Below are positions 1 to 39,175 of a stretch of DNA of 39,175 nt, piece after piece. Position 1 is the stretch's first letter; each line of letters opens with the position of its first letter. The notes under the pieces were generated by a model. That model made no database searches. It was not told where the DNA came from and saw only the letters and a list, made by a program, of their open reading frames with translations. A program made the translations under genes and the position numbers. The stretch is from Candidatus Woesearchaeota archaeon (GTDB lineage Archaea; Nanobdellota; Nanobdellia; Woesearchaeales; JAGVYF01): contig JAHFLT010000013.1 in NCBI GenBank assembly GCA_023264635.1, positions 1-39,175 on the forward strand. The letters are read 5' to 3'.

Positions 1-183
1 CGATGGATGGATGAAACATTATGTGGAAATATCGTCTGGTAACAAACCAAACACTTCTTTGTAAAATGCTTCACCAATAACATACTTATATAATATGCTT
101 AGGGGATGGTGACTTTGAAACGTACAACAGAGCCATTTGACCATAAGACTTAAATAAGATTTATTTACTCCGGAGTAATTACG

Positions 184-675
184 ATGAAACCCACACTATT
201 TATTGTCGTGTTTTTGCTGACACTCTCAACAGCGCTGGCGATAGAAATGCCACCAGTACCAACTCCTCCAGGAGGAAATGGATTCCCAAATCCACCGCCA
301 ATTCCGGGAATACCCGATTTTTCGTTTGCACAGCACGCACGACAACAGCTTACCATCAAGCGATTGTCGCTGCCACTCTACACACGCGTTGCAGTGGGAA
401 GTTCAGTACATCTTGGCGTGCAGGTAAAAAATAATGATGAAACATCTATCAGAAACGGCCTTTCAGTCACTACCTCGATCCCTGCACTAGGGATTAAGAA
501 AAAAAGCGGCCCTGATACACTTCTTGCAAAAAAGGATGCAACAAAAACAACAACGCTCAATATCCCAAAATCAGCTCAACCGGGACTCTATCTTGCACGA
601 ATCACTGTCTCCACTGATAGATTCCATCGCATTGTTTATCGTCTGGTACATGTTATTCGTGATGCTGCGTTATAA
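184..675 (+). CDS. Secreted protein with a Pro-rich linker and a COG1361/NEW3-like beta-sandwich region
   Basis: N-terminal signal peptide (MKPTLFIVVFLLTLSTALA), Pro/Gly-rich segment, then VQVKNNDETSIRNGLSVTTSIPALGI..., similar in style to the next gene. Confidence 0.7.
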   Translation: MKPTLFIVVFLLTLSTALAIEMPPVPTPPGGNGFPNPPPIPGIPDFSFAQHARQQLTIKRLSLPLYTRVAVGSSVHLGVQVKNNDETSIRNGLSVTTSIPALGIKKKSGPDTLLAKKDATKTTTLNIPKSAQPGLYLARITVSTDRFHRIVYRLVHVIRDAAL

Positions 676-760
676 CTGCTAATTATAATTGCTAAGAGTG
701 TTATTTGTTATTACTATTAGATAGCCATTATAATTAGTCACTGTGTTGTGCTAAAAAAAG

Positions 761-776
761 AAAAAGCTTTATATAG
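761..776 (+). promoter_or_regulatory. Archaeal BRE/TATA-type promoter for the 833 CDS
   Basis: aaaaagctttatatag about 60 nt upstream of the start; GGAGG ribosome-binding site just before ATG 833. Confidence 0.55.
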
Positions 777-832
777 TGGCGGCTTGTTCCCGACAACAAG
801 ACTTTATACTAAACTAATGGAGGGAAAACAAA

Positions 833-2143
833 ATGAAACGTCTGTTGCAAAGCATTAGCATGCTGGCACTTTTGCTGGTTATGTTATTTGCGTCAGTCAA
901 TGCTGCATTGGCATTTGACAATACAATTGTGAAGTCTATAGAAGTCAACGGTCGAGAAATCTTCACGACAAACGTGCAGAGCCTCGACGTAAAGAAGGGA
1001 GATAAGCTTGACATCAACGCGCAGTTGACTGCGCCAAGCAATGAGGATCTAAAGAATATTGAAATCAGTGCACGATTCGTGTATGAATATTCTGATGTCC
1101 AGAAAGTATCTGATTCCACACCCCTATTTGATGTGGATGCAGGCGATACAGTCTTCAAGAGATTGTCTCTTGTTGTGCCAAAGGAAATACAGGAGCAGAG
1201 CATTAATCTGTTTATCACGATAATGGACAAGACAACGCTTGTGAAACAAACTGTCAGGTTGCACATTAAGGGTCAGCGCCACGATGTTGGCCTTGAACGA
1301 GTCCTCTTCACTCCACAGAAAAGAGTGCAGGCAGGTTCGTATGTCATCGGCAAAGTGCGCCTTGAGAACTTTGGGGAGTTTGATGAGGATGACCTCCTTG
1401 TTGAAGCAAGTATCCCTGAACTTGGCGTATCAGATGCTGACACAATAGACCATCTCGAGCGCGAGAAACAAGTGACCTCGGAGGAATTATATCTGCAGGT
1501 TCCGGCATGCGCAAAACAAGGGATCTACACGGTAGAAGTTGATGTTCTCTATGACAAGGACAGAGGCAAGGCGCACGCAGAATTTCCGCTTGAGGTTGTG
1601 AAAGGAATCGATGGTGACTATTGCGCAAAAGAAAAAGCAGACGCAAAGGACGCAAAAGTACCTTCAGTCACTGTGCCTAGCTCTGTTCAGCAGGTAAGTG
1701 CTGGAGAAGCAGCTGTCTATCCAGTAACAGTCACCAACGGAAACAAGAACTCGCAGACATATGTTGTCAGCGCTGAAGCTGGTGACTGGGCTAATGTAAA
1801 GATTGAGCCTAGCAATGTTTTAACTGTTGAATCTGGCCAGACACAGACAGCGTATGTCTATGCAATGCCGAAGGCAGGGCAGTTTGGAGACAAATTGCTT
1901 GGCTTGACGATAAAGGCAGGTAACGACGTCCTATCAAGCAATGCACTGAAAGTATCAATCCTCGGCAGCACAGTGTCAGAACCTGTGACAAATACTGGTG
2001 GGGAAACACTTAAGAAAGTGCTTGAAATTGGATTAATCGTTCTTGTTGTCTTGATCGTGTTGCTTGGTTTGATCATCGGATTCAACAAGCTCCGCGAGGA
2101 AGACGAAGACGTAGAGGCAGACGACAAGAAGGGCTATTACTGA
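833..2143 (+). CDS. Secreted/membrane-anchored S-layer-like protein (COG1361-like), C-terminal TM helix
   Basis: Signal peptide, repeated beta-domain motifs (VRLENFGEFDEDDLLVEASIPELGV), C-terminal TM IGLIVLVVLIVLLGLIIGF followed by an acidic tail. Confidence 0.8.
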   Translation: MKRLLQSISMLALLLVMLFASVNAALAFDNTIVKSIEVNGREIFTTNVQSLDVKKGDKLDINAQLTAPSNEDLKNIEISARFVYEYSDVQKVSDSTPLFDVDAGDTVFKRLSLVVPKEIQEQSINLFITIMDKTTLVKQTVRLHIKGQRHDVGLERVLFTPQKRVQAGSYVIGKVRLENFGEFDEDDLLVEASIPELGVSDADTIDHLEREKQVTSEELYLQVPACAKQGIYTVEVDVLYDKDRGKAHAEFPLEVVKGIDGDYCAKEKADAKDAKVPSVTVPSSVQQVSAGEAAVYPVTVTNGNKNSQTYVVSAEAGDWANVKIEPSNVLTVESGQTQTAYVYAMPKAGQFGDKLLGLTIKAGNDVLSSNALKVSILGSTVSEPVTNTGGETLKKVLEIGLIVLVVLIVLLGLIIGFNKLREEDEDVEADDKKGYY

Positions 2144-2146
2144 GCC

Positions 2147-2184
2147 CGTTTTGTTTTCCCTCCTTTTTCTTTTTTCTTTTATTG
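2147..2184 (+). terminator. T-rich archaeal-type terminator after the 833-2143 CDS
   Basis: Successive T runs (gttttgttttccctcctttttcttttttctttta) right after the stop codon. Confidence 0.45.
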
Positions 2185-2231
2185 TCTCTGAAGAAAAACT
2201 AATGGAGTTTGTGTGATGTTGTTTTTTTCTG

Positions 2232-2546
2232 GTGATTATGTCAAACTCAGCATCAAACTCAGCACAATGCCAATTGATGAACTTGATGAATACATGGATA
2301 TCTTCCAAGATACGATTCAAACAGACAAATCAAAAAAAGAACCTTGATACCATTGTTGATGGAACGCGGCTAAAGCTTCTCCATCCAGACGGAGAACAAC
2401 TAGATTTGGTGACATTAGTACCAGAAGGATACAAATTCATTGCTAAAGAAAATAGAAGAGGAAGACCAATACCTTTTCTCACGAATTATAGACTCTCCCT
2501 GGTATCGGGAAAAAGAAGCGGCATATACTATGAAAAGGGAACGTGA
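2232..2546 (+). CDS. Small hypothetical ORF, possibly part of a frameshifted gene
   Basis: ORF track; protein-like part is IVDGTRLKLLHPDGEQLDLVTLVPEGYKFIAKENRRGR; the neighbouring frame upstream is also protein-like (see findings). Confidence 0.35.
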   Translation: MIMSNSASNSAQCQLMNLMNTWISSKIRFKQTNQKKNLDTIVDGTRLKLLHPDGEQLDLVTLVPEGYKFIAKENRRGRPIPFLTNYRLSLVSGKRSGIYYEKGT

Positions 2547-2724
2547 TGCCTGTTCATATTCATTGCAAAAATAAGGTTGCTTGGACAAAAAGGATATACT
2601 GTTTTTGCTGGGTTTGAAGGTTATAGAGAGATTGCACTCTCTATCCATCTTTTCTGCTTGTAGAGTTATAGTCGAAATGTCAGTGAAGTAAATATACTAC
2701 CTGAACGATTGAAGTGACCATCAT

Positions 2725-2734
2725 CTTTATATAA
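2725..2734 (+). promoter_or_regulatory. TATA-like element upstream of the 2774 CDS
   Basis: ctttatataa about 40-50 nt upstream of the GTG start. Confidence 0.5.
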
Positions 2735-2773
2735 TAGTCTCTATCTGCGAGTGGCAACGTGAGGGGGTAACAG

Positions 2774-4762
2774 GTGAGGAATGCCTTACTAATAGCTCTT
2801 ATAGCACTTCTATTGCTTGCAACTTCGGTATTCTCTGTCTCAGTCCTGCAGCTCAGTAAGAATAATATAGACATACCTATTGAATTTCCTGTTTCTGATG
2901 ACCACTCAGTCAGCGTTATACGATTATTCAGCATCGTACAACAGGAGCCACTGACTGGGTGTGCAGAAGACAAGCTCGAAAAGCACTTCCTGCTGAGAAA
3001 TAAGGGAAATACACCTGATGTCTACACCATTACAGCTAATGGAAAAATGCTGCGGTTGGCGCTTCTACCGTATAAAGAACAGTCATTCTCCCTAAAGCAT
3101 GAACCAAAGGATGGCAAAGAGATGATGCTTACAGTGACGCCCATGTTCGGTAAACCTAAAACATACGCACTCCGATGGGATGTAAAGCCGTGTGTTGATG
3201 TGCAGCTTTCATTGCCTGAGGAAATACATGGATGTGCAGAAAAATTAATATCCCTACAGTATGGAGTGCTAAACAATGGAACAATGAAAGAGGATATACT
3301 ATTTATCTTTTCTCCGATTTTAGCAAATGAGTCAGCAGTAAATGTATCGCTGTTACTTGAAGCGGGAAGCAATGTCACTAAAACGGTCACGTTCATACCT
3401 GCAGGAAACCAATTGACTGTCACCTCGTTTTTGCGCAACAAGCAGTCGGGGAAAACAACTGTGCATCTTGGCATCCTTCCGCAATGCAGCCAGCTTGCAG
3501 CTGAAGGCGTATCGCTCAAGGAGGGAAAATGGATTATTTCTTTGGTCAACAAAGGGACTGAGGGAGCAACATATGCATTCCGGATAGAAAAACCTACAGA
3601 AGCCATTTTAGAGACAACGCATCTCACACTACAACCCAAAGAAGAAGGAGAGATTGTACTCGGGGGAAACATCACCGGCAGCCAAGACACTGTGTTCACT
3701 GCCCGCACAGACAATAGCAGCCAGACAATCCGCGTCTATCTTGATACACATAAACCAATAATCCAGTGGAAAAATGTTGATGCATATGCGCCAACAATTG
3801 GCATGACGGTGCTCATCCCGTTACTGCTCACCATAGCTGTGTTCTTCATCGTTTCCAGAATGAGGGAAGATGATTTCGAGCTAAAGAAGTCATGGTTTGG
3901 GAAGGGATCATATGATACAATAGATTTCGATCACCTGTTTGAAGAAAATGAGACATACCATGCAATATTGCCCAGAAAAAGAGTGCCGAGGCATGTTATG
4001 GTTTTCTTTGCGGGCGCACTGCTCTTGGTGATTGGTTCGGCAGGCATATATTCTTTGTATCCAGAAGATGCACCATGGATAGTCTTTAGTGTTGGGGTGA
4101 TTGTTACAGCTGCGGCGCTTATAATGGCTGGATTATGGGCATTCTGGAGAAAATTGAGACGATGGCACACCAAACAAAGGGTAGCGGGAAAGAGCCCGTG
4201 GAAGTGGATTCTTGTGTTCGTTGGTGTTCTGATATTATTGGTGGCAGGATGGAGATATTATCCCGCTGTTGCGTTTTATATCCCTGATATCAATGGAACA
4301 ATAGTGAACACCACTGCTTTTTTCAGCACGATGTATGCCAACAATACCATGTATACCAACACATCTACGGAAGCAACATCTACGAAAGCATCAACGGAAG
4401 ATATGTTAACTAATGACACAAGAACAATCATGATGAATGAAACAACAGAAGAACCAGTAAATGGGTTGCATAAGACCCTCTGGAGAAATGCAATTGCCAT
4501 TGTCAATCAGCTAAAAGATTCCCGAACTGGACTAGTACTCTTTTCATTTGCAACGGTATTTGTGCTGGTGTTGCTTGTGAGCATAGCAAAAAAGACGTGG
4601 AGAGCTCTGCAGAACAGGATGCAGCAACAGGAAGACATTCACAGAGTAGAAACATTGACAAAGAGAATAGCGAGAGTTGAAAAGAGAACCCACGCACTGA
4701 AAAAGGAGTTCGGCAAAAAGAACGTATGGGATAAGGTTGTTGATTTCTTCTTTGAGGATTAA
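2774..4762 (+). CDS. Multi-spanning membrane protein with a large extracellular beta-domain region and a C-terminal coiled coil
   Basis: GTG start, signal peptide, COG1361-like ectodomain, several TM helices, C-terminal Lys/Glu-rich helix. Confidence 0.75.
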   Translation: MRNALLIALIALLLLATSVFSVSVLQLSKNNIDIPIEFPVSDDHSVSVIRLFSIVQQEPLTGCAEDKLEKHFLLRNKGNTPDVYTITANGKMLRLALLPYKEQSFSLKHEPKDGKEMMLTVTPMFGKPKTYALRWDVKPCVDVQLSLPEEIHGCAEKLISLQYGVLNNGTMKEDILFIFSPILANESAVNVSLLLEAGSNVTKTVTFIPAGNQLTVTSFLRNKQSGKTTVHLGILPQCSQLAAEGVSLKEGKWIISLVNKGTEGATYAFRIEKPTEAILETTHLTLQPKEEGEIVLGGNITGSQDTVFTARTDNSSQTIRVYLDTHKPIIQWKNVDAYAPTIGMTVLIPLLLTIAVFFIVSRMREDDFELKKSWFGKGSYDTIDFDHLFEENETYHAILPRKRVPRHVMVFFAGALLLVIGSAGIYSLYPEDAPWIVFSVGVIVTAAALIMAGLWAFWRKLRRWHTKQRVAGKSPWKWILVFVGVLILLVAGWRYYPAVAFYIPDINGTIVNTTAFFSTMYANNTMYTNTSTEATSTKASTEDMLTNDTRTIMMNETTEEPVNGLHKTLWRNAIAIVNQLKDSRTGLVLFSFATVFVLVLLVSIAKKTWRALQNRMQQQEDIHRVETLTKRIARVEKRTHALKKEFGKKNVWDKVVDFFFED

Positions 4763-5217
4763 TTTTTCTCTATAAAGACCTTGCCGTCTTTCTGTTTCAG
4801 CATGAAGAACAACTTTCCGTCAACTATTTGGAAGCACTCAGCTTGCTTTGAAGGTATTAAATCATCTACGAGGAATGAGTCTCCGCTTGGTAAGAAGAAA
4901 ACATTGGCTTCTTTCTTTCTCCATTGTACGCAAAGCCTGTCCATCTGGCAAAGAAAATGCGATATATCAATCTTATTCACGTCAACCACACAGACCTGTT
5001 CTACTGTATTGGGAACCGGTAATGCAAGTGCACGGTAAGTGCCGGATACTGCTGCTGCCTGAAGCTCAGCATGCATAGCTTGCCGTAGTGCCATTATCCT
5101 GTAATAAGAAGCTGGTTTTTGTTCTATTGTTGAATTGATAGCTTCAATCCCTAAAAAGAAAAGGAGGCTTATGCCGAGAAGGATATATGCTATGACTTTT
5201 TTTTTCACTATAATCAC
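4759..5217 (-). CDS. Hypothetical protein with an N-terminal TM anchor
   Basis: N-terminal VIAYILLGISLLFFLGIEAI; convergent, 4-bp stop overlap with the upstream gene. Confidence 0.65.
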   Translation of the reverse strand: MIIVKKKVIAYILLGISLLFFLGIEAINSTIEQKPASYYRIMALRQAMHAELQAAAVSGTYRALALPVPNTVEQVCVVDVNKIDISHFLCQMDRLCVQWRKKEANVFFLPSGDSFLVDDLIPSKQAECFQIVDGKLFFMLKQKDGKVFIEKN

Positions 5218-5241
5218 TACTTCTCTCTTTGCCGCCGGAGT

Positions 5242-6894
5242 TTATGAATTTTTCGCCAGACTAAACAATACAGATAGATTCAGTTCCATGCACACCGCTG
5301 GCATGGTAATGTCCAGCTTCTCCAGAACATGGGGACTTAACTCGCCGAGGAATCCCACTTTCCTTCTGTTCACAAGTATGTCACCAACTCTGCCCGGGAT
5401 AAGCGCAGGATGCTCTGCAGAAGTTATGCTGCAACGCGCTCCGAGCATCGAAAACAAATAATCCATCACTTGCTTCATCTCGGTGTAATCTGCAATAGTG
5501 TTACAGTAAACTACCGCAAGGTGCTCCTCATCGTTGCACATATCACCAACACGCCTGGTGACAATGCCCTGCTCAAATACCCTCTGCGGATAATCTACAT
5601 GCTTGTTCTTCGAAAGCATTTCCAACAGTACTGGCAAAATCCACGTGCGCACTGCAGAATAAGTCTGTGACATGAAGTTCTCGATTTCTACTATGCCTGT
5701 ATCTGGCGTATTCATCTTGTCACACAGCAATTCTTTGTTGCTCAGCACTGGACTGAGAACTTCCTGATAACCAAGCCCAAGCAATAATTCTCGGCATTTC
5801 TCTATCTCCCGTATTTTTGGAAGGGCTGCACCAACCGTGCTTGTAGTGAGTGGCAATGGTTCTATCTTATCATATCCATACATTATACCAATATCCTCAA
5901 TTACATCTACGGGATGCAATATATCTCCACGATAAGGGGGGATTTTTACTTTTTCCAAAACATCATACTGTGCGCGTTCCAGCAGTGTTTTTATTTCTGA
6001 CTTCTTCAGCTGGATACCAAGATAAGCTGCAACCTGTTCTGGAGTAATGGCCACTGCCTCTTCTTTGAGCAGCGGTGTATTTTCTGTTTTGTCATGATAC
6101 TTTACACTAACTTGTTGTAAAGAAAAACCGCGCTCTGCAAAAGCGTATGCAAAAATAGTAGTTACCAGATTAACTGCTGCATGATCAGTACCCGTTGCTT
6201 CAAAGAAAATAGAACTATCACCTATATTGATACGTCCGGTGTCTTCTGCATTAGTTATTGGTGGGAAGCTGATGATTTGCCTTCGCGCATCTTCCAGAAG
6301 AGGATATTGCTTTGCATCCTGTAGAATCCACGCATACTCCTTTCCTTTTGGATGATATGCAAGAATTCTGCGGAGATTTTCCTTTGTTCCATCAAGCGGG
6401 ACAAATGAGGTTTTCTCTGGGTCTGCTGCATAATAGCGGAGAGGGAATGATATCTTGCTGCTAGGATACATCCCAATGGCTACTTTCTGGCGTCTCCTCC
6501 CAAAACCGTCTGCGATTTTTTCCTGCATCTGAATAAACTGCTTCAGGAGATAGTTTGTAAATGGTTTTCCTTTGGCAATAAATGCAGCTATGACTGGACG
6601 GATAGAATGGAGCTTAGGGTCAACAGAAATAATGTTCTTTGTCTTCATCATTTTTATCCGGGGAATGCCGCGCTCATTGCCTTGATAATGGCGCAGGAAC
6701 CTGGTAATACCCTCGACAGACCACAGATAGGGCTGATTTGTATCACCTAGCTTTATGGTCAATGTATCTGTCTTCTCATCATAATGCTCAAGCTCGGCCT
6801 TTGCTGCTGGTAACCATTGCCTGAGCTCGTCGAGTGAACATTTCTTGCCATAAAGGTCCTTCAGATCAGTGAATGAACATTGAATTGTTGGCAT
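5242..6894 (-). CDS. pheT: Phenylalanyl-tRNA synthetase beta subunit (archaeal type)
   Basis: B3/4 and B5 domain features (PPYRGDILHPVDVIEDIGIMYGYDKIEPLPLTTSTVG); adjacent to pheS. Confidence 0.95.
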   Translation of the reverse strand: MPTIQCSFTDLKDLYGKKCSLDELRQWLPAAKAELEHYDEKTDTLTIKLGDTNQPYLWSVEGITRFLRHYQGNERGIPRIKMMKTKNIISVDPKLHSIRPVIAAFIAKGKPFTNYLLKQFIQMQEKIADGFGRRRQKVAIGMYPSSKISFPLRYYAADPEKTSFVPLDGTKENLRRILAYHPKGKEYAWILQDAKQYPLLEDARRQIISFPPITNAEDTGRINIGDSSIFFEATGTDHAAVNLVTTIFAYAFAERGFSLQQVSVKYHDKTENTPLLKEEAVAITPEQVAAYLGIQLKKSEIKTLLERAQYDVLEKVKIPPYRGDILHPVDVIEDIGIMYGYDKIEPLPLTTSTVGAALPKIREIEKCRELLLGLGYQEVLSPVLSNKELLCDKMNTPDTGIVEIENFMSQTYSAVRTWILPVLLEMLSKNKHVDYPQRVFEQGIVTRRVGDMCNDEEHLAVVYCNTIADYTEMKQVMDYLFSMLGARCSITSAEHPALIPGRVGDILVNRRKVGFLGELSPHVLEKLDITMPAVCMELNLSVLFSLAKNS

Positions 6895-8420
6895 TAGCCT
6901 AACCCCACTGTGCGCAGGAAATGCAAATCATGGCTGAAAAGCGCTCTGATGTCTTTTATGCCGAGCTTGAACATCCCCAAGCGATCTATCCCAAGCCCCC
7001 AAGCAAGGACGCTGATTTCCCTGCCCAATAATGGCTTCACAAGTTCAGGTCTGAAAATACCAGCTCCACCTAATTCAACCCAGCCAAGATCAGGGTGTTT
7101 GGCATACAACTCGCAGCTTGGCTCTGTGAATGGAAAGTAGCCCGGCACAATCCTTATCTCACTGGTATTGGAAAACTCCTGCGCAAACAACTTCAATAAT
7201 CCAATAAGATGCCTCAGTGTTAATTTTTCTTCCACTACAATGCCTTCTGTCTGGTAGAAATCTACATTGTGAGTTGCATCAATGACATCTGCTCTGAAAA
7301 CACGCGTGATGCCGAAATATTTACCGGGGATTTTGATGTCAGGAGATGCAAGCATATGTGCTGAGACTGCTGTTCCTTGTGTTCTCAAAAGTGTGCGGTG
7401 CGTACGTTGAACATCGAATGCATACTGCCATCCTTTGCTGCCAGTACCACCGCCCATCTCATGTGCATCTTTAACTTTTGTAACAAGCTTTTGATCCAGG
7501 GGGAAATATTTTGGTTCTTTAACATAATAAGCATCATGGATGTCTCTGGCTGAATGGAATTGCGGCATGAACAACGCGTCCATGTTGTAGAAATCAGTCT
7601 CCACAATGGGACCTTCCATCTCAGTAAAACCGAGCGACAGAAATTTTATGCGTACATCATCAAGAAATCGTCTATAGTGGTGTTTCTTCCCACCATAGAT
7701 TTTAGGTACATCGATGCTGACATCATATCGGCGGAAGATGGTGTCTTTCCATGACTTGGAGAGAAGCATATCCTTTGTCACACGGTCTACTGTCTCGAGT
7801 TGTCTTACATTTTTATCCGCTATCAATCTTTTTCCGAGCGCTGTCAAAACAGCTCTTTTTCTTTTTACAAGGTCAACTTTTACTATATCCTTACGTCTTT
7901 TGAGTGTTTCTACTACGCTTTTTTCTTCTGCTGTTAGCTCACGGATATCAAAAGGAAACTCTCTTCCTAAGATTTTCTCCTCGGGCAGTTTTGTTGCTCT
8001 GGTTTTTTCTCCGGTTGGGGTAAGCATGAGGAGAAGTTCTTCTTTTTTAGAAAGGGCAAGGGCATTACGTTGTCGTAGAATGCCCAGAATTGCATGGACT
8101 TCTTCCATTGTTAGTTTTGCTTTTTCAAGAAGCTCACTAACAGGTAATGGCTGACTTGTTAATGCATTGAGAAGACGCCTTTCTGGAAGGCCTTGGTGTT
8201 TATACGCTTCTCCATTAGTTCCTAGTGAGATCTCTTCACGTAATTCCTCATGTATGCTGAGAACATCCTTATTTTGTAGCCACTGAAAGGCACGCATTAC
8301 TTCTACAGGTTGCATACCAGCTCGTGCAGCTGTATCTTCTACAGAATCATGATCATGTAAGACAAGCAGCACTTTACGTTCCAAAGGGTGAAGGCTTTCA
8401 CGGAGTTCCTTGTCTTCCAT
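6894..8420 (-). CDS. pheS: Phenylalanyl-tRNA synthetase alpha subunit (archaeal type)
   Basis: Class II motifs (GFTEMEGPIVETDFYNMDALFMPQFHSARD; WVELGGAGIFRPELVKPLL; VLAWGLGIDRLGM). ORF opens at 8483; Met at 8420 is the more likely start. Confidence 0.95.
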   Translation of the reverse strand: MEDKELRESLHPLERKVLLVLHDHDSVEDTAARAGMQPVEVMRAFQWLQNKDVLSIHEELREEISLGTNGEAYKHQGLPERRLLNALTSQPLPVSELLEKAKLTMEEVHAILGILRQRNALALSKKEELLLMLTPTGEKTRATKLPEEKILGREFPFDIRELTAEEKSVVETLKRRKDIVKVDLVKRKRAVLTALGKRLIADKNVRQLETVDRVTKDMLLSKSWKDTIFRRYDVSIDVPKIYGGKKHHYRRFLDDVRIKFLSLGFTEMEGPIVETDFYNMDALFMPQFHSARDIHDAYYVKEPKYFPLDQKLVTKVKDAHEMGGGTGSKGWQYAFDVQRTHRTLLRTQGTAVSAHMLASPDIKIPGKYFGITRVFRADVIDATHNVDFYQTEGIVVEEKLTLRHLIGLLKLFAQEFSNTSEIRIVPGYFPFTEPSCELYAKHPDLGWVELGGAGIFRPELVKPLLGREISVLAWGLGIDRLGMFKLGIKDIRALFSHDLHFLRTVGLG

Positions 8421-8460
8421 GCGCAGTGTGGAGAAGAAGAGGTTTATAATGGTTCCCTCA

Positions 8461-8787
8461 CTAAGAATTGTGTTTGCATGCACAATGGGTGAGTGCTTTC
8501 ACAACAGAACTAACGTAATCATGGATTTTTTCTGTACCAGCATATGAGTAAAGCATAAACCAGTCTGTATCACATTCTCTGTAAACAATAATATCTGCCT
8601 TGTACAAAAAACGCCGTAGCTGTATAATCGTGCGATAGTATATGTTTTTTTCTTCAGTTGCTGTATATACGGTATTATATTCGTCAACGGAATAAACATG
8701 AAAATCATACTCTGTTGCAGCTCTCAGCAAGAGATATTCCAACTTTGCGCCGGAAACCTTCATTGGCAGCAGAATAGTTCGTCTCAT
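8461..8787 (-). CDS. Hypothetical protein
   Basis: ORF collinear with pheS, 4-bp overlap with the upstream ORF 8784-9122. Confidence 0.6.
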   Translation of the reverse strand: MRRTILLPMKVSGAKLEYLLLRAATEYDFHVYSVDEYNTVYTATEEKNIYYRTIIQLRRFLYKADIIVYRECDTDWFMLYSYAGTEKIHDYVSSVVKALTHCACKHNS

Positions 8788-9122
8788 GTTTTAGTAACTG
8801 CATTCTCTAAATCGCTGCGGAATTCTGAAAATCCTTTGGGAAGACTAACACCTGCATGTACTGCATATTTCTCTACACGATCAAGTGTGCGGAGTGCTTC
8901 TGCGTTTTTTCCTTGAGAATAGAATTGCTGAGCTCTTTCCCACTCTTTTTCTGTACCAAGAGAATATGCTTGCTTTAGTAAGATTTCCAGCTCAGGAATC
9001 AAATCGCTTGGTGTATAGTCTTTCATATCATTAATTTGTCCAATGGCCGGAAAATAACGATTCCCTGCAAGCATTTCCCGTACCCGTGCAACTTGTTTTC
9101 TGTGTTCATCCTTGGAGATCAT
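8784..9122 (-). CDS. Hypothetical alpha-helical protein; resembles part of 31926-32666
   Basis: Motif YSLGTEKEWERAQQFYSQGKNAEALRTLDRVEKYAVHAGVSLP. Confidence 0.65.
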   Translation of the reverse strand: MISKDEHRKQVARVREMLAGNRYFPAIGQINDMKDYTPSDLIPELEILLKQAYSLGTEKEWERAQQFYSQGKNAEALRTLDRVEKYAVHAGVSLPKGFSEFRSDLENAVTKT

Positions 9123-9173
9123 GTTACCTCTGAATGATATTACCAGTTTTTAAAACTTTTTCCTCTTTTTCAT

Positions 9174-9190
9174 AAAAACGCTTATATATC
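9174..9190 (+). promoter_or_regulatory. TATA-like promoter element for the 9203/9213 CDS
   Basis: aaaaacgcttatatatc about 30 nt upstream of the start, compatible with a short leader or leaderless transcript. Confidence 0.5.
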
Positions 9191-9202
9191 TTTCCTACAT
9201 GT

Positions 9203-9847
9203 TTGTATAAAATGGACATCCGTCGTATTATCATTATCTTTGTTGTTGCCATTCTGTATGCTATCTTCTCGCAATTGGAGATAGACTATTTGCAGGATTC
9301 TCCACGATGCGAAAAGTATTGCCCACCTGATGAATTTGGAGGACCTATGTGCATTGAATCCGAGGAATACGAGCCATACTATGCACCGCAACCTATGCAT
9401 GCAAAATTCATTGAGCGCAGGCCTGGTGTGCAGGAACTAACATGCCCTCAAGGGGAGAAGACACCCGGAGATGAGGAACGGATATCATGCATGAAAGAGC
9501 ACGGCCAGATGAAATATAAGTATGATCAATACGGCTGCATTGAGAAATACAAATGCGACTATTGCTCAAAACCGTACATGCAAGACAAAAAGTGGTATAA
9601 CTTCACCATCTTCTGGCTTTCTGCAGTCTTTGCCATTATTGCTATTGTCATTGGAATCATGTTGCCGATAAAGAATCCGGTCAACGAATGGATAGGGTTT
9701 GGACTTATGCTTGGCGGGCTGATTACTCTTTTTGTTGGCACGGGAAGAACACTTGGAGAACTAGCAAAGGCATGGAGACCTATTATCATTCTAGCGGAAT
9801 TGGTTCTTGTCATCTACCTGTCGTACAAGAAGATTAAGGTGAAATGA
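9203..9847 (+). CDS. Membrane protein with an N-terminal TM, a Cys-containing extracellular loop and C-terminal TM helices
   Basis: Hydrophobic segments, with Cys pairs in TCPQGEKTPGDEERISCMKEHG...YGCIEKYKCDYC. Confidence 0.7.
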   Translation: MYKMDIRRIIIIFVVAILYAIFSQLEIDYLQDSPRCEKYCPPDEFGGPMCIESEEYEPYYAPQPMHAKFIERRPGVQELTCPQGEKTPGDEERISCMKEHGQMKYKYDQYGCIEKYKCDYCSKPYMQDKKWYNFTIFWLSAVFAIIAIVIGIMLPIKNPVNEWIGFGLMLGGLITLFVGTGRTLGELAKAWRPIIILAELVLVIYLSYKKIKVK

Positions 9848-9937
9848 CCACATTTGTGCTACAGTCTAAATACATTTCTGCTAAGATTATCCAAAAAAAG
9901 AAAACTTTTTAATGAACAAGATGTTCCATTTTTTCCG

Positions 9938-10561
9938 ATGAAAAAAGAAGGGAGGATTGAGATCATTATCGGCACAATGTTTAGTGGCAAGAGCACAGAG
10001 CTCATCCGCCGCTTGAATCGGTATGAGATATCTGGCCTCTCAACAGTACTATACAAACCAGCGATAGATACAAGATACTGTGAAAAAGCAGTAGCTTCTC
10101 ATGACAAGCTTATGCGGCAGGCCATTCCTGTCAATACCATTGAAGATATCAGAAAAACATTGCTGCCTGAAACACAGGTGATTGGTTTTGATGAAGCGCA
10201 ATTTTTGCCAAGCTATTTTGTTTCCTTCTGCCATGAACAAGCACAGCAAGGAAAGATCATCATTGCCGGGTTCCTGCTAAAGAATTTCCGTGATGAGGCA
10301 TTTCCCTTCATTAATGGCACGCGCACAGTCATGGATTTGGTAGCTATTGCTGATACTATAACGTCCATGACGGCTATCTGTACGTATAAAGACAGGAGCG
10401 GCCCATGCGGCAGAGATGCCTCGCGAGTGCAGAGATTGCAGGACGGGAAGTCAGTACCTTATGAGTCACCCATTGTTCTTGTCGGCGGAAAAGAATCATA
10501 TGAACCTCGGTGCAGGACTCATTTTGTCCACTATGCAGGAAATAAACATCTTGGAGAATAA
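9938..10561 (+). CDS. tdk: Thymidine kinase (type II)
   Basis: P-loop IIGTMFSGKSTELIRRLNRYE, VIGFDEAQFL, lasso/zinc region TAICTYKDRSGPCGRDASRVQR; the track ORF starts at TTG 9854. Confidence 0.93.
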   Translation: MKKEGRIEIIIGTMFSGKSTELIRRLNRYEISGLSTVLYKPAIDTRYCEKAVASHDKLMRQAIPVNTIEDIRKTLLPETQVIGFDEAQFLPSYFVSFCHEQAQQGKIIIAGFLLKNFRDEAFPFINGTRTVMDLVAIADTITSMTAICTYKDRSGPCGRDASRVQRLQDGKSVPYESPIVLVGGKESYEPRCRTHFVHYAGNKHLGE

Positions 10562-10578
10562 TCAGGGTATGCGAAAGA

Positions 10579-12096
10579 TTACTCCCACTCAATCGTAGCA
10601 GGCGGCTTTGACGTGATATCATAGACTACTCTGTTCACGCCAGAAATTTCGTTTGTGATGCGATTGCTGATTTTCTCCAGTGTCTCATACGGTATCTTCA
10701 TCCAATCTGCAGTCATTCCATCAATGCTGTCAACTGCGCGGACAGCTACTACATGCTCATAACTGTGCTGGTCACCTTTGACACCAACTGTCTTTATCGG
10801 CAGCAGCACTGCAAATGCTTGCCAATAAGGAACAGATGCTTTATCCAATTCAAAGACAACTAGTTCGTCGATGTTCTGCAGGAGCTTTACTTTTTCCTCT
10901 GTTACCTCTCCAATAATGCGAACAGCCAAGCCTGGACCGGGAAATGGCTGGCGTGCGAGAATATGCTTAGGCAACCCAAGCAGCTCACCAAGTGTCCGTA
11001 CTTCGTCTTTGAACAGTTCCTTGTTTGGTTCGACAAGATGTCTACTCTCACGCCATGCCTTGATTCTGGGTGTATCAACATTATGATGGGATTTTATTTT
11101 GTCTGCTCCTCCTTTTCCAGATTCGATAAGGTCTGTATACAATGTCCCTTGACACAAATAAGAGTTTGATGGATCTAATCCTAAATAGACCATCCTCTGT
11201 TCCATAACATCCACAAAAAGATCACCAATGAGCTTTCTTTTCTCTTCGGGATTATAAATGCCCTTTAGTTTCTCCAGAAAATGAGAGGAAGCGTCAATAA
11301 AATTAACTGATATGCCAACACCTTGCAGAGCATCCATCACTCCTTTGGACTCATTCTTCCGCAACAACCCATTGTCAATATGAAGCGCAAATATCTTTTT
11401 TTGAGGAATAGCTTTTGCACACAACGCAAGCGCAACTGTTGAATCCACTCCCCCAGAGACAAGAGCTAATACGTTAGATGCGCCAACTGTTTTTTGTATC
11501 TCTGCACACATCTGTTGGAAATAATCTTGCAACGACCAATTGCTTTGACATTTGCATAGCCCAAGAAAAAATGAGAGCATCTGCTGTCCTTTCTCTGTGT
11601 GAGTTACCTCTGGATGAAATTGGAGACCATAGATTGGACGTATTGGATGCTGTATACCGGCTACAACACCATCTGTGCTCTTTGCAATGGAAAAAAATTC
11701 ACCGAGAGCAGTTGCGCAATCCCCGTGACTCATCCAGACAGTGAGTTCTTTTTCAGGGAAGAGTGGATGATCGCTGATGATGCGTTGTTTGCCATATTCT
11801 TTTTTTCCTGGTTTGACCATTCCGCCAAAATATTGTACCAGCAGCTGTAATCCATAACAAATCCCAAGGATGGGAACGTCATGTGCAAGAATTTTGTTGT
11901 CCAGTGTTGGTGCATTGATATCATAAACGCTTGCCGGGCCTCCTGAAAGAATAACTCCTTTCACTGTCTCATCAAGAGAGATGCGTGACCATGGTTGGAT
12001 TTCAGAATATACCCCAAGCTCCCTTATCCTACGGGCAACCAGCTGCGTATATTGACTGCCGTAATCAATAATGACAATACGCTCAGGAGATGTCAT
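10579..12096 (-). CDS. guaA: GMP synthase (glutamine-hydrolysing)
   Basis: IVIIDYGSQYTQLVARRIRELGVYSEI, GICYGLQLL, LVSGGVDSTVAL, C-terminal RAVDSIDGMTADW...NEISGVNRVVYDITSKPPATIEWE; Met at 12096 preferred over 12177. Confidence 0.97.
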   Translation of the reverse strand: MTSPERIVIIDYGSQYTQLVARRIRELGVYSEIQPWSRISLDETVKGVILSGGPASVYDINAPTLDNKILAHDVPILGICYGLQLLVQYFGGMVKPGKKEYGKQRIISDHPLFPEKELTVWMSHGDCATALGEFFSIAKSTDGVVAGIQHPIRPIYGLQFHPEVTHTEKGQQMLSFFLGLCKCQSNWSLQDYFQQMCAEIQKTVGASNVLALVSGGVDSTVALALCAKAIPQKKIFALHIDNGLLRKNESKGVMDALQGVGISVNFIDASSHFLEKLKGIYNPEEKRKLIGDLFVDVMEQRMVYLGLDPSNSYLCQGTLYTDLIESGKGGADKIKSHHNVDTPRIKAWRESRHLVEPNKELFKDEVRTLGELLGLPKHILARQPFPGPGLAVRIIGEVTEEKVKLLQNIDELVVFELDKASVPYWQAFAVLLPIKTVGVKGDQHSYEHVVAVRAVDSIDGMTADWMKIPYETLEKISNRITNEISGVNRVVYDITSKPPATIEWE

Positions 12097-13576
12097 GAAC
12101 ACCCCCCTCATGCTTTGCCCCTTCGGAACGTCGTTCAATTCGTATTGCTCCAGAAGAGACCAAACAGTGCAAATCAATAATGGCCTTGGCTCCCAGTTTC
12201 TGCATGCCTTGTTTTACTCCTGCTGCCAGTATCGGAACCCAGGAATGAATGCTTCCTCGTGACACCACTTTGCCAGGCACGCCTTCTGGAACGCGAAAAC
12301 GCTCTTTCTCAATTGAGTATCTCTTTGACCCGCCAAGAGCTAGTGCCTCTGGAGAAGCCATACCACGATATTTCTTGAATTTTACGCCGCCTTCGTACAT
12401 GACCTCTCCCGGTGCTTCATCAGTGCATGCAAACAGTGAACCCATCATCACGCAGCTTGCACCCAATCCAAGTGCTTTTGTTATATGACTTATCTGACTT
12501 ATACCGCCATCTGCAATAACCGGAACTCCATATTTTTTTGCAACAGCCGCGCACTCATACACTGCGGAAGCCTGGCCCCTGCCAGCACCGCAGACTTCTT
12601 GCGTTGTACAAATTGAGCCAATGCCCATGCCAATGCGAATAGCATCTGCACCTGCCGTGATTAACGCCCTTGTCGCTTCTCCGGTTACCACATTACCAGC
12701 AATGACTTGAATGTCTGGATGATTCTGTTTCATGTCTTTGATGAGCTGCACTTCGTATGAAGAATAACCTTGCGATGTATCAAAGATGATGACATCAACA
12801 CCTGCTGCCACCAGTTTAGCAATTCTATCATATGCACTTGGTTGCGTCTCCACAGCAGCACCCACCAGCAGCTGCCGTTTGGCATCCAGGGATGCACAAG
12901 GGTAAGCTTCACTTTTTTCTACATCTGTACGTGTCACGAGATACTCCAAGCACCCTTTGTCATCAACAACAGGCAGAGCTATGCCCCTTTTATCTAGGAG
13001 AATAAGATTTGCCTTCTGGAGTAAGAGTTCTCCATTCTCTGTAATATCCCCATGCCTTGCAACAGGAATGTCTTCTATTGGCCGCATTCTTTCCTGTACC
13101 TTCTTCCCTTTGTGCAGACCGTATTGGAGGGAATAATCGAACTTTGTCAGCAGACTAATCAACAAACCATGCGGAGATCCGTCTTCAGTGATGGGAATGG
13201 TTGTATACCCATATTTCCGGTTCAGTTCTACTGCATCCTCTATCGTATGATGCGGTGACAACGTATATGGTTCTGCAATGAAACCATTTTTGTATCTTTT
13301 TACCTTCGCGATTTCTTCTGCTTGACGCTCTGGTGACATGTTGTAGTGAATAATCCCTAGTCCCCCTTCAAGGGCTAGCGCTATGGCAAGACCGCTCTCA
13401 GTAACAGTATCCATCGGAGAACTTATAAAAGGAAGAGAGAGCGAAAGAGAAGTAGTCACTTTGGTTACCAGAGAAACATCTGCTACTCCGAAATCAACAT
13501 AGTTTGGCAAGAAGATTATATCATCATACGCCAGACTGTAGCCATTGAATAAGGAAAAGAATACAGCTGCATCCAT
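12083..13576 (-). CDS. guaB: Inosine-5'-monophosphate dehydrogenase with a CBS domain region
   Basis: YDDIIFLPNYVDF, IKDMKQNHPDIQVIAGNVVTGEATRALITAGADAIRIGMGIGSICTTQEVCGAGRGQ, YRGMASPEAL. Confidence 0.97.
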   Translation of the reverse strand: MDAAVFFSLFNGYSLAYDDIIFLPNYVDFGVADVSLVTKVTTSLSLSLPFISSPMDTVTESGLAIALALEGGLGIIHYNMSPERQAEEIAKVKRYKNGFIAEPYTLSPHHTIEDAVELNRKYGYTTIPITEDGSPHGLLISLLTKFDYSLQYGLHKGKKVQERMRPIEDIPVARHGDITENGELLLQKANLILLDKRGIALPVVDDKGCLEYLVTRTDVEKSEAYPCASLDAKRQLLVGAAVETQPSAYDRIAKLVAAGVDVIIFDTSQGYSSYEVQLIKDMKQNHPDIQVIAGNVVTGEATRALITAGADAIRIGMGIGSICTTQEVCGAGRGQASAVYECAAVAKKYGVPVIADGGISQISHITKALGLGASCVMMGSLFACTDEAPGEVMYEGGVKFKKYRGMASPEALALGGSKRYSIEKERFRVPEGVPGKVVSRGSIHSWVPILAAGVKQGMQKLGAKAIIDLHCLVSSGAIRIERRSEGAKHEGGVHDIS

Positions 13577-13779
13577 TGCACCACCTTTTTCATTTTCTAT
13601 GCATGAACTGCTTTAAATCATTTATTGCAGTGAAAGCTATAAGTCAAAAGAATCTCGGAAAAGAATCTCGGTGCACAAGATAAAAAGAAGTTATGGGTGA
13701 AACACGAAGCCTGCCACAAAGCATTAGGGATTGAATTCTGCCGAAAGAGTTAAAAAACCTCTGCATAGTACTTCCTGCT

Positions 13780-14466
13780 ATGCTCCACAAAGGGTTTGAA
13801 TGCTCATTTTACTTCATCAGACATGCTGAATCTGAGCGCAATCTTGAGTCGCATCTTGTAGGTGGCAGATGCCCAACGGTTCCTCTCTCGCAGAGAGGGA
13901 TGCTGCAGGCTGCAGCGCTGGGAGAAAGATTACGGGATGAGAAGATACCTATTGACTTCGCATATACATCACCCACCATGCGGGCGTATGACACAGCTGC
14001 CATAGCGCTTACCACAATACATTATCCACTCGATGCCATTGTACAAGTAGAAGCACTCAATGAGATCAATCAGGGTGATTGGGAAGCAGAACGCAGAGAT
14101 AATGTTTACCACCGTAATAATCTGCTGTATATCATGAGAAAAGGCCCTACTTTTGCACCACCCAACGGGGAATCGCAAGAGAGAGTAGAGCAGCGCATAA
14201 CCAATTGGGTACACGACACTTTTATTTACAACAGAGAGTTTGTCAGAAGCCACAACAAGGCAAGTATAGCAATATTCTCCCACGCCATCACATTGAAGGC
14301 ATTGTTCCACTCTATCATGGGATTTGACAGGAGATTTATTTATCTGATGCATTGCGATAATGCGTCTATTTCTGAATTTACGTACAATGAAAGAGGCTGG
14401 CAACCAAAGCGTATAAATGATGTAGCGCATGTGAACAAAGTTGGTTATTTGTCACAGAAATTTTAA
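13780..14466 (+). CDS. Histidine phosphatase superfamily (phosphoglycerate mutase-like)
   Basis: FIRHAESERNLESHLVGGRCPTVPLSQRGMLQAAALGERL; downstream FSHAITLKAL. Confidence 0.85.
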   Translation: MLHKGFECSFYFIRHAESERNLESHLVGGRCPTVPLSQRGMLQAAALGERLRDEKIPIDFAYTSPTMRAYDTAAIALTTIHYPLDAIVQVEALNEINQGDWEAERRDNVYHRNNLLYIMRKGPTFAPPNGESQERVEQRITNWVHDTFIYNREFVRSHNKASIAIFSHAITLKALFHSIMGFDRRFIYLMHCDNASISEFTYNERGWQPKRINDVAHVNKVGYLSQKF

Positions 14467-14546
14467 TGGGCGTCATTGACAAGGGCTCTGTAGAAAATCT
14501 CCATAAGCCTAAATTGTAGGCTATGAGCCTATAAAAGAGCTCAGCA

Positions 14547-15368
14547 TTGAGCATTGGCATCTTTCTTGATGTAAGAGAGTTCCCGAAAAGTCTTTTAAGT
14601 GCTGAAAGTGAAATAATGGGTGCGACCCCTTATAATCCCCTTTCGCCTTCGCTCCTCGGCAAGCCCTCCTACATCGGAATTGCCGCATTATTAGGAAAAG
14701 GCATAAAAATCAAAAATTCATTCATCAAAAAAGATAGTTTGTTTATGTTTTTGATAGCTCTAGTTCCTATTGCATTAATGATCTTTGACCAGACGTTATC
14801 TAGAATCGATGAAGTTATCCTAGTCTCTATTTTCATAATTTATATGTTGTATTTGGTTAAATAAAGAAAAGAATTAAAGGAACAATTTATAGAAAATAAT
14901 AACAAACATATTACACTAGATATCCTCTTATTTATACTCTGTCTAGGCGTTCTGCTTTTAAGTGCATATTTTGTTGTAAAATATGCCACGCAATTAGCTA
15001 TTGAACTATTATTGCCGACCATAGTAATAGGATTATTTTTAGTTGCAATAGGAACTTCTTTGCCAGAGTTAGTATTTGAAACAAGAGCAGTTCTAGCAAA
15101 GAAAGGAGATTTAGCAGTTGGTGATACAATGGGAAGCGTTGTTTGTAATTCTACTCTTGTTTTAGGAGTAACAGCAATATTTTTTCCCATAACAAACAGT
15201 TTTTTGATATTTCTCACCAGTGCAATTTTTATGGCAATTGTTACATTCTTGTTTATGATATTTATAAGAAGTAAAAAAGGATTGGCAGTAATAGCGTCTA
15301 TTACACTAATAATGATGTATATTCTATTTATTTTGTTTGAATTTCACTTTAAAAAAAAGATATTCTAG
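14547..15368 (+). pseudogene. Truncated sodium/calcium exchanger (CaCA family) remnant with an in-frame TAA
   Basis: ORFs 14547-14864 and 15012-15368 share a frame separated by one TAA at 14862; conserved LLPTIVIGLFLVAIGTSLPELVFETRAVLAKKGDLAVGDTMGSVVCNSTLVLGVTAI; N-terminal repeat missing. Confidence 0.7.
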
Positions 15369-15442
15369 AAAGCCCGCCGTCTAATTCTCAAATCGAAGAT
15401 TTGACTATCTTTTAGCCCGCCAGCTTATTGAAACTAACGTAT

Positions 15443-15560
15443 GCGATTAAGAGAAGTCCGAAGCCCTCAAAAAAATTTCCCTCGTGAAACAGAGCTGGAA
15501 TTTTTTTCAGAGATGACGAGGATTTGGGAAAATTCCTGCAAGGGATTTTCTCTTAATCGC
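15443..15560. repeat. Perfect 13-bp inverted repeat bounding about 92 bp of non-coding sequence
   Basis: GCGATTAAGAGAA (15443-15455) and TTCTCTTAATCGC (15548-15560). Confidence 0.75.
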
Positions 15561-15637
15561 TGTTAAATCCCCCGAATGGAACGAAGTGGAGTGAGAGTGC
15601 AACGTGGTCGACTGAGCAAAGCGAAGGAGAAGTCATG

Positions 15638-16241
15638 AGAGCACTTCTACAAATGTTTTTTAAAGTATAGCATATATCCAAATAGAATGGTAGAAACAAG
15701 AGTAATCGGGGTATACCATAACATTCAACACCCAGACTATAAGAAAGTAATGGACTATTTCAGGGCAAAGATACAGCCTGAAGAAAGAGTAACTGTAGAG
15801 AGTCCTTGGGACTTAGATAAAATTTTGTTTGAAGGAAAGAATCATCATGCTCCACAATATAGATTTCTTCATAATCTCTGCATTCTTTTAAATGAAGTAG
15901 GAGCCCAAGCCATACCTGTTGAAGACATGAGAATATACAGAATACGTGCAAGATTACGAACTTGGTATATGTTTGATGGAACGGAAGATTTGGAAAAAGA
16001 TTGGAAATATCAAAAAACGTCAGTCATTGCCAGTATACGACTACTAGAACTTGCACAAGAAGAGGGGAGTAGTACTCTGATATGCGGTATACTCCATGCG
16101 TATGATTTACAAAAAATAGGACATCCAAATGTAGTGATGTTGTCTGAGATACCTCTTGAGGTAAGAGAAAAAGAAGATACTTGGATTGAAAAATATGGTA
16201 AATCCTTGCTATAATTTTGTTGGTTTATGTAGAAGTGCTCT
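15638..16241. repeat. 14-bp inverted repeats flanking the 175-aa CDS
   Basis: AGAGCACTTCTACA (15638-15651) and TGTAGAAGTGCTCT (16228-16241). Confidence 0.7.
15687..16214 (+). CDS. Hypothetical protein flanked by inverted repeats
   Basis: Clean 175-aa ORF; no confident family recognised. Confidence 0.6.
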   Translation: MVETRVIGVYHNIQHPDYKKVMDYFRAKIQPEERVTVESPWDLDKILFEGKNHHAPQYRFLHNLCILLNEVGAQAIPVEDMRIYRIRARLRTWYMFDGTEDLEKDWKYQKTSVIASIRLLELAQEEGSSTLICGILHAYDLQKIGHPNVVMLSEIPLEVREKEDTWIEKYGKSLL

Positions 16242-16376
16242 GGTGATTGGATTTAACAAGGTATCGGATACCTAACACCCATCGAAAAGTGGAATAAGCT
16301 AAAGTGTGCAAATGATGCGGTTTATGTCACAGAGAATGCGGGAAAGCTATTTAAAGATAATAACCCTAAAAAAATA

Positions 16377-16970
16377 ATGCCTGAGAAACCACCGGAACCT
16401 TTCCAGATATTCAAAACGTCAATAAAGTTTAAGGAAGTTTTTGACTTACAGGGATTATACACTCTTATGCATGCATTGCTGACTGAACGTGGCTGGGTTG
16501 ATCCAGACGCCAACAGCCCAGATATGCATGAAGTCTCCTATCTTGAGAAAGTCTCCTCTACGGGAGCAAAAACGCATATGATAGTTTGGCAATTCCATAA
16601 AATGCCTGAAAAAAGCAAGTTTTTCAAATGGTTGCTGAAAATAAATATCAATACCTCAGACATAATGACTGTAGAAGTAATGTCCCAAGGAAGGAAAGTG
16701 AAAGCTAACAAAGGTGGCGTTGATATAACCATCGATGCCAAAATGCAGATAGATTATATGGCGGTATGGGCAAATCACCCTTTCCTGGCATTATTCAAAC
16801 AGTGGTTTGAGAAGAAAATATACAAAGCGGAGATAAATCGCATGAAAGGGGATCTGTTCAATGAGATGACTGAGTTTCAGGCACGCATTAAGCAGTATCT
16901 TGAGCTAAAGCAGTTCCTGCCAGCAATCGATATACGAGGATTTGTGCCTCCGGGTGTCTACCGTGGATGA
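16377..16970 (+). CDS. Conserved-looking hypothetical protein
   Basis: 197-aa ORF with good coding character. Confidence 0.65.
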   Translation: MPEKPPEPFQIFKTSIKFKEVFDLQGLYTLMHALLTERGWVDPDANSPDMHEVSYLEKVSSTGAKTHMIVWQFHKMPEKSKFFKWLLKININTSDIMTVEVMSQGRKVKANKGGVDITIDAKMQIDYMAVWANHPFLALFKQWFEKKIYKAEINRMKGDLFNEMTEFQARIKQYLELKQFLPAIDIRGFVPPGVYRG

Positions 16971-17202
16971 AGGAAAAAAAAAAGATCATGGGGATTTCTA
17001 CAAGGCAATGGCAATGATGTCTAGTTTGTCTTTGCGTATCGCAATGACAGGGATATTAATTGCAGGCAGTATTTACTATTTGGTTACAGCTTGCACGCCA
17101 CAAAAGAAAAGTGAGGTGGAGAGAACGGTGGAGCAATCGCAAGATAGTACCTATTCTTCTTTTTCCCACAGCCAGTATATCACCTTAGAAAAGCTTATAT
17201 AG
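16942..17202 (+). CDS. Small putative lipoprotein
   Basis: Hydrophobic segment ending in lipobox-like LVTAC (ILIAGSIYYLVTACTPQKK); start uncertain, may be an internal Met. Confidence 0.55.
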   Translation: MCLRVSTVDEGKKKDHGDFYKAMAMMSSLSLRIAMTGILIAGSIYYLVTACTPQKKSEVERTVEQSQDSTYSSFSHSQYITLEKLI

Positions 17203-17203
17203 G
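17187..17203 (+). promoter_or_regulatory. TATA-type promoter upstream of the wHTH gene
   Basis: agaaaagcttatatagg. Confidence 0.45.
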
Positions 17204-17320
17204 CAACCTCATTACCTATATTTCAACATATATCTTGCATAAATACAAATTAAGCAAATACAGATAGAAAAAAGATAGAAAATTTAATAAAACAAATACG
17301 GATTAATGGGGGGGATGAGG

Positions 17321-17587
17321 ATGAAGAAAGAGATCTTCAATGTGTTCTTTCGGGAAAAACCAGTTATGATGTTGTTGGGCCTGCTCAATGCAAAAGGTCC
17401 TGTGTATGCTTCGTCATTGGCAAAAGCTGTTGACTGCACGTATTCTCATGTCGTCAAGATTCTCCAACAGATGGAGAAGCACGGCATTGTGAATTTCCAG
17501 AAGCAGGGCAGGCTTAAATTGCTTACATTGACAAAGAAAGGAAACGATATGGCAACGCACATGGATAGCGTGCGGAATGCACTTTAG
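17321..17587 (+). CDS. Winged-helix DNA-binding protein (MarR/ArsR-like)
   Basis: LLNAKGPVYASSLAKAVDCTYSHVVKILQQMEKHGIVNFQKQGRLKLLTLTKKG; track ORF starts at 17306. Confidence 0.8.
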   Translation: MKKEIFNVFFREKPVMMLLGLLNAKGPVYASSLAKAVDCTYSHVVKILQQMEKHGIVNFQKQGRLKLLTLTKKGNDMATHMDSVRNAL

Positions 17588-18498
17588 ACGATTGCAACTA
17601 CTTTATACGCAGCGTGCGTCTCATTGACAGACAATACAGCTGCTAGCCCTTTATACTTTGTTTGGTTGATGAATCTCCAGCTGGTTACTGACCCCGGATT
17701 AAGATAAAGGGTTTCTGAATAAGTATTCTGTGGAACAAAGATATCGTTGCGTGTTTCTGCTTGCCCTCCGGACTCATGTATGTGAGAACCAACTGCTATG
17801 TCAATTTTTTCTTCCTCCATGATTCTTTTCAGTATGCCATCACCAGCATGTTTTCCTCCAAACGCGATATCTATCCCATTACGTCTTGTGCTTTTTGGTA
17901 GCTGATGACTGAGGAGAATCTTTTTCTTCCTGACGTCAGCGAGATTACGGAGCATCTGCCATTCTTCATCTCCAAATAAGAATCCCCCATCTGCCACGAA
18001 TCCGGGAACATTATATCCCGGCAAAGAAATGATAACAACCTGTTCCAGATCAGCACGACGGATTTTTGTCATGTCTATTATATTCTTTCTCTTGAGCTTT
18101 CCAAGAACATTGTTATAAACATCCTTTGTTTCGTGATTGCCGGGGATAATAAAAACAGGCAACCCCGGCTCGCTTACAACAGTAAGGACATCTGTTAGCT
18201 CTTTTTCATCGGGGACATCATTCCTGAAATGATCAACGATGTCTCCGGAGAGAAGAAAGCCATCTACGCCTTTGTCAACAAAATACTGCACAAAGTAAGC
18301 AGTATTATTGATGTTGCCGTGAATATCCGAGAGTATTCCAAACAGTGAAAAAGACTTATTTGTCTTCGTTAGTTGAGTGAGAATTGTGTCTTGCTGCTGA
18401 TAATCAAGGCCATTAATGGTAATTACCTGTTGTTTACAACCCAGCAGAATGAGAATCGCCATCGCTATGGTTGCCGATATGGTTACCGCTTTCTCCAT
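17584..18498 (-). CDS. Metallophosphoesterase, putative lipoprotein
   Basis: N-terminus MEKAVTISATIAMAILILLGCKQQ (Cys after a hydrophobic segment); FGILSDIHGNINN, LLSGDIVDHF, IPGNHETKD, AVGSHIHESGG. Confidence 0.88.
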   Translation of the reverse strand: MEKAVTISATIAMAILILLGCKQQVITINGLDYQQQDTILTQLTKTNKSFSLFGILSDIHGNINNTAYFVQYFVDKGVDGFLLSGDIVDHFRNDVPDEKELTDVLTVVSEPGLPVFIIPGNHETKDVYNNVLGKLKRKNIIDMTKIRRADLEQVVIISLPGYNVPGFVADGGFLFGDEEWQMLRNLADVRKKKILLSHQLPKSTRRNGIDIAFGGKHAGDGILKRIMEEEKIDIAVGSHIHESGGQAETRNDIFVPQNTYSETLYLNPGSVTSWRFINQTKYKGLAAVLSVNETHAAYKVVAIV

Positions 18499-18603
18499 TG
18501 GTTAACGCTCAAATAGTTGCTCCCGAGTAAATAAACTCCATATGTGTTTCTGCAAAAAAAAAACATTTTTTCTTTATGGGATTTTCACGTTGCCGTTGCA
18601 CGA

Positions 18604-19269
18604 CTATTTATTTGATACTATCCCACGAGACGCCCCGCTGAGGATATTTACAGGGGAGATATACCAACTGTAGCTGCCGCGAAGGATAGGACACAAACCT
18701 TCATTTGATGTAAGCCATATCCACGCCTTCTGCCTAATCTCTTCCGGCAATATCGCATAATGACGAGACCAGAGCTTCTCGACCAAAGCAGGGTTTATTT
18801 CGTTCACATCCTTAATAGAAACCCATTCCCTCAATGAGCCAATTGAATACACTTCTTCACCCGCGTGTTTCAGTTTTCCTCCTTGCACGACATAACTCCA
18901 TTTATTATGATCATACACCAGATTCTCCGGGTCGAGATAACAATGTAATAGATTTCCTTCCCGCATCATCGCCATGCTCAGCCATTCACTGTAACCATTC
19001 CTCATATCATCAGCAATTGCTTGCTGTTCTGGAGATAATCTCCCTTCCAGTCTTCTGCAAATAAGGTCAAACGCTTCTGCTGGACGGGGATGGCGCTCGT
19101 AGCCGCGCGCTCGCAATGCGCGCAGACTGACGTCAAACATATGAAATCTTTTCTCTTTTCCATTATACACTGCTTTCTCTTCGAAAACAATGTCAGCGAG
19201 TACCGGCTTCACTGTAATCTCTTTTTTCTCATCAGGTTTACTGAGGCCGAGGTAGGAGTCAACGCTCAT
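18604..19269 (-). CDS. Variable-C-terminus paralogue family, copy P1
   Basis: Shares SKPDEKKEITVKP, RGYERHPRPAEAFDLICRRLEGRL, GNLLHCYLDPENL, GGKLKHAGEEVYS with P2-P4; divergent C-terminal segment before GASRGI. Confidence 0.85.
   Translation of the reverse strand: MSVDSYLGLSKPDEKKEITVKPVLADIVFEEKAVYNGKEKRFHMFDVSLRALRARGYERHPRPAEAFDLICRRLEGRLSPEQQAIADDMRNGYSEWLSMAMMREGNLLHCYLDPENLVYDHNKWSYVVQGGKLKHAGEEVYSIGSLREWVSIKDVNEINPALVEKLWSRHYAILPEEIRQKAWIWLTSNEGLCPILRGSYSWYISPVNILSGASRGIVSNK
18622..18690 (-). other. Candidate DGR-like variable region of P1
   Basis: CP-ILRGSYSWYISPVNILSG-ASRG; mainly NNY codons. Confidence 0.5.
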
Positions 19270-19931
19270 CGTTGTCGTACCCCGCGGGAGGCAATTTTGA
19301 GATAGTAGATACAGACACTATACCAGCCAATGTAGTCACCGCGATCAACAGGCCACAAAACGTTTTCGGATGGAATCCAAAGCCGCGCGTGCTGCCTTAT
19401 GTCTTCGGGTAATACAGCATAATGACGAGACCAGAGCTTCTCTACTAAAGCATGGTTTATTTCGTTCACGTCTTTAATGGGAACCCATCCACTCGCTGAA
19501 CCAAAAGAATACACTTCCTCACCCGCGTGTTTCAGTTTTCCTCCTTGCACGACATAACTCCATTTATTATGATCATATACCAGATTCTCCGGGTCGAGAT
19601 AACAATGTAACAGATTTCCTTTTTTTACCATTGCCATGCTCAGCCACTCACCGTAACCATTGAGCATATTATCAGCGATTGCTTGCTGGTCTGGTTGCAA
19701 TCTCCCTTCTAATCTTCTGCAAATAAGGTCAAACGCTTCTGCCGGTCTGGGATGGCGCTCGTAGCCGCGCGCTTGCAATGCGCGCAGACTGACGTCATAG
19801 GTGTACAGTCCTTTCATTTTTCCATTATACACTGCTTTCTCTTCGAAGACAATGTCTGATAGAGCTGGCTTTACGGTGATTTCCTTTTTCTCATCGGGTT
19901 TGCCGATGTCAAGATAGGAATCAAGGTTCAT
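19266..19931 (-). CDS. Variable-C-terminus paralogue family, copy P2
   Basis: As P1; 4-bp overlaps with both neighbours. Confidence 0.85.
   Translation of the reverse strand: MNLDSYLDIGKPDEKKEITVKPALSDIVFEEKAVYNGKMKGLYTYDVSLRALQARGYERHPRPAEAFDLICRRLEGRLQPDQQAIADNMLNGYGEWLSMAMVKKGNLLHCYLDPENLVYDHNKWSYVVQGGKLKHAGEEVYSFGSASGWVPIKDVNEINHALVEKLWSRHYAVLPEDIRQHARLWIPSENVLWPVDRGDYIGWYSVCIYYLKIASRGVRQR
19281..19352 (-). other. Candidate DGR-like variable region of P2
   Basis: WP-VDRGDYIGWYSVCIYYLKI-ASRG; 16 of 18 codons NNY. Confidence 0.55.
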
Positions 19932-20587
19932 CGTTGTCGTACTCCACGAGATGCACTGGTGATGTAGCTGGTGTCAACATCATACTTGGTGATGTAGTTA
20001 TTGCTACTGACAGGACGCAAAGCATTTTCTGGTGGAAGCAAAATCCACGCATTCTGCCTTATCTCTTCAGGTAATAGTGCATAGTGATGAGACCAAAGCT
20101 TCTCCACTAAGGCTGGATTCACATCGTTCATATATTTAATGTGAATCAACCTATGCAATGAGCCAATAGAGTACACTTCCTCTCCCGCGTTTTTCAGTTT
20201 TCCTCCTGGCACAACATATTTGTGTCCATTCCACACAAGATTCTCCGGGTCAAGATAGCAATGCAACAGATTTCCTTCCCGCAACATCGTCATACTCAGC
20301 CATTCCCCTCGATTACTGAACATATCGTCAGCAACCGCTTGTTGTTCTGGTTGCAGTCTTCCTTCCAGTCTTCTGCATGTAAGGTCAAATGCTTCTGCTG
20401 GACGGGGGTGGCGTTCGTAGCCGCGTTTTTGTAATGCACGCAGACTGGCATCGAATGTGTACCATTTTTTCTCTGTTCCTCCATACACTGCTCTTGGTTC
20501 GAAGACAATGTCTGAGAGTGCTGACTTTACGGTAATCTCCTTTTTCTCATCGGGTTTGCTTAGACTAAGATAAGATTCAATACTCAT
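19928..20587 (-). CDS. Variable-C-terminus paralogue family, copy P3
   Basis: As P1. Confidence 0.85.
   Translation of the reverse strand: MSIESYLSLSKPDEKKEITVKSALSDIVFEPRAVYGGTEKKWYTFDASLRALQKRGYERHPRPAEAFDLTCRRLEGRLQPEQQAVADDMFSNRGEWLSMTMLREGNLLHCYLDPENLVWNGHKYVVPGGKLKNAGEEVYSIGSLHRLIHIKYMNDVNPALVEKLWSHHYALLPEEIRQNAWILLPPENALRPVSSNNYITKYDVDTSYITSASRGVRQR
19943..20014 (-). other. Candidate DGR-like variable region of P3
   Basis: RP-VSSNNYITKYDVDTSYITS-ASRG; 17 of 18 codons NNY. Confidence 0.55.
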
Positions 20588-20625
20588 GACGTCGGGAAAT
20601 CAGAATTCGGTTAAAAAACTTTCGT

Positions 20626-21387
20626 TCACGCTCTTTTTCTCAAAAGATAGACTAACCCAATAATTACCACCACGAGAAGCCCATATTGTGTCGCAGTTAG
20701 CCCCCAGTACCGTGCATCTGTTGCTTCTTCTCGAAGGAAATCATTGAGAAAGCGAGCTGTGCCATAGAGCACACCATATCCCGCGCTCATCATTCCTGCA
20801 TACGCGAGACGTGGACGCATCTTCATCAGCACAACGAAAATCAGCAAGAGATACAGTATTTCATAGACAACAACAGGATGACGCAGTTGCCCAGCCATTT
20901 CTCCATTCAGCACATAGAATGCCCATGGCACTGTGGTCTGCACACCGAGATGAAGTCCCGTCAAATAGCATCCAACTCTGCCAATCGCATGACCAATGAC
21001 AAGTCCGGGCACAACGGCATCTGCATACGCCCAGAAGGAAAGCTGACGTGACTGAGTAAACAAATAACCACTGAATAATGCCCCTAAAAAACCCCCGAAG
21101 AATGCCATGCCACCGTTCCAGAAAGCAAGTATTTCATACACTGTACGCTCAGTGTCATGCGGCCAATAAAACAAGACAAACCATATCCGTGCTCCAAGCA
21201 GCCCACCTACAAAGATGTACACAAACAAGTCATACATCACATTAGCATTAAGCCCTTTGCGCGCAGTTTCTTTTCGCGCGACAAACAGCCCTGCTAAGAA
21301 CCCGAGCGCCACCATAACACCCCATAACTGGATGGGAATCACACTAAACAAATGAAGCGTTGGCTCAAAGATATAGTAAGGTATCAC
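20626..21387 (-). CDS. lgt: Prolipoprotein diacylglyceryl transferase family
   Basis: LWGVMVALGFLAGLFVARKE, GARIWFVLFYWP, WNGGMAFFGGFLGA, GHAIGRVGCYLTGLHLG, RHPVVVYEI, YGTARFLNDFLRE. Confidence 0.88.
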   Translation of the reverse strand: MIPYYIFEPTLHLFSVIPIQLWGVMVALGFLAGLFVARKETARKGLNANVMYDLFVYIFVGGLLGARIWFVLFYWPHDTERTVYEILAFWNGGMAFFGGFLGALFSGYLFTQSRQLSFWAYADAVVPGLVIGHAIGRVGCYLTGLHLGVQTTVPWAFYVLNGEMAGQLRHPVVVYEILYLLLIFVVLMKMRPRLAYAGMMSAGYGVLYGTARFLNDFLREEATDARYWGLTATQYGLLVVVIIGLVYLLRKRA

Positions 21388-22295
21388 GCTTCCTTCCTCC
21401 GAGCTGAATAAGCAATTATCAGAAAACAGAGTAATAACACGACACCAACAGAGGGCAAAAATCTGCTGCCTGCCAGCAACATATCGTGAATGATATAGTA
21501 ATATCCTGTCAAACCATATTGTAAAGAATTAAAGATAGTCGTATCCTTGAAAACCAGCAGAATAATCCCAAGAACAAGATAAAGCATTCCACTTATGAGC
21601 TTGGACGAATGCACAGAGTACAAACCGATAGTAAGTTCACGTCCTTTCAACCATGAACCACTAAAACGCGGGTACAAAACAGCAGCTAGAAGAAAGGGAA
21701 AACCTATGCCAAGCGAGTACACAAAAAGGAGCAACCCTGCACGCAATAGATTATGTAATACAGCGCCCATCGCGAGAACACCAGCAAGAACTGGTCCAGT
21801 GCACGCTGTCCAGCCAAATGCAAACAGGAATCCTGTCATGTATGAACTGGATGTCCTATAGGGAAATGAAAAACTGCCAAACGATACATTAGCAAGAAGT
21901 GCTATGCCGAGGAAAACAAAAAATAACCCGGCAAATTTCACAATAGATTCTCGGAAAGGAAAAAATTCTAAACTTGCCATACCGAGGTACCCTACAACAA
22001 CGCCCATGATTGTCAGAGCAGTACTCATGCCAAGCATAAAAAATAAGAAGCGTCTCCGTGCTCCTTGTTGCAACGAAGATGCTATGAACAGTAGTAATAT
22101 TGGCAGCACACACGGTGACAGAAAGGTTACCATGCCCGCAAGGAATGCAACACCAACGGAAATTGTCGTTGCTGCTTGTTCTGCGAATGCCTTGTTCTGA
22201 TCATTTAGCTTCGCAAGACTGGGTGGAAGTTTCAGCTCAGCAAAAACAACAGGAAGCAACACTAAAAAAAGAATAAAAAAAAGCTTCTTATTCAT
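21384..22295 (-). CDS. Cytochrome c biogenesis protein CcdA / DsbD transmembrane domain
   Basis: GVAFLAGMVTFLSPCVLPILLLF and FAFGWTACTGPVLAGVL; six or more TM helices; 4-bp overlap with lgt. Confidence 0.9.
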   Translation of the reverse strand: MNKKLFFILFLVLLPVVFAELKLPPSLAKLNDQNKAFAEQAATTISVGVAFLAGMVTFLSPCVLPILLLFIASSLQQGARRRFLFFMLGMSTALTIMGVVVGYLGMASLEFFPFRESIVKFAGLFFVFLGIALLANVSFGSFSFPYRTSSSYMTGFLFAFGWTACTGPVLAGVLAMGAVLHNLLRAGLLLFVYSLGIGFPFLLAAVLYPRFSGSWLKGRELTIGLYSVHSSKLISGMLYLVLGIILLVFKDTTIFNSLQYGLTGYYYIIHDMLLAGSRFLPSVGVVLLLCFLIIAYSARRKEA

Positions 22296-23448
22296 TGTCT
22301 CCTTTGGCTACCTCTCCTTTCACAATGGTATTCTTCACCAGATCCATATATGTAACTCCTGTCATTGCTCCAAGATTCCTGAATACCATAAACCCATCAG
22401 ATTCTACAGTGCCTACTCGTTGCCAGACATTCACAAGCGCCTTGTAGTCTTTTGCCTCAGATGATAAGAGAATTGTTGGCAATGCTGTCACATTATATTT
22501 CTGGACCATTGTTTTACCCTCAAGCGATGCGTAGTCATACTGCTTTTCACTGGATATGAAAACTCCAAAGTTATTCAGTATCTGCTTATGCACACTGACA
22601 TTATAGCACTCCTTGCAGCTGTTATCAGACAAATAAGTTATAGTAACTAAACCTTTGACATTACCTGTTGCCAGATCCTTGTACGGTGGATTCACTTCCT
22701 TCAGCACATAACTTCCGTCAGAAGCAATATCTCCATACATTTTCCATGACCCCGCAAATTGCTCGTAGACGCTAAAGTCAGAAGAGAGTACCAATGCTGG
22801 CAAATGAGGTATCTTATACTTCTCAACTGCATTATCTCCTTCTTTGCTGCCTTTGGACACTGTTACGTCTTTCACAACTGCTACACCCATAGCCTTCAAC
22901 TGACTGAGCAGCGGTGCAAGATCTGTACATTCCTTGCATGAATCATCTTTGATAATGGTAGCTGCTACGTGACCAAGTACTTTACCATTTTTATCGGTAT
23001 AAGGCGGTATTGGTTCAGCAAAGAGAATTATCCCTTCTTTTTCTGTGCCGCCTAAATCAGCTAGCTTGTTCTTGAGAAGAGTTGCACGTGCAATATCACC
23101 TGTTACAACTAATGATGGGAACTTTGCTAAGCTATATTTGGTGATTGTCTCTTTTGCTTCCGGAGCATCGAATTCAAGTGTCTTTTTTGTCTTGAGTTGG
23201 ATTCCTTTTGTTGCTTCAATTTCAGTTACTACTTGTTTGATATCAAAGCAATCAGTGCATTTACTATTGGTGATAAGAATCGCATCTAGAACAACAGGCT
23301 TTGCTGCATCTTCTGAAACCTTGAGTTTTTCTGTCAAAAGCTGCTGTATGCTGTACAGTGTATAAAAATTTATAACAACGACTAAGACAAGCGCAACAGT
23401 CAATACTCCAAGTAGACTTCTATAATTCAATTTGACTTTCTTTTCCAT
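22288..23448 (-). CDS. Membrane-anchored protein with three tandem thioredoxin-like/CxxC repeats
   Basis: N-terminal TM; CTDC, CKEC, CKEC each at the start of a repeated ~115-aa unit with KYxxxxxPxLVxS; Met at 23448 preferred over 23496. Confidence 0.8.
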   Translation of the reverse strand: MEKKVKLNYRSLLGVLTVALVLVVVINFYTLYSIQQLLTEKLKVSEDAAKPVVLDAILITNSKCTDCFDIKQVVTEIEATKGIQLKTKKTLEFDAPEAKETITKYSLAKFPSLVVTGDIARATLLKNKLADLGGTEKEGIILFAEPIPPYTDKNGKVLGHVAATIIKDDSCKECTDLAPLLSQLKAMGVAVVKDVTVSKGSKEGDNAVEKYKIPHLPALVLSSDFSVYEQFAGSWKMYGDIASDGSYVLKEVNPPYKDLATGNVKGLVTITYLSDNSCKECYNVSVHKQILNNFGVFISSEKQYDYASLEGKTMVQKYNVTALPTILLSSEAKDYKALVNVWQRVGTVESDGFMVFRNLGAMTGVTYMDLVKNTIVKGEVAKGDNE

Positions 23449-23485
23449 GCAAACCACCTCACTACAAAAATAAAAATAAAAAAAA

Positions 23486-23698
23486 CTAACACCCACCTAC
23501 CATACTTGGCAGATTATCGATGCCGCTTTGCGTTTTTGCTGGCTGGCTACTACCTGCCTGCGGCGTTACACTTTTCGAAGCAGTGGCGATTGAACCACCA
23601 ACAATCTTATCTTTTAACCCAGTTAGCTGGAACGCCTGCACAAGTGCGACCAAGACAAGCACCGCCAGCAACAAGACAAACCATGTTTGTTTTTCCAT
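23486..23698 (-). CDS. Small single-TM protein ending in LPSMVGGC
   Basis: TM WFVLLLAVLVLVALVQAF, low-complexity linker, C-terminal IDNLPSMVGGC. Confidence 0.75.
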   Translation of the reverse strand: MEKQTWFVLLLAVLVLVALVQAFQLTGLKDKIVGGSIATASKSVTPQAGSSQPAKTQSGIDNLPSMVGGC

Positions 23699-23806
23699 TA
23701 GTTACACCCCACTTAAAATTATTTGTAATTTCAACGACATAGTATATTTACTGTCATCTATCACTATCAAATTTATCACTATCAGCGTTTCACTATCTCA
23801 ATAATA

Positions 23807-24619
23807 TCAACACCCACCTACCATGCTTGGTAATGCCTCAAGGGAAGTTTTATCTACATTCCCGCCTTCGGAGAGGATCTTCTTAACGGTGGGTCCGGGA
23901 TACCATAACGCTTTCCATCGCGTTGCTTCTCCCATAAGTTGCTCATCAGTATATTTATCCTCATAATTTTTCAGGAAGTACTTAAATATTCCACGCCATG
24001 CTGCTGAATGTGCACATCCACACTGTCCAATGCGTGTCGGGTTATTTGGGCTTCCACAGCAGAAGTCACATGTGAAGAGAGTAATTAATTTCTTGTACCT
24101 CTCCTGTGCTGCTGGACTCAAGTCTGTTTCTTTTAACGTTACTCCTGCTTTATAAAATCTTTTTCCACCTAGGCCGCCGTCATACTGTGCCCATATATTT
24201 AGGGCAGCTACTGGATCATCAAAACTTACACCAACTTCTTGGCCGTACCACGGCGTTCCTGTTGGGACATATTTGTTAAGTGCATCTTGTGCGGGATCGC
24301 CTGTCGATGCGGGATTTGCTACATCACTAATGGTAGGAAATTCCCGGACACCACTCTTTCCATCTGCTGTCAATGCAGGGCCAAGAATAACATTCTTCCC
24401 GCTCTTACCACCTAAGACAGAGAGGAACGAGCCAGTACTATGAATACTTGACCCGGGAACCATTGAACTTACTTGATATATCTGGTACTGTGTCAGTGCA
24501 ACAATCACGATAGATAGCACGAGTAGGACTGTGCCATACTTGCTAAGAAAATCATCATGTTCTGGTGGGTTAGGTACTCCGACTGAATGAGCCCCCTTTT
24601 CCGTTTCACTTATTTCCAT
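23807..24619 (-). CDS. Membrane-anchored Cys-rich protein ending in LPSMVGGC
   Basis: N-terminal TM; CDFCCGSPNNPTRIGQCGCAHSAAWRG cluster; C-terminal EALPSMVGGC. Confidence 0.8.
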   Translation of the reverse strand: MEISETEKGAHSVGVPNPPEHDDFLSKYGTVLLVLSIVIVALTQYQIYQVSSMVPGSSIHSTGSFLSVLGGKSGKNVILGPALTADGKSGVREFPTISDVANPASTGDPAQDALNKYVPTGTPWYGQEVGVSFDDPVAALNIWAQYDGGLGGKRFYKAGVTLKETDLSPAAQERYKKLITLFTCDFCCGSPNNPTRIGQCGCAHSAAWRGIFKYFLKNYEDKYTDEQLMGEATRWKALWYPGPTVKKILSEGGNVDKTSLEALPSMVGGC

Positions 24620-24895
24620 AATTTCACCCCGAAAAGTGGATGTTTGAAATAGCCATCATTATTTAAACATTTCTAGGAGAACATGTAAAAAGCACTTTGC
24701 TTGTTTTACAAACTCTCCTATTCAATCCTTTTCAAACTCACCTATTTTCAAACATCCTTTAACTACCTTTACATCTCCCGCAATGTGTTACACATTTTGT
24801 AATTGTTTATCTATTTAAGTTTTGTGTTTCATTGCGATTATCGATTTCATTAGAGATGTCACCCCAAAATGATTATGTTATCCCGAAATGATAGT

Positions 24896-24907
24896 AACAT
24901 TTATATG
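24896..24907 (+). promoter_or_regulatory. TATA-like element upstream of the 24947 CDS
   Basis: aacatttatatg about 40 nt upstream of the start. Confidence 0.4.
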
Positions 24908-24946
24908 TTTGGGTAGTTTTTATACGCGAGAGAGGTACAATAATAG

Positions 24947-25552
24947 ATGGTCAAAATACTTGCAACAGGAGACTGGCATGGTGACATGGGACGTCCTGCC
25001 ACACTGGCAGAGCTGGCAGTAAAAGAGAATGTTGACATAGTGCTGTTGGGCGGAGACTTGGTAAATGCAGAAAAAGACACAACCAATTTAATTGGCCCAT
25101 TCCTCAGCAAGAAACTCAAAGTAGGTTTTGTGTGGGGTAACCACGATGGTCCTGAGCTTGCTGACTTCTGGCAGAATGCCTATAAGATTAGCAACCTCCA
25201 CGGTTATGGTATTATGGTTGGTGATGTCGGATTTTTTGGCTGTGGTGGAGCTAATGTTGGTTTGGACCAATTCACAGAAGATGAGATGTTTCAATATCTT
25301 TTAGTAGGCTATGAAAAAGTTAAGAGCGCAAAAGTCAAAGTGATGGTCACCCATGTTCATCCTGCAGGAACAATAGGGGAAAAATTCTCACGCTACGTGA
25401 AGGGGTCGAAAGGTGTCAGGAAAGCAATCGATGTTCTTCAACCGAATGTACATGTAACCTGTCATGTCCATGAAGCTGAAGGGATTGAGGACAAAGTCGG
25501 CAAGACGCGCATTGTCCATGTCGGGAGAAATGGGAAAATATTAACTGTGTAG
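24947..25552 (+). CDS. Metallophosphoesterase (calcineurin-like)
   Basis: ILATGDWHGDMGRP, LLGGDLVNAE, VWGNHDGPE, VTHVHPAG, HVTCHVHEAEG. Confidence 0.88.
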   Translation: MVKILATGDWHGDMGRPATLAELAVKENVDIVLLGGDLVNAEKDTTNLIGPFLSKKLKVGFVWGNHDGPELADFWQNAYKISNLHGYGIMVGDVGFFGCGGANVGLDQFTEDEMFQYLLVGYEKVKSAKVKVMVTHVHPAGTIGEKFSRYVKGSKGVRKAIDVLQPNVHVTCHVHEAEGIEDKVGKTRIVHVGRNGKILTV

Positions 25553-25604
25553 AAATAATAATTATCTTTAGAATTGAGGCTTTGAGGCTATTTTTCGTTA
25601 CTGT

Positions 25605-26351
25605 TTATTGTTGAAGCCACTCAACACATGTTCGGATAAATGAGGATTCATTAATATATCTACTATCTTCATGTGCCAGATCAAAGGTGACAAACACTGT
25701 CTTGAAGTGTTTTCTGTTGCTCACTGCAACGCATTCTAAAGTATTCTTCATCCCTTCCGTTGCGTTTCTATTAGAAAGCATAACCATTCGATGGCTGCCG
25801 TCGTTTGGCTTAATGATATCAGCCATATTCCATAGCTTGAAATGGTAGTCATCTGATGAATAGTTAGAGAATATAGCTGGCAGATATGCCCACCTGAAAA
25901 CGTCACATTGTTCATTAACACCTATATCCGGATCTCCTTCTGTTTTGATATAGTGCGCATTCAGATACCACCCTAAAAATTGTTGGTGGTCATTAAAGCC
26001 GTGCCTTAGTGAACGTGCTAATCCATCTCCAGTAAGCAGTAGGCTTCGTCTTCCATCGGAATTGTCGAGGTACTCTTTCAGTCGTGCCTCTTCTTCATTA
26101 GATAATGATCCACTGTTTCCCGTAAACCAGAAGACCGTGCGATATTTCACCATCTGCTCTAAAGATGGCGTTCCCATGCTTTGCGTCTCCCAGTACGTAG
26201 CAGGTATGCCTGCTTCATGACACCATACTTTGTATTTCTCTTCATACCTCTTTCCATTGTCATCATCTACAAGAAAGATGGGCTCAGATGCATATGCTGA
26301 TGAGATAAGTGCTGATGGTATAAGAAGCGCAGATAAGACGATGGCTTTCAT
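25605..26351 (-). CDS. Secreted protein with a GATase1/ThuA-like or DDDN-type alpha/beta domain
   Basis: Signal peptide MKAIVLSALLIPSALISSAYA; FLVDDDNGKRYEEKYK...TVFWFTGNSGSLSNEEEARLKEYLDNSDGRRSLLLTGDGLA; track ORF starts at 26510. Confidence 0.65.
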   Translation of the reverse strand: MKAIVLSALLIPSALISSAYASEPIFLVDDDNGKRYEEKYKVWCHEAGIPATYWETQSMGTPSLEQMVKYRTVFWFTGNSGSLSNEEEARLKEYLDNSDGRRSLLLTGDGLARSLRHGFNDHQQFLGWYLNAHYIKTEGDPDIGVNEQCDVFRWAYLPAIFSNYSSDDYHFKLWNMADIIKPNDGSHRMVMLSNRNATEGMKNTLECVAVSNRKHFKTVFVTFDLAHEDSRYINESSFIRTCVEWLQQ

Positions 26352-26423
26352 GACGTTGTTGGAAAAGAATGCAATTATAAATTCTTTGCGGAGAAATTCT
26401 TTTAGGTAATCATATATATCACC

Positions 26424-26963
26424 ATGAGTACATATGACAGCATGAGAAACCTTTTTTGTTTTATTCTGTTGCTTGTTGTCATTGCTATTGCTGGCTGCAG
26501 AACAGGACACCCAGCTGTTCCTGAGACATGGGATCCCGAACCGCCACCAGTACAGCTACCGGTGCAACAAGTACAATCCGCTGAAGCCACTGAAACACCG
26601 ACTGCACAGACCACTGAAGAGCTGAAACAACAAGCTTTACCACCAGTTCCACCTAGCCCGAAATCCGCTCTTGATGCGAAGCTCGCTCCCACAGAAAGTC
26701 AAACTGGTCGTACTACACCAAGCACTGTCGGTGTAACTATAAGTGGTTTCAAATTTGTTCCTCAGGTAGTCCACATCAAAGTCGGCAGTGCAGTCAAATG
26801 GATAAATGATGATGCTGTGCCGCATACTGTAACAAGCAGCGACTTTGATTCTGGTCTGATGAAGAAAGGGCAAAGCTGGTCATACACTTTCAGTAAGAGT
26901 GGGTCATACGACTATATCTGTACCCCTCATCCTTGGATGAAAGGCAAAATCATTGTTGAGTAG
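26424..26963 (+). CDS. Plastocyanin/cupredoxin-type copper lipoprotein
   Basis: Lipobox VIAIAGC; VTISGFKFVPQVVHIKVGSAVKWINDDAVPHTVTS...YICTPHPWMKGKIIVE gives His, Cys, His, Met type 1 Cu ligands. Confidence 0.88.
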   Translation: MSTYDSMRNLFCFILLLVVIAIAGCRTGHPAVPETWDPEPPPVQLPVQQVQSAEATETPTAQTTEELKQQALPPVPPSPKSALDAKLAPTESQTGRTTPSTVGVTISGFKFVPQVVHIKVGSAVKWINDDAVPHTVTSSDFDSGLMKKGQSWSYTFSKSGSYDYICTPHPWMKGKIIVE

Positions 26964-27258
26964 TGCAACCGTATATGCTGCATCTGTCCATATATTCCCA
27001 ACAATCTTTATGATAGGGTGAGTGACAACTAGCACACGTCACATACATTTTTCCAAAACCATAGCCACAGACAAGGCAATGTGAATCAGCAAGATGCTCT
27101 AATGGGGATTCTCGAGAAAGTGGTTTACGAAATGAACGGATACTATCTTTTGCCCATGTGTATGCCTCTTTGATTTTGTTGGCAAAATAGCTAAAAGGAT
27201 CATGATCAACGTCTATCACTACAGGGATATTCCCCTCAGACAAATAGATTAGTTTCAT
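26950..27258 (-). CDS. Prokaryotic RING-finger-like zinc-binding protein
   Basis: HCLVCGYGFGKMYVTCASCHSPYHKDCWEYMDRCSIYGC (C-x2-C-x9-C-x2-C-x4-H-x2-C...C-x4-C). Confidence 0.65.
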   Translation of the reverse strand: MKLIYLSEGNIPVVIDVDHDPFSYFANKIKEAYTWAKDSIRSFRKPLSRESPLEHLADSHCLVCGYGFGKMYVTCASCHSPYHKDCWEYMDRCSIYGCTTQQ

Positions 27259-27887
27259 TTTGTGTCTAACTTCGCCCGTATAAGCAAAGGATTCATATCC
27301 GTAAGACCATAGAGATGAATGCTTTCCTCGATTAATGCAGCATACTTTTGGAGTAACACCAACCTGTCGTAGATCGATGGCAAATCATCTCCGGGTTTAA
27401 TGATACCCTTATAGCCTAAGCGTAGTAATGGTTTGCTTACTGAATTAGCAAATATGCGTGCTTCCTGAAAGAGAATAATCTGATGAATTTTCTCAACAGT
27501 AGCCATGAATTCATTTTCTTTTTGCAGGATGATGTCTTCAGATGATTTGTGCAGGTCACGGTATGCTATTGGCGTAGGATGGTTATAAAGAGCTCCTGTT
27601 TCGGGAATAAAACAAGCAACACTCATCAATGATCCCTGATACCAGAAATCAATGAACAGTTTTTCTTCTTTGCTTTTACATTGGGACTGCGTAAGATATT
27701 CTTTGTACTCTCCCCTCCGATCATAATAATCATACAATGCCCCATACCCTAGCCAGTCGTCTCCAGACAAATAGTCATCAGCTCTTTGTATGTTTTGCGT
27801 GCTATCTTTTTTCTTTTTTACAAGCGGGTCTAGTAGCTGTACAAGATTTTCTAATGTTTTCTTTGTCTTATCAAAGAGTTCATCCAT
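27255..27887 (-). CDS. Hypothetical protein coupled to the RING-like gene
   Basis: 4-bp overlap with 26950-27258; Met at 27887 preferred because the track start 27959 lies inside the repeat element. Confidence 0.6.
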   Translation of the reverse strand: MDELFDKTKKTLENLVQLLDPLVKKKKDSTQNIQRADDYLSGDDWLGYGALYDYYDRRGEYKEYLTQSQCKSKEEKLFIDFWYQGSLMSVACFIPETGALYNHPTPIAYRDLHKSSEDIILQKENEFMATVEKIHQIILFQEARIFANSVSKPLLRLGYKGIIKPGDDLPSIYDRLVLLQKYAALIEESIHLYGLTDMNPLLIRAKLDTK

Positions 27888-27923
27888 CAATTTGTGAATT
27901 GGAGCAACTATTAAAATGTTGTG

Positions 27924-28205
27924 CGTCAATAGGCTCTGTAGAAAGTGTACCATTGCCACTCTTAAGGGAGAGCACCTTCAAGAGTGAGGAAAAGTGACAA
28001 AGGGGATGCAAAGTTGCGAAGCAACTTGCACAAGAAATCTGCGAGATTTCTTTGTGCTCCATCCGGGAAATGTAAAGAAGCCATAGGCTTCTTGCACAAG
28101 GAGAACAACGGTTCTCCTTTGTGTCACTTTACAGACTAACAGCGCATGCGAGCTGAGGTGCAATGGCGAGCGAGAGCGAGACTTTCTACAGAGTTACGTC
28201 AATAG
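27924..28205. mobile_element. MITE-like non-autonomous element
   Basis: 13-bp TIRs CTCTGTAGAAAGT (27934-27946) / ACTTTCTACAGAG (28181-28193), 9-bp flanking direct repeat CGTCAATAG (27924-27932 and 28197-28205), several internal hairpins. Confidence 0.6.
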
Positions 28206-28267
28206 AACATCAATAGAAAGTGACTACGCCAAAAGTATTAAATAGTTACTATAACGTGGTTACAAAT

Positions 28268-28657
28268 ATGGCAGTTTTTTTTACGCAACGAACAGTGGAT
28301 GATGCTGTACAACAGGAAATGCCTGAAGCACAGCGCAGACTATTGCAGCAGTTTGAAGGGAACAAACAGCTGCAGAAAACATGGGAAGAGCACGCCGAGA
28401 AATGCGAAACTGCACAAGAAGGACTCGTTATTGTTAAGAGGCAAAATATCATTGGTGGACAAGAAACGAAAGAAACATCGGGAAGCATTTATAGCAAGAG
28501 CTCTGTCTCCTTTGGATGTGCTTGCAGGCAGCTCTTCTTTACAGCAGATGAAAAGGGAAATGTAACTGCAAAAGAGAGTTCTGTGGGAAAGGAAGAGAAA
28601 CCAGTCGGGTATCTTGCTGAAGAGAAAACTACTTCTCTCTATTCACAGCGGCTTTGA
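28268..28657 (+). CDS. Hypothetical protein
   Basis: ORF MAVFFTQRTVDDAVQQEMPEAQRRLLQQFEGNKQLQKTWEEH; track start 28220. Confidence 0.5.
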   Translation: MAVFFTQRTVDDAVQQEMPEAQRRLLQQFEGNKQLQKTWEEHAEKCETAQEGLVIVKRQNIIGGQETKETSGSIYSKSSVSFGCACRQLFFTADEKGNVTAKESSVGKEEKPVGYLAEEKTTSLYSQRL

Positions 28658-29315
28658 CTTTATCCGGGAAATTGGATATGATTCCATCAACACCATAAGA
28701 AAGCCAGTAGGCTATCTCTAAGGATTCATCAACTGTATATACATAGACAGAGCATCCTTCTCTATGAGCTATTGAAATATGCTCAGGCTGAAGGAAGTCC
28801 TTTGAGGGGTTATAGGCAATAACTTGGAGTTCTCGTAACAATTCTGGCAGATTATAAGGGATTCCCTCGAAAAGTACTGCTGTCTTTATCTCAGGTTCAT
28901 ATTCCTTAATTAGCTGCAATGCCTCTTGATTAAAAGAGGATATCATTATCTGGTCAAAGGCATTGCGTTTCCTGAGGTAATACATTATCAGTCCCTCAAT
29001 TCCATATCCTTTGATCTCTACGTTAATTTTTGCTTTGTCTGCGACAAGCCAATAAACATCGTCCAGCGTGGGTATCTTCTCTCCTTTGCCTGCATCGAGT
29101 TGCTGCAGCTCTGCTTTTGTGTAAGAGGTGACTAAGCCATGGCCATTGGTGGTTCTATCCAATGTATTGTCGTGAATCACCATCAGGTGGCCGTCTTTGC
29201 TCGCATGGACATCAAGCTCTACCATATCGACACCCAAATCTAAGGCTTTCTGGAAAGAGCACAATGTATTCTCTGGCTCATGACCAGCTGCCCCACGATG
29301 ACCTATTACCTGCAT
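28629..29315 (-). CDS. Glycerophosphodiester phosphodiesterase
   Basis: MQVIGHRGAAGHEPENTLCSFQKALDLGVDMVELDVHASKDGHLMVIHDNTLDRTTNGHG. Confidence 0.93.
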   Translation of the reverse strand: MQVIGHRGAAGHEPENTLCSFQKALDLGVDMVELDVHASKDGHLMVIHDNTLDRTTNGHGLVTSYTKAELQQLDAGKGEKIPTLDDVYWLVADKAKINVEIKGYGIEGLIMYYLRKRNAFDQIMISSFNQEALQLIKEYEPEIKTAVLFEGIPYNLPELLRELQVIAYNPSKDFLQPEHISIAHREGCSVYVYTVDESLEIAYWLSYGVDGIISNFPDKVKAAVNREK

Positions 29316-29359
29316 AGAAAAAGAAAACACTATTAATTATATAAAATTACTTTAGAGAA

Positions 29360-29503
29360 TTACTTTCTGCATGTTCCTTTGCACTTGCCCCATTCTACGG
29401 GGTGAACATCAGCACGCTTGCAGGTGCATCCTATGGAGGTGCAACTTATTGTACCGTCATCATCTTTTTGCCAATAGTTGTTTTTTTGTGTTGTGTATGT
29501 CAT
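29360..29503 (-). CDS. 47-aa Cys-rich microprotein (not in the ORF track)
   Basis: MTYTTQKNNYWQKDDDGTISCTSIGCTCKRADVHPVEWGKCKGTCRK; start overlaps the upstream stop (TAATG). Confidence 0.5.
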   Translation of the reverse strand: MTYTTQKNNYWQKDDDGTISCTSIGCTCKRADVHPVEWGKCKGTCRK

Positions 29504-29877
29504 TATCCATGCAGGAAATAAGGATTCTCAACATGCATTCCCGGCTCCTTTACAGTGAGGTATTTACTGTCTTCAACAGATTTTTTGAGGGAATAGGATA
29601 AACCAATTGGTTTGAATGCAGTATACAGTGGCTCTTGTTCTGGGGCAGTTGCATAGTGTATCGGTGCTGCTGTTAGGAAACCAGTGTATTGTCTGGCATC
29701 ACTTTCACAGACATGTTCCTTCTCGCACTTCAGGAGCAATTCTTCATCTCGCGGAGTTACACGAGCTACTAGGTTGTCTCCTCTTGTATCTGACATCCTC
29801 CTTTCGAGATTTTGAGAAGGATCAATGATGTCTTTGGTTAGATGGATAACCATTTCCTTTTGATCGTTGTCACACAT
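29503..29877 (-). CDS. Hypothetical protein
   Basis: 124-aa ORF in a run of minus-strand genes. Confidence 0.5.
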   Translation of the reverse strand: MCDNDQKEMVIHLTKDIIDPSQNLERRMSDTRGDNLVARVTPRDEELLLKCEKEHVCESDARQYTGFLTAAPIHYATAPEQEPLYTAFKPIGLSYSLKKSVEDSKYLTVKEPGMHVENPYFLHG

Positions 29878-30035
29878 AGTGTCTCCTTTTTGCTTTATTG
29901 TTGTTATTATATTTCCTTTCTTTTAAAGGGTTTGGATAACGCATCAGACTGTTTTGTCTCATTATGGTCAACTTGCTTTGCTGCATATATCTTTGTTACT
30001 AACAAGATCATTACAGAAACTGCATTTTGATTGGA

Positions 30036-30692
30036 TCATTTTAGGCGTACCCCGCGAGAAGCCTTGAAGTTGTAGTAGGCGCTGATAATATACTGGTTGG
30101 CGAAGCCGCGACTAACAGGCCACAAAACATTTTCGGGTGGAAGATAAAGCCATGCATTCTGCCTAACCTCTTCCGGTAATATCGCATAGTGACGAGACCA
30201 GAGCTTCTCGACCAAAGCAGGGTTTATTTCGTTCGTCTCTTTAATGGGAACCCACTCACACAATGAGCTAACTGAATACACTTCCTCACCCGCGTGTTTC
30301 AGTTTTCCTCCTTGCACGACATAGTCGTTCCCGTTCCACCTCAAATTTTCAGGATCAAGATAACAATGCAACAGATTTCCTTCCCGCAGCACCGCCATGC
30401 TCAGCCATTCTCCATTATTATCCACCCTATCGTCAGCAACCACTTGCTGTTCTGGTTGCAGTCTCCCTTCCAGTCCTCTGCAAATAAGGTCAAAGGCTTC
30501 TGCTGGACGCGGATGGCGCTCGTAGCCGCGTTCTCGTAGCGCTCGCAGGCTGGCGTCGAAGGTGTACAGTCTTTTCTCTTCCTCTTTATACACCGCTTTC
30601 GGCTGGAAGACAACGTCAGCGAGTGCTGGCTTTACAGTAATTTCCTTTTTTTCGTCGGGTTTGCTTATGCCGAGATAACTGTCGATGGTCAT
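30036..30692 (-). CDS. Variable-C-terminus paralogue family, copy P4
   Basis: Close paralogue of P1-P3; 4-bp overlap with the upstream metallophosphoesterase. Confidence 0.85.
   Translation of the reverse strand: MTIDSYLGISKPDEKKEITVKPALADVVFQPKAVYKEEEKRLYTFDASLRALRERGYERHPRPAEAFDLICRGLEGRLQPEQQVVADDRVDNNGEWLSMAVLREGNLLHCYLDPENLRWNGNDYVVQGGKLKHAGEEVYSVSSLCEWVPIKETNEINPALVEKLWSRHYAILPEEVRQNAWLYLPPENVLWPVSRGFANQYIISAYYNFKASRGVRLK
30051..30119 (-). other. Candidate DGR-like variable region of P4
   Basis: WP-VSRGFANQYIISAYYNFK-ASRG; 15 of 17 codons NNY. Confidence 0.55.
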
Positions 30693-31642
30693 TTTAGTTC
30701 ATGTCTCGCGATTTGCTTAATTAGGTCTACCTTCTTTTTATCTGGACTCTTGAGAGAGTAAAACGTGACGCTCTTGACTGTGCCGTCATTGTCTGTGTCT
30801 ATCTCAGCGAATGTGCCCCAGTCCAGAATTTTATCTGTAGCTGGGACAGTCATTGGATCACGGCCTCTACACAGCACTTTGTCTGTTATCGCTTCCATTG
30901 AACGCGAATCTATGAGGTCAAATCTTCCGAGGTTGCCACTGTTGACAATAACAGTCTCTTTGATTTTATCAATGCCTTTGAAACCCTTCTGATTATTTCC
31001 ATTTGGCCCAGATTCATGAACATGCCCAACAAGAAGCAATTTTGGCGCATGTACTGCTTCCTCCAAGTATCGTCTTGTCACTGGTGTCCCCCAGTGCTGT
31101 TGAAAAACGGTATAATCCAGAGAGCAGTGCGGTGGCTGGTGTGTTACTGCTATTGTTGGTTCGTGTTGGCATAAGAGAGCATACAGTTCTTTGTCATCGA
31201 ATCGTGCAATCAATGGACTGCCAGAAAACAAGTCTTCGAGATTTGCTATGTGCGCTGGCGTCTGCCTACCCCCACCATAGCCAAAATGTTTTATTCCGTC
31301 CTCTTCCAACAGCTTATGATCAAGATTATGATCTCCATAAACTGCATCAATCGCCACAGTGTCGTAATTACCAGGAATGACGAAATAAGGAATACCGCTT
31401 GCATCAAGAATGCGTTTGAATTCTGTATAAATACGAGTGGTCTGATCTATGACAGCCTGTCTAAAAGCATCTCTATTTCGTGTCTCGGTGAACCTCTCAA
31501 TATCACTTTTACCATAACCCTTTAGATTTAAATCTCCCGAGATAATAATTTTATCCGCATTCTTTGCCTGCGCAAAGTTCGCCAAGGCTGAGAGCGCATC
31601 ATAGTCTTCATGAACGTCTGAGCCGTGGATGTATTTGGTCAT
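30689..31642 (-). CDS. Metallophosphoesterase
   Basis: YIHGSDVHEDYDAL, IISGDLNLKG, IPGNYDTV, VTHQPPHC, LVGHVHESGPNG. Confidence 0.85.
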   Translation of the reverse strand: MTKYIHGSDVHEDYDALSALANFAQAKNADKIIISGDLNLKGYGKSDIERFTETRNRDAFRQAVIDQTTRIYTEFKRILDASGIPYFVIPGNYDTVAIDAVYGDHNLDHKLLEEDGIKHFGYGGGRQTPAHIANLEDLFSGSPLIARFDDKELYALLCQHEPTIAVTHQPPHCSLDYTVFQQHWGTPVTRRYLEEAVHAPKLLLVGHVHESGPNGNNQKGFKGIDKIKETVIVNSGNLGRFDLIDSRSMEAITDKVLCRGRDPMTVPATDKILDWGTFAEIDTDNDGTVKSVTFYSLKSPDKKKVDLIKQIARHELK

Positions 31643-31661
31643 TTTCTCATCCCTACTTTAC

Positions 31662-31913
31662 TCACCCATACATTTCGTACATTATCCATCCATCTGTGCC
31701 TTTGCCGGCAAAGCGTGTTGTACCGTCATAGCGCTGGAGCAAGAGACTTGTATATTTTCCATCTTTTGTTTTTTTGAGCAATGGTTTATCGCCGGGAATG
31801 GTAAAGTAGGGAGTAACATCAACAAAATCCTGCTCAAAGTATCCCTCTCGTCTGCACGTATTCAGCAGTTTAATTAAATTACTAGAACTCTCAATTGTTC
31901 TGAAAATTTTCAT
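31662..31913 (-). CDS. Hypothetical protein
   Basis: 83-aa ORF collinear with neighbours. Confidence 0.5.
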   Translation of the reverse strand: MKIFRTIESSSNLIKLLNTCRREGYFEQDFVDVTPYFTIPGDKPLLKKTKDGKYTSLLLQRYDGTTRFAGKGTDGWIMYEMYG

Positions 31914-31925
31914 TTTTCATCACCT

Positions 31926-32666
31926 TTAGTTGACACGGACATATGCCTGTTTCCCATCGGATTGTTTCCTTCTTCTCAGTTCCTCGTATTTTTCAGGAAC
32001 AGGAAGATCAAGTTGGCGGGCATAAGCGTATAGTGTATCCATGATATCATCTGCTGGCCCATGATTATCGAGCACATATTCTGCACATTCCACAAGCTTC
32101 TGACTGAGGAGAGGAAACTCTTCCTTCATGACTTTATGTATATTCTGCTTTGGATTTATGTCAGCTTTTTCAGCAAATGACGCTGCAGCATCAAGATGGT
32201 AATTCCATAATCTACAGGCAATTGATGCATCACTGTGCAAAGCATTGTGCAAAGCACTACGTGCTTTTTTCAGCTCCTGCTCAAGACCAAGAACCCCTGC
32301 TTTTCGTAGCAATTCAGGTACTTTTGGTGGAATCGGTTGTCCTGCCAAATGAGTATACTCTCCTGCCTTTTGAATTGCCTCGCGCGCGCTTAGATAATCA
32401 CCTGCCTCAAGAGCCCTCTCCGCAAACTCTATGCCTTTGTTTGCTCCAAGCACATATGTCTCTTTGATGATTGGTTGAATCTCTGCCGGAATTGGCTCTG
32501 CCATTGTTGAAATGAGTTGTACTACTGTAAGATTTTTTGACCCATTAATAAAATTAATATCTAGCTCTTTTTGTGCTGTTTCCCACAACATACGTAATTT
32601 ATCAGTAAGGTTATCAGTAAGATTTTTGTTCATATTCTCACCCAACTGGTATGCAGAAAAGAGCAT
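31926..32666 (-). CDS. Alpha-helical repeat protein
   Basis: YVLGANKGIEFAERALEAGDYLSAREAIQKAGEYTHLAGQPIP, helical throughout; track ORF start may be upstream of the true Met. Confidence 0.65.
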   Translation of the reverse strand: MLFSAYQLGENMNKNLTDNLTDKLRMLWETAQKELDINFINGSKNLTVVQLISTMAEPIPAEIQPIIKETYVLGANKGIEFAERALEAGDYLSAREAIQKAGEYTHLAGQPIPPKVPELLRKAGVLGLEQELKKARSALHNALHSDASIACRLWNYHLDAAASFAEKADINPKQNIHKVMKEEFPLLSQKLVECAEYVLDNHGPADDIMDTLYAYARQLDLPVPEKYEELRRRKQSDGKQAYVRVN

Positions 32667-32749
32667 CTATTTAAAGGTTTCTAGTTATTAACCACTTATT
32701 AGTGGTGCCAATTTGTGTGGGAGATTACTTGTAGTAGTAATATTCTTTT

Positions 32750-33238
32750 TCAGATATCATTCTGTTTCAGATATAAATATGGCCTCAATTCTCGGTAACC
32801 AGCTGCCCGAAAAGGTGCTGTGAGTTCATCACAGCTTATATCGAGAGAGAGATAAACACCACCGGGAACTAAAAGCCTATCAACTTCAGTCCATAGTTGG
32901 TTTGCAGTAAATTCATTGGTGAGATAATCCCCGATATTCACAGAGAAGACGAGAGTGGCAGTTCCATCTTTTATCCCTGTTTGCCGCATATCAGCACAGA
33001 CATAACTAACCGGAAACCACTTTGATGGCGCTAAATCAACGCCAATGCAGATAGCTGATGGATATTCCTTTTTGAGCAAGTGAAGAGTTTGGCCACTCCC
33101 GCAACCGAGGTCAACAATTATTCCGTGGAGATGCGCTTCCAGGTTGCTCCTTTTCAGATTGTTCATTATCAAACTGGAAAAAGCTAAATCATCAGAATAG
33201 ATATGGTCAAGGTGAGGATATGTCGATTTGCTTTTCAT
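32750..33238 (-). CDS. SAM-dependent methyltransferase (class I)
   Basis: IIVDLGCGSGQTLHLLKKEYPSAICIGVDLAPS...LVPGGVYLSLD. Confidence 0.82.
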   Translation of the reverse strand: MKSKSTYPHLDHIYSDDLAFSSLIMNNLKRSNLEAHLHGIIVDLGCGSGQTLHLLKKEYPSAICIGVDLAPSKWFPVSYVCADMRQTGIKDGTATLVFSVNIGDYLTNEFTANQLWTEVDRLLVPGGVYLSLDISCDELTAPFRAAGYRELRPYLYLKQNDI

Positions 33239-33307
33239 TATGCTTTATTTTGGGAGTCAGGAAGATGCAATACTTAAATCTTCTTATTTGTAGTAACTAA
33301 ATAGGGA

Positions 33308-36300
33308 CTAAACATTAAAATACTTCGCCTGTAAGTGATGCACAATAATGGCAGATGTAGATTCTTCAGGCACCATCTGGAATGTCTCTGTCAGAGAAAC
33401 GCCAATCCTCTGTGGTTGCAGCAGGCGGAAGAGCTTCACCTGATCTTCCAGATTAGGGCAAGCGGGATAGCCAAAACTGTAGCGGCTGCCGCGGTATTTC
33501 TGGTGAAATAACTCTGGTATTGTTTTTCCATCTTCCGTGGCAAGACCCAATTCTTCCCGTATCTTTTTGTGCGTATACTCCGCCAACGCTTCAGTGGATT
33601 CAACAGCAATCCCATGGAGATAAAGATATTCTGCATATTTTCCTTCTGCATTGCGTTGATTCATCACTTGTTTTATCTTATCCCCTATGGTAACAACTGA
33701 AAAGGCAACGCAATCATATTTTCCTGTATCTACAGAAGCGAAATAATCGGCAATGCATAACCTTCTCCCTTCTTTTTGCCGCGGGAGAGTGAATCTCTCG
33801 ATTTCGGTCTTTTTACCTTCAGTCTTTTTATCAGATGAATATGTATCAGGGGAATAAACAATGAGGTCATCCCCAGCGCTCTGACAGGGGAAGTACCCAT
33901 AAACAATACGGGGCTGGAGATAGTTTTTGCACTCTTCTTTTAGCGTTACAAAGAGAGGTTCAACTGTTGTCTGCAGGAGTGCATCATATTCCTCTTTTGA
34001 TAGTGCACGCTGTTTGAAACCCCATTGCCCCCGAAAAAGGGCGATGGTATTAATGTATTGATAGATATCATCCAATGATATATGTGTGTGCATTATAGTT
34101 CCATAAAAAGGAGGAAGGGGAATGGCAATATCTTTTCGGATAGGTTCTCCTCCTGCAAGCTCCTGTTCTTTTCTGTCCTCTTTTTGCACGACTGTTTTTC
34201 CTTTCAGCACTATACCTTCCCTTGTTTTCTGGTCTTGTAATCTATCCAATACCTCAAGTCCTTCAAAGGCGTCGTTAGCATAAAAAGCGGGTCCCTTTCC
34301 CTTGTAGGCAACACGCAAATCATCTTCAACATAAGCACGTTGTAATGCAGCTCCGCCACAAACAACAGGGATGGACAGTCCTTGTTTCTCGAGGTCTTCG
34401 ATAACGTACTTCATCTCTAGTGTTGATTTCACCAATAAGCCTGATAACCCAATGACATTGGCATTATACTTTTGTGCAGCAGCAATAATCGCATCAGAAG
34501 GTTGCTTGATGCCGAGATTTTTTACTGTATAGCCGTTGTTAGAGAGAATAATGTCAACCAGATTTTTTCCAATGTCATGGACATCTCCCTTCACCGTGGC
34601 AAGGACGATAGTTCCTTTCGACAATCCTTCTTTTTTTTCCATGAACTGCTCAAGATAGGTAACTGCTGTTTTCATGACTTCTGCAGATTTTAGCACAAAA
34701 GGCAACTGCAATTTTCCAGCACCAAATAAATCACCTACGGTTTTCATGCCATCGAGCAGGATGGTATTGACAATGTCCAAGGCAGAATATTTTTTAAGGG
34801 CTTCATCGAGAATGACGTGCAGGGGCAGCTTTGCTTTTCCGATTTTTGCTTCCTTTTCCCCTTTGATAATACACCGCTTAATCGTCTCTTCCAATGTCAT
34901 GGACTCAGTTTCTTTTTCCTCTTCCCGTATACCTGAAACCGTGTCAAAATAAGTAAGATATGCCTCTAATGGATTTTTTTGGTTTTTTCCAGGGAGAGAA
35001 TGCTGATTGGGCTTCTGATAGATGAGCGCTTTTGCGAGGGACACTTCTTCTGGAGCCAGTTCATGCAAGGGGTAGATCTTCTTTGCATTCACAATAGCTG
35101 CATCAAGCCCAGCTGCAATAGCTTCATGCAGAAAGACGCTATTTAAAATACGGCGCGCATGATGTTTTAACCCAAAGGAGATATTGCTTATGCCTAAGAC
35201 AGTATACGCTCCTGGAATCTCTTGCTTGATGCGTTTTATTGCCTCTAGCGTTTCGATACCCGCTGTCTTGTAGTCTTCTTGACCAGTACTAATTGGTAAT
35301 GTAAGCACATCAAATAATAAATCCTGTGCGCGGATGCCATACTTTGCTGCAGCATCATATATTCTTTTTGCAACAGCAACTTTAGAGTCAGCAGTAAGTG
35401 CCATTCCGTTTTCATCAATAGTTAATGCAATGACAGCTGCCCCATATTTTTTTGCTAGTGGAAGAACACGTGCAATCCGCTTTCCCCCATCTTCCAGATT
35501 AATTGAATTGATAATCGCCCTTCCCGGGATGTGCTTCAGACCATATTCAACAATAGTTTCAGGATTATCTGAATCAAGTACAAGAGGCACAGTGAGAAGC
35601 GATGCTAACCCAACGTCTCGTTTTCCAATGATTTGTGCCATATAATACGTTGCTGGTTTCTTTTCACCAGTCATATCAACACATACGTCAAGCACATGAG
35701 CACCTTCATCTACCTGCTGCTTTGCAAAACTCAGAATTTTATCATACTCCTCTGCAAGGACAAGCTTTTTAAATTCCTTGTTCTGAGTCGTGACATTCAT
35801 TTTTTCACCAATGATGAGAGGCTTGGGGTTTTGATCAAGCGTGGTAGCAGAAAAAATACTTGCAATGCTTGGCTGGTAGGACGATGTTCGTTGTGTGAGA
35901 GTGCACATTTTCATTTCTTTTGCTAGCAACGCAATAAACTCTGGCGTTGTTCCGCAACAACCACCCACCACAGAAAGACCATACTTGTCCACGTACTCTT
36001 TCATCGTTGCAACGAATTCAGGAGCACTAAGATCATACACCATCTTCCCGTTTTCATTCTTTGGCAACCCTGCATTAGGTTGGCATGAGATGGGTTTTTT
36101 CCAGTGCGTTGAAAGATAGCGGATAGCATCATTCATGTTCTTTGGGCCAGTCGCACAGTTAAGACCCAACATCGTAATGTACTCATATGGTTCAAGCGCA
36201 GCAACGACGGCTTCGATCTCTGTGCCGAGCAGCATTTTTCCTGTTTGTTCTATAGTCACCTGTACCATGACGGGCAGCTGCTTGTTTGCTTCTGTAAAGT

Positions 36301-36817
36301 ACTTTTGAATACCTGCTAATGCAGTTTTTGTCTGAAGAAGATCAAAGCATGTTTCAATGAGAAGAATATCAACGCCACCCTCAATTAATCCCTTTGTTTG
36401 GTCACAATATGTCTTCTCAAGCGCTTCAAAAGTAATTTCTCCCCGTATCGGGCTCTTTGTTCCGGGGCCAATGGAACCTGCAACAAAACGCGGCTTGTCA
36501 GTGTATTCTGCAACTGTTTTTTTCGCGATTTCTGCTCCTGCTTTGTTCAGCTCATACACTCGTGCTTCCAACCCGTACTCTCCGAGATTCATTGCATTGG
36601 CGCCAAAGGTATTAGTTTCAATGACATCTGCTCCTGCCGTAAGATAAGCGCGATGGACATGGGTGATAATGTCTGACCGCGTTACGTTAAGAATCTCATT
36701 GCACCCTTCCTGACCACCAAAATCAGCTGAAGATAGATGCTGTTGCTGAATCATGGTACCCATTGCACCGTCGAAAATAAGAACACGTTTCTCCAACTCA
36801 GAAAGAAAGTCTGCCAT
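33308..36817 (-). CDS. metH: Cobalamin-dependent methionine synthase, full length
   Basis: Hcy domain (FDGAMGTMIQ, GGCCGTTPEF), pterin-binding domain, B12 domain (DVHDIGKNLVDIILSNNGY), activation domain (GYFPCQSAGDD, RIGVSLTETFQMVPEESTSAIIVHHLQAKYFNV). Confidence 0.96.
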   Translation of the reverse strand: MADFLSELEKRVLIFDGAMGTMIQQQHLSSADFGGQEGCNEILNVTRSDIITHVHRAYLTAGADVIETNTFGANAMNLGEYGLEARVYELNKAGAEIAKKTVAEYTDKPRFVAGSIGPGTKSPIRGEITFEALEKTYCDQTKGLIEGGVDILLIETCFDLLQTKTALAGIQKYFTEANKQLPVMVQVTIEQTGKMLLGTEIEAVVAALEPYEYITMLGLNCATGPKNMNDAIRYLSTHWKKPISCQPNAGLPKNENGKMVYDLSAPEFVATMKEYVDKYGLSVVGGCCGTTPEFIALLAKEMKMCTLTQRTSSYQPSIASIFSATTLDQNPKPLIIGEKMNVTTQNKEFKKLVLAEEYDKILSFAKQQVDEGAHVLDVCVDMTGEKKPATYYMAQIIGKRDVGLASLLTVPLVLDSDNPETIVEYGLKHIPGRAIINSINLEDGGKRIARVLPLAKKYGAAVIALTIDENGMALTADSKVAVAKRIYDAAAKYGIRAQDLLFDVLTLPISTGQEDYKTAGIETLEAIKRIKQEIPGAYTVLGISNISFGLKHHARRILNSVFLHEAIAAGLDAAIVNAKKIYPLHELAPEEVSLAKALIYQKPNQHSLPGKNQKNPLEAYLTYFDTVSGIREEEKETESMTLEETIKRCIIKGEKEAKIGKAKLPLHVILDEALKKYSALDIVNTILLDGMKTVGDLFGAGKLQLPFVLKSAEVMKTAVTYLEQFMEKKEGLSKGTIVLATVKGDVHDIGKNLVDIILSNNGYTVKNLGIKQPSDAIIAAAQKYNANVIGLSGLLVKSTLEMKYVIEDLEKQGLSIPVVCGGAALQRAYVEDDLRVAYKGKGPAFYANDAFEGLEVLDRLQDQKTREGIVLKGKTVVQKEDRKEQELAGGEPIRKDIAIPLPPFYGTIMHTHISLDDIYQYINTIALFRGQWGFKQRALSKEEYDALLQTTVEPLFVTLKEECKNYLQPRIVYGYFPCQSAGDDLIVYSPDTYSSDKKTEGKKTEIERFTLPRQKEGRRLCIADYFASVDTGKYDCVAFSVVTIGDKIKQVMNQRNAEGKYAEYLYLHGIAVESTEALAEYTHKKIREELGLATEDGKTIPELFHQKYRGSRYSFGYPACPNLEDQVKLFRLLQPQRIGVSLTETFQMVPEESTSAIIVHHLQAKYFNV

Positions 36818-36927
36818 ATGAAACAAGTACGTAAAAGCTCTGCTTAAAATGTTTTTGGTGATTTTATTCTAATAGGAATTATCAACAAAGAATTAGATTT
36901 TTATATTCTTATTGTTCCTCTCGTATT

Positions 36928-37872
36928 ATGAAGCCTTTTCACAAGAGTATCATCCTCTCTATGATGATATCATTTCTCTTTGTAAGTAGTCTTTTCTACT
37001 ACACAAACAACCGGCTTTCTGCTACTCTGGAGTCACTTCATGATCAGGAGAAAAGGTTGCGCAGCACTATGGATACAATGGAAATAACACAGAAGGAAGC
37101 GCTAGCGCAGAGTGAGGATAGATTTTCAAAAGAAGTAACTGCTTTACGTGATGATATACGAACTCTTGAGAAAATGTCCAAGGCGTCACAGGAATCCATT
37201 GAAAGCATCGGTGGACAGTTGCAATCTGTTGAGGAAGAGTCAAAGAAGAAGCTTGGGGAGCTGGAAAAGCAGATTTTAAATGTGAATGTGAAAAGTGAAA
37301 GTTTTACGGGAATCATAGAGAAGATAATCAAATCAGTCGTATCAATAAATACTGATGGTGGCATTGGTTCAGGTTCTATCATTAATAAAGAGGGATATAT
37401 CATCACCAACCGTCATGTTGTTGAAGGGGCAACAAAGGGATATGTGAAAACGTCTGACGGAAAAAAACATGCGGTGCGGATAGTGTCAAAATCAAAAGAC
37501 AAAGATATTGCCGTGGTGAAAATAGATGGAATTTATCCTCTATTATCATTTGGCAAGGCCTCAAACCTCGTGCTGGGTGCACCTGTCATAGCCCTTGGTT
37601 CCCCGGCAGGGTTAGAGTTTAGTGTTACTGAAGGTATAGTCAGCGCTTTACGGCAAGTAGGTGGCATAACCTATATCCAAACAGACCTCTCTATGAATCC
37701 CGGCAACTCCGGTGGGCCATTATTGAATACGAAAGGTGATATAGTGGGAATGAACACATTAAAACTGAGGGGTTTTGAGGGACTTGGATTTGCGCAAGCT
37801 GCCGAGGATGTACAGGACTTCGCACTCGCCGCTATCGAGGAAGACAAGAAATCCCTTGTTGAAAACTATTAA
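36928..37872 (+). CDS. Trypsin-like serine protease (HtrA/DegP type, no PDZ) with a TM anchor and coiled coil
   Basis: TM, Glu/Lys-rich coiled coil, GSGSIINKEGYIITNRHVV, DIAVVKID, NPGNSGGPLLN. Confidence 0.9.
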   Translation: MKPFHKSIILSMMISFLFVSSLFYYTNNRLSATLESLHDQEKRLRSTMDTMEITQKEALAQSEDRFSKEVTALRDDIRTLEKMSKASQESIESIGGQLQSVEEESKKKLGELEKQILNVNVKSESFTGIIEKIIKSVVSINTDGGIGSGSIINKEGYIITNRHVVEGATKGYVKTSDGKKHAVRIVSKSKDKDIAVVKIDGIYPLLSFGKASNLVLGAPVIALGSPAGLEFSVTEGIVSALRQVGGITYIQTDLSMNPGNSGGPLLNTKGDIVGMNTLKLRGFEGLGFAQAAEDVQDFALAAIEEDKKSLVENY

Positions 37873-37905
37873 CTATTAAATACTACATGACAGCAACTGC
37901 ACATC

Positions 37906-38679
37906 ATGAGCATTCACACAAAGCTCCGCTGGCCTGCTTTCCAAAATGTTACTCGTTTTGTTCTTGGAAATGCATTGCACGCTTCATTTTCAATTCATTA
38001 TGGTGGTCTCGAACACATACCTTCTGATGGCCCTTTGCTCCTAGCTGCCAACCACATCACGTGGCTTGATCCATTTGTTATCGGTCTTGGTGTTGAGAGG
38101 TTGCATTTCGGGATGGGAAAAGAAGAGTATTATTTCTGGCCGGGGATGCGCTATGTCCTTGGCTGGCTGGGTGCATTCCCTGTAGCGAGAAAAAAAAAGT
38201 ATCCTGTGTTGCTGCAGAAATATTCCAAGGAAAGAGTTGATAAATACTTACTTGCTGACAACCAGTTCAACTATGATGAATATTTTAAAGGAAAACAGGA
38301 TGTTGTGCTGGACATAAAAAAGACATTGAGACATGATGAGAGACTCACCGGAATTTCCATTGCGCAATATCTTCTGATGAAGAACGAGGCGCTTATCATT
38401 CATCCAGAGGGAACAAGACACTGCGATGGCATAATCAGGGATTGCAAGACGGGAGTTGCACGGATTGTGCTTGACTTGTATCAGCTATACGGAGTGCAGA
38501 CTACTGTTGTGCCGTGCGCTGTTGCATATGCACCAAGAGGTTTCAGAAGCAACATTACTGTGCAGTTTGGTGTTCCTATAGCTGTGAAAGGCACTGTTGA
38601 CTCATTCACTGAGTGCCTTGAGCAGAAGATAAAGGAATTATATGCTGTGGCATATGCCGCGGCAAACTCTGGAGCGTAA
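37906..38679 (+). CDS. 1-acylglycerol-3-phosphate acyltransferase-like (PlsC family)
   Basis: LLLAANHITWLDPFVIG (HX4D), IIHPEGTRHCDG (EGTR). Confidence 0.87.
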   Translation: MSIHTKLRWPAFQNVTRFVLGNALHASFSIHYGGLEHIPSDGPLLLAANHITWLDPFVIGLGVERLHFGMGKEEYYFWPGMRYVLGWLGAFPVARKKKYPVLLQKYSKERVDKYLLADNQFNYDEYFKGKQDVVLDIKKTLRHDERLTGISIAQYLLMKNEALIIHPEGTRHCDGIIRDCKTGVARIVLDLYQLYGVQTTVVPCAVAYAPRGFRSNITVQFGVPIAVKGTVDSFTECLEQKIKELYAVAYAAANSGA

Positions 38680-38686
38680 CTACTCT

Positions 38687-39175
38687 CTAGAACATAACTA
38701 TCTTTGCCCTCGCTACGGTGACTCCATTTGCGATGATTCCCTGTTTGATTTCCAGAATCTGCATATCAGTAAGTGCTGGATTTGTATCGAAGACAGCAAG
38801 CGCTGTGCGATTGTGATGGGCTATGGAAAGATTGCCTATGTTGATGTTGTACTTTGCACAAACAGCACCAATGACAAGAACAACGCCGGGATAATCACTA
38901 TATTGGAATATGACTTTTTGCCCGTATGGTACCAGATTATGCAGAAACTCATCAATGCGCTCTATACGTGGACCGTCTTCTGTCAGGCGCCCGCGGACGC
39001 TCACACGCTGGGAGGCTATGACGTCCACTGTCACGGCATCTCCATACTGTTTGGCTACATCTGGTTCACGCTTTACTACCATGAGATTATTTTGTTTTGC
39101 GAGTAATGCTGCATTGATGTATGTCACAGGAACATCACTTAGACAGTGTAATACTCCGCACATCATCGCCTTTTC
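38687..39175 (-). CDS. serA: D-3-phosphoglycerate dehydrogenase, C-terminal intervening and ACT domains (5' part may lie outside the window)
   Basis: SDVPVTYINAALLAKQNNLMVVKR..., IFQYSDYPGVVLVIGAVCAKYNINIGNLSIAHH...ALAVFDTNPAL. Confidence 0.75.
   Translation of the reverse strand, partial: EKAMMCGVLHCLSDVPVTYINAALLAKQNNLMVVKREPDVAKQYGDAVTVDVIASQRVSVRGRLTEDGPRIERIDEFLHNLVPYGQKVIFQYSDYPGVVLVIGAVCAKYNINIGNLSIAHHNRTALAVFDTNPALTDMQILEIKQGIIANGVTVARAKIVMF

Follow-up and report, generated by a model that had tools for sequence, protein, structure and literature searches.

The window analysed here, a stretch of 39,175 nucleotides (contig JAHFLT010000013.1) from a Candidatus Woesearchaeota archaeon, contains four paralogous genes that are strongly conserved except for a short segment close to their 3' end. 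With neither a reverse transcriptase (RT) nor a template repeat (TR) in view, this raises the question whether these segments were written by a diversity-generating retroelement (DGR).

Four paralogues and their family in the genome

The four genes, P1 to P4, are genuine ORFs of 218-221 aa, all on the minus strand. P1-P3 form a chain in which each gene shares four bases (ATGA) with the next. P4 is separated from them by 9.4 kb that hold unrelated genes, so the region 18604-30692 is not one element. P4 follows a metallophosphoesterase gene, again with a four-base ATGA overlap. The features are as follows (VR, variable region):

18604..19269, minus strand: P1, variable-protein paralogue of 221 aa, last gene of the three-gene ATGA-overlapping tandem array
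18634..18684, minus strand: VR of P1, 17 codons, LRGSYSWYISPVNILSG, placed by the codon table
18619..18633, minus strand: conserved ASRGI end of P1, directly 3' of the VR at the place of a DGR IMH, judged by relatives
19266..19931, minus strand: P2, variable-protein paralogue of 221 aa
19293..19346, minus strand: VR of P2, 18 codons, DRGDYIGWYSVCIYYLKI
19278..19292, minus strand: conserved ASRGV end of P2 (cgcggggta), IMH position
19928..20587, minus strand: P3, variable-protein paralogue of 219 aa, apparently mosaic
19955..20008, minus strand: VR of P3, 18 codons, SSNNYITKYDVDTSYITS, the same as the VR of copy L023 on contig C14
19940..19954, minus strand: conserved ASRGV end of P3, IMH position
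30036..30692, minus strand: P4, variable-protein paralogue of 218 aa, its start overlapping the stop of the metallophosphoesterase gene
30063..30113, minus strand: VR of P4, 17 codons, SRGFANQYIISAYYNFK, third bases equal to the family consensus in 17 of 17
30048..30062, minus strand: conserved ASRGV end of P4 (tctcgcggggta), IMH position

The four paralogues with hypervariable ends named by the original prediction are genuine, but they represent only part of a much larger family. A search of the source genome, a metagenome assembly of 1.316 Mb in 46 contigs (96.1% complete, at least one contaminant contig), revealed that this DPANN archaeon carries about 36 copies, spread over 17 contigs. This number was obtained from 38 matches by joining one frameshifted copy and dropping one match to the N-terminal tag of another protein. 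29 copies are intact, five are truncated, frameshifted or located at contig edges, and two are divergent. The family thereby fills nearly 2% of the 1.3 Mb genome. Its members are mostly about 70% identical and occur in many distinct gene contexts across the 17 contigs; a comparison of the neighbouring genes revealed no operon partner common to the copies. A second tagged family adjoins a few of them. At about eight contig ends a member of the family is found within 1.2 kb, indicating that the repeats broke the assembly. The family is present in 22 of 353 genomes of the order, usually as one copy and with a maximum of five outside the source genome. Searches in Pfam, NCBIfam and PADLOC gave no convincing match for the variable protein, and no relative of it was detected in viral contigs.

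Codon signature of the variable regions

NNY codons comprise 86% of the VRs versus 44% of the gene bodies. In P1-P4, 62 of 70 VR codons are NNY (binomial test on the pooled codons, p = 4e-14, with the bodies of the same genes setting the expected NNY rate) and 13 of 18 third bases match between P2 and P3; both of these originally reported counts are exact. Windows of 18 body codons contain at most 13 NNY in any copy. Amino acids allowing both endings are encoded by NNY and NNR codons in a ratio of 237:46 in the VRs and of 1419:1806 in the bodies.

Pairwise differences at codon positions 1/2/3 average 0.54/0.49/0.33 among 33 VRs versus 0.19/0.13/0.33 among 29 bodies, so the codon-position pattern of the VRs does differ from that of the bodies. 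As claimed, positions 1 and 2 are hyperdiverged, but the third position is no more conserved than in the body (0.33 in both). Equally hypervariable body columns exhibit differences of 0.48/0.39/0.50. Furthermore, the third VR position is poor in purine/pyrimidine changes (0.095 versus 0.31 in these body columns). Adenine is kept at 10% or more in 26 of 26 variable VR columns at positions 1 and 2, whereas C reaches 10% in only four. The NNG-TAT anchor recurs throughout the family as it does in P1-P4, with NNG in 28 of 31 codons and a nearly invariant TAT. On this sequence evidence, the VR variation is best described as the product of a process that targets adenines and disregards third codon positions.

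The VRs frequently differ by indels of one codon; these count against a DGR origin, as retrohoming normally keeps length, though one codon also separates TR and VR in a pair of the relative G163. The GGGGTA end is kept in most copies and likewise in relatives. Clear inverted repeats, such as would form the hairpin or cruciform expected after an IMH, follow some array-end copies only and none follows P1; inner tandem copies lead straight into the next gene.

Relatives, fold and the search for the machinery

A genome scan identified one relative outside the species on JAUYQE010000128.1 (L073, titled Nanoarchaeota MAG), with 39% identity. The sequence ggtcgtggcaactacaacaacaggttcgacatcaacagcgacaactacaacaacagggcttctcgcgga lies about 380 bp past its VR and precedes an RT that contains the motifs PLGNWTSQ and YVDD. 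The VR of L073 is frameshifted and an ungapped TR search gave no pair; TR and VR were paired by eye. Within the same order, homologues are located in cis with a DGR-type RT in L073/G280, G291 and G333, and an adenine-rich TR is found near the homologue in L073, G333 and G163. In G333, four targets, TR and RT share one locus; one VR departs from the TR at 12 of 19 A sites and at no non-A site, another at 13 of 16 A sites and one non-A site. In G163, a TR accompanies two target domains (0 non-A, 10 of 19 A mismatches), and one TR/VR pair differs by one codon; by eye, the RT downstream of this TR is a C-terminal stub only, and further RTs lie elsewhere in the G163 genome. The TR match in G291 is less clean (3 non-A mismatches). 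G001, a member of the same genus, possesses an RT and a TR serving a different target. Where the TR reads ..GAATAG, the VR of the relatives reads ..GGGGTA. The TRs of L073 and G163 translate as VGRGNYNNRFDINSDNYNNRASRG and VGRGNYNNRFDVNGYNYNNRASRE, respectively, and thus resemble the consensus VR of the source genome, which is close to SRGNYNNRYDINTYFNYRASRGV.

A direct mismatch test of the VRs against the external TRs reached only weak significance (p values of 0.02 and 0.045), since the lineages carry fixed differences at some non-A sites. We replaced it by site entropy, chosen after the mismatch result was known. Entropy amounts to 1.54 bits at the adenines of the external TRs versus 0.94 bits at other position-1/2 sites (p = 5e-5), the template being taken from external TRs and not from the VRs, and protein constraint at non-A sites could add to this contrast. 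Sites without a template adenine are less variable, not strictly fixed. Independently of the codon pattern, the homologues beside RT and TR and the variation predicted by external TR adenines thus uphold the original reading of the four genes as DGR targets, and support the assignment of the P1-P4 family to putative DGR variable proteins.

By eye, the domain is fused to a kinase-like C-lobe in G163 and to a zinc finger in G001, and the G333 homologue lies beside a MoxR-like AAA_5 protein and a vWA-like protein (DxSxS motif by eye). These fusions and neighbours suggest sensing or conflict roles. In the source genome, neither MoxR nor vWA, the partners of a MoxR-vWA ternary conflict system, was recognized by eye among the genes directly adjacent to the 29 intact copies.

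A first structure model of P4 resembled no fold in the PDB or in libraries of viral structures, and sequence comparison matched neither PDB profiles nor AvpA. The model obtained from a more diverse alignment including the relatives reached a pLDDT of 88 (86-88 in five runs). C-type lectins dominate its PDB matches in Foldseek; CL-K1 (4yli) ranks first and AvpA (5ioo), a Nanoarchaeota DGR protein, second (prob 0.69, E 0.03, TM ~0.4), with E-values above the usual cut-off. The variable protein is therefore likely to adopt a C-type lectin fold, in line with an earlier guess from its conserved ending, by predicted matches that are weak in score and coherent in content. Its predicted lectin face may bind a ligand.

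An inspection of the whole genome for a DGR RT and an A-rich template, as proposed in the original prediction, detected neither in the 96%-complete assembly. PF00078 and the L073 RT as queries found no DGR RT; as a positive control, PF00078 recovered RTs of the DGR type from 11 of the 22 genomes of relatives, the same genus among them. RT fragments on contig C2 (4.1 kb) are Ty3/gypsy-like, resemble a eukaryote-like retroelement and were judged contamination. TR-like queries matched essentially the family's own VRs in the source genome, weaker matches being at chance level, and a TR leader query gave no match there. The TR-like query picked up a VR of 85% identity with E = 2e-23, so a TR lying on one of the contigs should have shown up. 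A complete DGR is absent from the assembly. At a completeness of 96%, RT and TR may have been lost or lie in a gap; it is more likely that they were retired than merely unassembled.

Age of the variable regions, competing explanations and known systems

Third-position divergence in VRs offers a clock since the last rewriting, by which DGR history becomes testable from one genome. The third-position C/T mismatch is 0.277 in VRs versus 0.257 in bodies. As the VR third positions are as diverged as the bodies, most VRs have an age similar to that of the genes carrying them and were not recently rewritten from one template, which fits the ageing array considered at the outset. Near-pristine third positions were found in P4, L006, L031, C43 and L032. 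Five pairs among L006, P4, C43 and L031 exhibit zero third-base and 12-18 position-1/2 differences in the VR, and the bodies of these pairs differ at 20-33% of third bases. A permutation ignoring relatedness among copies expects 0.34 pairs of this kind, and 0 of 500 permutations reach five. The VRs of L006, P4, C43 and L031 look as if rewritten more recently than most.

The longest exact block shared by dispersed copies comprises 407 nt (C30/C40) and ends at the VR. In P3, 300 nt are identical to a copy on C29 and 113 nt, extending through the VR, to a copy on C14; VR distance and body distance are not correlated (rho 0.03). P3 therefore appears to be a mosaic, with VR blocks moving between loci. 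Such identical blocks between dispersed copies show apparent gene conversion.

In our opinion, P1-P4 probably belong to a dispersed family of DGR targets that was rewritten in trans in the past and whose machinery has been lost or lies in an assembly gap. The protein of this DPANN archaeon would consist of an N-terminal tag and, after it, a small domain resembling C-type lectins. Its VRs would have been written in the source lineage by mutagenic retrohoming directed at adenines, from a template rich in AAY/AAG codons that read approximately AGT-CGC-GGC-AAC-TAC-AAC-AAC-AAG-TAT-AAT-ATC-AAC-ACC-TAC-TAC-AAC-AAC-AAG followed by GCT-TCT-CGC-GG. The RT would have reached the dispersed copies in trans, not all of them at the same time, and would then have been lost, which we favour, or be hidden in an assembly gap; gene conversion between the copies may now maintain and reshuffle the repertoire. 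Lack of RT and TR in the same genome, the weak fold match and the aged VR third positions were counted against this explanation. A less probable but conceivable extension is that the repertoire has outlived its RT, such that about 36 lectin-like genes of a minimal genome, their binding loops once made by DGR mutagenesis, are now diversified by gene conversion alone as an archive resembling those of antigenic variation.

Alternatively, the DGR might be alive, its RT and TR lying in a gap of the assembly and continuing to rewrite some or many of the 36 dispersed copies in trans. The division into 46 contigs, about eight ends of which lie within 1.2 kb of copies, would leave room for this, and the near-pristine VRs of P4, L006, L031, C43 and L032 would be its recent products. 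An RT and a TR do occur within the genus (G001), though for another target, and DGR targets located remotely, in trans, have been described (PMC10907252, PMC7517822). However, RT, TR and TR leader all escaped detection at 96% completeness, and a C/T mismatch of 0.277 in VRs versus 0.257 in bodies indicates that most copies were not recently rewritten. A living DGR is thus possible, and we put it forward tentatively.

That no retroelement was involved, and that diversifying selection and gene conversion produced a hypervariable loop using NNY by chance, is very unlikely. The conversion blocks are real and other body positions are hypervariable too, but third-base differences and transversions reach 0.50 and 0.31 in those hypervariable body columns versus 0.33 and 0.095 in the VR. 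The synonymous choice (237 NNY to 46 NNR in the VR, 1419 to 1806 in the body) and homologues that are bona fide DGR targets also speak against it. It is extremely unlikely that strain variants of few loci or chimeric contigs inflated the family and mimicked mosaics. Repeats can be misjoined and the bin does hold the 4.1 kb contig with Ty3/gypsy-like fragments, yet the copies occupy many gene contexts on 17 contigs with mostly about 70% identity, and a block that recurs unchanged in two divergent settings requires truly shared sequence.

The presumed target family resembles the Nanoarchaeota DGRs with AvpA (PMC4372165, PMC5006420; PDB 5ioo) in its DPANN host, in orphan variable proteins without Pfam match, in a short VR that contains AAY codons, lies close to the C-terminus and precedes a conserved strand of the RxxGV type at the IMH position, and probably in the C-type lectin fold, AvpA being our second Foldseek match. 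Unlike the family described here, with about 36 copies and neither RT nor TR in the assembly, AvpA adjoins its own RT and TR, and 46 residues follow its VR, whereas our proteins end right after it. Nanoarchaea with several DGRs per genome are known (PMC4372165). DGR-type lectin paralogues dispersed within a genome also occur in cyanobacteria, as CLec proteins; some of these remote variable proteins retain traces of TR-VR homology with no RT nearby, and the authors suggest that the machinery was removed after selection (PMC7517822). Those genomes contain DGRs, whereas no RT was found here and about 36 copies are many for a genome of 1.3 Mb.

The genome of Thiohalocapsa PB-PSB1 likewise encodes numerous diversified lectin targets, of which some lie in trans (PMC10907252). 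Its antigen-sensor repertoire includes MoxR-linked loci, a linkage seen for our family in the relative G333; beside the copies of the source genome, no MoxR or vWA partner was seen. PB-PSB1 has 14 targets, a number called unusual (PMC10907252), at nine DGR loci with measured diversification, in contrast to about 36 copies and no RT here. As one survey reports bacteria in which dozens to hundreds of VR copies belong to a single template (PMC6642488), copy number alone is not unprecedented.

Most DGR repertoires in the literature compared comprise a handful to about a dozen targets with working machinery. What is new is that such a scale, the missing machinery and gene conversion come together in an archaeon with a genome of 1.3 Mb. 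The pilE/pilS and vlsE systems are gene-conversion archives of antigenic variation, in which dispersed variant copies exchange blocks. The family described here also consists of dispersed copies that appear to swap blocks, but it has no known single expression site, and its variation would first have been made by an adenine-directed process. If this is true, diversity made by a DGR can be duplicated, archived and recombined like that of a classical antigenic-variation system.

Genes accompanying the variable proteins in the window

Three metallophosphoesterase-like genes are found in the window, the third of which overlaps the start of P4, one of the four variable proteins encoded there:

17584-18498, metallophosphoesterase-like, named by eye
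24947-25552, metallophosphoesterase-like, named by eye
30689-31642, metallophosphoesterase-like, named by Pfam

Furthermore, a small ORF (26950-27258) encodes a cysteine/histidine finger of the same kind as that at L066:4752-5648 in the same-genus genome G001, where it is fused to a variable-domain protein.

A second family with the same N-terminal tag

The N-terminal tag [YF]xGxGKP[DE]EK of the variable proteins is shared with a second paralogous family, of which about 12 members were seen. In this family the tag is followed by GGxFINxG repeats, which are beta-helix-like. Some copies lie immediately 3' of a variable-protein gene. Members were detected at:

L008:1376, L011:1501, L018:121, L038:914, L043:6785
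L017:2156 and 2974; L040:1326 and 2143 (two per locus)
L042:7460, 8403 and 9265 (three at one locus)

Intergenic repeats and a Ty3/gypsy-like contig

Palindromic repeats occur in runs at window 28010-28200, and similar hairpins were found 3' of several array-end copies (L010, L013, L021, L025, L029, L032). These may be general intergenic repeats or target hairpins of the DGR type.

The 4.1 kb contig L003 (G000:C2) of the bin carries gag-, RT- and integrase-like Ty3/gypsy fragments and is probably eukaryotic contamination.

DGR loci in related genomes

In the related genome G163 a DGR RT seems to be reduced by deletion to a C-terminal stub (L105:5050-5220). The TR adjoining it is intact, and two target domains are also present there; loss of the cis-RT thus appears to have been caught in a relative. 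The stretch 5' of the TR (ctacacgtcctgccatcagggcaagagcc...) is conserved between two DGRs (L073:2730-2820 and L105:5430-5570), possibly representing a structured leader RNA. In another DPANN archaeon (L137, G333:C74) a single locus combines TR and RT with four targets and additionally encodes a MoxR-like ATPase as well as a vWA-like protein.
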